64,000 nt of DNA, from the NCBI RefSeq assembly GCF_041361465.1, contig NZ_JBGKAC010000001.1, positions 1,488,001-1,552,000 on the forward strand, written 5' to 3'. Position numbers and translations under genes: made by a program. The notes beneath the pieces are model-generated. The model searched no databases and was not told where the DNA came from. It worked only from the letters and a program-made list of their open reading frames with translations. This document shows positions 1 through 64,000 of the stretch, piece by piece. Source of the DNA: Halobaculum sp. MBLA0143 (GTDB lineage Archaea > Halobacteriota > Halobacteria > Halobacteriales > Haloferacaceae). How positions within the stretch are numbered: the stretch's first letter is position 1; each line of letters opens with the position of its first letter.

Positions 1-543
1 GGCGGGCCACTTCCGCGAGCCCACGGCGCTCCCGTCAGGCTGCTCGTCCCCGGCCACTGGGGGGAGATCAACGTGAAGTGGCTCGCCGAGTTCGAGTTCA
101 CGACGGAGGACAGACAGGGCTACTGGGAGAAACGCGGCTGGCACGGCACCGGGCCGGTCCACACCGTCGCCAAGCTCCACGGCGTGGAGACGACGGACGG
201 GCGGGTCGTCGTCGGCGGCCACGCCTACGCCGGCACCCGAGGGCTGTCGGCCGTCGAGGTGTCGACGGACGGCGGCGAGACGTGGACGGAGGCGACGCTG
301 TCGGAGCCGTTGCCCGGCCGGGTGCCCGCCGACGGCGACCCCCCAGAGGAGGTCGTCGCCGGGACGGCGACGGACGCCGCTCGACTCTGGCGTCACGAGT
401 ACGAGGCGACGGCAGACCACGAGGTAGTCGTCCGGGCGGTAGAGGCGGACGGCACCGTCCAGCCACGACGACAGGGTGACGGGGAACCGTTCCCCTCCGG
501 CGCGACCGGCTGGGTGTCCGAGACCGTCGACCCGACCGGCTGA
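1..543 (+). CDS. Sulfite oxidase-like molybdopterin oxidoreductase, C-terminal part (5' end outside window)
   Basis: The reading frame is open from base 1 to a TGA at 541-543, so this is the last 180 residues of a longer protein. Residues 8-17 read HGAPVRLLVP and are followed shortly by a VKWL segment. This is the signature at the junction of the molybdopterin domain and the C-terminal dimerisation domain of the sulfite oxidase/YedY family. Later come GLSAVEVSTDGGETW and FPSGATGW-like segments, which are usual in the immunoglobulin-like dimerisation domain. The enzyme would oxidise a small substrate such as sulfite at a Mo cofactor. The substrate and the cellular location cannot be judged because the N-terminus and catalytic Cys lie outside the window. 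Family assignment is firm; substrate is not. Confidence 0.8.
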   Translation, partial: GGPLPRAHGAPVRLLVPGHWGEINVKWLAEFEFTTEDRQGYWEKRGWHGTGPVHTVAKLHGVETTDGRVVVGGHAYAGTRGLSAVEVSTDGGETWTEATLSEPLPGRVPADGDPPEEVVAGTATDAARLWRHEYEATADHEVVVRAVEADGTVQPRRQGDGEPFPSGATGWVSETVDPTG

Positions 544-650
544 GCGTCCACGGCGGTGTCGTCGACTGCGTCACTGTCTGCGAGGGTACCACCGCCTGCG
601 TCACCGTCCACGACGGTGTTACTAACGGCTGGGCCCGTCGTTCGGTAGCC

Positions 651-656
651 TTATTA
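651..656 (+). promoter_or_regulatory. TATA box for the ZIP-type transporter gene
   Basis: TTATTA lies 24-29 nt upstream of the GTG at 680. That spacing fits an archaeal TATA box driving a leaderless transcript and supports the GTG start. Confidence 0.5.
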
Positions 657-679
657 ACGCCAGTCGTTCAGATAACAAC

Positions 680-1573
680 GTGAGCACACAGACGGCGGAG
701 ACGGCGCGGGACGGAGACACGGCGGGTGCCGTCGGCGGCGTCGTCGCGACGGTGGCGTTGGTGGGCGTGTCGGCGGTCGCGGTGTACCTGGAGGCGGGCG
801 ACGGCCTGGCGCCGTTCGCGGGCGACACGCCGGTGAAGCTGCTGTGGATCGGGTGGATCGCGTTCGTCTCGATGGGGCTGTCCGCCTGGATCGGGGGTCG
901 GGTGTCGCGGGAACGGGCCCGGACGCTCGTGTGGGGGTACGGGCTCGCCAGCGGTGCGATGGTGACGAGCGCGTCCGTGTTCCTGCTGCCACAGGCGATC
1001 GCACAGTCGAAGTCGTTCGGCGGCTTCGGCATCGCGCTGGGGCTGCTCGTTGGCTACTCCGCACACGCGCTGGGGCACCGGCTGAGCCACGCCGACCTCC
1101 CGGGCGACCGGGCGATCCTGGAGCTGAGCGCCCACGCGACCACCGCGGGGCTCATCGTCGGCGTGATCTACGGCAACGTCCCGGACCTGGGGCTGTTGCT
1201 CGGCGTCTCGATCGTCTCGCACAAGGGACCGGCGGGGTACGCCGCCGCCAACCGCTACGTCGCCCGCGGCGGCGACTGGCGCGCGGTGTTGATCCCCGCC
1301 GCCGGCGTCGGCGTCGCCAGCCTGGCGGCGTCGTACCTGGCGCTCCCGACGGACGCGGCCGTCCGCGGGATCGTCTTCGGGTTCGCGGCCGGCGTGTTCG
1401 TCCACGTCGCCACGGACTTCCTCCCACGGTGCGAGTTGGGTTCGGAGATCCACGAGGCGTTGTCCGTCGAGGGTGACGCCCACGAACTGCTCGACCGCCT
1501 CCGCGTCCACGCCGTCGCGTCGACGAGCCTCGGCGCCTTCGCCGTCTTCCTCGCCTGGCTCGTCGTCGCCTGA
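680..1573 (+). CDS. ZIP-family metal transporter-like membrane protein
   Basis: 297-residue integral membrane protein with about eight hydrophobic segments. Residues 181-186 read HKGPAG, close to the HK-P-G motif in helix IV of ZIP (SLC39) transporters. Histidines at 129, 133 and 137 and an HVATDFLP stretch at 242-249 match the metal-binding helix positions of that family. By family it should carry divalent metal (Zn, Fe or Mn) across the cytoplasmic membrane. The GTG at 680 was chosen because a TATA box stands about 27 nt upstream. It is a single-gene unit, and a 33-bp tandem repeat begins 3 bases after its stop. Substrate is not predictable. Confidence 0.75.
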   Translation: MSTQTAETARDGDTAGAVGGVVATVALVGVSAVAVYLEAGDGLAPFAGDTPVKLLWIGWIAFVSMGLSAWIGGRVSRERARTLVWGYGLASGAMVTSASVFLLPQAIAQSKSFGGFGIALGLLVGYSAHALGHRLSHADLPGDRAILELSAHATTAGLIVGVIYGNVPDLGLLLGVSIVSHKGPAGYAAANRYVARGGDWRAVLIPAAGVGVASLAASYLALPTDAAVRGIVFGFAAGVFVHVATDFLPRCELGSEIHEALSVEGDAHELLDRLRVHAVASTSLGAFAVFLAWLVVA

Positions 1574-1576
1574 GCC

Positions 1577-1695
1577 GTCGCGTTCGTCGCCTTCGTTCGC
1601 GAGTTGTCCGTCGCGTTCGTCGCCTTCGTTCGCGAGTTGTCCGTCGCGTTCGTCGCCTTCGTTCGCGAGTTGTCCGTCGCGTTCGTCGCCTTCGT
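1577..1695. repeat. 33-bp tandem repeat, 3.6 copies, between convergent genes
   Basis: Unit GTCGCGTTCGTCGCCTTCGT plus 13 bases, at 1577-1609, 1610-1642, 1643-1675, with a partial copy to 1695. Copies are identical. The unit is 11 codons long, but neither flanking gene reads through it: the upstream gene stops at 1573 and the opposing gene stops at 1712. It fills almost the whole intergenic space. Confidence 0.95.
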
Positions 1696-1711
1696 CGTCC
1701 AGCCCTCTCTG

Positions 1712-2341
1712 CTACGGTCCGGGGTACTCCCGTTCGAGGTCGAGGTCGTCCGTCGACAGTTCGTCGTCCGTCTCGCCGGACTGCTCGTCGCCCGGTTCGC
1801 CGTCCCCGTCGTCCTCGTCGGTCCGAGTGCCGACCTTCCTGACGCCGTCCCCTTCGAACTCCGGGCGGATGTCCGACAGCAGTTCCTCCTCGCGTTCGTA
1901 CACCTCCTCCGGCTCCGGCGGCTCCGGCAGCGCTCCGGGCGCCTCGGCGACGTGTTCGATCCCCTCGTAGCCGTCGGGCGCCCGGCCGCCGTCGTCGAAC
2001 CACTCGTGGAAGGCGTCTCGGAACGTCTCCTCGCCGGCGATCGACTCCCCGCCACGCTCCCGGAACCAGAACAGGAAGTCCGTCTCGTGGTCCGTACAGA
2101 GGACGACCTCCTCCATCGGCTCGCCGTACACCACCTCGGCGGCGTTGCACGCTTCCTTGTTCGTCTCCCCGTGGATCAGGTAACAGGCGTCACACGGCTT
2201 GCCGATCACCGTCTGGAGCCGGAGCAGTCGCTTGCGGGTGTCCGGCGTCATCGCGTCCAACGACCGCCAGTCGTCGTCTTCGTCGAACAGTTCCGACTCG
2301 TCGAACCGCCAGCCGTACAGCCCGATGCTGACCTTCCCCAT
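1712..2341 (-). CDS. Haloarchaeal conserved protein with Cys/His cluster, function unknown
   Basis: 209 residues from the ATG at 2341 (protein start MGKVSIGLYGWRFDE). An upstream in-frame ATG at 2386 would add 15 unlike residues. The middle carries GKPCDACYLIHGETNKEAC followed by a VLCTDHETDF stretch; together these give four Cys and two His that could bind zinc. The last ~70 residues are a very acidic low-complexity tail rich in E, D and G, probably disordered. I do not recognise a named family. It converges with the ZIP-type gene and is divergent from the small membrane protein at 2426, with an ~85-bp shared upstream region. Confidence 0.75.
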   Translation of the reverse strand: MGKVSIGLYGWRFDESELFDEDDDWRSLDAMTPDTRKRLLRLQTVIGKPCDACYLIHGETNKEACNAAEVVYGEPMEEVVLCTDHETDFLFWFRERGGESIAGEETFRDAFHEWFDDGGRAPDGYEGIEHVAEAPGALPEPPEPEEVYEREEELLSDIRPEFEGDGVRKVGTRTDEDDGDGEPGDEQSGETDDELSTDDLDLEREYPGP

Positions 2342-2425
2342 CGGCCGGCCGTTGGCGGTCGAGACACATGAACGACCCGACACCACGACGTGACACTCTT
2401 GTCGGTGGGGTCGTCACGTTCGGAC

Positions 2426-2821
2426 GTGGAGTCGGAACAGACAGAGACGGCCGACGGGGAGCCGGCGGGCGACGAAGGACGGCTGGCGGCGGACGCCGCA
2501 GAGTCGTCGTCTCCCCGACGAGGGGCCGTCGAGCCCGCTACGACGACGGACGTGGCCGAGCCACGGACGACGCGGGCAGAGACGGACGACGACGGCCGGC
2601 GGGCGAGTCGTCGCGCTGCGAACCTGTTGTCGTCGGTGGCCTGGACGGTGATGTCGTTGTTCTCGCTGGCGCTGGCTGCGGGGGCGGCGGTGCTGGCGCT
2701 CCAGCGTGGCGGGCTCGTCGCCGTCGGGCTCGCCGTCGCGGCGGTCGCGGTGGCGATGTCGGCGGCGTACTTCCTCTACCACCTCTGGGGTGGGGTGGAC
2801 GTCGACGCACAAGAGTTTTGA
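2426..2821 (+). CDS. Small membrane protein with acidic N-terminus, unknown
   Basis: 131 residues if started at the GTG at 2426; an in-frame GTG at 2390 would add 12 residues and cannot be excluded. The first ~70 residues are polar and acidic (ETADGEPAGDEG), then two adjacent transmembrane helices follow (WTVMSLFSLALAAGAAVLAL, and a second ending AAYFLYHLWGG). It ends with a short acidic tail. No family is recognised. It is the first gene of a unit that may run toward valS, but 251 bp separate the two. Confidence 0.6.
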   Translation: MESEQTETADGEPAGDEGRLAADAAESSSPRRGAVEPATTTDVAEPRTTRAETDDDGRRASRRAANLLSSVAWTVMSLFSLALAAGAAVLALQRGGLVAVGLAVAAVAVAMSAAYFLYHLWGGVDVDAQEF

Positions 2822-3072
2822 CTGCCAGCCGTCGTACGTTCTGTCGATGGCACTCACCGCGTCCGCAGCCGCCTCGCGGAGCCTCGTCGTTCGTCGCGTA
2901 GGGGCGTGACGCCCCACCTCACTCTCCCGACGGGACCCGCCCGTCACGGTCGACAGAACCGAGCAGTGACGACACCACCACGGACGACGATGCCAGAGAC
3001 ACGACAGCCACGACGGACGACCGGGGCGAACCGCCAGACAAAACACACCCACACGCGAACGGACGAACAGCG

Positions 3073-5808
3073 ATGAGTACACCGGAACACCCGACAGAGG
3101 AGACTGACGGGGCGGACGCTCCCGACCCCGACCTCACCGGGGAGTACGACCCGGAGACGGCAGAGACGAAGTGGCGCGATCACTGGGTCGAGACGGGGAC
3201 GTACCAGTTCGGCGACGGGGACGTCGACCCAGACACGGCGTACACGGTCGACACACCGCCGCCGACGGTGTCCGGGAGCCTCCACATGGGCCACCTGTAC
3301 GGCCACACGCTCCAGGACTTCGCCGCCCGCTTCCACCGGATGTTCGACGGGGACGCCCTGTTCCCGTTCGGCTACGACGACAACGGGATCGCCTCCGAGC
3401 TGTTGACGGAACAGGAGCTGGACATCCACCACTCCGACTACACCCGCCGGGAGTTCCAGGAGAAGACCCGCGAGGTGTGTCGGGAGTACGAACAGAGCTT
3501 CACCGAGGAGCTCCAGTCGCTGGGGGTGTCCGTCGACTGGTCGCGGACGTACAAGACGATCGAGCCGCGGGTCCAACGCACCTCACAGCTGTCGTTCCTC
3601 GACCTCTACGAGAAGGGGCGAGAGTACCGCGAACGGGCGCCGACGATCTGGTGTCCGGACTGTGAGACGGCCATCTCCCAGGTGGAGATGGAAGAGGAGA
3701 AGCGCGACTCGGAGTTCGTCGACGTCGCGTTCAGCCTCGCGGAACTGGGGTCGGAGGCGCCCGAGAACCCGGAACGGGAGGAGAGCGACTACGCGGTGCC
3801 GACGGCGCCGGGCGACGAGATCGTCATCTCGACGACGCGACCGGAGCTCCTGCCGGCGTGTGTCGCCATGTTCGTCCACCCAGAAGACGACGCCAACGCA
3901 CACCTCGTCGGCGGTACCGCCGAGGTCCCCCTGTTCGGCCACGAGGTGCCGATCTACGCCGACGACCGCGTCGAGGCCGACACCGGCACCGGGATCGTCA
4001 TGTGCTGTACGTTCGGCGACCAGACGGACATCGAGTGGTACCAGGCCCACGACCTGGATCTGCGGGTCGCCATCGACGAGTCCGCGACGATGACGGACCT
4101 GGCGGGCGACTACGAGGGGTTGTCGACGGAGGCGGCTCGTGCGGAGATCAAGACCGACCTGGAGGACACTGGCGCACTGTTGGCCCACGACCCGATCGAG
4201 CACGTCGTCCAGGTCCACGAGCGGTCCTGTGACGCCCCCGTCGAGTACCTCGTCACGGAGCAGTGGTACGTCGAACTGCTCGATCACAAGGAGAAGTACC
4301 TGGAGGCCGGTCGGCAGATGGACTGGTACCCGGAGAAGATGTTCTCCCGGTACGAACACTGGATCGACGGGCTGGAGTGGGACTGGTGTATCTCCCGGCA
4401 GCGCGACTCCGGTATCCCGTTCCCGGTGTGGTACTGTGCGGACTGCGACGAGGAGATCCTCGCGGATCCGGACCGGCTCCCGGTCGACCCGTTGGTCGAC
4501 GAGCCGGAGGTCGACGCCTGCCCGGCCTGTGGCGGAGAGACGTTCGAGCCCGAAGAGGACGTGTTCGACACCTGGGCCACCTCCTCGCTCACCCCGCTGA
4601 TCAACGCCGGCTGGGACTACGACGACGACGCTGGCGAGATTCGGTTCGACGAGCCGGGGCTGTACCCGATGGACCTCCGGCCGCAGGGCCACGACATCGT
4701 CTCGTTCTGGCTGTTCCACACGGTCGTCAAGTGTGTCGAACACACCGGGGAGGTGCCGTTCGACGCGGTCCTGATCAACGGCTGGGTGTTGGACGAGAAC
4801 CGCGAGAAGATGTCTTCCTCGCGGGGCAACGTCGTCCTCCCGTCGAACGTGATGGACCAGTACCCGACGGACGCCATCCGTTACTGGGCGTCCGGTTACT
4901 CCGTCGGCGACGACTTCCCGTACAAGACCAACGAACTCCGGCAGGGCGAGAAGCTGATCCAGAAGCTCTGGAACGCCTCGAAGCTCGTCTCGGAGTTGGC
5001 GGCCACAGAGCCGTCGGAGCCGGAGACGCTGGAGCCGGTCGACGAGTGGCTGTTGTCGAAGCTGGACGACGTGATCGAGACCTCCGCCGCCCACTTCCGC
5101 GAACACGAGTACGCCAAAGCCCGGACGGAGCTGCGGACGTTCTTCTGGGACACGTTCTGTGACAACTACCTCGAACTGGCGAAGCAACGCGACGGCGCGG
5201 CGGCGTCCACGAGCTTCACGCTCCGGACGGTCCACGAGACGGTGTTGCGGCTGTTCGCGCCGATCCTCCCGTTCGTCACGGAGGAGGTGTGGACCGCAGC
5301 CTACGGTGACGGCGGCGAGAGCGTCCACCGCCAGTCCTGGCCGGAACCGCGGGGGTACGACGCCCCGCTGGCCCCCGGCGAGCGGGCGATGGCCGTCGTG
5401 TCGGCGCTGCGGTCGTTCAAGAGCGACAACGGGCTGGCGCTGAACGCCGACTTGGCGGCCGTCGACGTGTACGGTGACGTGGCCGGGTTCGAGGACACCG
5501 TCGCCAGCGTCATGCACGTCGAGGAGTTGTCGGCGTACCCGGACGAGACCGCCCCACAGGCCACCGCGGAGATCACCGGGATCGACCTCGACTACGCGAC
5601 CGTCGGCCCGAAGTACGGCGACACGGTCGGTGACATCGAGGGCGCCATCGGCACAGAGGAGTACGAGCTCGACGACGGCCGACTCCACGCCGCCGGCGAG
5701 ACGCTGGCGCCCGAGGAGTTCGAGGTCGTCGAGACGCACAGCTACGACGGGGAGGGTGAACTGGTCGAGACGGACGAAGTCGTGATGGTCGTCCGGGTCG
5801 ACGAGTAA
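3073..5808 (+). CDS. valS: Valyl-tRNA synthetase
   Basis: 911-residue class Ia aminoacyl-tRNA synthetase that charges tRNA-Val with valine in the cytoplasm. The nucleotide-binding signatures are present: PPPTVSGSLHMGH with HMGH at 71-74 (HIGH motif) and KMSSS at 579-583. A zinc-knuckle pair (CPDC near residue 195 and a later CxxC pair near 455-460) and the CP1 editing insert with an ISTTRPELL motif are visible, followed by the helical anticodon-binding domain. Length is normal for archaeal ValRS. The ATG at 3073 precedes an acidic extension typical of halophiles. It is transcribed alone, convergent with the PfkB kinase. Confidence 0.97.
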   Translation: MSTPEHPTEETDGADAPDPDLTGEYDPETAETKWRDHWVETGTYQFGDGDVDPDTAYTVDTPPPTVSGSLHMGHLYGHTLQDFAARFHRMFDGDALFPFGYDDNGIASELLTEQELDIHHSDYTRREFQEKTREVCREYEQSFTEELQSLGVSVDWSRTYKTIEPRVQRTSQLSFLDLYEKGREYRERAPTIWCPDCETAISQVEMEEEKRDSEFVDVAFSLAELGSEAPENPEREESDYAVPTAPGDEIVISTTRPELLPACVAMFVHPEDDANAHLVGGTAEVPLFGHEVPIYADDRVEADTGTGIVMCCTFGDQTDIEWYQAHDLDLRVAIDESATMTDLAGDYEGLSTEAARAEIKTDLEDTGALLAHDPIEHVVQVHERSCDAPVEYLVTEQWYVELLDHKEKYLEAGRQMDWYPEKMFSRYEHWIDGLEWDWCISRQRDSGIPFPVWYCADCDEEILADPDRLPVDPLVDEPEVDACPACGGETFEPEEDVFDTWATSSLTPLINAGWDYDDDAGEIRFDEPGLYPMDLRPQGHDIVSFWLFHTVVKCVEHTGEVPFDAVLINGWVLDENREKMSSSRGNVVLPSNVMDQYPTDAIRYWASGYSVGDDFPYKTNELRQGEKLIQKLWNASKLVSELAATEPSEPETLEPVDEWLLSKLDDVIETSAAHFREHEYAKARTELRTFFWDTFCDNYLELAKQRDGAAASTSFTLRTVHETVLRLFAPILPFVTEEVWTAAYGDGGESVHRQSWPEPRGYDAPLAPGERAMAVVSALRSFKSDNGLALNADLAAVDVYGDVAGFEDTVASVMHVEELSAYPDETAPQATAEITGIDLDYATVGPKYGDTVGDIEGAIGTEEYELDDGRLHAAGETLAPEEFEVVETHSYDGEGELVETDEVVMVVRVDE

Positions 5809-5847
5809 GACGGCCTGCGGTCTCGTTCCGGCCGTCTCGTCGCCCGC

Positions 5848-6801
5848 CTACTCGATCACGTCCAGCAGCCGCTGGGGGGTGAGCGCGGCCCGCGCGCCGA
5901 GCGCCCGGGAGGCGACGGCGCCACAGGCGTTGGCGACCGCCAGCGCCGCTCGGACGCCGACGCCGTCGTCGCCGGCGGCCGTGTCTCCCGGGAGCCTCGG
6001 CCCCGGGTCGTCGACGTTCTCGCGGGCGGCCGCGAGAACGGCGTCCGGGAGGCTGCCGCCGCGAGCGGCGAGGTAGCCCGCGGCGAAGGCGTCGCCCGCG
6101 CCGGTCGTGTCCAACGGCGTCGCCTCGAACCCGGGGTGTTCGACGGTTCGGTCGCGGGTGTGGACCGCCGCCCCGTCGTCGCCGAGTGTGACGACCAGCG
6201 CCGCGTCCGGGCGGAGGCCGTCGCCCCACGGCTCCGTCCCGAGCGCCGCCGCCTCCCGTTCGTTGACGAAGACGAGAGCCGCCCGCGACAGTGCCGCCGA
6301 GAAGTCCCGGTCGGCGATCCGACGCCCCGGGGCCAGACTCACCGTCGCGCCGTGGTCCCGCGCCCGCTCGGTCAGCCCCGCCGCCACCGACGGCGCCTGG
6401 CTCGTCAGGTGACACACGTCGGTCTCCAACGCCGCCGGCGGGAGGTCGGCCGCCCGGAACGCCTCGTTCTCGCCGTCGCCGGACAACACCATCACCTCGC
6501 CGTTCCCGTCGACGATCAGGTACTTCACCGCCGTCTCCCCGTCGGCACGGACGAGGTGTGTCTCCACGCCGGAGGCGACGAGTTCGCGGCGCGCCCGCTC
6601 GCCCGTCTCGTCGTCGCCGGTCGAGCCGAAGACGGCCGCCGTCGCTCCCAGCCCCGCGAGGTTCACCGCGACGTTGGCGGCGCTGCCGCCGCCCGCCTCC
6701 GCCGTCCCGCGCAGCTGCACCTCGCCGTCCGGCGCCGGCAGCTCCGCCACTCTGAGGGTCACGTCCCAGTTGACGTGGCCCGCACACAGTACGTCGGTCA
6801 C
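5848..6801 (-). CDS. PfkB-family sugar kinase (possible ribose-1-phosphate kinase)
   Basis: 317 residues. GGGSAANVA at 37-45 is the N-terminal ribokinase/PfkB glycine motif and DTTGAGDAFAAGY at 231-243 is the C-terminal catalytic motif with the base Asp. An acidic glycine-rich insert of about 30 residues (DDPGPRLPGDT...) lies before the last helix. The family phosphorylates sugars, sugar phosphates or nucleosides with ATP or ADP. Haloarchaea are known to have a PfkB enzyme that turns ribose 1-phosphate into ribose 1,5-bisphosphate. The isomerase for that product is encoded 0.9 kb upstream on the same strand (7685-8650), so this role is an attractive inference. Ribokinase, fructokinase or nucleoside kinase remain possible. 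Confidence 0.85.
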   Translation of the reverse strand: MTDVLCAGHVNWDVTLRVAELPAPDGEVQLRGTAEAGGGSAANVAVNLAGLGATAAVFGSTGDDETGERARRELVASGVETHLVRADGETAVKYLIVDGNGEVMVLSGDGENEAFRAADLPPAALETDVCHLTSQAPSVAAGLTERARDHGATVSLAPGRRIADRDFSAALSRAALVFVNEREAAALGTEPWGDGLRPDAALVVTLGDDGAAVHTRDRTVEHPGFEATPLDTTGAGDAFAAGYLAARGGSLPDAVLAAARENVDDPGPRLPGDTAAGDDGVGVRAALAVANACGAVASRALGARAALTPQRLLDVIE

Positions 6802-6908
6802 TCCGTTCGTGTTGGCGGCTGTGGGTGAAAGAGTTTGTCGTGGTGGTGCTGGGAGTGTCCCTCACCATCGGGCCCGCCACGCCGGGCGTGACTAAATTCC
6901 CACCATCG

Positions 6909-6929
6909 TTTAGTATGTCCGGTACATAC
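6909..6929 (+). promoter_or_regulatory. TATA box and overlapping dyad before the 6938 gene
   Basis: TTTAGTA at 6909-6915 stands 23-29 nt before the ATG at 6938. A perfect inverted pair GTATGT (6913-6918) and ACATAC (6924-6929) with a 5-nt spacer overlaps its downstream edge. That is a good position for a repressor operator. Confidence 0.45.
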
Positions 6930-6937
6930 GACGCGGT

Positions 6938-7237
6938 ATGACTGCGAGTTCACGGAGTCCCGGAGCGGGAGACAGCACAGCCACGGAGCCAGACCGGATC
7001 GAGGTACCGCTGGAGCGGGTCTGTGACGCGGAGTTCATGCGTGTCAACACTGAGTTCGATAGCTTCGACGAGTTCCTCGACCAGAGCCCGTGGACAGTCG
7101 AGACGCACGTCGACTTCGAGGCCGTTCCGACCGCGCGTCTCGACGACTACGTCGCCGAGTACACGACGTTCGACAGTTGGGAGGAGATGCTGTTGACCGC
7201 CGGTCGTCGGTGGGCGACCGAGCGCTACGAGTCGTGA
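6938..7237 (+). CDS. Small acidic protein with internal repeat, unknown
   Basis: 99 residues. After a Ser/Thr-rich start, the protein has two related short helices, NTEFDSFDEFLDQS and YTTFDSWEEMLLTA, suggesting an internal duplication. No catalytic or DNA-binding motif is recognised. A TATA box 25 nt upstream supports a leaderless start at this ATG. Its last 13 nt overlap the end of the convergent gene at 7225. Confidence 0.65.
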   Translation: MTASSRSPGAGDSTATEPDRIEVPLERVCDAEFMRVNTEFDSFDEFLDQSPWTVETHVDFEAVPTARLDDYVAEYTTFDSWEEMLLTAGRRWATERYES

Positions 7238-7608
7238 GACTCGTCTGACTCGCTCTCGTCTCCCTCGCGGGTCCGGGCCGACATGAAGATCACTGTCGAC
7301 TCGTCGCCCGTCTCGACCTCCAGTTCGGAGAAACCCACGCGGTCTAGACGGAGGTCAGACCCTCTCCGTTCGTCCGTCTCGTCGTCCATCGTATACGAGT
7401 ACACCGAGAGGCCGAACGACCCGAGCGATGCCGCCGCTAGCGTCCCCCGCCAGACTGCCGCTAACTGTGGTGTGACGTTTCCCCAGTCCGGCCGCAGAAC
7501 GACGACTCGAAACTCGACGAGCGACAACGCACCGAACGACACTGCACAACACAGTCCGACAGCGAGACCAACGGCCGGAGAGAGGTCGGTGACGCCCGAG
7601 GGAGCCAT
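7225..7608 (-). CDS. Two-helix membrane protein, unknown
   Basis: 127 residues. Two hydrophobic segments (about residues 10-36 and 50-70) are followed by a 57-residue acidic cytoplasmic tail ending DESESDESHDS. It has no recognised family. It lies between ribose-1,5-bisphosphate isomerase (same strand, 76 bp upstream) and the PfkB kinase, and its 3' end overlaps the opposing gene by 13 nt. Confidence 0.6.
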   Translation of the reverse strand: MAPSGVTDLSPAVGLAVGLCCAVSFGALSLVEFRVVVLRPDWGNVTPQLAAVWRGTLAAASLGSFGLSVYSYTMDDETDERRGSDLRLDRVGFSELEVETGDESTVIFMSARTREGDESESDESHDS

Positions 7609-7684
7609 CTTTGCGACTACTCAGACAATATAGCTACTAATAAATCCACGTAGTTCGGGTCGGCGAGAACCGACAGTGAGACCG

Positions 7685-8650
7685 TTACTCCTCGCGCTCC
7701 TCCCACGGCCGCGCGGCAGACTCCCCGAACAGCTCTCGCATCAGTGTGACGATGGTCTCGGGCGGGAACTGGCCGCTCTCGGTGACGATGGCGTCGACGT
7801 ACCGCGGCGGGGTCACGTCGAAGGCGGGGTTGTCGACGGTGAGCTCGCCGATCTCCTCGCGGGTCTCCCGGTCGATCACCTCCGACTCCTCGCGCATCTC
7901 GATCTCGACGGTCTGGCCCGTCAGCGTCTCCGGGTGGAGCTTGATCGTCTGGGCCGCGACCACGATCGGGACCCCTCGTTCGCGGGCGTTGACCGCCAGT
8001 CCGGAGGTGCCGATCTTGTTGATGACCGAGCCGTCGGCGGCGATGGAGTCGGCGCCGACGAGGACGTGGTCGACGTCGTCCAGGTAGCGTCTGGCGGCGG
8101 AGTCGACGATCAACGTCACGTCGACGCCCAGCTCACGGAGTCGTTCGGCGGTGATGTGGCCCTGCCGACGCGGGCGAGTCTCCTTGACGACCGCAGACAG
8201 CTCCTTCCCCTGGTCGACGGCGGCTTCGACACACGCCAGCGCGTCGGTGGAGTGACAGTGCGTCATCACCGTGTCCCCGTCGCGGAGTCGGTTGGCACCG
8301 ATCTCACCCAGGTCCGACTGGGCCCGGGAGAGTCGCTCGGTGAACTCGCCGGCCGCGGAGACGACCGACTCCCGCAGCGCCGCGACGCTGTCGCCGTCCA
8401 TCCGATCCAACACGTACCGGAGCGCGTTCGGGAGCGACACCGCCGTCGGACGGGTGTCGTACAGGTGTCGCCCGGCGCGACGTTGTTGCCGCCGGAACGC
8501 AGTCGGGTCGTCGACCGCCGACTCGCGGGCCTGTGTGGCCAACGCCTCTACCGCGGCGCCGGCGATGGTCGCCGCGCCGCGGATCTCCATCTCGGCGATC
8601 CGGTCGGCCGTCTCCCGCAGCTCCGGGTGGAGTGCCGTCTCGTCGCTCAT
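7685..8650 (-). CDS. Ribose-1,5-bisphosphate isomerase (eIF2B-alpha-like)
   Basis: 321 residues of the eIF2B/R15P isomerase/MtnA fold. It converts ribose 1,5-bisphosphate to ribulose 1,5-bisphosphate. The two catalytic residues of the characterised archaeal enzyme are conserved: Cys132 in the motif THCHSTDAL and Asp201 in VGADSIAADG, followed by NKIGTSGLAV. In archaea the product feeds type III RuBisCO or, in haloarchaea, a non-carboxylating pentose bisphosphate route. No RuBisCO gene is in the window. The PfkB kinase downstream on the same strand may supply its substrate. An eIF2B-like translation factor is the alternative annotation, but the Cys/Asp pair argues for the isomerase. Confidence 0.9.
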   Translation of the reverse strand: MSDETALHPELRETADRIAEMEIRGAATIAGAAVEALATQARESAVDDPTAFRRQQRRAGRHLYDTRPTAVSLPNALRYVLDRMDGDSVAALRESVVSAAGEFTERLSRAQSDLGEIGANRLRDGDTVMTHCHSTDALACVEAAVDQGKELSAVVKETRPRRQGHITAERLRELGVDVTLIVDSAARRYLDDVDHVLVGADSIAADGSVINKIGTSGLAVNARERGVPIVVAAQTIKLHPETLTGQTVEIEMREESEVIDRETREEIGELTVDNPAFDVTPPRYVDAIVTESGQFPPETIVTLMRELFGESAARPWEEREE

Positions 8651-8720
8651 ACGGGGCTTCAGCCGACCGGGGGATTTAGCTCCCGCGGCCCGCGGTTCCG
8701 AGGGTCGCCCGCGCCGCCGC

Positions 8721-9101
8721 TCACTCCGCCAGCGTCCGTTCGAGCGCGGTCGCCGTCTCCTCCGAGCGGCGGAGAGTCAGCGTCTCGGCGGTGACGAACA
8801 CCCCCTCGTCGTCGCCCGTCACGCGGACGAGACTACCCTGGTCGAACACACGGACGCTGTAGGCGTACGCCCCCAGCTCCGAGTCACCGTACGCCGCCGT
8901 CGTCTGGAACCCCTGGCGTGCCATCTCCACGAACCCGCTGAGGTCGGCGTCCGGCTCCAGGTCAGACCGGAGGTACACCTGTTCGAACGCTCCCGGGGTG
9001 AAGTACGTCAGACTGCGGAGCCTGTCGCCGAGCCCGGTGCGGGCGGCGGCCGTCAGCGTCGTCGCGCGCTCGGGGTCGAGCAGTTCCCTGTCTCTCTGCA
9101 T
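8721..9101 (-). CDS. Haloarchaeal conserved protein, unknown
   Basis: 126 residues from the ATG at 9101 (MQRDRELLDPERA); an in-frame ATG 30 nt further up gives an unlike extension. The protein is soluble and alpha/beta in look: a helical N-terminus, a TYFTPGAFEQVYLRSDLE segment, then two beta-rich stretches (GAYAYSVRVFDQGSLVRV, VFVTAETLTL). Similar stand-alone proteins occur in other haloarchaea, but I know no function. It lies 70 bp upstream of the isomerase gene on the same strand. Confidence 0.65.
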   Translation of the reverse strand: MQRDRELLDPERATTLTAAARTGLGDRLRSLTYFTPGAFEQVYLRSDLEPDADLSGFVEMARQGFQTTAAYGDSELGAYAYSVRVFDQGSLVRVTGDDEGVFVTAETLTLRRSEETATALERTLAE

Positions 9102-9233
9102 GCGTACTGGTGACACGTACCACAGACACACCAGGTTTCCGGTGGTGACGGCCGTATCCTGTCACGTCGCTGCCAATTTCACGCCACGAGGCTCGCCACA
9201 GAACGTATATCGCTGCGCGAACAGGATTGGAGT

Positions 9234-9578
9234 ATGGACGACAGTGTCCCCACGACTGACCGCTCCACCCCGCTGGGTGTCACGGTGTTGGCACTGCTGG
9301 GGATCGGTGCCGGCGTCCTCCAACTGCTGGGCGGGCTGGGCTCGTTCGGGTTCGGCCCCGTCGGCCTGCTCGGCGGCACGCTCGGTGTCGCGTTCGCGCT
9401 CGGACAGATCGCCACGCTCGTCGCTCTCCTCCGGCTCCGGCGGTGGGCGCTCGTCGTCACGCTGGTCGTGGTCGGGCTGAGCGCCGTCGCCTCACTCCTC
9501 TCCGTCCAACTACTGGCGCTGTTGTTCGACGGGATCGTCGCCGCCTACCTCCTGTCCGTCGCCGACCGGTTCGACTGA
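9234..9578 (+). CDS. Small integral membrane protein (four helices), unknown
   Basis: 114 residues, of which about 90 are hydrophobic and glycine-rich, making three or four transmembrane helices (LGVTVLALLGIGAGVLQLLG; VGLLGGTLGVAFALGQIATL; RWALVVTLVVVGLSAVASLL; LLALLFDGIVAAYLLSV). No charged catalytic residues appear in the helices. Not assigned to a family. It may be transcribed with the small membrane protein at 9712. Confidence 0.65.
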   Translation: MDDSVPTTDRSTPLGVTVLALLGIGAGVLQLLGGLGSFGFGPVGLLGGTLGVAFALGQIATLVALLRLRRWALVVTLVVVGLSAVASLLSVQLLALLFDGIVAAYLLSVADRFD

Positions 9579-9582
9579 CGCC

Positions 9583-9630
9583 GTCGGCGTGGGTCAGTCG
9601 TCGGCGTGGGCCAGTCGTCGGCGTCGGGCC
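9583..9630. repeat. 17-bp tandem repeat, 2.7 copies
   Basis: GTCGGCGTGGGTCAGTC at 9583-9599 is repeated with one change at 9600-9616 and partly again from 9617. It starts just after the stop codon of the 9234-9578 gene. Confidence 0.8.
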
Positions 9631-9711
9631 CGCTGGAACCCAGTTCGCACCGTCTCTGGAGTCGTGACACGCCGGAAAGTTGAACAGCGCCGCCGCACAT
9701 CCCGTGAGAAC

Positions 9712-9966
9712 ATGGGACGAGCGCTCGACTCGTTCAGAGCCGGGGTCGACCGGCTGGACCACTGGACTGGTGGTAACGGCGACACTGTGGTGTTCGCCAC
9801 GCTGGGGCTCCTCCTGTACGTGGCCGAGGTCGTGACCGGCTCGGACCCGGCGTGGTACTTCGCGGCGCCGTTCGTCGCCCTCCTCGTGGCCGCGTTCGAA
9901 CGCCCGCTCCTGCGACGCTACCGGTCGTGGTCACAGCCGAGCGAACGTCGTCACGAAGGTGGTTGA
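9712..9966 (+). CDS. Small two-helix membrane protein, unknown
   Basis: 84 residues from the ATG at 9712; the open frame extends 123 nt upstream but that part has no haloarchaeal composition. A polar N-terminus (RALDSFRAGVDRLDHW) leads into two hydrophobic helices (VVFATLGLLLYVAEVV and WYFAAPFVALLVAAFE), then a basic tail. Family unknown. Confidence 0.6.
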   Translation: MGRALDSFRAGVDRLDHWTGGNGDTVVFATLGLLLYVAEVVTGSDPAWYFAAPFVALLVAAFERPLLRRYRSWSQPSERRHEGG

Positions 9967-10014
9967 TGCGACGAGACCGGGAGAGACCGAGACCGCCCGA
10001 CGGAGCCGCCGGCG

Positions 10015-11088
10015 TCAGTCGGCCGTCGGCGTCGGCGTCGCCACGTCGATCTCGCCCGCGTCGAGCCGTTCCTCGACGTTCCGGGCAGCCTCTACGAGGT
10101 TCTCCATCTTCCCGTAGGCGATCTCCCGCGGGAGCAGCTTCAGCCCGCAGTCCGGCGAGACGGTGAGCTTCTCCGGCGGGACGATCTCGAAGCCGTGTTC
10201 GATGTTGGCTTCGATCTCCGCGACGGACTCCACCTCGGCCGTGTGGGCGTCCACGACGCCGAGCGCGAGGTCCGGCGCGAAGTTCCCGTCGGCGAACACC
10301 TCGACCTGTTCGTAGTCCCCGTTACACAGCTCCACGTCGAACTCGTCGACCGGGAACTCGTTGATCTCCGGGTAGATCCGCGAGTAGTCCCCGTAACAGA
10401 CGTGGAGGCCGATCCGAACCTCCTCGGGGATGCCGTCGACGATCCGTTCCAGCGCCTCGCCGACGATAGCGTGGTCGTCGACGTGTTGGGCCAGCGCCGG
10501 CTCGTCGATCTGGACGTAGCGAGCGCCCGCCTCGACGAGTCGTTCGACTTCGTGGTTGACGAGGTCGGCGAGCTCGTAGGTCAGCTCCGCAGTGCTGTCG
10601 TACTGTTCGTCGAAGGCCCACCGGGCGAGCGTGTACGGGCCCGTGATCGGCACCTTCACGGGGCGCTGGGCCACCTCGTCGACGAACTCGAACTCGTCGA
10701 CGAGCCACGGCTCCGCGTACCCCACCTCGTCGACGACGGACGGCTTCCGGAAGGTGTTGTGTCCCCACACCTTCACGGGTCCGTTGAACTCGTAGCCGTC
10801 GATCCGTTCGGCGAAGTACTCCACCATCTCGTTGCGCCGCACCTCGCCGTCGACGACCACGTCCAAGCCGGCGCGTTCGTGTTCGTTCGTGACGATCCGC
10901 GCGGCGTCGTCTTTCGCCTCCGCCCAGTCGGACTCGCCGAACCGGGTCTCGTCGTCCTCGAACTGGTCGCGGGCGCGATTCAGCCACGTCGGCTTCTTGT
11001 ACGACCCCACGACGGTGGTCATGAGGAAGTGGTCGTTCGGGTGGTTCGTCGGGCGGAACTGTTCGCGGTTCTCGGGGTTGCGGCTCAT
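10015..11088 (-). CDS. metE: Methionine synthase, core MetE type (catalytic partner)
   Basis: 357-residue cobalamin-independent methionine synthase consisting only of the C-terminal catalytic barrel. The zinc ligands of MetE are all present with exact family spacing: His229 and Cys231 (LHVCYGDY), Glu253 (VELCN) and Cys314 (SPDCGLK). It transfers a methyl group to the zinc-bound thiol of homocysteine. Archaeal core MetE proteins are known to lack the N-terminal half and some use non-folate methyl donors. Its start overlaps the stop of the upstream metE-like gene by 4 nt, so the two are translationally coupled and probably work together. The same window encodes B12 genes, so methionine synthesis here does not depend on cobalamin. 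Confidence 0.9.
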   Translation of the reverse strand: MSRNPENREQFRPTNHPNDHFLMTTVVGSYKKPTWLNRARDQFEDDETRFGESDWAEAKDDAARIVTNEHERAGLDVVVDGEVRRNEMVEYFAERIDGYEFNGPVKVWGHNTFRKPSVVDEVGYAEPWLVDEFEFVDEVAQRPVKVPITGPYTLARWAFDEQYDSTAELTYELADLVNHEVERLVEAGARYVQIDEPALAQHVDDHAIVGEALERIVDGIPEEVRIGLHVCYGDYSRIYPEINEFPVDEFDVELCNGDYEQVEVFADGNFAPDLALGVVDAHTAEVESVAEIEANIEHGFEIVPPEKLTVSPDCGLKLLPREIAYGKMENLVEAARNVEERLDAGEIDVATPTPTAD

Positions 11089-12182
11089 GCTGTCACCTCC
11101 GTCTCCAGGCGCTCGCGCGCCAGTTCGACGCCGTCTGCCAGCGCCGTCAGCTTCTCCCGGTGACGGTTCACCGGGAGGTAGAACGTCTCCGTGTTCTGTG
11201 AGACGTACGTCGTCTCGAAGTCGGCCTGTGGCGTCTGGTCGTGGACCCAGGCGACCCGGTCGGCGACGGTCTCCGAGTCCTCGACGAGCGTGTTCTGGCC
11301 GTCGACCAGCCCCAGCGCCACGTCGTCAGTCGCGCCGTACTCGTTGATACAGTACCGGTTCGCCTCGCGGTCGGCGGCGACGAAGTCGAAGCCGACGGCG
11401 TCGATGTCCGCGTCCAGGAGGTGGGCGTACGGTTTCTCCTCGAACGCCGCCCAGTAGCTGTCGACCACTACGTCGGCGTCCGTGGCCGACGCGACCGTGT
11501 CGATGGCCGCGCTGGCGCGCTCGTCGACCCCGTCGCCGGGCGGGTTCACGACGTAGCTCGGCTCCGCCAGGAACAACGTCCCGTGGGCCGGGAACGACGC
11601 GATCTCGTCGGCCAGAAGCTCCGCGACCGCCGCCAGCAACTCCGCGTCGTCGTCGTAGTACTCGTCCGTCGCCAGGTCGGCCAGCGTGTACGGCCCCGGG
11701 AGCACGGCCTGGAGGCTGGCTGCGGTGTCGCCGTCGAACGCCGGCACCTGGCCGTCGGGCGTGTCGAACGCCGTCTCCTCGTCCAACAGCTCCGTCGCGG
11801 CCGTCAACTCCGCGCCCACGTCGCCCGACGCCGACAGTTCGTCGACGATCCGTGGGTCGCGGTAGAAGTTGTTGTTGTCGTAGTACCGGACGATGCCACC
11901 CGTCTCCACCCCGTCGGCGAGGACGAGTGGGTGCGCGAGCATGTCGTCCCAGCGGAGCTGTCCCTCCACGATCCGATCCAACCCGGCTGCGACCTGGTCG
12001 GCGATCACCGTCTCGCGTGCCGTCTCGTAGGCGGCCGCGACCGCCTCCCCCTCGTCGCCGGAGATCAGGTCACCCTTCTGGTGGCCCTTCAGCTCCGACA
12101 GCTCTCGTTTCGCAGGATCCGGAAGCGGGTACAGTCCCGCCGTCGTCGCGACGATGTTCGTCATCGACAGTCGCTTCGGCAT
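11085..12182 (-). CDS. MetE-like protein, N-terminal-type partner without zinc ligands
   Basis: 365 residues with the MetE/UROD-like barrel (LPGPYTLADLATDEYY motif, residues ~145-160) but without the His-x-Cys and later Cys ligands seen in its neighbour. It is therefore unlikely to bind the catalytic zinc. It probably corresponds to the MetE half that binds the methyl carrier, or a regulatory partner of the downstream catalytic protein. The 4-nt overlap supports a 1:1 complex. The start at 12182 is favoured over an in-frame ATG 18 nt further in because a TATA box (TTTTATG, 12209-12215) stands about 27 nt upstream. Similar paired genes occur in other haloarchaea. Confidence 0.75.
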   Translation of the reverse strand: MPKRLSMTNIVATTAGLYPLPDPAKRELSELKGHQKGDLISGDEGEAVAAAYETARETVIADQVAAGLDRIVEGQLRWDDMLAHPLVLADGVETGGIVRYYDNNNFYRDPRIVDELSASGDVGAELTAATELLDEETAFDTPDGQVPAFDGDTAASLQAVLPGPYTLADLATDEYYDDDAELLAAVAELLADEIASFPAHGTLFLAEPSYVVNPPGDGVDERASAAIDTVASATDADVVVDSYWAAFEEKPYAHLLDADIDAVGFDFVAADREANRYCINEYGATDDVALGLVDGQNTLVEDSETVADRVAWVHDQTPQADFETTYVSQNTETFYLPVNRHREKLTALADGVELARERLETEVTA

Positions 12183-12208
12183 GCCCGTTCATAATACTGG
12201 CGAGTCTG

Positions 12209-12215
12209 TTTTATG
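12209..12215 (-). promoter_or_regulatory. TATA box of the metE pair
   Basis: On the minus strand this reads CATAAAA and is 27-33 nt upstream of the ATG at 12182, fitting a nearly leaderless mRNA. Confidence 0.5.
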
Positions 12216-12344
12216 CACTTGGGTTATCAATCTCCGTCGGCCCCCTGATCGGTCGGGGACGCCCACTCTCGCGTTCCCGAGAGCGACCATGGTCAAAAAC
12301 GACTTTCTCTGTGTTAGTGTTTTGCACAGAAAGAGTTGTCTGAG

Positions 12345-12354
12345 TTTTATAAGA
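12345..12354 (+). promoter_or_regulatory. TATA box of the Tat-exported protein gene
   Basis: TTTTATAAGA lies in an AT-rich patch (12290-12420). Transcription would start near 12375, placing the ATG at 12400 inside the transcript and supporting it as the original start of the Tat signal peptide. Confidence 0.5.
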
Positions 12355-12399
12355 TAAACTTTGAAAATACGCAACCACACGTCTGATCTGCGTCCAATC

Positions 12400-12483
12400 A
12401 TGGAGCGAGACACAGAGCACAACACGGAGTAGAGCGCATCAAGACGGAAGGTACTGGCAGCTTCGTCGAGTGTCGGCGCGGCC
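12400..12483 (+). pseudogene. Tat signal peptide region interrupted by in-frame TAG
   Basis: From the ATG at 12400 the frame reads ten codons (MERDTEHNTE), then TAG at 12430-12432, then S-A-S-R-R-K-V-L-A-A-S-S-S-V-G-A-A and directly on into the long open frame at 12484. S-R-R-K-V-L is a twin-arginine motif followed by a hydrophobic core ending in A-A-A, so this is clearly a Tat signal. No ATG, GTG or TTG occurs in frame between the TAG and the twin arginine. As written, the export signal cannot be translated together with the mature protein unless the stop is read through or translation begins at CTG 12454, which would lose the twin arginine. Either a nonsense mutation or a base error. Confidence 0.7.
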
Positions 12484-13332
12484 ATGTTCGGCTACGGCGG
12501 CGTCGTCGGGACGGCCGCCGCGGACGACGGCACGGCCCGCGGGAGCCACCCGACGCCGGAGGAGTTCGCACAGAGCCTCCGAGAGTTGGACCACATCGGT
12601 ATCAGACGGCAGTACGACGGCCGTCTCAATCGGGACGCGATCTCGTCGGTCAGCGAGCTCGACACGTCCGTCACACCCGGTCGCGGCCACCCGGACGTCT
12701 ACTTCGGCGAGTTCAAGAACGCACAGACGCCGTCGGGCGACTACTTCAGCGTGTCCGACAACGCCTTCGAGGCCGACTCGAACACGGTGCCCGTCAGCGT
12801 CAACGAGGACGATGTCAGCAGCGACTTCGTCAGCTTCGGGCAGAAGATCGGCTGTGCAACCCTGGACCTCGGATGGATCACCGAGCGACTGTGTGTGTCC
12901 ATCCAGGTCGGTGTCAACCTGGAGTTCCTGGGTGACGACAAGATCGGCGGGAAGCTGTACGCCGACTTCGTCTTCAAGCACCCGAGCAGCGGTGCCCAGG
13001 TGACGGTCTCGCCCGCCGGGTTCGGTATCTACGCCGACCTCGACAATCCGCTGGGGATCTGTCTCAGTCCGACGTTCCGGGCACCCGGTCCGATCCCGGG
13101 CAAGATCGACTCGGAGATCTGCTTCGACTACACGTTCACCGTCCAAGGCGACGACCTCAAGATGGGGTTCGAGTTCAGCAAGCTCGAGGTGTGTGTCGAG
13201 GACGACACCTTCTGTGTCGACATCCTCACGTTCAGCTTCGGCTTCCAGTTCAAGGTCGCCGACGTGAGCGACGTGCCGTTCCTGACGCGCGGCGGCGTGT
13301 CACCCGAGACTCCGCCAGGGTTAGACACCTGA
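12484..13332 (+). CDS. Exported Cys-containing protein of unknown function (mature part)
   Basis: 282 codons from the ATG at 12484 to the stop, but this ATG lies inside the hydrophobic core of a Tat signal, so it is probably not the true start (see 12400-12483). Cleavage would follow the AAA near residue 14. The mature part is beta-rich with alternating polar and hydrophobic residues and about seven cysteines (e.g. GCATLDLG, ERLCVSIQV, LGICLSP, EICFDYTF, VCVEDDTFC). This suggests a disulfide-stabilised cell-surface or secreted domain. I recognise no family. Codon use is like the neighbours, so the body has not decayed. A T-run at 13372-13377 follows. Confidence 0.6.
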   Translation: MFGYGGVVGTAAADDGTARGSHPTPEEFAQSLRELDHIGIRRQYDGRLNRDAISSVSELDTSVTPGRGHPDVYFGEFKNAQTPSGDYFSVSDNAFEADSNTVPVSVNEDDVSSDFVSFGQKIGCATLDLGWITERLCVSIQVGVNLEFLGDDKIGGKLYADFVFKHPSSGAQVTVSPAGFGIYADLDNPLGICLSPTFRAPGPIPGKIDSEICFDYTFTVQGDDLKMGFEFSKLEVCVEDDTFCVDILTFSFGFQFKVADVSDVPFLTRGGVSPETPPGLDT

Positions 13333-13371
13333 CTGCCACACCGGTCGCGGCGTAACGACCCACAGGCACGC

Positions 13372-13377
13372 TTTTTT
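13372..13377 (+). terminator. T-run terminator after the exported protein gene
   Basis: Six consecutive T in a GC-rich context, 40 nt after the stop codon at 13332, as in archaeal oligo-T termination. Confidence 0.45.
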
Positions 13378-13405
13378 GCTCGCGGACACACCCGGAGCCG
13401 CTCGC

Positions 13406-14815
13406 TCACTCGACGTCGACGCGCGTCTGCGGGACACCCTGCCGCCACATCCACCTGAACACGACGAGCGACAACGGCGACCCGAACGCGACGAGAAACA
13501 CCGCGGCCGACGGCGCTCGTGTGAGCGTCCAGCCCGCGGCGGTGACGACACCGACGGCGAGCCCGACCGTCGCCCCGACCGCGCGCCAGTCGAGCCGTCC
13601 GAGGCTCGCCGCTGCAACCGGAAGCTCGAACGCCTCGACGGCCCGTTCGTACTCTTCGACGTGCGTAATCTCGTGGTCGTACTCCGCGCCGAGCGGTCTG
13701 ATCGTGAACGTCCGAGTGTCGAACAGTCGGTCGGCGAGGTGTCGACTGCGCAGTTCCACGCGCTGGAGTTCATCGACAGGCACCGACCACTGTGGCGTCT
13801 CCGTGAGTTCGTCGTACGCGATGATCGTGTCGCCGCGTCGCTGGTACGCCAGCGTCCCGTGGGTGAGCCAGTACTCGACGGCTCTCAGCCCGACCACGAG
13901 CGCCGGACCGAGACCGAAACAGGCCAGCGCGACGAGCGGGCCGGCCGCGGACGCACGGGTGAGCGCGCCCCAGACGAGAGCGAACCCCGGGAGGAACTTT
14001 ATTGCCGGCTCCACCCCTCGCCAGAGCGCGGCAGCGACGACGGCACGGCCGTTCGGTCGGACCACGGCTGTCGGCACCGTCTTCGGCACCGACACCGGCG
14101 GAAGCTCGCCCGGCTCTCGGTCGTCGCCGGTGAGCGACTCGCCACGGTAGCTCAGCCACTCGCCGTACAGCTTCACCGCCGCGAACACGACCACCGCACC
14201 GGTCGGACCGACACCGCTTGCGACCAGGAACACCGCCGCAGCCACGCCCGCCTCACCCGTCGCCGCTTCGACCACATCCTGGGGCGTGACTGTCTCGTAC
14301 TGGCGCTCGCGGAAGTACTGCCGTTCGATCACGGCGACGTGCGAGACGACCAGCGAGACGGTGCTCGCGGCGACGGTCGGCTCGGTCAGCGTCGCCAACA
14401 CGTCGACGGACTGCCCGAGCACGGCGACGAACACGGCCGACAGTGTCACTACAGTCCCGAACCACCCCGTCACGAACGAGGCGTTCCGGGGGTACACCGG
14501 CGGGAGCCAGTCGACGACCCCCACGCTCCCGCGCCGACGATTCAGCTCGCTCGGCCCGACGGAGGTGCCCTCCCGGTCGTCCGACTTGAACCGGCCCGGC
14601 TCTTTGGGTCGGGTCAGCTCCTCGTAGTCCGGGGGCTGTGCGGCGAACAACGCCTTCAGGCCGGCGAACGGGACGGCGACGAGCAGTTCGACCACGTACA
14701 CGACAGCGAGCATCTCCGCGTCCCACCCGAGCGCGAACACCGCGGCCACCGGGAAGACGTTCGTCACGACGGTGACGAGAAACGGGACGGACGAACTCTC
14801 CGAACTCCCAGCCAT
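13406..14815 (-). CDS. Large membrane protein with PH-like C-terminal domain, unknown
   Basis: 469 residues from the ATG at 14815 (MAGSSESSSVPFLVTVVTN); an in-frame ATG seven codons further up is possible. About nine transmembrane segments make the first 340 residues, including an early PPDYEELTRPKEPGRF cytoplasmic loop. A soluble stretch (~355-430) of alternating strands (TLAYQRRGDTIIAYDEL, VPVDELQRVELRS, FTIRPLGAEYDHEITHV) looks like a bacterial PH domain. Two final helices end the protein. The first part resembles the DUF6498 type of membrane protein known from haloarchaea. Role unknown. It stands alone, downstream of mptE. Confidence 0.75.
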   Translation of the reverse strand: MAGSSESSSVPFLVTVVTNVFPVAAVFALGWDAEMLAVVYVVELLVAVPFAGLKALFAAQPPDYEELTRPKEPGRFKSDDREGTSVGPSELNRRRGSVGVVDWLPPVYPRNASFVTGWFGTVVTLSAVFVAVLGQSVDVLATLTEPTVAASTVSLVVSHVAVIERQYFRERQYETVTPQDVVEAATGEAGVAAAVFLVASGVGPTGAVVVFAAVKLYGEWLSYRGESLTGDDREPGELPPVSVPKTVPTAVVRPNGRAVVAAALWRGVEPAIKFLPGFALVWGALTRASAAGPLVALACFGLGPALVVGLRAVEYWLTHGTLAYQRRGDTIIAYDELTETPQWSVPVDELQRVELRSRHLADRLFDTRTFTIRPLGAEYDHEITHVEEYERAVEAFELPVAAASLGRLDWRAVGATVGLAVGVVTAAGWTLTRAPSAAVFLVAFGSPLSLVVFRWMWRQGVPQTRVDVE

Positions 14816-14868
14816 CAGTATACACGCACAGCACACGAATCAAAACAACGTCGATATTCGTCCGGCCG

Positions 14869-14922
14869 CCGTCACACGACCGGCTCGATCTGTCCCGCCA
14901 CCGTCACACGACCGGCTCGATC
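14869..14922. repeat. 22-bp direct repeat copying the 3' end of mptE
   Basis: CCGTCACACGACCGGCTCGA plus TC occurs at 14869-14890 and again at 14901-14922. The second copy contains the last codons and stop of mptE (minus strand); the first is a non-coding duplicate just beyond the stop. Confidence 0.85.
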
Positions 14923-15581
14923 CCGCTCCGGCGACCGTCCAGGACGGCGAACCGCTCGCCACGGCGCTCCTCCAGGTGTGCCAACAGCCGCTCGGCCCAG
15001 CGCAGTTTCCGGCGTTTCTCCGCGGTGACGCTCTCGTCGTCGAAGTCCCACCCGAGGAACTGGAGTCGTGTGGCCCCGAGTTCGTCCGCGAGGTACGCCG
15101 CCCGGTCGCCGTCCGTGAACCCCCCGGGGTTACAGACGGCGTCGGCGGGTGCGGCCTGTGTCGTCGCCAGGACGTGGTCGGCGTCGATCCGGGGGAGCCA
15201 CTCCGCGAGCAGATCCCGGTTGTCGCCGTGGGCGTGGACGGCGACCGGCTCCCCCCGGCCCGTCCGGTCGGCGACCGTCTCCGGGTTCTTGTCCAGGTCC
15301 GTCACCATCAGGTCGACCGTCACGCCGGCGTCGGCGAGCCGGTCGGTCGCCGTCGAGGCCGCGAACACCCAGTCGGCCTCCCGGGCGACGGCGACTTCCG
15401 ACTCCAACGAGGGCCCGGCACCGGCGACGGCGACCGTCTCCCCCTCGCAGGCGAGTCGGTCACGGTCGAACGGCTCCGCGACCGCCGCGAGCTCGTCGCG
15501 GGCGGTCTCGTCGCCGCCGCGACCGTAGCCGAAGTCGTCGAGGATCGACTCGTAGACGGGTTCCCAGTCGGCGTACTCCAT
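14904..15581 (-). CDS. mptE: 6-hydroxymethyl-7,8-dihydropterin pyrophosphokinase, archaeal MptE type
   Basis: 225 residues of the archaeal DUF115-type enzyme that activates 6-hydroxymethyldihydropterin with pyrophosphate from ATP, the step before dihydropteroate synthase. Conserved elements are VAGAGPSLE (about residues 52-60), the Asp-rich VDLMVTDLDKNPE, VHAHGDN, and FLGWDFDDES near the C-terminus. It is not homologous to bacterial FolK. folP lies 156 bp upstream on the same strand, so the two successive pathway enzymes are neighbours. Confidence 0.9.
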   Translation of the reverse strand: MEYADWEPVYESILDDFGYGRGGDETARDELAAVAEPFDRDRLACEGETVAVAGAGPSLESEVAVAREADWVFAASTATDRLADAGVTVDLMVTDLDKNPETVADRTGRGEPVAVHAHGDNRDLLAEWLPRIDADHVLATTQAAPADAVCNPGGFTDGDRAAYLADELGATRLQFLGWDFDDESVTAEKRRKLRWAERLLAHLEERRGERFAVLDGRRSGIEPVV

Positions 15582-15737
15582 CGTCCGTCACTCGGTCGGG
15601 CGAGACAAGAGCCTCCCGGTGTCGCCACTGGCGGTGTTCTGTACGGTACGGTGGCCGGAGTGGCACCCAAGTACCCCTACCCGTGGTGCCGTTCCGGCTT
15701 CACCGAGATAGTGTACCCGATTCGGTATAAGTTTTCC

Positions 15738-16877
15738 CTACTCTACCTCCCCGTCGAGACGCGAGGCGGCGACGGCGAGAGGGTCGTCACCCTCGACCCC
15801 CGCCGACAGTGCCGCGAGCCCGGCCGGCGAGCCGACGACGAGCGCCGCACCACCGTCGCCGGCGGGCGCGACCGTCGCGTCCGTCCCCGCGGCCGCCGCC
15901 CGGAGCCGGCCGACCGCCGTCGGCGACAGCCCGTCGAACTCGTACACTCGGGTCGCCGCCTCCTCGAGGGTCAGCGTGGCGTCGAGCCGGTCGGCGTGAC
16001 GCCCCGCCTCCGCCGGCGCCGTCGCGTCCAGCTCCTCGACGGTGATCTCCCCGGTCGCTCGGGTGCGGTCGCGGGCGAACTCCGCGCCCACGAGCGCCGC
16101 GTCCCGGGTCTCTGCCACGTCGTGGGTCCGGATCACGTGTGCGCCCCGCTCTACTGCCATCGAGGTGGCCGCCAGCGACACCGGCAGTGCTCCCTCCGTG
16201 TCCCGGCCGGCGATGGTCTTCAGGAAGCTCTTGCGGTTGATCGACACGAGCATCGGCCGGGCGTACCCCCGGAACTCCCGGAGCCGGCGGAACGTCTCCC
16301 GGTCGTCGGCGTGGGTCTTGGCCTCGCTCCAGCCGCCGAACGCCGGGTCGACGATCGTCTTGTCGGTGAACCCGTTCTGTGCGAGGGCGTCGTAGATCTC
16401 GTCGACGTCCTCGATGGCGCCCGGGCGCTCCAGATTCGGCGGCGACGCCATCTTCGACACCGCGGCGTCGTGGTCCCGGCACACCCGGGGCATCTCCGGG
16501 TCCGCGAACCCACAGATGTCGTTGACCATGTCGAACCCTCGCGAGAGTGCCTCGTCTGCCACCTCGTGGTAACGAGTCTCGATAGAGAACACGGCGTCGC
16601 CGGAGACGGACTCGATGGTCTGGATGGCCGTGTCCAGCCGTTCGAGCTCCTCGTCGGGGCCGAGCACGTCCAAGTCCTTGTTGGCGGACTCTAGCCCGAT
16701 GTCCACGATGTCTGCCCCCTCGTCGATCAGTTCCTCGTCGACGTACTGCGCCGCCTCCCCCGGGTCGTCGTAGACGCTCGGGTCGTACGGCGACTCCTCC
16801 GAGACGTTCAACACGCCCATGATCCGGGGCGGGTGGTCGTCGCCGATCGACAGTCCTGCCGCGTCGACTGTTCGCAT
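15738..16877 (-). CDS. folP: Dihydropteroate synthase-like enzyme with archaeal C-terminal domain
   Basis: 379 residues from the ATG at 16877 (MRTVDAAGLSIGDDHPPRIM). Residues ~20-30 carry the PRIMGVLNVSEESPY motif and then EGADIVDIGLESAN, the two pterin-binding signatures. DMVNDICGF and VSINRKSFL follow on the barrel. It couples the activated pterin to an aminobenzoate-type arylamine. The last ~100 residues (from about ITVEELDA) are an extra helical domain found in archaeal homologues and not in bacterial FolP. It is not fused to FolC as in some haloarchaea. The divergent pilin gene starts 88 bp away. Confidence 0.85.
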   Translation of the reverse strand: MRTVDAAGLSIGDDHPPRIMGVLNVSEESPYDPSVYDDPGEAAQYVDEELIDEGADIVDIGLESANKDLDVLGPDEELERLDTAIQTIESVSGDAVFSIETRYHEVADEALSRGFDMVNDICGFADPEMPRVCRDHDAAVSKMASPPNLERPGAIEDVDEIYDALAQNGFTDKTIVDPAFGGWSEAKTHADDRETFRRLREFRGYARPMLVSINRKSFLKTIAGRDTEGALPVSLAATSMAVERGAHVIRTHDVAETRDAALVGAEFARDRTRATGEITVEELDATAPAEAGRHADRLDATLTLEEAATRVYEFDGLSPTAVGRLRAAAAGTDATVAPAGDGGAALVVGSPAGLAALSAGVEGDDPLAVAASRLDGEVE

Positions 16878-16964
16878 ACGGTGTGAGTCGACCCGAGCGG
16901 ACATATGCACCCCGGTATCGACCGCGACCCTTAAGTTCTGTTTCGCCGATACAGTATCGAAACC

Positions 16965-17582
16965 GTGGACGAACGACAGAGTCGAGAGACCCGTGCCGTC
17001 TCCCCCGTGATCGGCGTGATCCTGCTGGTGGCGATCGTCGTGATCCTCGCGGCGGTCCTGGGCGCCGCCGTGTTCGGCCTCGCCGACACCACACAGCCGA
17101 CGCCGACGGTGATCGCGGAGGCGTCGTTCGAGGCCCGGGAGAGCGTCGACCCACACTGGGTGTTCCGGCTGGAACACGTCGGCGGCGACGGCATCTCGGC
17201 CGGCGAACTCACCGTCCGGCTCGTCGGCGAGCCGGGGGGTGGAACGGCCGAGGCGACGTACCCGATGTCGTTCGGGGTCGGTGACACGCTCCAGGTGGGA
17301 CTGTGGGGGAGCCCCTCGCGGGCGAGCAACGTCGACTGCACGGCGGAGCCGGGCGACGGCCCCCCGGGCGCCGGCAACAACCAACTCGACGGCTACAGGG
17401 ACCCCGCCCACGACGAGACCGTCCGGATCGTCCTGATCCACGAGCCCTCGCGGGCGGTGGTGGAGCGACTCACTGTCGACTTGGGGGCGGAAGACCGGCG
17501 GTTCACCGGCGACGAGCGCCACTTCCTCGTCGACGGCGCCGTCCCCTCGTTCGGCTGTGACGACTACGACTGGGACGGGTAG
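16965..17582 (+). CDS. Pilin with archaeal type IV pilin N-terminal domain
   Basis: 205 residues starting at GTG 16965. A short basic N-terminus (DERQSRETR) is followed by AVSPVIGVILLVAIVVILAA, the class III signal peptide and pilin helix of archaeal type IV pilins. Cleavage by PibD would leave a hydrophobic N-terminal helix that packs in the pilus core. The remaining ~165 residues form a beta-rich head with two Cys (VDCTAEPG and SFGCDDYD). It is a lone gene with no biogenesis ATPase nearby, typical for dispersed haloarchaeal pilins. Its 3' end overlaps the convergent HTH_10 gene by 19 nt. Confidence 0.85.
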   Translation: MDERQSRETRAVSPVIGVILLVAIVVILAAVLGAAVFGLADTTQPTPTVIAEASFEARESVDPHWVFRLEHVGGDGISAGELTVRLVGEPGGGTAEATYPMSFGVGDTLQVGLWGSPSRASNVDCTAEPGDGPPGAGNNQLDGYRDPAHDETVRIVLIHEPSRAVVERLTVDLGAEDRRFTGDERHFLVDGAVPSFGCDDYDWDG

Positions 17583-18232
17583 TGTCTCGTGTCGCCGGCG
17601 GCCAAGAACCACGTCGCCAGCCGACGCTGTGCCCGGCGGAACGTCGTGCTCACCGAGGAGGGGTCCGCGTCCAACGCCCCCGCGAGCTCCGCGAGCGTAC
17701 ACTCCCGCGGAACGTCGAGGTAGCCGTGTCGCAGCGCCGCCGACAACACCTCCCGTTGGCGGGCCGTCAGGAGGCCGCTCCGATCCGACGCCGTCAGCTT
17801 CGACAGCAGTTCGTACTCCGTCCCGTGCTCCTGAAGTGTGGCGACGAACCGGTCGAACACGGCCTGTGAGACGGTCACGTCGAGTTCGTAGTCGCCGTCG
17901 CGGACGACCACCGGGAACTCCGGGGGCAGCTCCGACGACTCCAGGAAGCCGTACAGCGACACGTCCGTCGTCTCGTACCGCCCCAGCAGTCGGTTGTCTG
18001 TCTCCCCCAACGCCTCGTAGTTGGACACCGCCGGGTGGTCGCGGATCGTCGCCTCGACGGCGGCCGGCTGGGTCGTCTGCACCTCGCCCAGTTCTTGGGC
18101 GGTGTCACCGCTGCGGACGCCCGCCAACAGCCGGAACGTCGCGTCCGGGAACGCCTCCGAGGCCGCACACACCCACGTCTCCGGCGGCAGCGCGATGCGG
18201 AACCGGGCGTACACCACGTTCGTGTCGGCCAC
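17564..18232 (-). CDS. HTH_10 (bacterio-opsin activator type) transcriptional regulator
   Basis: 222 residues from GTG 18232 (ADTNVVYARFRIALPPETW). The N-terminal ~150 residues form the sensory GAF-like domain common in haloarchaeal Bat-type proteins (DATFRLLAGV, VVRDGDYELDVTV). The C-terminal part LTARQREVLSAALRHGYLDV, then ECTLAELAGALDADPSSVST and FRRAQRRL, is the HTH_10 DNA-binding domain. It probably controls a nearby or distant gene in response to an unknown signal. The long open frame upstream of 18232 lacks plausible codons and is not included. Divergent from the membrane protein at 18336. Confidence 0.85.
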   Translation of the reverse strand: MADTNVVYARFRIALPPETWVCAASEAFPDATFRLLAGVRSGDTAQELGEVQTTQPAAVEATIRDHPAVSNYEALGETDNRLLGRYETTDVSLYGFLESSELPPEFPVVVRDGDYELDVTVSQAVFDRFVATLQEHGTEYELLSKLTASDRSGLLTARQREVLSAALRHGYLDVPRECTLAELAGALDADPSSVSTTFRRAQRRLATWFLAAGDTRHYPSQS

Positions 18233-18335
18233 ACCCCAAGCTATTGGGGGAACGAGCAAGACGGTGTCGGCCGTCGGTAACCCCGTGACGTCGAACACAC
18301 ACGGGGCGCGGACGCTCGCGTCGCCGACGACTGTC

Positions 18336-19112
18336 GTGACGGAACTGTGGAACCGCGACCGCACCCTGGCCGGTACTGCCGCCGTCCAAACCGTACTGCT
18401 GGGGCTGTTCGTGGTGGGACTGCTGGTCGACCCGCGGACGGTCGGCGGGGAGCCGGTCTGGCTCAAGCCCGCGAAGTTCGCGGCCTCCCTCGCGTTGTTG
18501 ACGGGCACGCTCGCCTGGCTCGCTCCGTCGCTGCCGGTGGCCGCGAGGCGCCGGCGCCGGCTGGCGGGCGTGATCGCCGTCGGCGCGGTCGTCGAGATCG
18601 CGCTGATCGGCGGCCAGGCGTTCCGGGGTGTCGAGTCACACTTCAACACTACGACGGCCCTGGGCACAGCTATCTACGGCGCGATGGGGCTGTTCGTGGT
18701 CGCGGTGACCGGCGCCGTCGCCCTGTTGACCGTCGAGGCCGTCCGCGGCGACGCGGACACACACCCGGCGTTCGCGCTCGGGATCCAGTCGGGGCTCGTC
18801 GTCTTCCTCGTCGGCTCCGTCGAGGGGGCGCTGATGTCGGCCCTGTGGACGAGCACGCTCGACGCGTCGACGACCTGGCTCACCGTCCCGGTGTTCGGGT
18901 GGGTGCTGCCGGGTGACCTGCGTGCGGCCCACTTCGTCGGGATGCACGGGCTCCAGGCGCTCCCGGTCGTCGGGTTCCTGGCGGCGCGGCGGGCGCAGGC
19001 CGGGCAACTCGCCCGGCCGCGGGCGGTCGTCTGGACCGTCGCCGTCGCGTGGACGCTCGTGTTCACCGCCGGGCTGGCGGCCGCCGTCGCGCCGGCCGTC
19101 GGTCTCGGCTGA
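18336..19112 (+). CDS. Polytopic membrane protein, unknown
   Basis: 258 residues if started at GTG 18336 (TELWNRDRTLAGTAAVQTVL). About seven transmembrane helices. Notable conserved-looking polar motifs are WLKPAKFAASLALL near residue 48, FRGVESHFNTTTALG near residue 90-105 and AAHFVGMHGLQALPV near residue 195-210. The paired histidine motifs might bind metal or haem, but this is only a guess. Similar proteins occur in bacteria and archaea as uncharacterised membrane proteins. Not clearly linked to neighbours. Confidence 0.65.
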   Translation: MTELWNRDRTLAGTAAVQTVLLGLFVVGLLVDPRTVGGEPVWLKPAKFAASLALLTGTLAWLAPSLPVAARRRRRLAGVIAVGAVVEIALIGGQAFRGVESHFNTTTALGTAIYGAMGLFVVAVTGAVALLTVEAVRGDADTHPAFALGIQSGLVVFLVGSVEGALMSALWTSTLDASTTWLTVPVFGWVLPGDLRAAHFVGMHGLQALPVVGFLAARRAQAGQLARPRAVVWTVAVAWTLVFTAGLAAAVAPAVGLG

Positions 19113-19160
19113 CGGGAGGAACCCGCAGCCTTACCTTCGCGGCGGCCGTGCTCCCGACGA

Positions 19161-19427
19161 ATGGGCTCGGCGGAGATCGTCCGGACGCCGGACGTGCTCG
19201 ACGGCGAACCACGAATCGCAGAGACGGGCGTGTCGGTGTTGGAGGTGTGGTCGTACGTGCGGGAGCTGGGGTGGTCGCGCGAGGAGACCGCAGCACAGCT
19301 GTCCCTGACGGACACGGAGATCCAGGCGGCGCTGGACTACTGTGCGGCCAACCCCGAGGAGATCGAAGCGCTGCGCGCGGCCCGCGAGGACCGCGAGACG
19401 GCGATGGCCGCCGACCTCGACCTGTAG
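19161..19427 (+). CDS. DUF433 domain protein, orphan antitoxin-like
   Basis: 88 residues. The motif TPDVLDGEPRIAETGVSVLEVW (split here at DGEPRIA) followed by a helix-turn-helix-like stretch SREETAAQLSLTDTEIQAAL is the DUF433 signature. DUF433 proteins often act as antitoxins beside a PIN-domain toxin of the DUF5615 type. No such toxin is adjacent: the next gene is convergent and metabolic. It may be a solitary relic or regulate from a distance. Its stop codon abuts the stop of the opposing aldo/keto reductase gene with no base between. Confidence 0.8.
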   Translation: MGSAEIVRTPDVLDGEPRIAETGVSVLEVWSYVRELGWSREETAAQLSLTDTEIQAALDYCAANPEEIEALRAAREDRETAMAADLDL

Positions 19428-20186
19428 CTACTCCGGGAACAGCTCCGTCTCGCGGTCGATCTCGTCGATCCGGCGGCGTTGCTCGGCCGACAGCGACAGG
19501 TCGGCGGCCACAAGGTTGACACGACGGTGGGCCGGCGACGACGCCTTCGGGATCGCCACGACGCCGTCGTGTGACACCACCCACGCCAGCGCGGTCGCCG
19601 CCGGGCTGGCGTCCAGTTCTCCGGCCACCTCACGGATCACGGGGTCGTCGAGGACGCGCCCCCCGGCCAGGGGGGCGTACGCCACGAGCGGGTAGCCGTG
19701 CTCGTGGGCGTCCGCGAGCGCCCCCGGCTCTCGGTAGTACGGGTGGAACTCGACCTGGTGGGCGGCCACGTCGACGTAGTCGTGGGCGGCCGCCAGTTGG
19801 TCGGGCTCGAAGTTGCTGACGGCGACGGCGTCCGTCAGCCCGGCCTCGCGGACACGGGCCAGCGCCGGCAGTGTCTCCGCGGAGTCGTAGCCGCCACGCG
19901 GGCGGTGGACGTACAGGAGGTCGACGCGGTCGACGTCGAGCCGGTCGAGCGAGCCGGCCGTCGACGCCCGAACGTCGTCGGCGGCGAGCCCGTCCACCCA
20001 GAGCTTGGTCGCCAGCGTCACGGCCTCGCGGGGGACGGCGGCGGCCGCCAGCCCCTTGCCGACGGCGGCCTCGTTGTCGTAGATCTGTGCGGTGTCGAGG
20101 TGGCGGTAGCCGGCCGCGAGCGCGTCCGTCACCGCCGCGGGGTCGTCGACACCCATCGTCCCGAAGCCGACGGGCGGCAGGTCCAT
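19428..20186 (-). CDS. Aldo/keto reductase
   Basis: 252 residues of the NADPH-dependent aldo/keto reductase barrel. The catalytic tetrad is visible: Asp and Tyr in HLDTAQIYDNE (about 30-40), Lys in ATKLWV (about 61), and His in LLYVHRP (about 95). The cofactor-binding end has IPKASSPAHRRVN, typical of the family (IPKS-x-x-x-R). It would reduce aldehydes or ketones in the cytoplasm; substrate unknown. It ends exactly against the DUF433 gene. A 36-bp repeat lies 63 bp upstream. Confidence 0.88.
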   Translation of the reverse strand: MDLPPVGFGTMGVDDPAAVTDALAAGYRHLDTAQIYDNEAAVGKGLAAAAVPREAVTLATKLWVDGLAADDVRASTAGSLDRLDVDRVDLLYVHRPRGGYDSAETLPALARVREAGLTDAVAVSNFEPDQLAAAHDYVDVAAHQVEFHPYYREPGALADAHEHGYPLVAYAPLAGGRVLDDPVIREVAGELDASPAATALAWVVSHDGVVAIPKASSPAHRRVNLVAADLSLSAEQRRRIDEIDRETELFPE

Positions 20187-20249
20187 ACGCAGCCGTCGGC
20201 CGAGACGGGCAAGGGTCTGCTGGTGTCGACCGGGGGTCGGAACACTCCC

Positions 20250-20330
20250 GACGCCCCGCGGCTACGACAGTTCTCGGAACAGGAGGACGCCCCGCGGCTA
20301 CGACAGTTCTCGGAACAGGAGGACGCCGTA
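20250..20330. repeat. 36-bp tandem duplication of the 3' end of a membrane protein gene
   Basis: Two identical 36-bp units at 20250-20285 and 20286-20321 (GACGCCCCGCGGCTACGACA plus 16 bases), with a third start at 20322. Each contains CTA, the minus-strand TAG stop of the membrane protein at 20298-21089; the distal copy is non-coding. Confidence 0.9.
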
Positions 20331-21089
20331 CGCGGCGACGAACGCACCGACGGGCGCCGTGACGGCGACGGCGACGAACACACCCGGGAGGCCGCCCCGG
20401 ATCAACACGGAGACCGGGAGCGAGACGGCGGCGCCGGCGAGGACGTGTGCGACCGCGAACCGGAGGTAGACGCCGCCGTCGCGCGCGATCACTAGCGTGC
20501 GCGACAGCGCCGGTCGGAACGCCCGTTCTTCGACGACGATCACGAACGGGAGCCCGTACAGCGCGTAGCTGGCCAGCAACAACAGCGGGACGATCACGAC
20601 CCCCAGCAACGGAGCGGCGAGTACGAACGGCGCGGCCAACAGGATCAGGCTAGCCCGCAGCAGTCGGGCGAGCGTGACGGGGACGACGTGTCGCCGGGCG
20701 GCGGCGAGCAACGACGGCGACCGTCCGGCCGCGAGGTCGTCGAGCGTCCCGACGAGCCCCGCCTCCAGCGCACCCCCGAGGACGGTGCCGACGAGGAACG
20801 CGGCCAGCCCGGGGACGAGCCCCAGCCCGCCGGCGGCCACCGGAACGCTGCCGCTCGTCGGGAGCGAGGCGTACGTCCAGACGGTCGGGAGCCCGCCCGG
20901 GAGCGGGAACGTCACCCCCCCGCCGGGACCGGCCGCGAGCGCCCGGGCGAGACTCGACAACGAGAGCAGGGACGCGAGCGCGGGCAGAGCTACCAGCCCC
21001 GGGCGGCCGGCGAGCAGTGTGCGTGCACGGGCAGTACGACTCTGGTCGGCTGCCGGGGACTCGCTCCCGGCGGGCGGTGTGGAGGGCAC
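20298..21089 (-). CDS. DUF7847-type membrane protein (GDPD membrane domain-like)
   Basis: 263 residues if started at GTG 21089 (PSTPPAGSESPAADQSR). Six or so hydrophobic helices rich in A, L, G and V. A long linker TLDDLAAGRSPSLLAAARRH separates helices three and four. LPFVIVVEERAFRPALSRTL precedes the last helices, with the arrangement of the membrane domain sometimes fused to glycerophosphodiester phosphodiesterase, here alone. Function unknown; a role in membrane-protein or lipid handling is only a guess. No ATG is available in frame, so the start is uncertain. Followed by a tandem copy of its own stop region. Confidence 0.65.
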   Translation of the reverse strand: MPSTPPAGSESPAADQSRTARARTLLAGRPGLVALPALASLLSLSSLARALAAGPGGGVTFPLPGGLPTVWTYASLPTSGSVPVAAGGLGLVPGLAAFLVGTVLGGALEAGLVGTLDDLAAGRSPSLLAAARRHVVPVTLARLLRASLILLAAPFVLAAPLLGVVIVPLLLLASYALYGLPFVIVVEERAFRPALSRTLVIARDGGVYLRFAVAHVLAGAAVSLPVSVLIRGGLPGVFVAVAVTAPVGAFVAAYGVLLFRELS

Positions 21090-21198
21090 ACGACGGACCG
21101 TCGCCGGCAGCCACTTCTGTCCGGCGGTTCGCGGTGGATCGCGTGGGCGGCAGTACGAGAACGACCGGGAGGGAGACGCCACGAGAGACGCTACACAC

Positions 21199-21293
21199 GC
21201 GGCGCATCGAGAGGGACGCGGCGCGGCGAGACGCACGCGGCGCGGCGAGACGCACGCAGCGCAGCGAGACGCATGCAGCGCAGCGAGACGAGC
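21199..21293. repeat. 19-bp tandem repeat, five degenerate copies
   Basis: Units at 21199, 21218, 21237, 21256 and 21275, each of type GCGGCGCGGCGAGACGCAC. Units 2 and 3 are identical; 4 and 5 have GCAGCGCAGCGAGACG. It lies in the non-coding gap between the membrane protein and aceA. The same GCGCAGCGAG motif recurs near 33650-33920. Confidence 0.85.
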
Positions 21294-21313
21294 GCCACAG
21301 GTGGACGGCGCGT

Positions 21314-22378
21314 TCAGTCCTGTGAGGTCGTCAGCTCCTCTTCTTCGCGGTCGTCGGTGGAGATGGGGTCCTGTTGATCCTCGGCGAAGCCGGCGGAGTT
21401 CTCGATGCGTTCTGCGGCCTCCGGGTCGAACTCCCGTTCGATCTCCTGGAACCGGTCGACGAACGACAGCGCGTGGTGGCTCTCCGTCTCGTGGCCGACG
21501 TAGCGGCTCTCTAGGTCGAACTGCGCCTCCTCGTCGCCCTCGGCGGCCGCGGACATGTCCTCGTAGACGGCGTGGGCGCCGGAGTGGAGCGCGAACAGAG
21601 TGACGAAGATGTACTTGTAGCCCAGGTCGCCCAGCTCCTCGAACGTGAGCGGGTCGTCCTCGGCGGACCACTCGAACGACGAGGAGTAGTTGAACGCGAG
21701 GTCGATCTCCGGGTGAGTCTCGTGGAGCGTCTCGGCGTACTCCACGGCGTCCTCGCGCGAAGGGTCGGGCATCTCCGGCCAGACGAGGTCGACGCCGGCG
21801 TCGGCGTACAGCCGGCCCCGTTCGAGGTGTTCCTCCCAGTCGCCGTTGGCGGAGCCGTAGGCGTCCGTCCGGGCGATGACGACGGTGTCGTCGGACTGGC
21901 GGGCGTCGACGGCCGCCTCGAACCTGGCGACCGCCTCCTCGCGGTCGACGATCTGCTTGCCGGCGACGTGGCCACACCGCTTCGGCGTCGTCTGGTCTTC
22001 GATGTGGACGGCGGCGACGCCGGCCTTCTCGTACTCGCGGACGGCCCGCCGGACGTTGTGGACGCCGCCGTAGCCGGTGTCACAGTCGGCGACGACCGGG
22101 AGGTTCGTCGCCTCCGCGATCCGCTTTGCGTTCTCCACCATCTCCGTCATCGTCACCATCTCCAGGTCCGGGAAGCCGAACTGCCCCAGCACCGTGGAGT
22201 AGCCGGACATGTAGACGGCGTCTAGCCCGGCCATCTCCGCCATTCGGGCGTCTAGGGCGTGGTACAGCCCGGGCGCGAACACGAACTGGTCTTCCTCCAA
22301 CAGCCGCCGGAACTCGCGTCCCTGCGGGTTGTCCACGTCGCGGTCGAACACTTCCTGGTCCAGCTCGGACGGGTTCAT
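21314..22378 (-). CDS. aceA: Isocitrate lyase
   Basis: 354 residues from the ATG at 22378. It belongs to the haloarchaeal isocitrate lyase branch of the PEP mutase/ICL superfamily and splits isocitrate into glyoxylate and succinate for growth on acetate or fatty acids. The catalytic loop KRCGH is at 133-137, with metal-binding motifs ADCDTGYGG and [23 protein letters not shown] is characteristic of the haloarchaeal enzyme. Malate synthase, its usual partner, is not in this window. The ATG overlaps the stop of a small upstream gene (22375-22596) by 4 nt, so translation is coupled. 2-methylisocitrate lyase is a less likely alternative. Confidence 0.9.
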
Positions 22379-22596
22379 TCTGCGTCCTCCATCAGCGCCA
22401 GCTCCAACGGGTTCCGCCCGACACGCTCCGTGTCGGTCTCGGGCTTGCCGCTCAGGTCCGGGACCAGCGGGGCGTCCCTCTCGGCGTCCGGGCCGAACGG
22501 CGTCTCCGTCGTCTGCCACCGGGCCACGCCGCCGTCCGTCGCGGTCGTCGGTCGGTCGCCGTCGCGCTCCGTGTGAGTCGCCTGGGTGTCTCGCAT
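22375..22596 (-). CDS. Small hydrophilic protein translationally coupled to isocitrate lyase
   Basis: 73 residues from the ATG at 22596 ([16 protein letters not shown]); an ATG ten codons further up also exists. Composition is polar with many D, E, T, R and P and no hydrophobic core, so it may be disordered. Its stop overlaps the aceA start (ATGA arrangement), which supports real translation. I know no family. A direct repeat TAATGAT lies 36-52 nt upstream. Confidence 0.5.
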
Positions 22597-22631
22597 CACA
22601 TCACCAGGCAGTGACGGGAGCCACATAACTG

Positions 22632-22648
22632 TAATGATCTATAATGAT
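22632..22648. promoter_or_regulatory. Direct repeat TAATGAT-N3-TAATGAT upstream of the aceA operon
   Basis: TAATGAT at 22632-22638 and 22642-22648, a 10-bp period (one helical turn), in the AT-rich promoter region 36-52 nt before the ATG at 22596. On the minus strand it reads ATCATTATAGATCATTA and may include the TATA element. A candidate regulator site. Confidence 0.45.
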
Positions 22649-22764
22649 AGTATTCTGGAAGGCGCGCAGGGGGCGTCCCCAGTGTATTGATGTGATTTAG
22701 TAACGTGGTAAACGGTCACACGACACACGGTAAGAGCTTTGCGCGCGGCCGTCGAACGACGACC

Positions 22765-23202
22765 GTGACCGGCGACGAGACGGAGGCAGTCGGCGAAGCG
22801 TCGTCGGCGGAGGGGACGGAGTCGTCCGAAGTGTCGGCGGAGGGGACGGAGTCGTCCGAAGTGTCGGCGGAGGGGACGGAGTCGTCCGAAGTGTCGGCGG
22901 AGGGGATGGAGTCGTCCGAAGTGTCGGCGGAGGGGATGGAGTCGTCCGAGATCCCAGAATCGCCCGAAGCGCTGGCGGGGACACCCGCCGCCGAGCGGAC
23001 GGGGGTCTGGCCCCGTCGGCTCCGGCTGATCGAACTGCTCGCGGTCGGCTGTGTCGCCGGCGGCGTCGGCTTCGCGTTCCTCGACGGGCAGCCGCCGTTG
23101 GCGGCGGTGTTGGGCGGCGGGACGCTCGGCGGGCTCGTGTTCCTGTTGGCGACCGCGGCGTTGCTCGTCTACTGGAGCGTCGTGGAGACGGTGGCGGGGT
23201 AG
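22765..23202 (+). CDS. Membrane protein with five EGTESSEVSA repeats, unknown
   Basis: 145 residues from GTG 22765; an in-frame GTG at 22705 would add 20 unlike residues. Residues 16-65 are five 10-residue repeats (EGTESSEVSA, with M replacing T in the last two), encoded by a 30-bp minisatellite. The repeat is acidic and probably disordered. Two transmembrane helices follow (LIELLAVGCVAGGVGFAFL and GGLVFLLATAALLVYWSVV). Family unknown. It converges with purB, 4 bp from stop to stop. Confidence 0.65.
   Translation: MTGDETEAVGEASSAEGTESSEVSAEGTESSEVSAEGTESSEVSAEGMESSEVSAEGMESSEIPESPEALAGTPAAERTGVWPRRLRLIELLAVGCVAGGVGFAFLDGQPPLAAVLGGGTLGGLVFLLATAALLVYWSVVETVAG
22810..22959. repeat. 30-bp coding minisatellite, five copies
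   Basis: Units at 22810, 22840, 22870, 22900 and 22930, type GAGGGGACGGAGTCGTCCGA plus 10 bases. Copies 1-3 are identical, 4 and 5 carry ATG for ACG. Encodes the 10-residue repeat of the 22765 gene. Confidence 0.95.
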
Positions 23203-23206
23203 CCGT

Positions 23207-24577
23207 CTACGCCTCGTCCGGTAGCGTCGCCGCGACGCCGACGTACGTCTCCGGCTCCAACGCCGCCAGTTCCTCCCGAACGGACTCGGACACGTCCAGC
23301 TCCGCGAACAGTTCGCGGAACGCCGACAGCGTCACCTCCTCGCCGCGGGTGAGCGCCTTCACCCGTTCGTACGCCTCCGTGTCACCCTCGCGCCGGAGGA
23401 TCGTCTGGACCGCCTCGCCGATCACCGCCGGCTCGTCTGCCAGCGCCGCCCGCATCACCGGCTCGTTCGGCACCACCTTCGACAGCCCGGCGGCCGTCTT
23501 CGTGTAGCCGATCAGACAGTGGGCCAACGCCGCGCCGACGTTGCGCTTGACTGTCGAGTCCGAGAGGTCCCGTTGGAGCCGCGAGCTGGTGACGTAGTCG
23601 GCGAGGAACCCGAGGTCGCTGTTGGCCTTCGAGAGGTTCCCCTCACTGTTCTCGAAGTCGATGGGGTTCACCTTGTGTGGCATCGTCGAGGAACCGGTCT
23701 CGTCGTCTGTGGCCTCCTGGCCCAGGTAACGGTCGGAGACGTACTGCCAGCAGTCACGATCCAGGTCGAGCAACACGTCGTTGGCCCCCTGTAGGGCGTC
23801 GAACAGCCGCGCGAGGTCGTCACACGGGTTGATCTGTGTCGCCGGGCCGACGTGTTCCAGTCCGAGGTCGTCCACGAACCCGGCCGCGAACGCCGGCCAG
23901 TCCACCGCCGGGTAGGCGGCGTGGTGAGCGGCGTAACTGCCGGACGCGCCCGCGAGCTTGCCCGCGAGTCCGTCCGTCGCCCGCTCCAGCCGGCCCAACG
24001 CTCGGCCGAGCCGCGCCGCGAACACCGCCATCTCCTTGCCGAACGTCGTCGGCGTCGCCGGCTGGCCGTGCGTCCGGGCCAACATCGGCAGGTCGCGGTG
24101 GTCGTGGGCCAGCTCCGTCAGCGACTCGCGGACCGCTCGCAGCTCCGGGAGCAACACCTCCCGGACGGCCGGCCCGAGCAACAGCCGTCGAGCGAGGTTG
24201 TTCACGTCCTCGCTCGTCAGGCCGAAGTGGATCCAGGGGTGGAGCCGCTCCGGCGTCCGGGTGCGCAGGAAGTACTCGACGGCCTTCACGTCGTGGTTCG
24301 TCGCCGCGTACCCCGCCGCCCCCTCCGTCTCCAGTCGCTTGACGAGTCGGGCGTCCTCGTCGTCGAACCCCGTCACGACCCCGTCCAGCGTCGCCCGCTC
24401 GTCGCCCGACAGCGACAGGTCTACCCCGGGCTCGTCTGCCAGCGCCTCCAGGTACCGCACCTCCACCCGGACCCGCGCCCGGATCAGCGCGGCCTCGCTC
24501 GCGTACTCCGACAACGGCGCGGTGCGTCCGGCGTAACGGCCGTCCAACGGCGAGACGGCGTGTAGCGTGTCGGTCAC
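23207..24577 (-). CDS. purB: Adenylosuccinate lyase
   Basis: 456 residues from GTG 24577 (TDTLHAVSPLDGRYAGRT). The fumarase/aspartase superfamily signature GSSTMPHKVNP is present near residue 290, and LARTHGQPATPTTFGKE near 170 supplies the catalytic His. It acts twice in purine synthesis, releasing fumarate from SAICAR and adenylosuccinate. The gene is divergent from the purN-purH fusion with a 167-bp shared control region, which fits joint purine regulation. Confidence 0.95.
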   Translation of the reverse strand: MTDTLHAVSPLDGRYAGRTAPLSEYASEAALIRARVRVEVRYLEALADEPGVDLSLSGDERATLDGVVTGFDDEDARLVKRLETEGAAGYAATNHDVKAVEYFLRTRTPERLHPWIHFGLTSEDVNNLARRLLLGPAVREVLLPELRAVRESLTELAHDHRDLPMLARTHGQPATPTTFGKEMAVFAARLGRALGRLERATDGLAGKLAGASGSYAAHHAAYPAVDWPAFAAGFVDDLGLEHVGPATQINPCDDLARLFDALQGANDVLLDLDRDCWQYVSDRYLGQEATDDETGSSTMPHKVNPIDFENSEGNLSKANSDLGFLADYVTSSRLQRDLSDSTVKRNVGAALAHCLIGYTKTAAGLSKVVPNEPVMRAALADEPAVIGEAVQTILRREGDTEAYERVKALTRGEEVTLSAFRELFAELDVSESVREELAALEPETYVGVAATLPDEA

Positions 24578-24632
24578 GACTGGCAGTTGTGCCCCCCTCG
24601 GTGATATCTCTGGCCGTTCGACCCGACGGTGT

Positions 24633-24650
24633 GTACACGCTCGTGTGTAC
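24633..24650. promoter_or_regulatory. Dyad GTACAC-N6-GTGTAC between purB and purNH
   Basis: GTACAC at 24633-24638 and GTGTAC at 24645-24650, perfect inverted arms with a 6-nt spacer. It lies 56-73 nt upstream of purB and about 66-83 nt upstream of the purNH TATA box, so it could serve both genes. Confidence 0.4.
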
Positions 24651-24715
24651 GTTCGAGGTGTCTGTGCCCCGTCGGAGCACTTTCGTGCACAACCACCGAC
24701 GCCGGACCACAACGG

Positions 24716-24721
24716 TTTATA
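24716..24721 (+). promoter_or_regulatory. TATA box of the purN-purH fusion gene
   Basis: TTTATA 24-29 nt before the ATG at 24745, as expected for a leaderless transcript. Confidence 0.5.
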
Positions 24722-24744
24722 CGGCGGCCCACGCCTGCACGGGT

Positions 24745-26376
24745 ATGCAAGTCGCCGGGATGGCGAGCAACAGGGGTCGAAACCTGAGACGAATCGCCGA
24801 CCTCGCGCCGGGTGGGGCGGAGCTGTCGGTCGTGGTCACGAACGACGCGGACGCGCCGGTGCTGGAGGCGGCCGCGGAGCGGGGGATTCCGACGGAGGTG
24901 GTCGAACGACCGGAGGGCCAAGACCGCGAGGAACACGAGCGTCGAATCCTGTCGGCGCTGTCCGACTACGACTTCGAGTTGGTCTGTCTCGACGGCTACG
25001 ACCGAGTGTTCACGCCGGTGTTCTTGGACGCGGCGCCGACGACGCTGAACGTCCACCCGTCGTTGCTGCCGGCGTTCCCCGGAACGGACGCCCACGAGCA
25101 GGCGCTGGCGGCCGGCGTCCGCGTGTCCGGCTGTACCGTCCACGTCGCCACCGAGGACGTGGACGCCGGTCCCATCGTCACCCAGGAGGCGGTGCCGGTG
25201 TACGCCGACGACGACGCGGACCGGCTGAAGCGTCGGGTGCTGGAGGAGGGTGAGTACGCCGCCTACCCCCGGGCCGTGCGGTGGTTCGCCGAGGGGCGCG
25301 TCGAGGTGGACTACGACGTCGGCGAGGTGCGGGTCGCGGGCGACACTGACAACGCCGCTGGCGACACAGACGGCTCCGGCGGGGACGGCACCGGCTTCCC
25401 CAGCCGCCGGCTCACCGCCAGCGAACACGTCGGCGACCTGCGGTACGGGGAGAACCCCCACCAGGACGCCGCGTTGTACAGCGACGGCCGCGAGGTGGGG
25501 CCGACGGTGGTCCACGCCGACCAACTGAACGAGGGGGCGAAGGCGCTGTCGTACAACAACTACAACGACACGGACGCGGCGGTCGGGCTGGTCCGAGAGT
25601 TCGACGACCCCGCCGCGGTCGTGGTCAAACACACCAACCCCGCGGGGTGTGCCGTCGCCGACACGCTCGCGGACGCGTACGCCGACGCGCTGGCGACGGA
25701 CCCCAAGTCGGCCTTCGGCGGTATCGTCGCGCTGAACCGGGAGTGTGACGCCGCGACCGCGGAACTCGTGACGGAGTCGTTCAAGGAGGTCGTCGCCGCG
25801 CCGGGGTACACGGACGACGCGCTGGCGGTCCTCCGGGAGTCCGACAACCTCCGCGTGCTGGATCTGGGGGCGACGGAGCCGTTCGGCGCCGACGCCGCCC
25901 AGGACACGACGGAGGTGAAACTCGCCGGCGGGCGACTCGTCCAGGACCGCGACCGACAGGCCCCGACGGCCGAAGACCTGGAGGTCGTGACGGAACGGGA
26001 GCCGACCGACGACGAGATCGAGTCGCTGTCGTTCGCCTGGCAGACGGTGAAACACGCCAAGTCCAACGCAATCTTGTTCGCCGACGGGACGGAGACGGTC
26101 GGGCTCGGCGCCGGCCAGGTGTCCCGGGTGGACGCCGTGGAGATCGCCGCCGACAAGGCCGCCGCCGACGCCGAGGGGAAGTCCGCCGAGGGGGCCGTCA
26201 TGGCCTCCGACGCCTTCTTCCCGTTCCCGGACGGGATTGAGGCCGCCGCCGACGCCGGGATCGAGGCCGTGATCCAGCCCGGCGGGAGTGTCAACGACGA
26301 CGACGTGATCGACGCCGCCGACGACCACGGGATCGCGATGGTGTTCACCGGGACGCGAGCGTTCCGGCACGACTGA
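24745..26376 (+). CDS. PurN-PurH fusion: formyltransferase / AICAR formyltransferase
   Basis: 543 residues. Residues 1-185 are a PurN-type formyltransferase with LNVHPSLLPAF (His104) and EDVDAGPIVTQ (Asp130). An acidic Gly/Asp linker covers ~188-212. Residues ~213-543 are the AICAR formyltransferase part of PurH, with RYGENPHQ and the catalytic pair Lys285-His286 in VVKHTNPAG. The MGS-like IMP cyclohydrolase domain is absent; archaea use a separate PurO for that step. It transfers formyl groups from a folate-type carrier at two steps of purine synthesis. This fusion is known in haloarchaea. Confidence 0.93.
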   Translation: MQVAGMASNRGRNLRRIADLAPGGAELSVVVTNDADAPVLEAAAERGIPTEVVERPEGQDREEHERRILSALSDYDFELVCLDGYDRVFTPVFLDAAPTTLNVHPSLLPAFPGTDAHEQALAAGVRVSGCTVHVATEDVDAGPIVTQEAVPVYADDDADRLKRRVLEEGEYAAYPRAVRWFAEGRVEVDYDVGEVRVAGDTDNAAGDTDGSGGDGTGFPSRRLTASEHVGDLRYGENPHQDAALYSDGREVGPTVVHADQLNEGAKALSYNNYNDTDAAVGLVREFDDPAAVVVKHTNPAGCAVADTLADAYADALATDPKSAFGGIVALNRECDAATAELVTESFKEVVAAPGYTDDALAVLRESDNLRVLDLGATEPFGADAAQDTTEVKLAGGRLVQDRDRQAPTAEDLEVVTEREPTDDEIESLSFAWQTVKHAKSNAILFADGTETVGLGAGQVSRVDAVEIAADKAAADAEGKSAEGAVMASDAFFPFPDGIEAAADAGIEAVIQPGGSVNDDDVIDAADDHGIAMVFTGTRAFRHD

Positions 26377-26465
26377 CGGGATCGGCTCCCGGCTCTCGTC
26401 GCCCGTCCCGCACGCTCCGCCGCCCGACCGAAACCCGTTTGCGGGTCGAACCGGTCGGGCGTGGT

Positions 26466-27290
26466 ATGACCGGCGACAGCGAAGATCCGAACGACGACAG
26501 TCAGTACCACCTCGACGTGACGAGCGAGGACGTGGCCGACACCGTTCTCCTGCCGGGGGATCCGGACCGTGTCGACAAGATCACGCAGTTCTGGGAGACC
26601 GCCGACGACCGGGCGCGTCACCGCGAGTACCACACCGTCACCGGGAGGTACGAGGGGACGCCGATCTCCGTCACGTCGACCGGGATCGGCAGCCCGTCGG
26701 CGGCGATCGCCGTAGAGGAGTTGGCCCGCGTCGGCGCCGACACCTTCCTCCGAGTGGGCTCGTGTGGCGCGATACAGCCGGAGATGGACGTGGGTGATCT
26801 CGTCGTCACCACCGGCGGCGTACGCCAGGAGGGGACGAGCGACGCATACGTCCGCGAGGACTACCCCGCTGTCGCCGACTTCGAGGTGGTGACGGCGCTC
26901 GTCGCCGCCGCCGAGCGGCTGGGGTACGACTACCACACCGGACCGACGATGTCGGCCGACTCCTTCTACACCGGGCAGGGTCGTCCGGGGTTCGACGACT
27001 ACGAGGCGCCCGACGCCGAGGGGCTCGTGGAGGAGCTGAAGGCCGCGAACGTGAAGAACATCGAGATGGAGGCCAGCGCGATCATCACGCTGGCGAACGT
27101 GTTCGGGCTCCGGGCCGGCGCCGTCTGCACGGTCTACGCCAACCGCGAGACCGGGGAGTTCCAGACCGCCGGCGAGAATCGCGCCGCCGAGACCGCCAGC
27201 CTCGCCGTCCACCTGCTCGCGCGGATGGACGAGGTGAAAGCCGAAGCCGGCGCGGATCGGTGGCACGCCGGGCTGTCGCTGGACGGCTGA
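26466..27290 (+). CDS. udp: Uridine phosphorylase (NP-I family nucleoside phosphorylase)
   Basis: 274 residues from the ATG at 26466. It cleaves a nucleoside with phosphate to give base and ribose 1-phosphate. Family marks are VLLPGDPDRVDKI at the phosphate site (residues ~27-39), TSTGIGSPSAAIAVEEL, RVGSCGAIQPEMDVGD and the sugar-binding KNIEMEASAI with the catalytic Glu-Met-Glu. The EMEASAI motif and overall length favour uridine phosphorylase over purine nucleoside phosphorylase, though haloarchaeal enzymes of this family can use other nucleosides. Ribose 1-phosphate could feed the PfkB kinase and isomerase at 5.8-8.7 kb. Lies 90 bp after the purNH gene on the same strand. Confidence 0.88.
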   Translation: MTGDSEDPNDDSQYHLDVTSEDVADTVLLPGDPDRVDKITQFWETADDRARHREYHTVTGRYEGTPISVTSTGIGSPSAAIAVEELARVGADTFLRVGSCGAIQPEMDVGDLVVTTGGVRQEGTSDAYVREDYPAVADFEVVTALVAAAERLGYDYHTGPTMSADSFYTGQGRPGFDDYEAPDAEGLVEELKAANVKNIEMEASAIITLANVFGLRAGAVCTVYANRETGEFQTAGENRAAETASLAVHLLARMDEVKAEAGADRWHAGLSLDG

Positions 27291-27355
27291 CGCCACAGCC
27301 GGCAGTGTCCGGCGCGGGGAGTCGACTCACCCGCCCGTTCCACTCGACGATCGAC

Positions 27356-28786
27356 TCACCCGCCCGCCCCACTTGCAGCCGCACTCGTCTCCTCCTCGTC
27401 GGAGAGGTCCGTCTCGGCGTCGATAGCGTCTCTGATCCCGTCGCCGAGCGCGTTGAACCCGGTGACGACCAACACGACGAGCAGGCCGGGGATCACTGCG
27501 ACGTGCCAGGAGGCGGTCGTGAGGTACGGCTGGCCCACGTCGACGATCCGGCCCCACTCCGGGGTCGGCGGAGAGATTCCGAGCCCCAGGAACGACAGCC
27601 CGGCGATCCCGATCACGATCCCCCCGAAGTTCATCGAGGCGTACACCATCACGTAGCCCGCGACGTACGGGAGAACGTGTTTCCGCATCGTGGTCCGAGG
27701 CCGTTGACCGAAGCTGTCTGCGGCGTCGACCCAGTCTCGCTCGGACACCTGGAGTGCCGGTCCACGGATCGCCCGCCACAGCGACGGCCACCCCGTGAGC
27801 GCGAAGATCAGCGCCAGCAACACCCCGCCGTTGTACAGCTGGGCGATCCACGTCTCCGACATCACCACCGACAACAGGATCACCACCAGCAACTGCGGCA
27901 ACGCCTGTGTGGCGTCACTCACCAACACGACCAACAGGTCGACCACGCCGCCGTAGTAGGCGCTGACCATCGCCAGCCCGACCGCCACCAGTGCGCTGAC
28001 GGTGATCGCGAGCAGGCCGACGAACAACGACACCCGCGAGCCCGCGGCGACGGTGGTGAACAGGTCCTGTCCGGAGGGGAGCGTCCCGAACGGGTGGTAG
28101 CGTCCGAAGGTGTCGTAGCTGAACGGCGGGACGTTCCGGTTGGCCGTCCCCTGTGAGATCGACTCCAGGTTGGCCTGGCCGACGCTGACGGTCACCACCT
28201 CGCCGGCGTCGGCGTCGTACGTCTCCACCTCGTAGCTGTAGGGGTCGTACACGTTCCGTTCCATCGTCGTCGGGCCCAGCGCGGGCGCGAACAGCGCCAG
28301 CGTCAGGAACAACACGACCACGACCAGCCCGAACTGCCCCCAGCGGTGACGGCGGAACCGCCGGAGCACGTCGTCGCGGGGCGTCCACGCCCGCCGACGG
28401 TAGTGACGCCGGTAGATGCCGTACCCGCGCCACAGCCACGCTGCCCAGACCGCGGCGTAGAGGTACGCCAGTCCGACCCGGAGCGCCCACGCCACCGCCG
28501 GTGACAGGCCGAGGAACGTCCCACGCCACTCCCCACCGGGGAGCTGTGCGCCCTGGTTCGGGATCGTCTCCCGACTGATCAGCGTCGGCACCGCGTTGGC
28601 GACGGCGACGACCGCGTCGACACCGACCAGATTCCCGAGGAGACCGATCAGTGCGCCGATCTCCGGGGCGAGCAACAGTGTCGCGCCGGCGAGCCACCCG
28701 ACGCCGGGCGCGAACCGCCCGTCGTGTTCCGCGCTCGTCCCGGGTGTCGACCGAGCGCCGGCCTGGGGAGTGGAGTCACCGCTCAT
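27356..28786 (-). CDS. dppC: Peptide/nickel-type ABC permease, DppC/OppC family with N-terminal extension
   Basis: 476 residues, against about 290-330 for the family. Residues 1-150 hold extra hydrophobic segments and a basic loop (RHYRRRAWTPRDDVLRRFRRH). The standard OppC_N domain (RRHRWGQFGLVVVVLFLTLA) and six-helix permease follow. The ABC-interaction loop RAIRGPALQVSERDWVDAA is near residue 350. It forms the channel with DppB. It ends the operon; no ATPase gene follows before the convergent udp gene. The gene starts 1 nt after the stop of dppB. Confidence 0.88.
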   Translation of the reverse strand: MSGDSTPQAGARSTPGTSAEHDGRFAPGVGWLAGATLLLAPEIGALIGLLGNLVGVDAVVAVANAVPTLISRETIPNQGAQLPGGEWRGTFLGLSPAVAWALRVGLAYLYAAVWAAWLWRGYGIYRRHYRRRAWTPRDDVLRRFRRHRWGQFGLVVVVLFLTLALFAPALGPTTMERNVYDPYSYEVETYDADAGEVVTVSVGQANLESISQGTANRNVPPFSYDTFGRYHPFGTLPSGQDLFTTVAAGSRVSLFVGLLAITVSALVAVGLAMVSAYYGGVVDLLVVLVSDATQALPQLLVVILLSVVMSETWIAQLYNGGVLLALIFALTGWPSLWRAIRGPALQVSERDWVDAADSFGQRPRTTMRKHVLPYVAGYVMVYASMNFGGIVIGIAGLSFLGLGISPPTPEWGRIVDVGQPYLTTASWHVAVIPGLLVVLVVTGFNALGDGIRDAIDAETDLSDEEETSAAASGAGG

Positions 28787-28787
28787 C

Positions 28788-29810
28788 TCACCGCCCCTCG
28801 AAGCCGACGCGTGGGTCGATCACAGTGTACAACAGGTCCTGGAGCACGTTGATACCGACGGTGATGAGGATGAACACGAACATGAGTGAGCCGGCCAGTG
28901 GGAGGTCGCCGGTCGTCATCGCCTCGTAGAACAGGGTCCCGATCCCGTTGATCCCGAACACCACCTCGACGAGCACGCTCCCGCCGACCAACAGGTACGC
29001 CTCGCTGGTCACGACGGGGATCAACGGGATGGCGGCGTTCCGGAGCACGTGTTTGAACACGATCCGACGGTCGGAGACGCCGACGGCCTCGGCGGTCTCG
29101 ATGTAGTCTTCCGTGATGATCTCCAGAACGGCCGTCCGGGAGAGCCGGAGCTCGTTCCCCATCGACGCCGAGCCGAGGACGAACGACGCCGGCAACACCT
29201 GTTTCGTCGCCGTCAGGAACCCCTCGGGGGTGTGGAGCGAGGAGAGGTTCGGCGCGCCGACCAGGTCGGTCTCCACGAGGAACGTCTGCCACCCGCCGCC
29301 GGGGAGGAACTCGTTGGACAACGACAGCCCCGCCAGGAGGACGACCGCCAGCCAGAAGTTCGGCGTCGCTCGCCAGACGATCCCGCCGATCGAGGCGGCG
29401 TAGTCCCGGCGCGTGTTGGGGTTGAGTCCGGCGTAGATGCCCAACGGAATTCCGAGGAAGATCGGGATCAGAACGGCCCACGCCCCCAGCCACAGCGTTC
29501 GCGGGCCGAACGCCGCCAGCAACGCGACCGTGTCCTGGCCGGGGTAGACGACCCACGACTGACCCAGGTCGAACGTGACGAGATTCAGCATGTACTCCGT
29601 GTACTGTTCCAGCAACGGGTCGTTCAACCCCAGTCGTTCGTTGATCCGAGCGAGGCGTTGACGAGCCTCGGCACTGCTGACCGGGCCGACGATGGCCGCC
29701 GCGGGGTTGAGCGGGCCCAGTCGGACGATGGCGAACGTGACGGTCGTCCCCAGCCACACCACCGGGATGGACAGGGCGAGCCGGCGAAACAGGTACGCGA
29801 GTCGGTTCAC
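28788..29810 (-). CDS. dppB: Peptide/nickel-type ABC permease, DppB/OppB family
   Basis: 340 residues. A typical DppB N-terminus MNRLAYLFRRLALSIPVVW is followed by six helices. The EAA-type cytoplasmic loop ETAEAVGVSDRRIVFKHVLRNA lies near residue 235-256 (interaction with an ATPase) and the C-terminus is DLLYTVIDPRVGFEGR. It partners DppC at 27356-28786. The gene begins 3 nt after the stop of the binding protein, so the three genes are one operon. Confidence 0.9.
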   Translation of the reverse strand: MNRLAYLFRRLALSIPVVWLGTTVTFAIVRLGPLNPAAAIVGPVSSAEARQRLARINERLGLNDPLLEQYTEYMLNLVTFDLGQSWVVYPGQDTVALLAAFGPRTLWLGAWAVLIPIFLGIPLGIYAGLNPNTRRDYAASIGGIVWRATPNFWLAVVLLAGLSLSNEFLPGGGWQTFLVETDLVGAPNLSSLHTPEGFLTATKQVLPASFVLGSASMGNELRLSRTAVLEIITEDYIETAEAVGVSDRRIVFKHVLRNAAIPLIPVVTSEAYLLVGGSVLVEVVFGINGIGTLFYEAMTTGDLPLAGSLMFVFILITVGINVLQDLLYTVIDPRVGFEGR

Positions 29811-29813
29811 GGA

Positions 29814-31688
29814 CTACAACGACACGTCGTCGTACAGTCGGTCGTGGAACCCAGTCGGGTGGACCGGCACGTCCACGTCGTCGTACCAGAACTGTTGACC
29901 GCGCGGGTGGTAGTTCGTGAGGTAGATGGCGTCCTCCCAGATCGCCTCCTCCATCTCCAGGAACGCGTCCGCGCGGGCCTCCTCTGCCGCCTCGCTCGGC
30001 CCGAGGTTCGACTGGATCGTCTCCCAGGCCGACGCCGCCCGCTCGGAGGCGTCGGAGGGGTCCTCACGCCACCGCACCAAGTTCCCCTCGTACGGCCGCC
30101 CGAACTTCAGCATGTCCGTCGGCGACGGGTACTCCAGCCCGTTGCCCAGCGTGTACATGTCGAGGTTGCCGCTGATCGCCTCGTCGATGATCGTCCCGAA
30201 CGGCGCCGTCTCGACGGTCAGCTCCAGGTTGATCGCGGACGCCTTCGTCCGGATCAGGTCCGCGATCCGAGCGTACGCGTCCGGATTCCGGTCGTTGTAG
30301 ACGGTCAGGGTCAACTCGGCGGGGCTGTCGGCCGTGTAGCCCGCCTCCTCCATCACGCTGCGGGCCTCGTCCACTCGGGCCTCGCGGTAGCCGTACGGGA
30401 AGTTCTCCTCTGCGTGTCGGTCGTACGCCTCCTTCCCGCCGGGGTACACCGACGGCGGCGACTGGTGGTACGCCGGCTCGCCGACTCCCTTGAACCCTTG
30501 CTCGACGAAGTTCTCCTGGTTGACGGCGTAGTTGAGGGCCCGCCGGATCGGCCGCTCGACCCGCGAGCAGTCGAAGATGAAGTACGCCGTGTACGCTTCG
30601 TCCCACGTGGAGTAGTTGACCGTCTCCCCGTTCGACAACGGGCCGTAGGTGCCGACCTCCTGGCCCAGGCTCCGGGTCTCGTCGATCGACACCTTCGTCG
30701 GGTCGAACCTGGAGTTGGGGAGCTGGAAGATGTCGACGTTCCGCTCGGCCGCCCGTCGGTAGCGCGTGTCGGCGTTCTGCACCACTTGGAGTTGGATTCG
30801 GTCGGGACCCGGCGGCTCGCCGTGGTAGTCGTCGACCGCAGCGAGTGAGACCTGTGTTCCGGTTCTGATATCGTCGACCCGGTAGGGGCCGGTGCCGACC
30901 GGGGCCTGCGAGGAGAACTCCGCGTAGTCCATCTCCCCGTCGTAGCCTGCGATGTCGCCGACGATCCCCTCCGGGATCGGGCTCAGGGAGCCGTAGGCGA
31001 ACCAGAACAGGGCGTCGAAGAACGGTGACTCCAGCGTCACCTCCAACGTGTAGTCGTCGACGGCCTCCACCTGGAGCGTGCCGGGGTCGTACACCTCCTG
31101 GTCTTCCCCGTCGACCGTCTCGGTCGTCGTCTCGTGGGCGATCCGGAACCCGCCCTCCAGGATCACCGGCGACTCCTGGCTGTTGTCGGAGGCGGCCAGT
31201 CGCTCCCACGAGTAGACGAAGTCCTGGGCCGTCAGCCCCGTCCCGTCGTGGAACGTCACGTCCTCGCGGAGCGTGAACGTGTACGTCCGGCCGTCGTCGG
31301 AGAGTTCGTAGTCCGTCGCCAGTTGCGCCTCCGGTGTCAACCCCTGCGGGTCCTCCCCACGGGGCAGCGCCATCAGCTCCGAGAAGACCTGATCCGAGAC
31401 ACGCTGAGAGCCGTCACCCTTGATCTGCACCGGATCGAAGTTCGACGCCTCCGGAATCGACAGCGAGAGCGTCCCGTCCGTGCTCGTCGCGGCAGAGTCG
31501 TCGCCACCGCTCGTCTCCGTCGCGCTCGACATCTCGTCGCCGTCGTCCCCCTCGGTCGCTGTGCTGTCCGTCTGTCCGCTACATCCGGCGAGGGCTGCCG
31601 CCGCCGTGACCCCCGTCGCCGTCAGAAATCCGCGCCGCGTCCGCCCTGTCTGTGACTCGTCGGACACACTCGTTCGCTCGGTCTTCAC
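29814..31688 (-). CDS. dppA: ABC substrate-binding lipoprotein, SBP_bac_5 family (Tat-exported)
   Basis: 624 residues. The N-terminus has Arg18-Arg19 in TRRGFLTATG and a lipobox LAGC with Cys36, so it is a Tat-exported lipoprotein anchored outside the membrane. A Thr/Asp/Gly-rich linker (~40-75) leads to the solute-binding domain. LATDYELSDDGRTYTFTLRE and VTFHDGTGLTAQDF are the classic peptide/nickel-binding signatures. The C-terminus has WYDDVDVPVHPTGFHDRL. Ligand may be a peptide, sugar oligomer or metal complex; the sequence does not decide. First gene of the operon, with a TATA-like TTTAAG (minus strand, 31760-31766) about 75 nt upstream. Confidence 0.9.
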   Translation of the reverse strand: MKTERTSVSDESQTGRTRRGFLTATGVTAAAALAGCSGQTDSTATEGDDGDEMSSATETSGGDDSAATSTDGTLSLSIPEASNFDPVQIKGDGSQRVSDQVFSELMALPRGEDPQGLTPEAQLATDYELSDDGRTYTFTLREDVTFHDGTGLTAQDFVYSWERLAASDNSQESPVILEGGFRIAHETTTETVDGEDQEVYDPGTLQVEAVDDYTLEVTLESPFFDALFWFAYGSLSPIPEGIVGDIAGYDGEMDYAEFSSQAPVGTGPYRVDDIRTGTQVSLAAVDDYHGEPPGPDRIQLQVVQNADTRYRRAAERNVDIFQLPNSRFDPTKVSIDETRSLGQEVGTYGPLSNGETVNYSTWDEAYTAYFIFDCSRVERPIRRALNYAVNQENFVEQGFKGVGEPAYHQSPPSVYPGGKEAYDRHAEENFPYGYREARVDEARSVMEEAGYTADSPAELTLTVYNDRNPDAYARIADLIRTKASAINLELTVETAPFGTIIDEAISGNLDMYTLGNGLEYPSPTDMLKFGRPYEGNLVRWREDPSDASERAASAWETIQSNLGPSEAAEEARADAFLEMEEAIWEDAIYLTNYHPRGQQFWYDDVDVPVHPTGFHDRLYDDVSL

Positions 31689-31853
31689 CCTGTTAACCCG
31701 GCTGGAACCGGCCAGAAGCGTTTCCGTGAGTGGATTTACACAGGCAGTCGAACCGACTACTTAAACGCTGCGCCGAACTATCGAGTGATACGTAGTCAGG
31801 GGGTGACCAACACGCCGTCTACTACTTAGTTGTGTGTCACGTTCCGAGTGTCG

Positions 31854-32387
31854 TTACAGTCCGACGGCGCTCGCAACGTAGTCGAAGGAGTCGTTGCGGT
31901 CGCGGGCGAGATCACAGCAGTAGTCGTCGAAGATCCGGTCGACGAACCGCTCCATGCTGCCGAACGTCGACTCCTCGAACGCCGCGGTGAACTCGGGCTT
32001 GCCGACGTGATCCGTCGAACTCGGGACCGGGACCCGGCCCTCGGAGGCGACCGCGTCGGACACGCCCGCGAGGAGCCACCCTTCGACCGCGTCGACGGCG
32101 ACGAGCACGTCGAAGGGGTCGAGGATGTCGTACCGTTGTTGTTCGTACGTCTCGCGTTCGTCACAGTTCTGACAGTTCCCGCGTGCGTCGACCTCCCGGT
32201 CGAGATCCGTGACGTAGTAGTGTTCGGCACAGGTGCCCGCGAACGCGCTCACGAGACTGTTCACGTCGGACGCGCTCTTCTGGGCGTACTTCACGACATC
32301 CGGCTTCCCTTCGATCCGGGGCCTCAACACTGTCTCGACGAACCGTTTGTCGTCCGGTCCCTCCACGAGGAACACCACGTCGTCCAT
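31854..32387 (-). CDS. TOPRIM-like nuclease/effector of an ATPase pair (candidate defence protein)
   Basis: 177 residues. FLVEGPDDKRF places a Glu at position 9 and Asp at 12-13, and YYVTDLDRE gives Asp61-x-Asp63: the E...DxD pattern of TOPRIM metal sites. VDAVEGWLLAG near residue 100 matches the E-x-W-L-x-A motif in small TOPRIM proteins of the DUF4276/DUF4435 type. A CQNCDE pair sits between. Such proteins are encoded next to AAA ATPases in anti-phage systems (OLD/RloAB/PARIS-like). Here the ATG follows the ATPase stop by 3 nt, so they form an operon. The exact family is uncertain. Predicted role: metal-dependent nuclease or toxin held or triggered by the ATPase. Confidence 0.7.
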   Translation of the reverse strand: MDDVVFLVEGPDDKRFVETVLRPRIEGKPDVVKYAQKSASDVNSLVSAFAGTCAEHYYVTDLDREVDARGNCQNCDERETYEQQRYDILDPFDVLVAVDAVEGWLLAGVSDAVASEGRVPVPSSTDHVGKPEFTAAFEESTFGSMERFVDRIFDDYCCDLARDRNDSFDYVASAVGL

Positions 32388-32390
32388 CTG

Positions 32391-33548
32391 TCACTCCCCC
32401 AGCAGATTCTCCGTGTACATGTCGTCGATCCGGACGCCTTCGTCCAAGAACGTCTGGACGCGCTCGCTCTCGGCGGGCTTCTCGACTTGGGTGAAGCCGT
32501 CGTCGTCGCGGGAGACGAGCCGAATGCTCTCCAACGGCGCGTACTTCACGACTTCGACGTTGTGGGTCGTGAGGAAGATCTGCTTGTCCGTGTTCTCCGC
32601 GGCGTCTTTCACCTTCATCATCAGATTGGCGATCAGCGAGGGGTGGATGTTGCGGCCCGGCTCCTCGATGAAGACCTTCTCGTGGTCGCTGAAGTAGAGG
32701 ATGTAGATCAGCGCGAGGACGCGCAGGGTGCCGTCCGACAGCATCTCGGCGGGGATGTACTGGTCCTCATCTGGGTCGAAGTTCTCCAGAATCTGGAGGA
32801 ACAACGACTGGTCTGGCATCGCATCAACCTTGGTGTCGGAAATAAACGGCAACACATCCGAGACGAGGCTGAGGAACTTGCGTTTCCGTTCTTTATCCTC
32901 AAGTAGCTTCTTGATGACGAGCGCAAGGTTGGAACCGTCCGGTTGGAGGTCGGTCCTGGCAGCAAGACTATTGTCAGTTGTAATCTTCCGAGGATCGATA
33001 TCAAAAGTTTTACCAATCTGATGATACCGTCTGGCATCAGGATCGTATCCATCTATTACTTCTATCGCGCTTGGGCCTTCAGCCGCAGATTCTGTGCTGT
33101 TTTGTGCAATTCTTTCTATGCTATAATTATTCATTTCTACAGAAGACTGGGCTATATCGCCTTCGCTACTGGGCGGGTAGTCGATATCGTACTTAAAATC
33201 GTATGTGTCCTCGTCAAATTGTAATTCAGCTTTTATGTTACTGGTCTCCTTTTCAGGAGATTCATGCGAACCACCGCTTTCGACCTCGACAGCCATCTTC
33301 AGTCCGATACACAAGTTTCGTTGAATCCCGATCCGCGTGTTTCTGAGGTATTCAACCCCCCCTTGAAGCTGAATTGCGTCCTCAATTCCTTCGCTACGCG
33401 CGTCCCGCAGGAACTGAAACACCTCAAACAGATTCGACTTCCCGGCGGCGTTGCGGCCGACGAAGACGTTCAGGTTCGAAAACTCCACGTCGAGTTCTCG
33501 AATGCTCTTGAAGTTCTCGACGTGGAGGCTCTCGATGTTCACACGCAC
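32391..33548 (-). CDS. AAA ATPase (AAA_15/AAA_21, OLD-like), candidate defence sensor
   Basis: 385 residues from GTG 33548 (RVNIESLHVENFKSIREL); GTG 33542 is an alternative. Walker A GRNAAGKS at 31-38, ABC-type signature LSDGTLR at 270-276, Walker B VFIEEPG with Glu295-Glu296, and the switch His329 in FLTTHNVEVV. This is the SMC/RecF-like ATPase of overcoming-lysogeny-defect type, without a fused TOPRIM; the TOPRIM is the next gene. The central part (about residues 55-240, bases 32820-33380) is AT-rich and unlike both ends, suggesting recombination or transfer. A long self-complementary element lies 165 bp upstream. Confidence 0.85.
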   Translation of the reverse strand: MRVNIESLHVENFKSIRELDVEFSNLNVFVGRNAAGKSNLFEVFQFLRDARSEGIEDAIQLQGGVEYLRNTRIGIQRNLCIGLKMAVEVESGGSHESPEKETSNIKAELQFDEDTYDFKYDIDYPPSSEGDIAQSSVEMNNYSIERIAQNSTESAAEGPSAIEVIDGYDPDARRYHQIGKTFDIDPRKITTDNSLAARTDLQPDGSNLALVIKKLLEDKERKRKFLSLVSDVLPFISDTKVDAMPDQSLFLQILENFDPDEDQYIPAEMLSDGTLRVLALIYILYFSDHEKVFIEEPGRNIHPSLIANLMMKVKDAAENTDKQIFLTTHNVEVVKYAPLESIRLVSRDDDGFTQVEKPAESERVQTFLDEGVRIDDMYTENLLGE

Positions 33549-34039
33549 ACTGGCGCGTTCCAGTACAAAAACCTTGAGTCGAAAACGAATACAGGCCCTG
33601 GCGCGCGCAGCGCTCGCGGCTCTGCGAGCGCAAGCGGCGCGCGAGGGACGAGCAGCGCAGCCGAGCGGAGCGAGGCGAGCAGCGCAGTCGGCTGGGGAGG
33701 ATTGTGGTTGTGGTGCGGGGTGGGACTGAAAGGGGCGTCGGGTTGCGGGTCGCTGACGACACAAGCATGGCGAGACCTTCGGTCTCGTCGGCCGTGCAGG
33801 CGACTCGTGGGTCGCCCACACGACACCGCAGCGGAGCGAGAAGCGCAGCGAGTGTCACGCGAGCGCCAGCGAGCGTGACCGTGGGAGTCGCAGCCCGCGC
33901 AGCGAGCGAAGCGAGTGAGCAGGACCGTCTCCCGGTGCAGCGACCCGCAGCCCGGCGGGGCTTTCAGCCTGTTCGTAGTCCCACGCCCGACGCAACGGAC
34001 AACACTACCAGATAAAAGAGAAAACAGATAGACTCCGCT
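33549..34039. other. 491-bp non-coding region with promoter and structured element
   Basis: Bases 33549-33600 are moderately AT-rich and should hold the ATPase promoter (minus strand). 33601-33690 and 33820-33925 are filled with GCGAGC/GCGCAGCG low-complexity repeats. 33717-33988 contains a long-range inverted repeat (separate entry). 34000-34039 is AT-rich. No open frame here has coding composition. Confidence 0.7.
33717..33988. ncRNA. Long self-complementary element (possible structured RNA or small mobile element)
   Basis: Bases 33736-33755 pair with 33938-33957 over 20 consecutive positions (two G-U). 33728-33732 pair with 33961-33965, and 33720-33727 (GTGGGACT) with 33977-33984 (AGTCCCAC). 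Inside the ~180-nt loop are hairpins at 33771-33787 (CGAGACC-TTC-GGTCTCG), 33799-33816 (GGCGAC-N6-GTCGCC) and 33854-33879 (GTCACGC/GCGTGAC). Either strand could fold. Whether it is transcribed is unknown. It may instead be a non-autonomous element with terminal inverted repeats. Confidence 0.45.
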
Positions 34040-34333
34040 TCAGACCCGAACGTCACGCAGCAACGCCAACAGCTCGCTCGCCTCGGTCCGAGCAGCCGCC
34101 AACGTCGCGGCGTCGACCTCGCCGGCCTCGACGGCCGCCGCGAGCGTCGAAGTCGTCTCACTCACGCCGTCGGCGTGACTCGTGAGCGCGGCAACGAGAT
34201 CGTCGCCCACGAGGTCGTCGGCGGCCGCCTCACCCTCGCCAGACAGCGGCACCTCGGGCAGCCCGACGGGCGTCGTGTCGCCATCGTTCGATGTGTCGGT
34301 ACACTCTTCCGTATCGCCAGTGGATCCGTCCAT
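34040..34333 (-). CDS. Small acidic protein, unknown
   Basis: 97 residues from the ATG at 34333 (MDGSTGDTEECTDTSNDGD). A disordered acidic N-terminus is followed by VGLPEVPLSGEGEAA and then about 60 residues of amphipathic helix (DDLVAALTSHADGVSETTSTL, AATLAAARTEASELLALL), possibly a coiled coil. No family is known. It lies upstream of the structured element and the ATPase operon on the same strand; a link is possible but unproven. A TGTGTACACA palindrome is 83-92 nt upstream. Confidence 0.5.
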   Translation of the reverse strand: MDGSTGDTEECTDTSNDGDTTPVGLPEVPLSGEGEAAADDLVGDDLVAALTSHADGVSETTSTLAAAVEAGEVDAATLAAARTEASELLALLRDVRV

Positions 34334-34634
34334 GCTGTGTCTCCACACAGCGCCTGGTAGGGTGCCCACACACCCTGCCGCTTTTCGACACCGCATCGAA
34401 GAGCGACGGGAGCGCTGTGTACACACTGCTCGTGGTTAGAGACTGAAAAAAGTTCCTGTGAAATAGCTAATAGGACAACAACACTCGTACAATCAAAAAT
34501 TCACGCTAGACTCGTCGTATCACTCTCCGAATCGTCGGTGGCGTCGGCGTCGTCACAGCCACCGAACACCGTCAGGGATCGCCGAACACCGCCAGAAGAA
34601 CGGGCCCGAACCCTACCCCCACCGCACCGAGTAG
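34334..34634. other. 301-bp intergenic region
   Basis: Contains the palindrome TGTGTACACA (34416-34425), an A-run at 34445-34450 that reads as a T-run terminator for the minus-strand genes upstream, and an AT-rich patch 34440-34500. Bases 34501-34634 keep an open minus-strand frame with acidic codons (DATDDSESDTTSLA) but no start of its own, so it may be a gene remnant. Confidence 0.5.
34445..34450 (-). terminator. Oligo-T terminator (minus strand)
   Basis: AAAAAA on the plus strand, TTTTTT on the minus strand, 185 nt after the stop of the short-chain dehydrogenase gene. Confidence 0.3.
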
Positions 34635-35513
34635 TCAGAACTTCTCGTGAATGTCGCGTCGGTACAGGTCCAACTCCGCGACCGTCCCGGGCGACTCCTG
34701 TCCCACACACGTCGCTACGGCGTCCGCAACGTCCTCGGCGGACACGACCTCCTCGGAGTCCAGCCGTTCGGCGTTCGTCTCCCCACGGGTGTCGCGCCCG
34801 AACGACGTGTCCACGCCGGAGGGGTTGACGAGCGACACCGCCACACCCTCCTGGCCGGCACGCCCCGCCACGGAGTGGGCGAACCCGCGGAGCCACCACT
34901 TCGAGGCGGCGTACACCGGCGTCTTCGTGCTGGGGAACTTCCCGAGGTAGCTCCCGACGAACACGAGCGTGCCCTCGGTCTCCCGGAGTGCCGGGAGCGC
35001 CGCTCGGGCGGTGTAGAACGCGCCGTCGACGTTCGTCCGGGTGACAGTGTCGTACGTCTCCAGCGACAGCTCCTCCAATGGGACGTTCTGGGGCTCGCCC
35101 ACGCCGGCGTTGACGACGGCGACGTCGAGTCGACCACACCGCTCGCGTGTGGTATCGACGAGCGCCCGGACCGCCTCGGGGTCGGTCACGTCCGTCGGGA
35201 CGGCGTGGGCTGGGACGCCGTACTCCGTCTCCACCTCGTCGGCGACCCGCTCCAGATCCGCGGCGGTTCGAGACGCGAGCACGACTCGGTGGCCGTCGGC
35301 AGCGAGCCGACGCGCCGTCGCAGCGCCGATGCCACGCCCTGCACCGGTAATCACCGCCACCGGTGTGTCGTCGTCCACTTGCGGCGTGTCGCCTCCACCG
35401 TCTGCCCGCGCCACACCGTCGTCTCCACCGTCTACCCGCGTCGAGTCACCGTCGTCGTCTGCCCGTGGTGTGTCGCTGCCACCCGTTGTCTCGGGTTCGT
35501 CTGTCACGGTCAC
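34635..35513 (-). CDS. Short-chain dehydrogenase/reductase with acidic N-terminal extension
   Basis: 292 residues. The Rossmann motif TGAGRGIG lies at about 56-63, NAG in VVNAGVGEP at ~135, and the catalytic YAASK at ~200. This is a classical NAD(P)-dependent SDR. Substrate unknown; the fold also covers KR-type reductases. Residues 1-48 are an unusual extension of Asp/Gly-rich degenerate repeats (DDDGDSTRVDGGDDG, ADGGGDTPQVDDD), probably disordered and grown by short tandem duplication. An internal start just before VAVITGAG is not available as ATG, so the extension is likely real. Convergent with nothing; follows the kinase gene on the same strand by 57 bp. Confidence 0.85.
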   Translation of the reverse strand: MTVTDEPETTGGSDTPRADDDGDSTRVDGGDDGVARADGGGDTPQVDDDTPVAVITGAGRGIGAATARRLAADGHRVVLASRTAADLERVADEVETEYGVPAHAVPTDVTDPEAVRALVDTTRERCGRLDVAVVNAGVGEPQNVPLEELSLETYDTVTRTNVDGAFYTARAALPALRETEGTLVFVGSYLGKFPSTKTPVYAASKWWLRGFAHSVAGRAGQEGVAVSLVNPSGVDTSFGRDTRGETNAERLDSEEVVSAEDVADAVATCVGQESPGTVAELDLYRRDIHEKF

Positions 35514-35570
35514 ACGTCCGCTCGGGAGCCGACTGAGTGTTGCGGTCCGGGTCGTTCGAGAGCAGAGCCC

Positions 35571-37253
35571 TCACTCGGCGACCGACCGGTCCGGGACGGT
35601 CAGGGTGACGACGCTCCCGACGCCGTCGCGCTCGGCGAACGACAGTTCGCCGCCGAGTCGTCGCACGGCCAGCCAGACGAACCACAGCCCGAGCCCGCTG
35701 CCGTGTCGCAGCGGTTCCTCGCCCGCGACGAGCACTTCCCGTTCGCGGGCCGGGATCCCCGGCCCCTCGTCGTGGACGGCGACCGCGACGCCCGACGCCG
35801 TGGCCGCCACGACCACCTCGACCGTCGGTGTCGGGTCGTCGGCGTGCTCCAGCCCGTTCTCGACGAGCTCCGCCAACGCGGTCGACAGCAGCTCCGGGTC
35901 GGTCACCAGTTCGTCCGGCGAGCCGGCGGCCCGGACCCGGACCGTGCCGGCGTGGTCGTCGAACCGCGCCGCGACGCCGTCGGCGACCGCGACCGGCTCC
36001 GCCGGCTCGCGCACGGACGGCCGAGAGAACAGTCGCTCCATCTCCGCGACGGTCGCGCCGGTGTCGGCCAGCCCGGCCGCGAGGTCCCGAATCCGTCGGC
36101 GGTGTGTGGCCGCTCGGTCCGGCGGGTCGTCTCCCGCCCGCGAACCCCCTCGCTCCCCGGGTTCGCCGTCGAACTCGTCGTCGTCGAACTCGTCGTCGTC
36201 GAACTCGTCGTCGTCGAGCGCCTCGGCGAACGCCTGGACCGCGTCCAGGTCGTTGCGGAGGTTGTGTCTGAGCACCCGGCCGAGCACGGCGAGTCGTCGT
36301 TCGGCGGTCACCCGCTCGGTCACGTCGCCGAAGAGGTACGTCCGGCCGACGACCGTCTCGCGGTCGTCTCGCACGCGGGTTGCAGAGACCGCCAGCTCCC
36401 GACGACCGTCCGGCGTGTCGACCACGACCGTCTCTCGGTCGGGGTTGTCGGGGTCCGGGAGTGGGGCGTCGACCACGGCCGCCACCGAGCGACCGAAGGC
36501 GTCGTCGCCCAGATCGAAGACGCGACGCGCGGCGGCGTTGGCGTCCGACAGTCGACCGGCGCGGTCCGCGACGATTGCGGCCTCGTCCATCGCGGCCAAC
36601 AGCCGTTCGCGGGCGAGGTGATCCGTCCCCGGCGCACGGTCGAGCGCCCCGTCGACGACGGCGACCGCGAGACAGCCGGCGGTCGCCAGACTCAGTCCCG
36701 CGCTGGCGACCGCTCCCCCGTCTGGTATCAACACGGCGGCGAACAGGGCGACGCTCGTCCCACAGGCCCCGAGCAGCCCGGCCGCGCGGCGGCGCGAGAG
36801 GCCGCCGTCGTCCGTGGCCCGCCACAACAACAGCGCGCTGTAGGCGGTGGCGACGAACAACAACACCCACCCCAGTTCCAGAAACAACCGGACCAAGCCG
36901 GTCAGCTCGAACAGGACTCCGGGGAGCTGCCAGCCGACGGCGACAACGGCGAGTAGGGCGGTCCACCGCGGTCCGAGCGCCGGCCCGCGGCCGGTGTACG
37001 CCGCCGCGAAGCCGAGCCAGAGCGGCGGGAGCGCTCGCCACACCACCGCGAACAGCCGAACACTCGCCGGCGAGACGTCGGAGGCGACGAGGACGACGAC
37101 TTGGAGCGACGGCTGTGCGGCAGTCAGGAAGGCGATGGCCGACAGCGCGCCCGCACCCGGGACCGACCGCCGCCAGGCGGCGAGTCCACCGACGACCGAG
37201 AGCCCGGCCACGGCGACCACGTTGACGACCACGAGCGGATCGACCCCCGTCAC
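35571..37253 (-). CDS. Membrane sensor histidine kinase (7TM-PAS-HisKA-like-HATPase)
   Basis: 560 residues from GTG 37253. The first ~205 residues form seven transmembrane helices of the archaeal 7TM sensor type. A PAS domain (about 215-330) follows, then the phospho-acceptor region VLRHNLRNDLDAVQAF, and a HATPase_c domain with N-box ELVENGLEHA, G1 DEGPGIP and G2 GSGLGLWFV. A DDDEF repeat (three copies) sits just after the acceptor helix. It should autophosphorylate and signal to a response regulator; the HalX regulator at 42184 is a candidate partner. Its start overlaps the stop of the upstream kinase-like gene (GTGA), so both are made together. Confidence 0.9.
   Translation of the reverse strand: MTGVDPLVVVNVVAVAGLSVVGGLAAWRRSVPGAGALSAIAFLTAAQPSLQVVVLVASDVSPASVRLFAVVWRALPPLWLGFAAAYTGRGPALGPRWTALLAVVAVGWQLPGVLFELTGLVRLFLELGWVLLFVATAYSALLLWRATDDGGLSRRRAAGLLGACGTSVALFAAVLIPDGGAVASAGLSLATAGCLAVAVVDGALDRAPGTDHLARERLLAAMDEAAIVADRAGRLSDANAAARRVFDLGDDAFGRSVAAVVDAPLPDPDNPDRETVVVDTPDGRRELAVSATRVRDDRETVVGRTYLFGDVTERVTAERRLAVLGRVLRHNLRNDLDAVQAFAEALDDDEFDDDEFDDDEFDGEPGERGGSRAGDDPPDRAATHRRRIRDLAAGLADTGATVAEMERLFSRPSVREPAEPVAVADGVAARFDDHAGTVRVRAAGSPDELVTDPELLSTALAELVENGLEHADDPTPTVEVVVAATASGVAVAVHDEGPGIPAREREVLVAGEEPLRHGSGLGLWFVWLAVRRLGGELSFAERDGVGSVVTLTVPDRSVAE
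36171..36215. repeat. 15-bp coding repeat, three copies
   Basis: GAACTCGTCGTCGTC at 36171, 36186 and 36201, encoding DDDEF three times inside the linker of the 35571-37253 kinase. Confidence 0.95.
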
Positions 37254-38998
37254 GTGCTACCCCTCCGTGCCGGAACGGTGATTCGTCCGTCACGCACCGG
37301 GACGGACAGGGTGACCGCCCAGCCGCCGGCGTCGGACGGATCCGTCGGGTCGTCCGTCCCAACCTCGCCCGCACTCGACCCGTCGTCCGTTCCGACGCCC
37401 GTCCGGCCGTGTTCTGTGACGCTCCCGCCGAGAGTGTCGGCGACGATCCGGGCCACCGCGACCGCCGCGTCGGGGTCGATCGCGTCGACACTCGTCGTGT
37501 CGACATCCGGCGCGTCGACATCCGCCGCGTCGACACCCGCCGCGTCCGTCGGGCGGTCCCCCGCGACTCGGATCTCGACGCCGTCGGCCGTCGTCGTGGC
37601 CGTCACCGTCGCTCCGGTCGTCGCCTCCGTCAGCGACTCGACGGCCGTCCGGACGAGCGGCGCGTCGGCAGCAGCGACGGTGACGCCGTCGTCGACCGCC
37701 GACGTGTCCGTGTCGTCGACCGCCGACGTGTCCGTCCAGTCGACCGCCGACGTGTCCGTCCAGTCGACCGCCGACGTGTCCGTCCAGTCGACGCTCGCCT
37801 CCGCGAGCAGCGTCGACAGCCCCACGGGACCGTCTGCACCGCCGTCTGCGAGCGCCCGTTCCAGGCTCCGGACCCGCCCGACGACCGTCGTCAGCGTGGT
37901 TGCCGTCTCCTCCGGGTCCGCGTGGGGCGCCGACTGCGTCCGTCTCCTCGAAGCCGTCTCTGCGACGGCACTCATCCGGTCGTGGACCGTGTCCGCCAAC
38001 AGCTGTGTGACGAGCCGGAGACGACGCTCCCGCTGTCGGCGGTCGGTCACGTCTCGACAGACGAACAACCGGCCGGCACGGTCGCCGCGGTCGTCCGTGA
38101 CCGTCGTGACGGAGACGGCGAGGTGTCGCCCGGCGTCCGTCCGCGTCCGGAAGTCCGCGCCACGCCCGGCGACCAACGACGGCGCGACGGCGGACAACGG
38201 CTCGCCGACGGCCGCCGCTGTCGGCCCGAACACGGACTCGGCGGTCGTGTTGAGATCTCTGATCACGCCGTCGTCGTCGGCGACGACGACCGCCGCCGAC
38301 ATCTCGGCGATCGCTCGGTCACGCCCGACTAGACTCGCCGCCGGCACCCGTTCGAACGGATCGTACCGAGCGACGATCACCCACAGCAGCCCGACGGAGC
38401 CGGCGAGCGCCGTCGAGAGAGCGACGACCCCCGGCACGATGCTGGAGGCAGTTGGGAGCAGCGCCACGACGGCGAGCCCGAACCCCTGGCCGGTCGGCAC
38501 GGACGTGTCGCCGACGGACCCCCAGGCGACCGTGACGGCGACGACGGCGACGATCCCTCTGGCGATCAGGAGGCCGGAGGCGCCCGCGACCGAGACGACC
38601 GTCTCCGGCGTCGGCCCGCCGGTCCGGGTGACGAACGCCCCCGCGGCCGTCAGACAGACGAACGCCGTCGCCAGCCCGACCTGGAGCGGTCTCCCGGCGA
38701 GCCGGTCACGACCAGTGTACCGGAGCACGAACCGGAGCCACGGCACGCTGACGGCCGCCAGCAGCCCCGTCACGGCCCGGTTCGCGATCTCGTCGACTAC
38801 CGGCGTGTGCCAAGCCACGTCGGCGGGCAGGGCGGCGACACCGACCGCCAGCGCGGTCGCCGCGACCACGGCGACCACCGGCCGGAGTCCGCGAGCGACG
38901 GACGACTCCGAGCGGTCGAGCCGCCACACGAGTCCCGCGGCTGCGAGCGTCGTCAAGCCGGCGACCGCAGCCTCCGGCGGGAGCCGTGTCGGGCGCAT
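37250..38998 (-). CDS. Degenerate membrane histidine kinase-like protein
   Basis: 582 residues from the ATG at 38998. The build resembles its downstream neighbour: seven helices (1-215), a PAS domain (~230-340) ending FVCRDVTDRRQRERR, then a helix containing TVHDRMSAVAE where the phospho-acceptor should be. The ATPase half is reduced. The N-box Asn is missing (AVESLTEATTGA), no clear G-boxes are seen, and repeats VDWTDTSA (x3) and VDDTDTSA plus a VDAADVDAPDVD stretch occupy the region. It probably cannot bind ATP. It may act as a sensor partner of the coupled kinase at 35571 (4-nt overlap). Confidence 0.75.
   Translation of the reverse strand: MRPTRLPPEAAVAGLTTLAAAGLVWRLDRSESSVARGLRPVVAVVAATALAVGVAALPADVAWHTPVVDEIANRAVTGLLAAVSVPWLRFVLRYTGRDRLAGRPLQVGLATAFVCLTAAGAFVTRTGGPTPETVVSVAGASGLLIARGIVAVVAVTVAWGSVGDTSVPTGQGFGLAVVALLPTASSIVPGVVALSTALAGSVGLLWVIVARYDPFERVPAASLVGRDRAIAEMSAAVVVADDDGVIRDLNTTAESVFGPTAAAVGEPLSAVAPSLVAGRGADFRTRTDAGRHLAVSVTTVTDDRGDRAGRLFVCRDVTDRRQRERRLRLVTQLLADTVHDRMSAVAETASRRRTQSAPHADPEETATTLTTVVGRVRSLERALADGGADGPVGLSTLLAEASVDWTDTSAVDWTDTSAVDWTDTSAVDDTDTSAVDDGVTVAAADAPLVRTAVESLTEATTGATVTATTTADGVEIRVAGDRPTDAAGVDAADVDAPDVDTTSVDAIDPDAAVAVARIVADTLGGSVTEHGRTGVGTDDGSSAGEVGTDDPTDPSDAGGWAVTLSVPVRDGRITVPARRGST
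37691..37786. repeat. 24-bp coding repeat, four copies
   Basis: Units at 37691, 37715, 37739 and 37763, type GTCGACCGCCGACGTGTCCG plus 4 bases. Encodes the (V-D-W/D-T-D-T-S-A) repeats in the degenerate kinase. Confidence 0.95.
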
Positions 38999-39504
38999 CT
39001 TCGTGGTACTGTCTGTCGGTTGCGGTGAATTCCGAAGTAATCTTCGCTCCGGAGGGGAGCGACGGTAGTTGGAGGACCGAACGCCGGGAACCACGGCGTG
39101 AGGTCGGGTCGAAACGACAGGGGGGGGGAGGGAGTGCGTCGTGGCGGCTGACGGCCGGACCGGTGTGGGGGGTCCGAGGTCCGTCGACCAGCCGCCTCGG
39201 CGCGATTAGGCGTACAGCCCACCCACACCTATCACCCGTTGCTCGATGCGCAGACACCCCGTCGAGCGCCGAGTCTGCACTCGCAGACACGGGGGTGTGT
39301 CTGCACTGTTGGACTGTCGCCGTCGACGCCGACTCTGGACACACAGTAGCTGGGATTAATTGTCCGGAGTGTCTAATCGTTCGGTGTGCCAACTCGTGTG
39401 TCCGTCTGCGGGTCCGTGTCCCACCCCCGCTCGCTACGGGAAGTGTCGTTACCAGAGCCAGCCCTCCCTCACCGTCGCCGGGACTGGAGGGAGTGCGTGT
39501 GACA
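38999..39504. other. 506-bp divergent control region of two kinase operons
   Basis: No coding sequence. It holds a G-run (39121-39128), four half-sites GCAGAC/GTCTGC at 39250-39304, and an AT-rich ATTAAT at 39355-39360 that may be the TATA box of the rightward operon, about 145 nt before its ATG at 39505. Confidence 0.6.
39250..39304. promoter_or_regulatory. Cluster of GTCTGC/GCAGAC half-sites with central dyad
   Basis: GCAGAC 39250-39255, GTCTGC 39273-39278, GCAGAC 39283-39288 and GTCTGC 39299-39304. The middle two form the dyad GTCTGC-ACTC-GCAGAC. The same dyad occurs at 42851-42866. Placed ~50-105 bp upstream of a likely TATA box, it looks like an activator site. Confidence 0.55.
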
Positions 39505-40569
39505 ATGGCAGATAGCACTCCCGGCGACGGGGCCGGCGGCAAGGCACCGCCCGACCGCGAACAGGGGGTCGCAGAGTACACGGAGCCGGCGATCGCGTAT
39601 CGGGAGGCGGACGACGACGGAGAGGCAGTCGTCGTCGACACGAACGCCGCCTTCGAGGCCGTGGCCACCGGCGACGGCGGCAGTCTCGCCGGACTCCTGG
39701 ACGACTGTCTCCCCGACCGAGACGGTGAGGCGGTCGCCGGGCGGCTCGTCGCCGGCGACCGGACGGAACCGGTCGCGTTCCACGACCCCGACGCCAGTTT
39801 CCTCCCGCGAGTAGTCGTTCGCCGCGACACGGTGTGTCACCTCCTGTTCGTCGAACTCGAGCCCGTCGCCGACGCCGGGGACACGGACGGCGACGAGCCA
39901 GTGGCCGAGACGGACGCGCCGGCCGTCGGCGACTCCGAGGCGGTCGCACACGTCGTGAGCCACGACCTCCGGAACCCGTTGGACGTGGCGGGCGCCCACC
40001 TCGAGCTCGCGCGCGACGAACACGACGGCACCCACCTCCGTCGGGTTGCAGAGGCACACGAGCGGATGGAACAGATAATCAGAGACGTGCTGACACTCGC
40101 GCGGGGCGAGCGGGCGATCGACGCCTCCGAGGGGGTCGACATGGGCGCGGTCGTAGAGACCGCCTGGGAGAGCGTCGCGGCCGACGACGTGACCGTGACC
40201 GTCGGCGACGTGCCGACGACGACCGCCGACCGTCCGCGGGTGGAGCGACTCGTCGAGAACCTGCTGCGCAACGCCGTCGACCACGCGGGCGACACGCCGA
40301 CGGTGGAGGCGGGCGGACTGCCGGACGACGCCGGCTTCTACGTCGCCGACGACGGGGACGGCATCTCGGCGACGGCCCGCGACGCGGTGTTCGAGCCGGG
40401 GTACACGGAGAGCGGCAGCGGCACGGGTCTCGGCCTGGCGATCGTCAGGCGGATCGCCGCCGCCCACGGCTGGACGGTGAAGATCACGGACAGCGAGACG
40501 GGCGGCGCCCGCGTGGAAGTGTGGTTCGACGACCCCGAAGGACACACGACGGAGGGGACCACACAGTGA
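39505..40569 (+). CDS. Soluble sensor histidine kinase
   Basis: 354 residues from the ATG at 39505. A variable N-terminal domain (~1-125, weakly PAS-like) and an acidic linker precede the phospho-acceptor helix VAHVVSHDLRNPLDVAGAHL. The ATPase domain follows with N-box VENLLRNAVDHA, G1 DDGDGIS and G2 GSGTGLGLAIV. No membrane segments, so it senses a cytoplasmic cue. Its stop overlaps the GTG of the Bat-like regulator gene (GTGA), so the kinase and regulator are translated together and probably act in one pathway. The upstream region carries the GTCTGC dyad cluster. Confidence 0.9.
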   Translation: MADSTPGDGAGGKAPPDREQGVAEYTEPAIAYREADDDGEAVVVDTNAAFEAVATGDGGSLAGLLDDCLPDRDGEAVAGRLVAGDRTEPVAFHDPDASFLPRVVVRRDTVCHLLFVELEPVADAGDTDGDEPVAETDAPAVGDSEAVAHVVSHDLRNPLDVAGAHLELARDEHDGTHLRRVAEAHERMEQIIRDVLTLARGERAIDASEGVDMGAVVETAWESVAADDVTVTVGDVPTTTADRPRVERLVENLLRNAVDHAGDTPTVEAGGLPDDAGFYVADDGDGISATARDAVFEPGYTESGSGTGLGLAIVRRIAAAHGWTVKITDSETGGARVEVWFDDPEGHTTEGTTQ

Positions 40570-42176
40570 CCGACGACCCCACACGAACCGACGGTGGGAC
40601 GGAGACGGACCCCACCACGAGCGCGGGCCGCCCGGCGCTACGGCTCGACGCCTGCCCGTACGGCGTGGTGATCGTCGACGACGGCACCGTCGACGCGGTC
40701 AACGACATCGCCGCGGACCTGTTCGACGTCGACGCCGACGACGCCGTCGGCGCGTCCGTCGAGTCGGTCACGCCGGTGTCTGTCGAGTCGACGCTGCCGT
40801 CGTTGTTCGCCGGCGGCGACCCGACGACCGACCACGAGTTCGAGGAGTACTACCCGGAGCTGGAGCGGTGGCTGTCCGTGACAGTCGTCCCGACGGACGG
40901 CGGCTGTGCGGTGTACGTCGACGACGTGACCGACCGCGTCACCGCCGAGCGGGAGACGGAACGGCTCCGCGAGGAGTTGGACGACGTCGTCGGCGTGACG
41001 GACCTGTTGTCGGCAGTGTTGGTCGAGTTGGTGGACGCGACGGACCGCGAGGCGGTCGCAGAGACCATCGTCCGGACGCTGGGCGAGCGCGAGGAGTACG
41101 AGTTCGCCTGGCTGGGCGAACGGGAGCCGGGCGGCGACCGGCTCCGCGTCCGGGCGGCCGCCGGGGACACCGGGAACCTGTTCGAACAGGTGGAAGATCA
41201 CCTCGGCGAGATCCCGGAACGGACGGCCGTGGAACGCGACGAGGCGCGAGTGATCCAACCGATCACGGAGTCGGAGGCGGTGCCGGCGCCGGTGCGGCAG
41301 GCGGCGTTCGCCGACGGCGTCCAGTCGTTCGTCGCCGTGCCGCTCACGTACGGCGGCACCGCCTACGGCGTCGTCGGCGTGTACGCCGCCGGGAAAGACG
41401 CCTTCTCCGAGCGGGCCCGCGAGGCGTTCGAGACCCTGGGGTCGATGGCCGGCTTCGCCGTCAACGCCGCCCGCAACCAGAACCTCCTGTTCGCCGACAC
41501 GATCACGGAGTTCACCGTCGACGTGATGGACGCCACGGCGCCGTTCGTCGGGCTCGCCCGCGAGTTCGACGCGACGTTCGACGTGGACGGCACCGTCCCA
41601 CAGGGACGCGACCGCGTGGTGGCGTACCTCACGACGGAGGGCCCCTCGGCGACGGCCGTCGCCGACTCGCTCGCCGACCACGACGAGGTCCGGGACGTGC
41701 GTGTCGTGACGGACACGGAGACGACCGCCCGGCTGGAGGTGACGCTCGGCGAGGGAACGCCGCTCCAGACGGTGGCGACGCTGGGCGCGTCCGTCGGGCG
41801 GGCGACGTACTCGGAGGGGCGAGGCCGGATCGGCGTCGAACTCCCGTCGGGCGAAGAGGTGCGACAGGTGGGTGAGGCGCTGCGGCGGCAGTTCGACGCC
41901 GACACGGTGTCGAAGGTGCAGCGCGACCGCTCGGTCACGACCGCCGGCGACATGCGGTCGGAGCTGGGCAGCGATCTGACGGAGCGACAGGAGACGGCGC
42001 TGCGGACGGCCTACCTCGCGGGCTACTTCGAGTCACCCCGCGACAGCACGGCCGAAGAGGTGGGTGAGGCGTTGGGGATCACCGGCTCGACGCTGTTGCA
42101 CCACCTCCGGACGGGACAACGGAAGCTGTTGGACATCTACTTCGACGGCGAAGACACCGGGCGCCGCGGGGACTGA
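40566..42176 (+). CDS. Bat-like regulator: PAS - GAF - HTH_10
   Basis: 536 residues from GTG 40566. Residues ~25-125 are a PAS domain (PYGVVIVDDGTVDAVND), ~145-310 a GAF domain (EYEFAWLGEREPGGDRLRV; VAVPLTYGGTAYGVVGVYA), ~315-460 the bacterioopsin-activator GAF/HTH-associated domain. ~480-530 is HTH_10 (LTERQETALRTAYLAGYFES, then STAEEVGEALGITGSTLLHH). Such proteins sense light, redox or oxygen and activate transcription in haloarchaea. No opsin gene is near. Coupled to the kinase upstream. Confidence 0.9.
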   Translation: MTDDPTRTDGGTETDPTTSAGRPALRLDACPYGVVIVDDGTVDAVNDIAADLFDVDADDAVGASVESVTPVSVESTLPSLFAGGDPTTDHEFEEYYPELERWLSVTVVPTDGGCAVYVDDVTDRVTAERETERLREELDDVVGVTDLLSAVLVELVDATDREAVAETIVRTLGEREEYEFAWLGEREPGGDRLRVRAAAGDTGNLFEQVEDHLGEIPERTAVERDEARVIQPITESEAVPAPVRQAAFADGVQSFVAVPLTYGGTAYGVVGVYAAGKDAFSERAREAFETLGSMAGFAVNAARNQNLLFADTITEFTVDVMDATAPFVGLAREFDATFDVDGTVPQGRDRVVAYLTTEGPSATAVADSLADHDEVRDVRVVTDTETTARLEVTLGEGTPLQTVATLGASVGRATYSEGRGRIGVELPSGEEVRQVGEALRRQFDADTVSKVQRDRSVTTAGDMRSELGSDLTERQETALRTAYLAGYFESPRDSTAEEVGEALGITGSTLLHHLRTGQRKLLDIYFDGEDTGRRGD

Positions 42177-42183
42177 GCGTCGC

Positions 42184-42771
42184 CTACGCCTCCTCGCGCT
42201 CGATCTCGGCGAAGTTCTCCACGACGGACGTGTCCTCGCCGAGCAGCCGGCTGACGCGCTCCTCTAGCCGTTCGACGCGCGCCGCCAGCTCGCGGTACTC
42301 CTCGCGGTCGTCGCGGTGCTCCTCGGGGATCTCCGCCGCCAGGACGGCCCGCTTCGACTCGGCGCTGAAGAACTCCCCCAGCGTCTCGTACGCCAGCACG
42401 CGCCGTTGGTGTTCGACGGCCGCGTGGAGGTCCTCCCGGTTCATCGGCTTACAGAGGTACTCGTCGAACGGCATCTCTACCACCCCGAAGTCCGGGTCCA
42501 CCGCCGTCACCATGATGATCCGGCCGTCGAACCCGCGGTCCCGCAGCTCCTCCAACACCTCGTCGCCGGACATCCCCGGCATGTGTCGGTCGAGCAACAC
42601 GAGATCGACGGTCGACTCCGAGGCGATCTCCAGCGCCTGTTTGCCGGTGTAGGCCGTCTCCGTCTCACACACACCTTGGAGGCGCAACGCGTACGCGTCT
42701 GCCACCTCCTTCTCGTCGTCGACGACGAGTGCACGAATCTCTGCCGTCGAATCGACAGTCACCAGAGCCAT
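42184..42771 (-). CDS. HalX-type response regulator
   Basis: 195 residues from the ATG at 42771 (an in-frame ATG nine codons further up is possible). The receiver domain carries the acidic pair VVDDE, the phospho-acceptor Asp61 in LVLLDRHMPGMSG, and Lys108 in CKPM. The C-terminal HalX domain (~135-185: YETLGEFFSAESKRAVL, EEYRELAARVERLEERV) is a helical module found only in haloarchaeal regulators. No DNA-binding domain, so it should act through protein contacts. Ends 8 bp after the convergent Bat-like gene; likely partner of one of the kinases. Confidence 0.9.
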   Translation of the reverse strand: MALVTVDSTAEIRALVVDDEKEVADAYALRLQGVCETETAYTGKQALEIASESTVDLVLLDRHMPGMSGDEVLEELRDRGFDGRIIMVTAVDPDFGVVEMPFDEYLCKPMNREDLHAAVEHQRRVLAYETLGEFFSAESKRAVLAAEIPEEHRDDREEYRELAARVERLEERVSRLLGEDTSVVENFAEIEREEA

Positions 42772-42850
42772 TTTGCCGTTCGTAACGAACACAGCCACCT
42801 AACTCCACGGGGTCGCCGCCGACCCCTCGGACAGTACAGGGACCGGTCGT

Positions 42851-42866
42851 GTCTGCATACGCAGAC
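42851..42866. promoter_or_regulatory. Dyad GTCTGC-ATAC-GCAGAC between halX and the winged-helix gene
   Basis: Perfect 6-bp inverted arms with a 4-nt spacer, the same as 39273-39288. It lies 80 nt from the HalX start and 73 nt from the winged-helix gene start, in the middle of their divergent control region. Confidence 0.6.
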
Positions 42867-42925
42867 AACCCCCCGGCGGTCGACTCCAGATACTGGGCTG
42901 GAGTGTACGTAGGGATGTAGGTCTC

Positions 42926-42930
42926 AGGAG
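42926..42930 (+). promoter_or_regulatory. Ribosome binding site of the winged-helix gene
   Basis: AGGAG with 8 nt to the ATG at 42939. A clear Shine-Dalgarno is uncommon among the genes here and supports this start. Confidence 0.5.
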
Positions 42931-42938
42931 TAAGTACG

Positions 42939-43316
42939 ATGTCCGAGAGTGCTGTCAGTTCCCGCGTCGCCGAGGCGGCCGCACGACCGACCGCAGACGA
43001 CGGTACGGAGGTCGCGACGGCCGGCCTAGAGCTTCTGAGTGACGACTGCGCCCGGTCGATCCTGTCGACGGTCGCCAGAGAGCCCGTGCCGGCTCGCACG
43101 ATCTCCGAACGGCTCGACGTGTCGCGCACGACCGTCTACCGCCGGCTCGACCGGCTGGAGGAGGCCGGGTTGTTGACCGCGAACGTGGAGTACGACCCGG
43201 ACGGCCACCACCGGAAGGTGTTCCGGTTGGCCGTCGACGAACTCGCCGTCACGGTCGGCCCGGACGGCGTCTCCGTCGAGTGTCACGACGACGACGACTC
43301 CGAGAGCCGTTCGTAG
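42939..43316 (+). CDS. Winged-helix transcriptional regulator
   Basis: 125 residues. The helix-turn-helix ARTISERLDVSRTTVYRRLDRL (residues ~51-72) is followed by a wing (LLTANVEYDPDGHHRKVFRL), matching the MarR/ArsR/PadR-like haloarchaeal winged-helix regulators. The N-terminus is a polar extension, the C-terminus acidic. It may bind the GTCTGC dyad that lies in its own control region. Its 3' end overlaps the convergent cobT gene by 34 nt. Confidence 0.85.
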   Translation: MSESAVSSRVAEAAARPTADDGTEVATAGLELLSDDCARSILSTVAREPVPARTISERLDVSRTTVYRRLDRLEEAGLLTANVEYDPDGHHRKVFRLAVDELAVTVGPDGVSVECHDDDDSESRS

Positions 43317-44350
43317 ACGCGTTCGACCCGGCTCCGGACGGCCGCCAGCGCGCCCGCCTCGTCTGCGACCGCCAGCGCACCGCCGGCGCCGACGCCCTCC
43401 TTCCCCGCTCCCGCGGCGTACCCCGCCGCGACCGGGTGGTCACCCAACTCCGCCAGTGCCGGGTCCGTGACTGTCCACGCCAGCGACAGCGCCGTCCCGA
43501 GCCGGGCCAGGTCCGCCGTCTCGTCGGCCGCGACGTACGCGGTCGTCGCCGCCCGCAGCGGCGTCTCGACGCCCAGCCCACGCAGCAGTGCCGCGACGGC
43601 CGCCATCTGTGTCCCACCGCCCAGGACGACTGTCGTGTCCGTGGCCGTGGCGCCGCGGACGACGCCGGCGACGGCCGGTAACACCGGGTCGCCGACGGCC
43701 CGAACGGCCGCCAACGGCCGGCCGGCGAGGTCGCCGGGCGCGATGCCGCTGGCCGCGAGCGCGTCCGCGACCACCGTGTTCTTCAGCGCGGTCGGGTTGT
43801 CCGGCAGCGACGAGGAGACGGCCGTCGGCCGGCCCAGCGCCCGCAGCACTGCCATCGCCGTCGTCGTCCCGCCGGGCACGGTCTCGCCGATCACGACCCT
43901 GTCGGCCGACAGCGACCGTCCGACCGCCCGTGCTCGGTCGTAGGTTCCGGCCGCGTCCGGCACCGCTACGGCTTCGCGGATGTCTGCTCCCGAGCGGTCG
44001 GCGACACGTCTGGTCTGGGTCGCCGGCGACGCGGCGAGCCCGGCGTCGACCACGAGCGTTTCCAGTCCCAGCGTCTCCACGACCGCTCGCGACAACACCG
44101 CCGGCGTCGGACAGCCGTTCGGGCCGACCGGGAGCGTCGCCGCCGACCGGACGCGCCCGCGAGTCAGAATCTCCGTGTCGGCGACCGGAGTGTGGACCGC
44201 CGCCGCGGGGTCGCCGCCGGCGGCGCTGATCCCCTCGATCTCGCCGGTCGCCGTCGTGCCCGCGACCACGACCAACGCCGTGTCCGCCGTGTCGCCGTCC
44301 CGTGGCTCCGCGAGGCCGTCGTCGACGCTCGACGACCCCCTGCGGGTCAC
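43283..44350 (-). CDS. cobT: Nicotinate mononucleotide-dependent phosphoribosyltransferase, archaeal CobT
   Basis: 355 residues from GTG 44350, 1 nt after the cobA stop. This is the archaeal form of CobT, which activates the lower-ligand base (such as dimethylbenzimidazole) to its alpha-ribotide for cobamide assembly. Glycine motifs LPVGPNGCPTPAVL, VIGETVPGGTTTAMAVL and VVLGGGTQMAA are visible. Last gene of the cobamide cluster. An ATG 33 nt further up would overlap cobA and is less likely. Confidence 0.85.
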   Translation of the reverse strand: MTRRGSSSVDDGLAEPRDGDTADTALVVVAGTTATGEIEGISAAGGDPAAAVHTPVADTEILTRGRVRSAATLPVGPNGCPTPAVLSRAVVETLGLETLVVDAGLAASPATQTRRVADRSGADIREAVAVPDAAGTYDRARAVGRSLSADRVVIGETVPGGTTTAMAVLRALGRPTAVSSSLPDNPTALKNTVVADALAASGIAPGDLAGRPLAAVRAVGDPVLPAVAGVVRGATATDTTVVLGGGTQMAAVAALLRGLGVETPLRAATTAYVAADETADLARLGTALSLAWTVTDPALAELGDHPVAAGYAAGAGKEGVGAGGALAVADEAGALAAVRSRVERVYERLSESSSS

Positions 44351-44351
44351 G

Positions 44352-45080
44352 TCAGAACTCCGTCCCCTTCCGGGCGCGGCCACCCTCGTCGAAGTGGTGG
44401 CGTCGTTTCTCGACGTGCGTGACGAGATCCGCCTCGCTCGTCGCGTACGTCGGCTCCTCGTGGCCGCCGGTCAACACGAGCTCCAGCTGTTCGGGGGCTC
44501 GTTCGATCAACTCGACCACGTCGTCGGGGTCGATCAGCCCCCGGTTGGCGGCGTACAGGATCTCGTCGAGGATCAGGAGGTGGACGCCCGCCTCCGGCGG
44601 GGCGTCGAGCGCGACCTGGGTCGTCGGGTCGCCGTCGGCGGCGGCGTCGAGCAGTTCACGAGTGCGCTCCAGTCCCGCCGCGGCGCGGGCCTCGTGGGCG
44701 TCCTCGTCGGTGCCGTCCAGCGAGCCGTGCCAGCCGTAGTGACCGGAGTTCTCGTAGCTGAACCCCGACAACGCCGCGATGGCGTTGTACTCGCCGCGCA
44801 CGTCCTCGACGCTCGCGGCCCCGCCTTTCATGAACTGGAGGAGGTGGACGCGGTAGCCGTGACCGGCCGCCCGCATCCCCATCCCCATCGCGGCCGTCGT
44901 CTTCCCCTTGCCACCACCCCACCACACCTGGACGCGCCCGAACGCCTCCGGGGCGGCCGGGGTGATCGGCTGTGGCTCGACTGGCCCCGACGGCGCGTCT
45001 GCGTCCTGCTCTCCGTCTGCCGTCTCGTTCGTCGCTCCGTTCGACTCCGTCGCCGTCTCGTCGTGTGTGTCGTCTGTCAT
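44352..45080 (-). CDS. cobA: Cob(I)alamin/corrinoid adenosyltransferase (CobA/BtuR type)
   Basis: 242 residues from the ATG at 45080. An acidic extension (~1-45) precedes VQVWWGGGKGKTTAAMG (P-loop) and the family's LLQFMKGG, LLILDEILYAANRGL and VLTGGHEEP motifs. It adds the 5'-deoxyadenosyl group from ATP to reduced corrinoids. Its start region is a near-copy of the 35 bp before it. Sits between cbiZ and cobT. Confidence 0.93.
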   Translation of the reverse strand: MTDDTHDETATESNGATNETADGEQDADAPSGPVEPQPITPAAPEAFGRVQVWWGGGKGKTTAAMGMGMRAAGHGYRVHLLQFMKGGAASVEDVRGEYNAIAALSGFSYENSGHYGWHGSLDGTDEDAHEARAAAGLERTRELLDAAADGDPTTQVALDAPPEAGVHLLILDEILYAANRGLIDPDDVVELIERAPEQLELVLTGGHEEPTYATSEADLVTHVEKRRHHFDEGGRARKGTEF

Positions 45081-45114
45081 GTTGTGTCGTCGGTGTCGTG
45101 TGTGTCGTCTGTTA
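45061..45114. repeat. 35-bp-period duplication at the cbiZ/cobA junction
   Basis: TCGTGTGTGTCGTCTGT occurs at 45061-45077 and 45096-45112. On the minus strand, one copy carries the cobA ATG and first codons; the other carries the cbiZ stop (TAA) in place of the ATG. Confidence 0.85.
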
Positions 45115-45924
45115 TACTGTGTGATCGGTGTCGCTCCAGGCGTCGTCGCTGCGCGGGTCGAACGCGGTTGCGCGCTCGTCCGTGACGACACCGTAGTCGG
45201 CGTCGGCAACGGCGGTCGGCGGGCTCGCGTCCGCGTAGCGGGCCGACACGGTCGCCGTCACGGCCCGACGGACACACGCCCTGGCGGCGGCGCCGACCGT
45301 CGTCGCCGCGCCCGCGAACGACGCCGGCTCTCCGTCCGTCGCGGTGCCGACGATCACCGCGTCCGTCGTCGTCCCCGTGAACCCCGTCCGGGCAAGCAGC
45401 GTCGCCGTTTTCGCCTCCACGACCGTCGTCAGCAGCTCCGCCAGCACCCCGTCGTCCAACGCCCGGGTCGTCGCCACGACGACGTTCACCGTCCCGTCGT
45501 GGCGAGGGTGATCGTCGGTCGTCGTGCTGTCGTCCGACGTCGGTGACGAGGTCGTCGTCCCCGGGTCGTCGTCCGGCGTCGACCGAGTCGGCGCGTCGTC
45601 CGCTCGTTCGTCGTCGACTGCCAGCACCGCGGGGTTCGACACGCCGGCCGTCGCGTACGCGGCGACCGGGCCGTGTCGCGCCCCGCGGACGTGCCGCATC
45701 GCCACGCCGGTGAGGAGCCCGGGGCCGTCCGCGTCGAACCCCACGCGTCGCCGTCGCTCCCGGAGGTACGCCCGGAGGTCCGTCCGGTCGAACCCGGTCG
45801 GGACGGTGACGTTGTACGCCGCCGGCGCGTCGCGGTAGCCGCCGCCGAAGCCGGTCGACAGCCACCGCGTGTCCGGTCGCCGGAGGCGGAACACCTCCTC
45901 CCGCACCTCACTCTCGAACGGCAC
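45112..45924 (-). CDS. cbiZ: Adenosylcobinamide amidohydrolase
   Basis: 270 residues. CbiZ cleaves the aminopropanol chain of adenosylcobinamide to give adenosylcobyric acid, which archaea and some bacteria use to salvage incomplete corrinoids. Characteristic stretches are WLSTGFGGGYRDAPAAYN near the N-terminus and RTGFTGTTTDAVIVGTA and YADASPPTA in the C-terminal half. A ~40-residue low-complexity insert (DDAPTRSTPDDDP, TTTSSPTSDD) lies around 110-150 and is unusual for the family. Its start overlaps the cobD stop by 17 nt. Confidence 0.88.
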   Translation of the reverse strand: MPFESEVREEVFRLRRPDTRWLSTGFGGGYRDAPAAYNVTVPTGFDRTDLRAYLRERRRRVGFDADGPGLLTGVAMRHVRGARHGPVAAYATAGVSNPAVLAVDDERADDAPTRSTPDDDPGTTTSSPTSDDSTTTDDHPRHDGTVNVVVATTRALDDGVLAELLTTVVEAKTATLLARTGFTGTTTDAVIVGTATDGEPASFAGAATTVGAAARACVRRAVTATVSARYADASPPTAVADADYGVVTDERATAFDPRSDDAWSDTDHTV

Positions 45925-46924
45925 GCACCACCTCCAACAACCGGTCGTTCTCGGCCGGGCGCCGGACCGCGACTCTGACGTGGCTGTCCAGCCGGCGGAA
46001 CGTCGTCGCGTCCCGGACGGCGACGCCCCGCTCGCGGGTCGCCGCGACGAAGTCGGCGACGGACTGCTCGCCCACGTCGAACGTCAGGAACGGTGCCCGA
46101 GAGTCGACCACGTCGAACCACTCCGACAACGCCGCCGCGAGCCGCGCACGCTCGTCGACCACCCGGTCGCGCGTCTCCCGGACGAACTCCCGTTGCCGGA
46201 GACAGTGAGTGCCGACCGCCAGCGCCGGCGTCCCGAGGTTCCAGGTCCGTCGGCTCCCGCGCAGCGCCTCGCCCAGTTCCCCCGTCGCGACCGCGTAGCC
46301 CGCACGAATCCCGGGGAGGCCGTACAGCTTCGTCAGCGCCCGCGCGACCACCACGCCGTCCGTCCCCGAGAGCGACGGCCGGTCGCGGAACCCCAGGAAC
46401 GCCTCGTCTGCCAGCAACGGCGTGTCGGCGGCGCGACACCGACGGGCGAACGCCTCCAGTTCCGTCAGTTCGTAGCCCGTGCCGGTGGGGTTGTTCGGCG
46501 TGCACACCACTGCGAGCGCGTGGTCGGACGGGTCCGCGTCGGTGACGGTCTCCGCCGGGTGGAACACCGGTTCGCCGCCCTGGAGCCGCACCTCGCGGGC
46601 GTACTCGCCGAAGCTCGGCGCCGGAACGAGCACGCTGTCGCCGGGCTCGACCGCCAGCGCGACGGTCCGTCTGATCGCCGCCAGCCCACCGGGCGTCGGG
46701 ACCACTGCCCCGGGGTCACAGTCGACCGCCGACGCCGCCGCCTCGCGGTAGTCGGCCGGCGGCTCCGCCGGGTAGCTCCGTGCGTCGTCGAACGCCGCGC
46801 GGTACGCCGCCTCCGTCCCGGGCGGCACCGCCGGGTTCGTGTTCGCCGAGAAGTCCAGCAGTTCCGGGTCGTCCGTCGAGCCGTGTGGTTCCCTATCGAG
46901 ACGGCCCGCGGCGTCTCGTCTCAC
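45908..46924 (-). CDS. cobD: L-threonine-O-3-phosphate decarboxylase (CobD/CobC, PLP)
   Basis: 338 residues from GTG 46924 (RRDAAGRLDREPHGSTDD). Fold type I PLP enzyme of the histidinol-phosphate aminotransferase group. LDFSANTNPAVPP is the CobD N-terminal signature, followed by TPGGLAAIRR, VCTPNNPTGTG, DEAFLGF and the PLP-lysine ALTKLYGLPGIRAGY. It makes (R)-1-amino-2-propanol phosphate for the nucleotide loop, used by CbiB. An ATG is absent nearby, so the GTG was chosen. Flanked by cobY and cbiZ in the same direction. Confidence 0.87.
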   Translation of the reverse strand: MRRDAAGRLDREPHGSTDDPELLDFSANTNPAVPPGTEAAYRAAFDDARSYPAEPPADYREAAASAVDCDPGAVVPTPGGLAAIRRTVALAVEPGDSVLVPAPSFGEYAREVRLQGGEPVFHPAETVTDADPSDHALAVVCTPNNPTGTGYELTELEAFARRCRAADTPLLADEAFLGFRDRPSLSGTDGVVVARALTKLYGLPGIRAGYAVATGELGEALRGSRRTWNLGTPALAVGTHCLRQREFVRETRDRVVDERARLAAALSEWFDVVDSRAPFLTFDVGEQSVADFVAATRERGVAVRDATTFRRLDSHVRVAVRRPAENDRLLEVVRAVRE

Positions 46925-46970
46925 GGTGCACCCTCCGTCGTCGTGCCGTGTTCCGTCGTCGTGTCGTGGA

Positions 46971-47597
46971 TCACGTCTCTGCACCTCGCTGTCGTTCCGC
47001 GAGCAGTCGCGCCGCGACGCGCCGGTCCCGCGAGCGGTTGACGTTCACCGCCAGCCGGTCGTCCGCACGGACGAGTCGCCGGTCCGAGCCGTCCGGCTCG
47101 CCGACGACGTTCACCCCCGTCGGCGCGAGCGAGCGTCCGTCGGGCGCGAACGTCGTGTCCAGAGTCGCTCCCAGCGCCCGGACGCGGTCCGCAGGGACAC
47201 AGACGGACAGTGAGGGAGCAGTGCCGTCGGCCTCGGACGCGACACGCTCGTAGGCCGTCACGACCGTCTCGACGGCCTCGCCGTCGAGCAACGGCAGGTC
47301 GGCCGCGACCGTCAGCGCCGGCCGCGAGACCGCCGCGAGCGCGTCGTCCAGGTCCGCGACGTACCCCTCGCCGGCCGTCTCGACGACGGTCGAGGCTGCC
47401 TCGCGCTCGCGGAGGTGTGCCCGCGTCGCCGGCGTGTGCGGCGACACGGCGGCGACGACGCGGTCGACGCCGGCCGCGGCGACGAGCGCCTCGACCACGC
47501 GATCGACCATCGGTCGGTCCCCGACGGCGACGAGTGGCTTCTCCGTCGCCGTCGCCAAGCGAGTGCCGCGCCCGCCACACATCACGACAGCGTCCAC
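46971..47597 (-). CDS. cobY: GTP:adenosylcobinamide-phosphate guanylyltransferase, archaeal CobY
   Basis: 208 residues from GTG 47597 (DAVVMCGGRGTRLATATEKP). The MCGGRGTRL nucleotidyltransferase motif and VAADLPLLDGEAVETV match CobY, the archaeal replacement for CobU. It transfers GMP to adenosylcobinamide phosphate. Downstream is cobD; its start overlaps the cobS stop by 16 nt. Confidence 0.88.
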   Translation of the reverse strand: MDAVVMCGGRGTRLATATEKPLVAVGDRPMVDRVVEALVAAAGVDRVVAAVSPHTPATRAHLREREAASTVVETAGEGYVADLDDALAAVSRPALTVAADLPLLDGEAVETVVTAYERVASEADGTAPSLSVCVPADRVRALGATLDTTFAPDGRSLAPTGVNVVGEPDGSDRRLVRADDRLAVNVNRSRDRRVAARLLAERQRGAET

Positions 47598-48331
47598 GCC
47601 ACCACCCCCGCGTGGATCGCAACGAGCCGCGTCAGTTCGTTCGCGGCCCCGAACACGTCGCCGCTCACGCCGTCGAGCGTGCGCCGGGCCCACCACAGCA
47701 GCGCGCCGGCGACGACCGCCCCCGTGGGGACGGCGACCAGCGTCGCCGCCGGCGCGGTCCACGACAGGGCCGTCGCCGGCGCGGCCGCGACCACGACCGG
47801 TCCGAGGTCGCGGGCGTCCGTCGTCGCCGTCAACGCCGACGCCAGCCCCTCGTGGGTGGCCGTCCCGAGACAGACGAGCGTCGCCATCGCGGTCTTGGCG
47901 GCCACCTCGCTCGCGACGACCACCGCGACGGCCGTCCGGACCGGCAGCGACCCCAGCGACAGCCCGGCCGCGAACAGCCCGCCGACGACGACCGTCAGCG
48001 CCAACGCCCCGCCGGCACCCAGGTCGCTGTCCCGCATCACCGACCGTCGTCGCTCCGGGTCGCCGTGGACCGCCGCGGCGTCACCCAGGTCCGCGACGCC
48101 GTCGGCGTGCGTCGGGCCAGTGAGGAGGTACGTCGCCACGACGAAGACGGTCGCGACGGTCGCGTCCGGTCCGGGGAGGAGCGTCACCGTCGCCAGGAGC
48201 CCCCCCAACAGCCACCCGGCCAACGGGAACGCGACCGGACGGTCGCCGAACGCCCGCCAGGCGACCTCCGACTGCCCGACCGGCAGTCGGGAGAGGAACC
48301 CCACCGCGCCGCGGACGGCCGTCAGGGCCAC
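47582..48331 (-). CDS. cobS: Adenosylcobinamide-GDP ribazoletransferase (cobalamin synthase)
   Basis: 249 residues from GTG 48331 (ALTAVRGAVGFLSRLPVG). An integral membrane enzyme with six or so helices. The catalytic GPTHADGVADLGDA (residues ~70-83) and GDPERRRSVMRDSDLGAGG are the Asp-rich CobS motifs. It joins the lower-ligand ribazole to adenosylcobinamide-GDP at the membrane. Overlaps both cbiB (10 nt) and cobY (16 nt), indicating tight coupling. Confidence 0.9.
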   Translation of the reverse strand: MALTAVRGAVGFLSRLPVGQSEVAWRAFGDRPVAFPLAGWLLGGLLATVTLLPGPDATVATVFVVATYLLTGPTHADGVADLGDAAAVHGDPERRRSVMRDSDLGAGGALALTVVVGGLFAAGLSLGSLPVRTAVAVVVASEVAAKTAMATLVCLGTATHEGLASALTATTDARDLGPVVVAAAPATALSWTAPAATLVAVPTGAVVAGALLWWARRTLDGVSGDVFGAANELTRLVAIHAGVVAWTLS

Positions 48332-49239
48332 ACGACCACCCCCACGAGCAGGCCGACCAGTCCGCCGGCGACGGCGACGACCCTGACCCCCCGGCGCGCT
48401 GCCGTCACCGTCGGCAGCGCCGGCCCGGCCACGAGGTCGTACGCCCCGGGCTTCCGGAGCCGCACTCCGAGCACGGTCGCCAGCGTCGCCATCGGCCACC
48501 CGGAGTTGGGCGAGGCCGGCTCGTCGGCCCACCGTCGTGCCCGCGCCAACGACCCCGGAGCGCGGCCGGCGACCGCCAGCAACGCCGCCGTCGCGCGCGC
48601 CGGCAGCCAGACGACGGCGTCGTCCAGCCGGGCGCTGGCCCGCCCGACCGGCTTCGAACGGTACCCCAGCATCGAGTCCATCGTGTTCACCGCCTTCACC
48701 CAGCCCGCGGCGGCGGCGCCGACGGCGAGTGAGACCTGCGCGCCGACGGCGAACGCCGACAGCGGCGCGACGAGCCCGTCCGCGAGGTTCTCGGCGGCGC
48801 TCTCGACGGCCGCGCTCCGGAGGTCGGCCGCGTCCAGTCCGTCCGTCTCCCGACCGACGAGCGCCCGCACTCGCTCGCGGGCGACCGCGAGGTCCGTCTC
48901 CGTCGCGTCGATCACGTCGCCGGCGACGGCCAACAGCATCCGGAGACTCGTCGTCGAGAACAGTACCGTCCCGGCCGCGACCGCGGTCGCCGCCTGCGCG
49001 AGCGTCGCGTCGCCGAGCCGCGCGGGACCGGCGACGACCGCCCAACAGACGCCGGCGGCGACGAGCGGCAACGCCACTGTGGCCGCGGCCCCGACGACCC
49101 CCGGTCGCGTCCACTCTCGGTCCAGCGGCGCGACCGCGCGTCCGAACGCCGCGACCGGGTGGACCCGACCGGGGAACTCGCCGACCACGGCGTCGGCCGC
49201 GTACGCCACTGCCACCGCCGCCGTCGCCGCCGCCGTCAC
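48322..49239 (-). CDS. cbiB: Adenosylcobinamide-phosphate synthase
   Basis: 305 residues if started at GTG 49239 (TAAATAAVAVAYAADAVVGE). Membrane enzyme with the CbiB signature GEFPGRVHPVAAFGRAV near the N-terminus, VESAAENLADGLVAPL and VNTMDSMLGYRSKP. It attaches aminopropanol phosphate to adenosylcobyric acid. First gene of the seven-gene cobamide cluster. No ATG is in frame, so the exact start is uncertain. Confidence 0.88.
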   Translation of the reverse strand: MTAAATAAVAVAYAADAVVGEFPGRVHPVAAFGRAVAPLDREWTRPGVVGAAATVALPLVAAGVCWAVVAGPARLGDATLAQAATAVAAGTVLFSTTSLRMLLAVAGDVIDATETDLAVARERVRALVGRETDGLDAADLRSAAVESAAENLADGLVAPLSAFAVGAQVSLAVGAAAAGWVKAVNTMDSMLGYRSKPVGRASARLDDAVVWLPARATAALLAVAGRAPGSLARARRWADEPASPNSGWPMATLATVLGVRLRKPGAYDLVAGPALPTVTAARRGVRVVAVAGGLVGLLVGVVVWP

Positions 49240-49385
49240 CGGCGTCTCACCCCACCGTGTGTCCCGTGCATCGCTCCAACGTGGTGAACTTCGGACAAGA
49301 ACACTTGAACCGCTCGGTGGTCGGTCGGCGACTGTCGAGCAGTCGAGCAGAAGGGTGATCCGGTCGGGCCGGGTCCGGGCGGCGT

Positions 49386-49760
49386 CTACACCGCGTCCGT
49401 CCCGGTGGCGCCCGTCCGGATCTGGTGGGCGTCCGCGACGGGTAAGACGAAGATCTTCCCGTCGCCGGGCTCGCCCGTGTTGGCGGCGTCGGCGATGGCC
49501 GAGACCACGTCGCTCGCGGGAATATCCGCGACGATACACTCGATCCGGGTCTTCTGGTGGAGGTCGACGGTGTACTCCTCGCCGCGCCACTGGCCGACCT
49601 TCTCCGGCTGTGACCCGCGGCCGGCGACGTCGGCGACCGTGAGCGACGGCGCCCCGACCTCCGCGAGCGCAGTCTTGACCGCCCCGAGCTTCTCCGGGCG
49701 GATCACCGCGACGACCATCTGGAGCTCCGCGTCCGTCTCCTCGTCGGGTGACTCGCTCAC
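49386..49760 (-). CDS. glnK: PII nitrogen regulatory protein
   Basis: 124 residues. A ferredoxin-like PII fold with an acidic extension of about 12 residues. The T-loop [19 protein letters not shown] has Tyr63 at the position modified in some PII proteins. [20 protein letters not shown] is the conserved C-terminal signature. It should bind ATP/ADP and 2-oxoglutarate and gate the ammonium channel. The ATG overlaps the amt stop by 4 nt. Confidence 0.95.
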
Positions 49761-51193
49761 GCCCCGTCACCCCCGTCGACCGCGCCGTCGTCCGGCGCCG
49801 TCGGGTTCGCGTCCGCGCTCTCGCCGGACGTGACGCCGCCGTCCGTCGCCACCTCCTCGTCGGTGGTCGTGACGCCGCCGTCTGCGGTGACGGCGCCGGA
49901 TTCGGACTCACCGAACTCGGGGTAGGCGGCGATGCCGTGTTCCACGCGGTCGAGCCCGGTGAGTTCGTCCTCGTCGGACACCCGGAGCCCGAACAGTTCG
50001 TCCGCGACGAGCAGGACGACCATCGACGTCAGCACGGTCCACGTGCCGATGACGGCGACGCCGACGATCTGCATGACGAGCTGCGACACGGAGAAGCCCG
50101 CCACGTCGAAGAACGGGATCAGCATCGTCCCGAGGAAGCCGGCAGAGCCGTGGACGGCGAACACGCCACACACGTCGTCGATTCCCAGCGAGTCGACGAC
50201 CCAGCGGTAGACGATGGGCGTCTGTGCGCCGCCGAGCACGCCCAGGGCGATTCCGCCGACCCAGGTGACGTGGGCACACGCGCCGGTGATCGCCACGAGT
50301 CCGGCCAACAGGCCGTTGGCGGCGAACAACGGATCGGGCTTCCCCTCCCAGTACGTCGTGACGAGCGTGGACGCCACCATCCCGGCGCCCATCGCCAGCG
50401 TCGTGTTGAGCGCGACCCGACCGAGCTCCGCGCCGGCGAAGCTGCCGTCAGAGAGGAACAGCCCCTGTGTGCCGACGTTGAACGCGTACCACCCGAACGC
50501 CAGGAACAGCGTCCCGATCACGGCGAACAACAACGAGTGGCCGGGGATCGGCCGCGGGTTCCCCTCGCTGTCGAACCGACCGTTGCGCGGCCCGACCATG
50601 TACGCGGCTGTCAGCCCGGCGATGCCGCCGAGCGCGTGGACGACGGTCGCGCCAGCGAAGTCCTTGTAGCCGGCACCGATGGCCTGGCCGAGGTAGCCGG
50701 ACGACGACAACAGGCCGTTACCGCCCCAGGCGAACCCCTGTGCGACGGGGTAGATCACGGCAACGAGCGCGACCACGTAGAACACGTAGGCGGCGTAGCT
50801 CATCCGCTCGGCGACCGCGCCGGAGACGATGGTGGCGGCGGTCATGGCGAACACGGCGCCGAACAGCCAGCCGATCCAGGCCGTCGGCGTCGTGATGTAA
50901 GTGAACGCCCCCGCGAGCGTGTACTCCGCGCCCGGCGTCGTGACGAAGCCGGCGACGGCCGCGACCCCGGCGCCCGCGACGTAGTACACCAGAACCCCGA
51001 GCGACCAGTCGGTCATGTTCTTCATCACGACGTTGCCGGCGTTCTTCGCGCGCACCTGGCCGGCCTCCAACAGGGCGAACCCGGGCTGCATGAAGAAGAT
51101 CAGGAACGACACGACCAACACCCACACCGCGCTGGCCGCGTCCGTCACCGCGGTCACGTCCGACTGGAGGAGTACCCATTCGGGCGTCACCAC
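49757..51193 (-). CDS. amt: Ammonium transporter
   Basis: 478 residues, eleven transmembrane helices, with the Amt signature [17 protein letters not shown] near 180 (pore His) and a second pore His in [30 protein letters not shown] marks the start of the cytoplasmic tail. The tail continues ~60 residues as an acidic Thr/Asp/Gly repeat-like region. Works with the coupled GlnK. The 231-bp upstream region holds an AT-rich patch (51340-51365) but no TATA box at the usual distance. Confidence 0.95.
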
Positions 51194-51424
51194 GGATCAC
51201 CCCCGCGTTCACTCTTTTCGGAAATCGGTGTAGTTTCGTTTGGATCCTGTCTCACACGGCACGCGTCTGTCCAATCCATCACGAGAAACTGTGAACATCA
51301 GCCAGTACTTAGCTGTTCGGGGGAAGGTGTCAATACGGAGCCTATCCATAATATGTGTCAAAGGGACTTAGAAGGGGTAGCGGTGCCGGACCGCGTTCGA
51401 CTCGTCGCGCCGTCGGTGTGGCGA

Positions 51425-52009
51425 TCAGAGTAGGTCGGCGAGCCAGCCCACCACCCGCACGGCGACGACGAGCGACGCCAGGCCGAACAGGTCGCCGGCG
51501 GTGGTGACGGCCGGGCCGACGAGGTCGTCCGGGTCGACGCCCCGCCGGAACCCCAAGAACACGACGGCGACGACGACGGCAGAGAGGACGGCGCCGGCGA
51601 GGAGCGCAGCGACGAGCGCCACTCCGGCGAACACCGCCGGCGACGCCGCCGGGCGTCCGAGCGTGGGCAACAGGAGCGCTGCCACCCCGGCCGCGAACAG
51701 ACTGGAGAGCACGCCGACGGACAGCGACCCGACGACGACACGCCAGAGCCGTCCACGGCCGTCGCCGTCCAGCGTCGGTCCCACGAGCCCCTGGTGGAGC
51801 CCGGTGGACAGCCGGGAGCCCAGTGAGCCGTAGACGCTACCACGGATGGCCAGAAACGCCGGCACGACGACGAGGAGCCCCGGCACGGCCGCCAACTCCG
51901 CCTGCATCCCCGAGAGAATCGCGCCCGCGACCAGTCCGCCGAGCGCGCTGGCGCCCACCGTCGGGAGTGCGTTCCGGTACCCCTCCACGGCGACGCTGCG
52001 TACGGTCAC
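51425..52009 (-). CDS. MgtE/SLC41-type Mg transporter, half 2
   Basis: 194 residues from GTG 52009 (TVRSVAVEGYRNALPTVGAS). Five transmembrane helices of one MgtE membrane domain without the cytoplasmic N and CBS domains. GSVYGSLGSRLSTGLHQG and VDPDDLVGPAVTTAGDLFGL contain the Asp residues that line the MgtE ion path. It lies 86 bp downstream of a second half-size gene and likely forms a heterodimer channel with it. Confidence 0.8.
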   Translation of the reverse strand: MTVRSVAVEGYRNALPTVGASALGGLVAGAILSGMQAELAAVPGLLVVVPAFLAIRGSVYGSLGSRLSTGLHQGLVGPTLDGDGRGRLWRVVVGSLSVGVLSSLFAAGVAALLLPTLGRPAASPAVFAGVALVAALLAGAVLSAVVVAVVFLGFRRGVDPDDLVGPAVTTAGDLFGLASLVVAVRVVGWLADLL

Positions 52010-52095
52010 GGTTGGAACCCAGCCGCCGCCGGCAAGTGTCTGTCGCCGCGGCACAGTTGCCCCGACACACACGCTGTCGGCCGCTCGACAGCCGT

Positions 52096-52653
52096 TCACA
52101 CGAGCAGCGCGACCGCCAGGAACAACACGACCACGCCGAGCACGTCACAGACGTTCGTCACGACGGGGACGACGAACTCGTCGGGGTCCAACCCGAGCCG
52201 GTAGGCGACGTACGTCGCCAGGACGGCGACGACGGTCGCGGCGACGCCCAGGGCGACGCCGCTCGTGGCCGCGACGGCGACGACGGTGGTGACGGAGAGT
52301 CTGGGTGCGCCCGTGAGACTGACGACCGCCCAGCCGCCGGCGCCGACGACCGGGAACACGGTCACCGCGAGCCCGAGCGTGGCGGCGGCGTTGCCGACCA
52401 GTCGGTCGTCCGTCGGCGCGAACCGGAGCGTCCCGAGGTGGAACGCCGTCGACAGCCGTGCCGCGAGCACGCTCCCGAGGTTGCCCGCCGTCCCGATGGT
52501 GACGGGCACGAGCACGAGCAGCGTGGGGTAGCGCAACAACGTCGCCTCGAACGAACCCAGCGCCAGCCCACCCAGGAGCTCCAGCGTCGTCAGCGCCAAC
52601 AACACCGGGAGGAGGCGTCGGACCGTGCCGCCGACGGACCAGTCACCGGTCAT
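52096..52653 (-). CDS. MgtE/SLC41-type Mg transporter, half 1
   Basis: 185 residues, one five-helix MgtE membrane domain. VPVTIGTAGNLGSVLAARLS and LDPDEFVVPVVTNVCDVLGV match the pore segments, the second with the conserved Asp. Its start overlaps the stop of the PhoU/TrkA-C gene by 4 nt (ATGA). SLC41 proteins in eukaryotes carry two such halves on one chain; here they are separate genes. Mg is the expected substrate; other divalent ions are possible. Confidence 0.8.
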   Translation of the reverse strand: MTGDWSVGGTVRRLLPVLLALTTLELLGGLALGSFEATLLRYPTLLVLVPVTIGTAGNLGSVLAARLSTAFHLGTLRFAPTDDRLVGNAAATLGLAVTVFPVVGAGGWAVVSLTGAPRLSVTTVVAVAATSGVALGVAATVVAVLATYVAYRLGLDPDEFVVPVVTNVCDVLGVVVLFLAVALLV

Positions 52654-53975
52654 GCCGTCCAGTCGGCCAGCCGCGTGGCGCCCGCTCGGGTCCCCTTGGC
52701 GATCACCACGTCCCCGGCCGACAGCGTCGTCCCCGGCGGCGGCGACAGGACGTACCGCCGGTCGCTGTTCGCGTCTGCTCGCCGCACCGCGACGACCCGC
52801 ATCCCGGTCTGTGTCTCGATCGCGGCGTCGCCGACGGTCGTCCCGTCCAGTTTCGACCCGGGGGCGACCGTCTCCCGCACGAGTACCTCGTCGGACTCCT
52901 CGACCACCTTCTCCACGACCGGGTGGCTGCCGAGCCCGCGGAGGACCCCTTCGCTGATCTCCAGGGCGGCGTCGCTGATCGCCTCCGTGCTCGCGCCGAT
53001 CCGGAGGAGCCCGCGCAGCCGCACCGGGTCGGCCACGTCCGTGGCCGCCCGCAGCACCCACGCTTCGAACCGGGACTGGAGTGCGTCCACCTCCACCTCC
53101 AGTTCTCGCACCTCGCGGGCCAGGGCCGGGCTGTCGAACAGGACGCTGCCGTACGCCAGGTCGACCGCGAGTTCGCTGGCGTCTTTCATCGTCACGACCG
53201 TCTCGACGGCCCGCTCCAGGTCCGGGACGTCGGCGACCGCCGTCGCGGGGTCACCGTCGGCGCCCATCGCCGCGTCGTCGTCCGCCAGCGGCTCCCCGGT
53301 CGCGGTCTCGTACACGCCGGCGAGCCCGTCGGCCGGTCCGCGACACAGCAACACGTCGTCGGCCCGGACGACCGTGTCACGGTCGGGGTGTAACAGCCAG
53401 TCGTCCGCCCGGCGGACGGTGAACACCCGGACGCCCGTCTCCGTCTCCAGGCCGAGTTCGCCCAGGGACCGGTCGACGTAGTCGGCGCCGGCCGCGACGG
53501 GCACGCGGGCCAACGGCTCGACCGCCTCCGGCAGCGCGTCCGCGAACGCCGCCGGCAGCCCGATCTCGCCGAGCACGACCCCGGCCACGTCGCCGGCGGC
53601 GTCACTCACCTTCTCTGCGGCGTCGACGACACCGAACACGGGCGCTAGCCGTTCTGCCTCCTCCGGACTCCGTCCGGCCATCACCAGGCTCATCCGGGCC
53701 TGGAGCTGGAGGAGGTCCATCTCCTCTTCCAACGCCAGCGCCTCCTCCGCGAGCTCGCGGTCCTCGAACACGACGGCCGAGTACGACAGGTCGATCAACA
53801 GCTCCGCGGTGTCTTTCATCTCCGCGAGTACCGCCACCACGCTCACCGGCCTGTACGACACCGTCGGCCCGTCGTCATCGGTCACGTCCGGAGTGGCGTC
53901 GCCCGGGGGCTTGAATCTGCCCGCCGGGTCGGCGGCGGAGCCGTTCGCCTCTCGCCCGCCCGTTCTCTCTGCCAC
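52650..53975 (-). CDS. Duplicated PhoU-like/TrkA-C regulator of the Mg transporter
   Basis: 441 residues. The protein has two copies of a unit made of a PhoU-like helical region (residues ~45-150, ~255-350) and a TrkA-C (RCK_C) beta domain (~160-215, ~365-425). Each unit carries similar motifs: AEMKDTAELLIDLSYSAVVF and VTMKDASELAVDLAYGSVLF. RCK_C domains bind small ligands or ions and regulate transport. The coupled downstream MgtE halves suggest it gates or senses for them. The first ~40 residues are a disordered halophilic extension. Confidence 0.8.
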   Translation of the reverse strand: MAERTGGREANGSAADPAGRFKPPGDATPDVTDDDGPTVSYRPVSVVAVLAEMKDTAELLIDLSYSAVVFEDRELAEEALALEEEMDLLQLQARMSLVMAGRSPEEAERLAPVFGVVDAAEKVSDAAGDVAGVVLGEIGLPAAFADALPEAVEPLARVPVAAGADYVDRSLGELGLETETGVRVFTVRRADDWLLHPDRDTVVRADDVLLCRGPADGLAGVYETATGEPLADDDAAMGADGDPATAVADVPDLERAVETVVTMKDASELAVDLAYGSVLFDSPALAREVRELEVEVDALQSRFEAWVLRAATDVADPVRLRGLLRIGASTEAISDAALEISEGVLRGLGSHPVVEKVVEESDEVLVRETVAPGSKLDGTTVGDAAIETQTGMRVVAVRRADANSDRRYVLSPPPGTTLSAGDVVIAKGTRAGATRLADWTA

Positions 53976-54125
53976 AGGCCGTCTCTACCGTCCCCTCCGA
54001 AGCCGGCAACAGTTGCTTCTATCCCGGCCGACTCCCGGCGGCTGGGAGCGCGAACCAGCCGTTGGGAAACGGCTTCTCGTTATACTACCCTGCCGGCGAG
54101 ACGTAGAACCGTGAGGTGACAGCAG

Positions 54126-54650
54126 ATGTCCACACAATCGGCGACTCGGCTCTCGGGGACGTTCGAGTTCACGTCGGGCGGTGAGCTCCAGAGCTACTGG
54201 ATCGCGTTTCTCCGGCTGGTGACGGGGTGGTGGTTCTTCCACGCCGGGGTGACGAAGCTGATCGAGGACGGCCTGGCGTTCTCCTACGGGCCGATGTACC
54301 TGCGGGGGATGACGGGCACGGCACTCGGTCCGATTCCGGTGTGGATGGGTGAGAACCTGGCCCCGCTGATCCAGGCGGGGGTCCCGCTGGGCGAGACTGC
54401 CATCGGTCTCGGGCTGATGGTCGGGGCGCTCGTCCGGCTGGCGGCCTTCTTCGGGGTCTTCTTCATGACCCTGTTCTGGGTCGGCAACGCCGGCTTCGGC
54501 CACGGCCTGGTGAACGCCGATCTGATGGGGCTGCTCCTGTTCGTCACGACGATCGTGTTCGCGGCCGGCCGGCACTACGGTCTGGACGCGATCCTGGAGC
54601 GGACGGCGTTCGTCCAGCGACGACCGCGTCTGAGGTACCTGCTCGGCTAG
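54126..54650 (+). CDS. DoxX-family membrane protein
   Basis: 174 residues, four transmembrane helices. RLVTGWWFFHAGVTKLIEDG and GETAIGLGLMVGALVRLAAF are the DoxX/DoxD hallmark stretches. Family members include a subunit of thiosulfate:quinone oxidoreductase and general redox membrane proteins; this one has no DoxA partner nearby. It starts a unit with the small membrane protein at 54664 (13-bp gap). Confidence 0.85.
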   Translation: MSTQSATRLSGTFEFTSGGELQSYWIAFLRLVTGWWFFHAGVTKLIEDGLAFSYGPMYLRGMTGTALGPIPVWMGENLAPLIQAGVPLGETAIGLGLMVGALVRLAAFFGVFFMTLFWVGNAGFGHGLVNADLMGLLLFVTTIVFAAGRHYGLDAILERTAFVQRRPRLRYLLG

Positions 54651-54663
54651 GAGGTGACAGATC

Positions 54664-54960
54664 ATGACACAGTACGACACCGTCGACCGAATCGCACTGG
54701 GCGTGAGCGGCGCGCTGGCGACGATCGGGATCGTCGTCTCGGGCGTCGTGGAGATCGTCGCCGGCGAGCCCTACGGGGCCGCGCCGGTGACGAACGACGC
54801 GGGCGAAGTGGTGGCGACTCCCGCGGTCGACCCGACGATCAGGACTGGGCTCGTGATCGCCGCACTGGTCGTGCTCCTGGTCTGGGGGCTCTACCGCGTC
54901 GCCACGACCGAGCCGGACCAGCCCAGCGAGACCGCGGACGGCCACGTCACCGCGGACTGA
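54664..54960 (+). CDS. Small two-helix membrane protein, unknown
   Basis: 98 residues from the ATG at 54664. Two helices (VSGALATIGIVVSGVVEIVA and TGLVIAALVVLLVWGLYRVA) flank a short exposed loop (GAAPVTNDAGEVVATPAVDP). It follows the DoxX gene by 13 bp with an AGGAGGT-like GGAGGTGACA just before, so the two are probably one operon. Family unknown. Confidence 0.7.
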   Translation: MTQYDTVDRIALGVSGALATIGIVVSGVVEIVAGEPYGAAPVTNDAGEVVATPAVDPTIRTGLVIAALVVLLVWGLYRVATTEPDQPSETADGHVTAD

Positions 54961-54963
54961 AGC

Positions 54964-55227
54964 GTGGACGCCGGTGACGCGGTCGTTCGCGGTAGTCGGG
55001 ATTCCGTTCTCGCCGTCCTCGTCACGTTCGAGGAACGGCCGTCGGCGAGCGTTGTCGCCGCGTCGACACCCACCCCTGACGGGTCCGAAACCATCGTGCA
55101 GGAACCGGACACGGCGCTCGGAGACTGTGTGACCCTTCTCGAGCCTGTTGCCGAACGTGAGCTGACAGCCAACGGCGAGCGAGCCAGAGACGTGGTAGTC
55201 GACGTAGTGGACTACGGACAGTTCTGA
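54964..55227 (+). CDS. Short open frame of uncertain status
   Basis: 87 residues from GTG 54964, 3 nt after the previous stop. Composition is moderately acidic (VTFEERPSASVVAASTPTPD, DVVVDVVDYGQF) and could be a small soluble protein, but no family is recognised. The GTG lacks a ribosome site. It may be a real third gene of the DoxX unit or chance. Confidence 0.4.
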   Translation: MDAGDAVVRGSRDSVLAVLVTFEERPSASVVAASTPTPDGSETIVQEPDTALGDCVTLLEPVAERELTANGERARDVVVDVVDYGQF

Positions 55228-55636
55228 CGGCACTGAACGACGGCGAGGGACGAACCTACACGGAGACGGTCGGCAGGGTGATCGAGTACCTCGACGAGCC
55301 GGGACCCCGTTCTCGTCGGGTTTTCCTGTCCTTTTATTGGAGTGAATGCATACGATAGTAGCAGCACAGTCCGATTATCAGAGATAATACTTAGATAAGA
55401 ATTTATTAAGAAGTAGAACGAAAGGAGACGTACGTCACGAGTTCGACCGTACAATCGGCAGGACTACCCCGTACTCACGGAAGGTTCGCGAGAAGCTAGA
55501 CGAACTGGGTGTAGAGTACGCCGGGACGCTCGTGCCAGACGCCCACATCGATGGTCACGCCGCGGTTTCGGTAGTCGTCCGAGGACTGTCGACGGTGTAT
55601 CACGCAGTTCGAACGAACTGAGGTTGGAGCACACGA
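55228..55636. other. 409-bp region with AT-rich block and a start-less coding fragment
   Basis: 55228-55330 is GC-rich and 55331-55425 strikingly AT-rich, with several T/A runs. From about 55390 to the TGA at 55619-55621 one plus-strand frame stays open with halophilic codons (FDRTIGRTTPYSRKVRE, LDELGVEYAGTLVPDAHIDG) but has no ATG, GTG or TTG in a plausible place. It looks like the 3' remnant of a gene truncated at the AT-rich block. Confidence 0.5.
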
Positions 55637-56347
55637 ATGACACACGAAGCAACAGTCGTCGACGCATATCGGATCACACCACAGGTCTCGGCATTTCGGC
55701 TACAGGTGCCTGGCCACGAGTTCGACTACGAGCCCGGCCAGCACACGACAATTCGGTTCGAGTCGGGCGGCGAGGAGGTCGTTCGGCCGTACACGCCGAC
55801 GAATCTCCCTGGCTCGGACGAGCTGTCGCTCACGATCAAACGATACGACGACGGGTTGGCGTCGTCGTACATGCACCAGAAACGCCCTGGTGACACGGTG
55901 ACGGTCGGCCCGATCGACGGCAGCCTGACGCTGGCCGACACTGACCGTGACGTCGCGTTTCTCGCCTCTGGCACTGGACTGACGCCGATGATGGCGATGG
56001 TCCGACAGTATCTCCGAGATGGATCCGGCCACGCACACGTGGTACTCGGTGAGAAGCGAGAGGAGACGATCATCCACCGCGAGACGCTCAACGAACTCGC
56101 CGCGAACAATCCCGAACTGGACGTCACGTTCGTGCTCTCAGATCCCAACTGGGAGTGGACCGGCCACGCCGGCTACGTTCAAGATCACCTCGAATCGTTG
56201 TTCGACGACTTCGACGATCGAGACTTCTACGTCTGTGGTGTCCCACCGATGGTCGTCCAGACGAAACACCGACTCGCCGAGTTGGGTGCACCGGAGGAGC
56301 GAATCCATAGCGAGGGCTGGGAGGATGGTGTCGTGGGAGACGAGTGA
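55637..56347 (+). CDS. Ferredoxin/flavodoxin-NADP reductase-type FAD oxidoreductase
   Basis: 236 residues. RPYTPTN at about 55-61 is the FAD-binding R-x-Y-S/T motif, ASGTGLTPMMAM near 112 is the NAD(P)-binding glycine motif, and VCGVPPMVVQT near 195 the C-terminal NADP motif. It moves electrons between NAD(P)H and a small carrier; no fused iron-sulfur domain. Partner unknown. Codon use is slightly less GC-rich than neighbours. Confidence 0.9.
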   Translation: MTHEATVVDAYRITPQVSAFRLQVPGHEFDYEPGQHTTIRFESGGEEVVRPYTPTNLPGSDELSLTIKRYDDGLASSYMHQKRPGDTVTVGPIDGSLTLADTDRDVAFLASGTGLTPMMAMVRQYLRDGSGHAHVVLGEKREETIIHRETLNELAANNPELDVTFVLSDPNWEWTGHAGYVQDHLESLFDDFDDRDFYVCGVPPMVVQTKHRLAELGAPEERIHSEGWEDGVVGDE

Positions 56348-56946
56348 TCGGCGACGTCGGTCAACACCGCCGAACCGAACAACTCCCTCGGCCGAGCAGA
56401 TTGAAGAACTCACACCACCCTGACCGAGTGTGCTACTGGATTGAACACGGGATGAAGCTAACTATCACCCGGGCGTAGTACACACCACCCCACGGGGTCA
56501 CACGACTGGTTCTCACCGATCTCCCTGATTACGACACAGCGACAGTCGAGTGTGAAACGAGTCGATTCGACCCGCTTGTTCGGGGTGTGATCGAGCCGAG
56601 CGGCCTACCCGAGCCGACCCGAATCGACCCGAGATCGCGTCTCCAGTGGCGCGCTCGGACACCCGAGTCGGCGTACGTGTGCGACGAGCCACCGGCCTTT
56701 CGACCCGTGAGACCCGACTAGGAGGTGCGCGTATCCGAACCACCGACGAGCGACGACGACCCTTGAGAGACCTCGAAGGAGCGACCGGCCACGGACACAC
56801 CAGCCAGGCGCTCGACGACACCGCGCGACTGTGCGCGAAGCTTCGCAGTGACACGAGGGTAGTGCCGACCGGCCGGGCCAAGCTGCTCGTCGACGCCTCG
56901 ACGACGACCGACGTCTCCGTCGGCGACAACTGACCAGCGTCGCGCG
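56348..56946. other. 599-bp region without a convincing gene
   Basis: No open frame shows halophilic composition. A 95-codon plus-strand frame at 56646-56933 is Arg/Thr-rich and not acidic until its end, so I did not call it. Degenerate CGAGCCGACC/CCCGAATCGACC repeats lie at 56588-56632. No RNA gene was recognised. Confidence 0.5.
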
Positions 56947-57909
56947 TCAGGGACCGACGAACTGCTCGGACACCGAGGCCACGTCTCCGTCGGTGTACCG
57001 ACCCCACGCGAGGATCAGCCCCATCAAGAGCACTGTTGGCAGGAGAAAGACACTCGTCTCTCCCAGCCCCGGGGCAACCCGTTCGGCGGCGACGAGTTTC
57101 GGGTAACCGGTGCCAGGCTCCCCGACGACGATCCGCACCCAAGCGTTGCTGACGAAGTGGATACCCACAGAGAGCCCGAGTCGTCCGGTCACCACGTACG
57201 CCAACACGAAGTACGAGACAGACGCGAACGCTTGCACCGCACCGAACACCGGATTGGTGAACGCAACTGCAGCACCGAACGCGTGAATCACTCCGAACAC
57301 GGCACCGACTCCCAGCAGGGACGCACCGACCGCGGTTCGGCGAGACACACCACGTCCCGCGAGCCCTTGAGCGACGTTGCGGATCGACAGACTCCGGAAC
57401 ACGTACTCTTCCCACAGCCCCACGACGGCGAACTTCACGACGACCGCGATCACCAGGGCGGTGAGTGAGACGACACCGGTCCCGATGCCGGGTTGCAACG
57501 TCGCGGTGAAGCTGAGGTCACCGACCGCCAGCCAAGCGGCGGTCACAGCCAGTTGGAACACCACGCCGAACACGATCCCGACGAGGAGATCCCGGACCCA
57601 CGCACCACTGGGTTCGAGTCCGAGGTCCGCGAGTGACCGGTCGGCGAGTCGACACTCGGTGATCACGGCTCCGACCGTGCCAGCGAGCAACGCGAGGTTC
57701 GTCTCCGTCACCAACACCGTATCCGGGCCGACCGCCTCGATCAGCCGACCCAGTCCGATCCCGAGAGACGCGAACACGGCGACCGGAACGAGTATCCGCC
57801 AGATCGCCCGCGGTCGTCCCTCCGAGGTACGCCACACCCGCGCGAGCAACGAGTCACTGTCCGATCGATCCTGTTCGTCGGGCTGCACCCGTCCGTTCGT
57901 CGAATCCAT
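56947..57909 (-). CDS. CPBP-family (CAAX-like) intramembrane protease
   Basis: 320 residues, about eight transmembrane helices. The active-site motifs are intact: Glu-Glu in WEEYVFR (EEYVFR at 167-172), His209 in GVIHAFG, and HFVSN at 241-245. The family cleaves inside the membrane and also includes bacteriocin-immunity proteins. Last gene of a four-gene minus-strand unit whose members are 10-40 bp apart. Confidence 0.85.
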   Translation of the reverse strand: MDSTNGRVQPDEQDRSDSDSLLARVWRTSEGRPRAIWRILVPVAVFASLGIGLGRLIEAVGPDTVLVTETNLALLAGTVGAVITECRLADRSLADLGLEPSGAWVRDLLVGIVFGVVFQLAVTAAWLAVGDLSFTATLQPGIGTGVVSLTALVIAVVVKFAVVGLWEEYVFRSLSIRNVAQGLAGRGVSRRTAVGASLLGVGAVFGVIHAFGAAVAFTNPVFGAVQAFASVSYFVLAYVVTGRLGLSVGIHFVSNAWVRIVVGEPGTGYPKLVAAERVAPGLGETSVFLLPTVLLMGLILAWGRYTDGDVASVSEQFVGP

Positions 57910-57935
57910 GTACCGACTGTTCTCGGCTCCGATGT

Positions 57936-58241
57936 TCAGTTCCGAGGCTCCCCATCGGCAACTCTCTCGGTCTGGACTGTGAGACCGACCGCGAGCCGGT
58001 GTAGCTCGCCGACTCGCCAGTCGTCGCCGTCGACGAACGCCGTCGCCCGAGAGCCGTCTGGGCCGTCGCCGACCTCCGCGAGCCGGTCGGTCGGGCCGTC
58101 GACGGCGGCTAACGGGTCGTCGCGGACGTAGCAGAACACGGACGTCGCCCCACGCGCCCGACTGGTCGGCTCCGGTGCCCGTCCGAGGAGAAGCTGCGAC
58201 GCCGGTACAGTGCGTTCCGGGTCAGTCGGCGGAGGTGACAC
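57936..58241 (-). CDS. Small protein in the protease operon, unknown
   Basis: 101 residues. A Pro-rich start (SPPPTDPERTVPAS) is followed by an alpha/beta-looking core (SVFCYVRDDPLAAVDGPTD, TAFVDGDDWRVGELHRLAVG). No family recognised. It is 26 bp upstream of the CPBP protease and 40 bp downstream of the TraB-like gene, so likely co-transcribed. Confidence 0.6.
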   Translation of the reverse strand: MSPPPTDPERTVPASQLLLGRAPEPTSRARGATSVFCYVRDDPLAAVDGPTDRLAEVGDGPDGSRATAFVDGDDWRVGELHRLAVGLTVQTERVADGEPRN

Positions 58242-58281
58242 AGTCGGGGTCGCCGAGACGCCTGGAGAGACTGGTCTCCCG

Positions 58282-59244
58282 TTACTCCACGCGGAGAACG
58301 GGCAACGGACTCACCGGGTGGAGGGCAGGCGACTCCGTCAGGAGGTGTCTGAGCACCCGGACGTGACCCGAGCCGACGACGAACAACAGTCGGTCGCCGG
58401 CGCCGTCGGCGACCCGCCAGAGGTGGTGTGCCATCCGCAGGTTCCTGTCGTACCAGAACGTTAGATTCACCGGGCTTCCGAACTGCTCGTCCGCCGCACG
58501 GAGACCGCGGTCGAACATCTCACGGTGGTTCTGGGACAGACGTTCCTCGTCGTTCTGGTACCGGAGCGCCTCGACGACCGTCTTCCTCTCGAGTTGTGCT
58601 GTCCTCTTCTGCTCCATCTCCTCGGGCTCGGGCCACGTCGGGGGGGTCTTTCTGGAAGTGTCGATCTCCCGGTCGTCGAACGGGTCCGTCTCCGGCACGT
58701 CTGGGAACTCGTCGACGGCCCGGACCCGGTCGTGCCCGAGTCGATCCGCCAGCCGGAACGCGATCTGCACCACCTCACTCCGGCACTCCGTGTCCGGTTC
58801 GTCCCGTCCGGGGTCGGGGGGCGTCACTCGGACCTCCTCGTCGTACGCCTGTCCGTCACGGTAGGTAGCGTACAGGTCGTTCACTGCCGACTCCCGGTCG
58901 TGTGGGCGTTCGACCGCGACGGTGTCCGGCCGAAGTGGTTCCAGACGGTCTGCCAGCGTCGAGAGCTGCGCCTGCTGGTCCGGCGCCAGTGGGTCTGGAA
59001 CGGCCGGGTCGGCCTCGTCCAACCCGGGTTCGTCCATGTGGTGCGTGCCCAGCAACACCACGTCGATTCGTTCGTCAGGCGGGGACTCCGACTCCGGCCA
59101 ACCCTCCGGCGGGTTGCGCGCGATCTCGCACGGGTCGACTTCGGGCAGTCCGTCTCTCGTCTGCTCGGGGTCCGGGGACACGACAGTTCGGTGGGGCCAA
59201 CTCCACGTGAGTGCTCGCAGAACTGCGTTTCTGACAGATAGCAT
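58282..59244 (-). CDS. DUF5694/TraB-like protein
   Basis: 320 residues from the ATG at 59244 (MLSVRNAVLRALTWSWP); the start is not certain. VVLLGTHHMDEPGLDEADP (residues ~63-81) and LLFVVGSGHVRVLRHLL near the C-terminus are the paired GTxH and GxGH motifs of the TraB/PrgY/DUF5694 superfamily, whose members resemble metal-dependent peptidases. A very acidic middle contains EEMEQKRTAQLERKTVVEAL. Function in haloarchaea is unknown. Preceded by a 58-codon gene with 10 bp between. Confidence 0.75.
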   Translation of the reverse strand: MLSVRNAVLRALTWSWPHRTVVSPDPEQTRDGLPEVDPCEIARNPPEGWPESESPPDERIDVVLLGTHHMDEPGLDEADPAVPDPLAPDQQAQLSTLADRLEPLRPDTVAVERPHDRESAVNDLYATYRDGQAYDEEVRVTPPDPGRDEPDTECRSEVVQIAFRLADRLGHDRVRAVDEFPDVPETDPFDDREIDTSRKTPPTWPEPEEMEQKRTAQLERKTVVEALRYQNDEERLSQNHREMFDRGLRAADEQFGSPVNLTFWYDRNLRMAHHLWRVADGAGDRLLFVVGSGHVRVLRHLLTESPALHPVSPLPVLRVE

Positions 59245-59254
59245 ACAGGAGAGG

Positions 59255-59431
59255 CTACGCCCCGTACTCCCCGACGAGTGTCGGGTCGGGGCCGAACACG
59301 GGGACACGACGGGTACCGTCGAGCGAGACGGGGACAGCGACCCGGAGTGGATCAGTCGAGACGAGATCGGTACTGTCTCGGTCGAACCACTCCGGTACCA
59401 GCTCGTCGTCCGGTGACACCGGCTTGGACAT
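59255..59431 (-). CDS. Small protein, unknown
   Basis: 58 residues from the ATG at 59431 (MSKPVSPDDELVPEWFDRDS). Acidic, with a beta-like end (PVFGPDPTLVGEYGA). It is 10 bp upstream of the DUF5694 gene in the same direction. Too short for family assignment; probably real because of its composition. Confidence 0.5.
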   Translation of the reverse strand: MSKPVSPDDELVPEWFDRDSTDLVSTDPLRVAVPVSLDGTRRVPVFGPDPTLVGEYGA

Positions 59432-59585
59432 ACGCACCCACTACACGACGGGCACAGTCCGATAGATTCCGTGAGAGCCCGTGCTCGTTCACCGAACGAT
59501 CACCTCGCCGGCCGCCCCGAGCGGCCACCTCTCGCCGTTCTCGCCGTGGCAAAGACATTTCACCGCTCGCGCCGCGAACGACAGT

Positions 59586-60707
59586 ATGCCAGAGTTCTCC
59601 GACAGCGTCGAGCAGATCTCCATCAGCGGTATCCGCGAGGTGTTCGAGGCCGCCGGCGAGGACGCCATCAACCTGGGACTGGGCCAGCCGGACTTCCCGA
59701 CCCCGGAGCACGCGCGGCAGGCGGCCGTCGACGCGATCGAGTCGGGCGCTGCCGACGGCTACACCTCGAACAAGGGCACACTGGAACTCCGCGAGGCCAT
59801 CGTCGAGAAACACAAGCGCGACGAGGGGTTCACCGTCGACCCCGAGGACGTGATCGCCACCGCGGGCGGGAGCGAGGCGCTCCACCTGGCGATGGAGGCA
59901 CACGTCGACCCGGGCGACGAGGTGCTGATGCCCGACCCGGGGTTCGTCTCCTACGACGCCCTGACGAAGCTGGCGGGCGGTGAGTCCGTCCCCGTCCCGC
60001 TGCGGGACGATCTCACCCTGTCGCCGGCGGCAGTCGAAGACCGGATCACGGACGACACGGCCGCGTTCGTCGTGAACTCCCCGGCGAACCCGACGGGGAC
60101 GGTCGCAGACGAGGCGGACATCAGGGCGTTCGCCCGGATCGCGGACGAACACGACGTGTTGTGTATCTCCGACGAGGTGTACGCCCAGATGGTGTTCGAC
60201 GGCACCCACTACAGCCCCTACGAGTTCGCGTCGTCGGACAACGTCGTCGTCGTCGGCGCCTGCTCGAAGACCTACTCGATGACGGGCTGGCGGCTGGGCT
60301 GGGTGACGGGCAGCACGGAGCGGATGGAACGGATGCTCCGCGTCCACCAGTACGTCCAGGCGTGTGCGTCGGCGCCGGCACAGTACGCCGCCGAGGCGGC
60401 GCTGTCCGGGCCACAGGAGCCGGTCGCGGAGATGAACGCCGCCTTCGAGCGCCGGCGCGATCTCGTCGTCGACGGGCTCGAAGACGCCGGGCTGGCGTGT
60501 CCCCGCCCGGCCGGTGCCTTCTACGCCATGCCGGAGGTGCCCGAGGGGTTCGTCGACGAGGTGATCGACCGTGGTGTCGTGGTCGTGCCCGGCGAGGCGT
60601 TCGGGGAGCACGGCGCCGGTCACGCCCGTATCTCGTACGCTACCGGGGAAGAGGAGCTGAAGGCCGCCCTGGAGATCGTCGCCGACGCGGCCGCGGCGGT
60701 CCGGTGA
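59586..60707 (+). CDS. Aspartate aminotransferase-type PLP enzyme
   Basis: 373 residues from the ATG at 59586. Class I/II aminotransferase with INLGLGQPDFPTPEH, YTSNKGTLELREAI, VVNSPANPTGTV, SDEVYAQMVF and the PLP-lysine motif SKTYSMTGWRLGW. It transfers amino groups between amino acids and 2-oxo acids; aspartate is the default. The next gene starts 2 bp after its stop, so the two aminotransferases form an operon. Confidence 0.9.
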   Translation: MPEFSDSVEQISISGIREVFEAAGEDAINLGLGQPDFPTPEHARQAAVDAIESGAADGYTSNKGTLELREAIVEKHKRDEGFTVDPEDVIATAGGSEALHLAMEAHVDPGDEVLMPDPGFVSYDALTKLAGGESVPVPLRDDLTLSPAAVEDRITDDTAAFVVNSPANPTGTVADEADIRAFARIADEHDVLCISDEVYAQMVFDGTHYSPYEFASSDNVVVVGACSKTYSMTGWRLGWVTGSTERMERMLRVHQYVQACASAPAQYAAEAALSGPQEPVAEMNAAFERRRDLVVDGLEDAGLACPRPAGAFYAMPEVPEGFVDEVIDRGVVVVPGEAFGEHGAGHARISYATGEEELKAALEIVADAAAAVR

Positions 60708-60709
60708 GC

Positions 60710-61897
60710 ATGGAGCCGCCAGACCCACCCGCGTCCGTCGCCGACCGACCGCCGTTCACCCCTGTCGACCCCGGGATCGCGGACCTCGCGGATCTCCGGG
60801 CCGACATCCCCGTCACCGGCGAGGTCGCGTACTTCAACACCGGCGCGACCGGGCCGTCACCGACGTTCCTCCTGGACGCCGTCGACGGCTGGACCCGTCG
60901 TCACAAGACGGACGTGTTGGCCGACGGGGACGCCTACGCCGTCGGCTTCGCCGCCTACGAGGCGATCCGGGAGCGTGTCGCCCCGTTCGTCGGCGCGACG
61001 GCCGACGAACTCGCCTTGACGGAGTCGACCTCCGACGGGCTGAGCGCCGTGCTCGCGGCACTGGGACTCGAACGGACTGACGACGCCGTCGTCGTCACGA
61101 CGGACCTCGAACACCCGGCCGCGGACGTACCGCTGGCACGGCTGGCCGAACAGGGCGTGACGATCCGGCGTGTCGAGACGACCGCCGGCCGGATCGACAC
61201 GGACGCGTGGCAGACGGCCGTCGCGGACGCCGACGCCGCCGTCTTCTCGTCGCTGGCGTGGAACTACGGCACCCGGCTCCCGGTCGCCGAGCTGGTCGCG
61301 GCCGCCGAGGAGGCCGGCGCGTTCACGCTCGTCGACGCCGTGCAGGCGCCCGGCCAGCACCCCGTCGACGTGACGGCCTGGGGCGCCGACGCCGTCGTCG
61401 GTTCTGGTCACAAGTGGCTGTTGGGCGTCTGGGGGTCGGGGTTCCTCTACGTCGACGGCGACGCCGTCGCCGACCTCCGGCCGGCGCAGTTGGGCTACCG
61501 GAGCGTGACGGACCCCGGCGGCGCGTTCGAGCGGAAGCCGACGGCCGCGCGGTTCGAGCGCGGGACGACCGCGATCGGCGCCCACGTCGGCCTCGCGGAG
61601 AGCGTCGCCCTGTTCGACCGGCTCGGCGTGGAACACGTCCACGAGGAGGTGCTCCGGCTGACCGACCGCCTCGTCTCGCAGTTGCCCGCAGAACGGGTCG
61701 TCAGCCCGGCCGAGCCGGAGACGGGGCTCGTCACCGTCGACGTTCCCGAGCCGGAGGCGACCGTCGAACGGCTCCGGGACGACGGCGTCGCCGTCCGGTC
61801 GCTGCCCGACCCCGACTGTGTCCGGGTATCCGTTCACGCGTTCAACACGACCGCCGAGGTGGAGCGGCTGGCCGACGAACTGGCGGCGATCTGGTGA
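60710..61897 (+). CDS. Class V aminotransferase (cysteine desulfurase-like PLP enzyme)
   Basis: 395 residues. VAYFNTGATGPSPTFLLDA, TESTSDGLSAVLAALGLER, VTTDLEHPAAD, LVDAVQAPGQHPVDV and GSGHKWLLGVWGSGFLY (PLP-Lys) are the class V signatures. The SufS-type active Cys loop is not evident, so it is more likely an aminotransferase or epimerase-like member than a desulfurase. Co-transcribed with the upstream aminotransferase. Confidence 0.85.
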   Translation: MEPPDPPASVADRPPFTPVDPGIADLADLRADIPVTGEVAYFNTGATGPSPTFLLDAVDGWTRRHKTDVLADGDAYAVGFAAYEAIRERVAPFVGATADELALTESTSDGLSAVLAALGLERTDDAVVVTTDLEHPAADVPLARLAEQGVTIRRVETTAGRIDTDAWQTAVADADAAVFSSLAWNYGTRLPVAELVAAAEEAGAFTLVDAVQAPGQHPVDVTAWGADAVVGSGHKWLLGVWGSGFLYVDGDAVADLRPAQLGYRSVTDPGGAFERKPTAARFERGTTAIGAHVGLAESVALFDRLGVEHVHEEVLRLTDRLVSQLPAERVVSPAEPETGLVTVDVPEPEATVERLRDDGVAVRSLPDPDCVRVSVHAFNTTAEVERLADELAAIW

Positions 61898-62371
61898 ACG
61901 AGAGTCGACTGGTGAGTGGTGATGCACGGGCGGAGACGATCACCTCACTTCGGCGTCACGAGAGCGGCACACTGCGGCCGAGTGGTGTTCCGTAGCCACG
62001 CCCGACACAGGCAACACGGTCGTTCGACTCGTCGACGCACCGTTCGACGCGCACGAAACGTCCGCCGAGTTCGGCGTAGTGTCGTCGGCGGACGGTCCGT
62101 CACCGTCGATCACCGCTGCCAGCACGTCGCAGGGGACGGCGGGCTCGCTCCGGCCGTCGCCCACGTCGGACTGGGCCCACTCGGCGTGGTGCTCTGGCAC
62201 ACGCGCTGTCAGTCGTCCAACGCCACAGCGCGCGCCGCCGAGTACCGACGACGGGACGGGGTGAACGTGTCGGACGAACACCGGGCAGTCTCCCCGAACG
62301 CAGTGCACGAGTGTCTCGTGGGTGTCTCGCGCGGCTCGATCCGGTGCCGGTCGCACGACCGGCGTTCCGTG
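61898..62371. other. 474-bp intergenic region
   Basis: A minus-strand frame 61940-62356 (138 codons) stays open but is low in acidic residues and rich in Arg, Ser and Cys (GGARCGVGRLTARVPEHH), unlike the genes around it. I treat it as doubtful. No RNA gene or repeat was seen. Confidence 0.4.
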
Positions 62372-62800
62372 TCAGGTCCGTTCGCGCTCGCGGCGTCGCT
62401 CGCGTGTCCCGTCGCCGGTTCCCCCCGTGTCGCCCGTCCGTCGCGTGCCGCCCTCGGTCCGGATGTCGTCCAGGCTCAGCCCCTCCGTCGCCAGGAGGTC
62501 GTCGAGACGGCGCTCGAACTCCTGGCGCGACAGTTCTCCGTTGGCGTAGCGGTCTCGGAGGTCCGCAACCGGATCGCCGCTGGGCTCGCGTCTGGGCGGG
62601 GCGGGCTCACTGCCGTCGTCGACGTACGGCACGAGCTCCGGGGTGAGCACGATCAACGGGATCAGGATGAACAGCCCGATCGACGCCAGAAACGCGGAGA
62701 GGAAGCCGCCGACGAACGGCGCGACCGCGACTGCTCCAGACGCACCGATCGTGAGGAAGAACGCCAGCGCCGCAGCACGCCACCGACTGATCGTCTCCAT
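62372..62800 (-). CDS. SHOCT-domain membrane protein
   Basis: 142 residues. Two transmembrane helices (ALAFFLTIGASGAVAVAPFV and FLASIGLFILIPLIVLTPEL) are followed by a SHOCT domain, DPVADLRDRYANGELSRQEF, and a Gly/Arg-rich tail. SHOCT is a short oligomerisation-type domain common at the end of haloarchaeal membrane proteins. Role unknown. Confidence 0.8.
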   Translation of the reverse strand: METISRWRAAALAFFLTIGASGAVAVAPFVGGFLSAFLASIGLFILIPLIVLTPELVPYVDDGSEPAPPRREPSGDPVADLRDRYANGELSRQEFERRLDDLLATEGLSLDDIRTEGGTRRTGDTGGTGDGTRERRRERERT

Positions 62801-62917
62801 GCGTAGATCTTTACTCGGAGACTCTTATCTCCACCGCCGGGTGTCTGGAGACGACACGCGCAGTCGAGAGGCGGGGTCGATCGGTCGGTCACGCACGCGG
62901 GGCGGACAGCGTCCCGT

Positions 62918-64000
62918 TCAGTTCGCCGTCGACACCACCTTCACGACGTCCCCCTCCGCCAGTTCGTGCCCTTCGCCGATCCGGCGATCCGAGCGAGCGT
63001 CGACGGCGTGGAGGTAGCCCTCGCCGATGTCCGTGTGGACGGCGTACGCCAGATCCTGGGGGCCGCTCCCCCTCGCCAGGAGGTGTGCGTCCGGCAGCAT
63101 CCGGCCCTGGCCGTCCGTCCAGTGGGTCTCGCTCTCGACGGGGTAGACGGTGATTCGATCCAACAGGTCGTAGACGGCCGTGTTCAGCGCCGTCTGCACG
63201 CCCGTGCCGTCGTACTGTGTCATCACCTCGCCGATGCGCTCCAGTCCGGCCGCCTGTGAGTCGCTCAGATCGCCGCGGACCTCGAACGCCTCGTCGCCCG
63301 TGTCGTAGTCGATGGCGCCCGCCGCGGCGGCGCGCTGGAGCGCCAGCTCCCCGTCGGCGGTCGTCGGCACCACCGGCTTGTCCGTCTCTCGGAGGCGTTC
63401 GACGTTGTCCTCGGGTGCGATGTCCGCCTTGTTGGCCACGACGACGATGGGCTTCGTGCGCTCGCGGACCCGTCGCGCCAGCTCCGCGCGGTCGTCGTCG
63501 TCCCACGACCCCGGGTCCGCGGGGTACTCCATCGCCCGGAGGACGTACGTCACGTCGTGTTCCGTCGCGCCGAATCCCGTCAGCATGTCCACGAGCGCCT
63601 CGTCGATGTCGAAGTCCGGCGACCGGCCCTTGCGGACGACCGACTCCCAGTTGCGGTCCACGATCCCGGCCAGCCACTGGTCCATCTCCGACTCCACGAA
63701 GTCCACCTCCTCCACCGGGTCGTAGTCGCCCACCTCCACCGGCTCGCCTTCCGCGTTCGTCTCGCCGGCGGCGTCCACCACCTGGAGGATCACGTCCGCG
63801 TCCGTCAGCGCGTCCAGGAACTGGTTGCCCAGCCCCCGTCCCTCGTGGGCGCCCGGGACGAGTCCGGCCACGTCCAACAGCTCCACCGGGACGTAGCGCT
63901 TGCCGTCGCTGCAGTGGTCGCTGCCACACCGCTCGTCGCGCGCCAGACACGGACACTCCGTCCGGACGTGTGCCACCCCCCTGTTCGGGTCGATCGTCGT
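62918..64000 (-). CDS. YchF/OBG-type GTPase (N-terminus outside window)
   Basis: The frame is open to the window edge, giving the C-terminal 360 residues. [12 protein letters not shown] at the edge, [20 protein letters not shown] (G3, DxxG), [10 protein letters not shown] (G4, NKxD) and a C-terminal TGS domain ([29 protein letters not shown]) fit the archaeal OBG-family GTPase that binds ribosomes or [18 protein letters not shown] supplies a four-Cys cluster typical of the archaeal branch. The P-loop lies beyond the window. Confidence 0.92.

Follow-up and report, generated by a model that had tools for sequence, protein, structure and literature searches.

A symmetric dyad as probable operator of a kinase, Bat-like, HalX and winged-helix signalling module in haloarchaea

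The window, by which we mean the whole 64-kb stretch of DNA that was analysed, carries a signalling module of four genes. A histidine kinase with the Pfam domains HisKA and HATPase_c (KIN, 39505..40569, plus strand) is followed on the same strand by a Bat-like regulator (40566..42176), for which Pfam gives the architecture PAS-GAF-BAT-HTH_10. Its BAT (PF15915) and HTH_10 (PF04967) domains were detected with 121.7 and 60.4 bits, respectively, both above the Pfam cut-off, and the HTH_10 cut-off is exceeded by nine loci in the genome. A search for PDB relatives of the BAT-HTH_10 part gave only insignificant MarR-like matches. According to the available text of a survey of archaeal two-component systems (PMC5847659) the typical Bat architecture is REC-PAS-GAF-BAT-HTH_10, with a REC domain that in some Bat-like proteins has diverged or been replaced, and at the N-terminus of the protein described here Pfam found no REC domain but PAS_4 and GAF only. 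The third gene encodes a response regulator of the REC-HalX type (42184..42771, minus strand, start inferred from the sequence; Pfam Response_reg 70.9 bits and HalX 53.0 bits) and is divergent from the fourth, which encodes a winged-helix regulator assigned by Pfam as HTH_20-like and called wHTH in the following (42939..43316, plus strand).

The module is flanked by further genes. Two sensor kinases on the minus strand (37250-39094 and 35571-37253) show in-frame amino-acid repeats, VDWTDTSA in the first and DDDEF in the second. A HisKA_7TM-PAS kinase without a recognisable HisKA domain often adjoins the module (four loci, and also two more), and the reading frame at 35571-37253 resembles it. 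On the other side a group of cobalamin genes (43283-47762, minus strand), namely CobT-like, a cobA adenosyltransferase, a CbiS/CbiZ-like hydrolase, CobD-like and CobY-like, runs convergently to the wHTH gene, and CobY, CobD, CbiZ and CobA also adjoin the module in the congener G195.

An exact motif scan found the dyad GTCTGC-N4-GCAGAC twice in the window, neither copy being assigned to a strand: GTCTGC-ACTC-GCAGAC at 39273-39288, 5' of the kinase-Bat operon, and GTCTGC-ATAC-GCAGAC at 42851-42866 in the HalX/wHTH intergenic region, which we name site A. The earlier note had described two dyads that differ only in their spacer, with two more half-sites around the first of them, and all of this could be confirmed (spacers ACTC vs ATAC, GCAGAC at 39250 and GTCTGC at 39299). 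These two copies are also the only exact ones in the 3.58 Mb genome; the exact motif is thus not scattered genome-wide, an outcome that by the earlier note would have refuted its reading. In the window the two exact copies stand against none across 100 dinucleotide shuffles. With up to two mismatches allowed, the window count of 6 equals the chance level of 6.1, and therefore the exact form alone is informative; degenerate genome-wide scans with two mismatches returned chance numbers only. Composition, taken from the 22 one-mismatch sites found genome-wide, predicts about 0.6 exact dyads in the genome and a probability of about 0.125 for two or more, and thus the total of two is near chance and insignificant by itself. 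Twelve of the 13 one-mismatch sites that were examined lie within long reading frames of high GC3, the remaining one being ambiguous. The case for the dyad rests on its placement, as two promoters of one module carry it at a distance of 3.6 kb, and on its conservation in congeners.

Three elements had been overlooked in the earlier note, namely those at 39240-39255 and 39333-39348 and a second site 32 bp 3' of the dyad at 42851. In the kinase promoter, distal site 1 TGCTCGATGCGCAGAC (39240..39255, reading GTCTGCGCATCGAGCA on the minus strand, to which it is assigned) contains the half-site at 39250, and its GCAGAC half is retained in G195, whereas site 3 GTCTGCACTGTTGGAC (39299..39314, plus strand) contains the half-site at 39299. 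Closest to the promoter lies a diverged upstream activating sequence (UAS), CTCTGGACACACAGTA (39333..39348, plus strand), which adjoins the TATA-like box GATTAATT of the kinase-Bat operon (39354..39361, plus strand) at a fixed offset. The block TCTGGACACACAG (with -N-A) beside this box is conserved in all three congeners. Ownership of the array around 39273 by the divergent kinase pair HK2-HK1 (39094-35571) was also considered and rejected, because G195 keeps the array although the sequence upstream of the array there does not resemble HK2. In the HalX/wHTH promoter, site B ACTCCAGATACTGGGC (42883..42898, plus strand) follows 32 bp 3' of site A, and its CTCC-GATA core is conserved in the congeners at this distance. 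Control of the adjacent cobalamin genes by the dyad was rejected as well, since these genes converge on the wHTH gene and are not accompanied by an exact dyad.

Conservation within the genus, which is represented by four genomes in our comparison set, was followed at both promoters. At the position of site A we found GTCTGCGTATGCAGAC in G195 and CTCTGCGTGAGCAGAC, with one mismatch, in G197. The kinase promoter of G195 has GTCTGCACTCACAGAC at the position of the 39273 dyad and the exact dyad GTCTGCGTGTGCAGAC at the position of site 3, and upstream of the G197 kinase the exact GTCTGCGTGTGCAGAC is present together with GTCTGCACTGTTAGAC, the latter corresponding to site 3. Both congeners thus retain the dyad or one-mismatch forms of it at the same promoters while spacers and flanks drift, and the half-sites are retained at an identity of 60-68% between our genome and G195 over the promoter regions. 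A chance encounter of two unrelated GC-rich palindromes would agree with the number of exact copies expected from composition, but both copies belong to the promoters of one module, have been kept in two congeners despite diverged spacers and are linked to an element found throughout the order, as described below; as conservation already contradicts chance, we regard such an encounter as extremely improbable.

The arrangement of kinase, Bat-HTH_10, REC-HalX and wHTH genes recurs in many haloarchaeal families. Outside the genus the same promoters bear a related but less symmetric element, GTCTGYATA-G/C-CTAGAC, of which GTCTGCATAGCTAGAC from a HalX/wHTH promoter is an example and which is usually present there in two copies, so that inspection of the orthologous promoters revealed either the dyad or its ancestral form. 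Sites chosen by hand in HalX/wHTH promoters of other genera only served to build a matrix, which was then applied to the kinase promoters, for which the gene starts in other genomes are approximate, as they were estimated from alignments. At a threshold of at least 13 bits it matched 27 of 63 kinase upstream regions vs 16 of 1114 background windows, and 25 of the 27 matches at kinase loci are on the strand of the gene. A TATA-like sequence (CTAAG, TTTAG or TTAAA) follows the kinase element at a fixed offset, which is common to 20-odd orthologous promoters. The kinase promoter in the window retains this geometry with CTCTGGACACACAGTA at 39333 and GATTAATT at 39354, the offset from the UAS to TTAA being equal to that of the canonical element in other genomes. 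In 24 of 30 orthologous cases the wHTH promoters show two copies exactly 32 bp apart, a distance of three helical turns, and in genomes with strong pairs at this promoter the kinase promoter often has no element that can be recognised. Tandem wHTH paralogues were observed beside the module at five loci, several of them with the element between both genes.

The element stays with the kinase and wHTH genes in rearranged modules, and the distribution of the pattern TCTGNATANYTAG shows how closely it follows the module as a whole. In ten module-bearing genomes 11 of its 12 matches are located at the module, and in another set of 25 genomes, 22 of which bear the module, this holds for about 20 of 36, several of the off-module matches preceding further wHTH homologues or kinases or being located at exporters. 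The 25 genomes without the module gave six matches to the pattern and none to the core form TCTG[CT]ATA[GC]CTAG. The element is almost private to the module, and its conservation at both places lends good support to the idea of the earlier note that one regulator is common to the kinase/Bat and HalX/wHTH promoters.

A sister copy of the module is present in the same genome. This module A, located at about 2095.2-2098.5 kb (L109, G000:C1:2091500-2101500), has the kinase, Bat-like and HalX genes in the same order, and its Bat-like protein is 51% identical to that of the window, which we call module B. Both are neighbours in the Bat protein tree (support 89, not starred). The kinase promoter of module A carries TCTGTGTAGTTAG, the sole exact match of that type in the genome, and its HalX gene is preceded by two weaker sites 32 bp apart. 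No wHTH gene was found beside module A at this locus; repetitive GPPHDP-like reading frames occupy its place. The recognition helices differ as well, being APTLLYHLR in module A and GSTLLHHLR in module B, as do the operators, with the ancestral TCTGTGTAGTTAG type in A and GTCTGC-N4-GCAGAC in B. As the sister module keeps the ancestral element, the symmetric dyad in B is best taken as a derived, symmetrised form of it, which would have arisen in a duplicated copy of the module within the genus when a site of the ancestral GTCTGYATAGCTAGAC type became GTCTGC-N4-GCAGAC. Because the operator of B changed and A kept the ancestral form, the two circuits are probably insulated from each other.

As to the protein that binds the dyad, the earlier note had named the Bat-like HTH_10 protein or the wHTH protein. 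We favour the former as the predicted binder and rank the latter lower, for four reasons: two promoters of module A retain the element although no wHTH gene was found adjacent to the module, no motif match is near a related wHTH gene (G000:C1:342783), module-less genomes are without the core element, and a residue of the Bat-like recognition helix co-varies with a base of the motif. This residue, Ser508, is residue 2 of the helix, which starts at 507 in the AlphaFold2 model (pLDDT near 90). With Ser at this position base 6 of the motif is C in 18 cases, T in four, G in three and A in one, and with Pro it is T in 30, C in two, G in seven and A in one. For the wHTH sites alone Fisher's test gave 0.001 with kinship ignored, and residue 508 ranks third among all Bat columns by mutual information. 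The Ser/Pro changes fall mostly in clades, with five changes on the tree, and of three independent pairs up to two fit the association and none contradicts it, which is not significant. Since kinship confounds the comparison and independent changes are too few, we take this co-variation as a lead and not as proof.

If instead the wHTH protein (42939) were a dimeric autorepressor acting on the dyad and also repressing the kinase-Bat operon, it would be in keeping with the regularity of the element, which is highest at the wHTH promoters with their pairs at 32 bp, with its presence at five loci where the wHTH gene has been relocated and the element has travelled along, and with the extra copies preceding wHTH homologues in other genomes. 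Besides the element of module A and the related gene at 342783, however, this role is contradicted by the wHTH helix residue before the TxY motif, which fails to separate C from T sites, and by the UAS, whose place 5' of the TATA-like box is that of an activator, and we consider it unlikely. Binding by the HalX response regulator or by another HTH_10 protein encoded at the nine loci mentioned above appears very unlikely. A helix-turn-helix has been suggested for HalX, but its DNA binding is undocumented in the available text of the survey (PMC5847659), and the element persists at two loci (L128 and L129) whose retrieved sequence revealed no HalX gene; a further point against this reading is the missing core element in module-less genomes.

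With the Bat-like protein as predicted binder, we propose with a probability of roughly two in three that the dyad is the operator (UAS) of a haloarchaeal signalling module that is self-contained and regulates itself, as the promoters of the module share the element, which is conserved among orthologues and rare elsewhere. The Bat-like HTH_10 activator would bind the dyad as a dimer and, placed beside a weak TATA-like box, might recruit or stabilise TBP and TFB as basal factors. A signal relayed by the kinase and REC-HalX would probably activate the Bat-like protein, which would then raise its own operon as well as the HalX and wHTH genes and in this way amplify the module, the small wHTH regulator being the raised output of the circuit.

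Further targets may exist outside the module. In another genus a pair of elements 32 bp apart lies before an MMPL exporter that has a 7TM kinase as neighbour (L295 2501-2545), a pair 30 bp apart precedes a MacB/FtsX ABC exporter (L297 2588-2630), and elsewhere the element also precedes a gene pair for a wHTH protein and a Zn-alcohol dehydrogenase. In our genome the palindrome CGTGTCTCTGTATGCAGACACG (L310 1501-1516; G000:C1:1390896) is located about 76 bp before the gene of a twin-arginine-type (Tat) lipoprotein with a DUF4097 Toastrack domain, a possible third target of the module, and the repeated site GTCTGCACTGTGAGAC and GACTGCACTGTGAGAC, the copies being 43 bp apart (L315 1501-1516; G000:C2:100854), lies 5' of a 70-aa membrane ORF followed by thiC, with a PAS histidine kinase on the other side. 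According to the gene caller the CGTGTCTCTGTATGCAGACACG site falls within a weak reading frame, and for this reason both sites are given as candidates only. These additional targets weakly suggest an envelope-related response. It is a tentative idea, and on balance a doubtful one, that cross-talk between A and B is prevented by a joint change of the HTH_10 helix (Ser/Pro508 and its neighbours) and of the operator (GTCTGC-N4-GCAGAC vs TCTGTGTAGTTAG), and that at the same time the circuit controls an envelope-stress regulon with the Toastrack lipoprotein here and the MMPL and MacB/FtsX exporters in other genera.

HTH_10 regulators are present in many copies in nearly all haloarchaea. In the literature on these regulators, as far as it was available, the Bat/bop UAS is the only HTH_10 operator described as experimentally verified. 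The element described here would be a second, order-wide candidate with an exact geometry, consisting of a 16-bp site, a pair spacing of 32 bp and a fixed TATA offset, and comes with a predicted binder and a predicted contact residue; the two diverged paralogous circuits form a natural pair within a single genome. With this knowledge, one could begin to assign a function to the common but unexplained module of kinase, Bat, HalX and wHTH genes.

Compared with known systems, the module has a typical REC-HalX protein like those surveyed in archaeal two-component systems, where response-regulator and HTH genes are often neighbours and HalX and Bat proteins are described; the available text of this survey names neither a cis-element or operator nor a module of kinase, Bat, HalX and wHTH genes (PMC5847659). 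Module A of the same genome resembles module B in gene order, in having the element at both promoters and in the 32-bp site pair, and differs from it by the adjacent wHTH gene, which was not found in A, by the ancestral element and by the recognition helix. The Bat protein of Halobacterium salinarum, with GAF, PAS and HTH domains, acts at several co-regulated promoters via a UAS close to their TATA boxes (PMC1447603, PMC1502140, PMC3184054). In contrast to this regulon, the targets here are the signalling module and not bop, brp and crtB1, and the Bat-like protein has no detected REC. A place of the dyad module within the bop/retinal regulon was rejected, as no convincing matrix match was found 5' of 30 brp/blh-type genes, with one weak match of 11.3 bits at a single locus. 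What both share is the arrangement, with a Bat-family protein and a site directly 5' of a TATA-like box at a fixed spacing, which in 20-odd kinase promoters marks the element as a predicted activator site.
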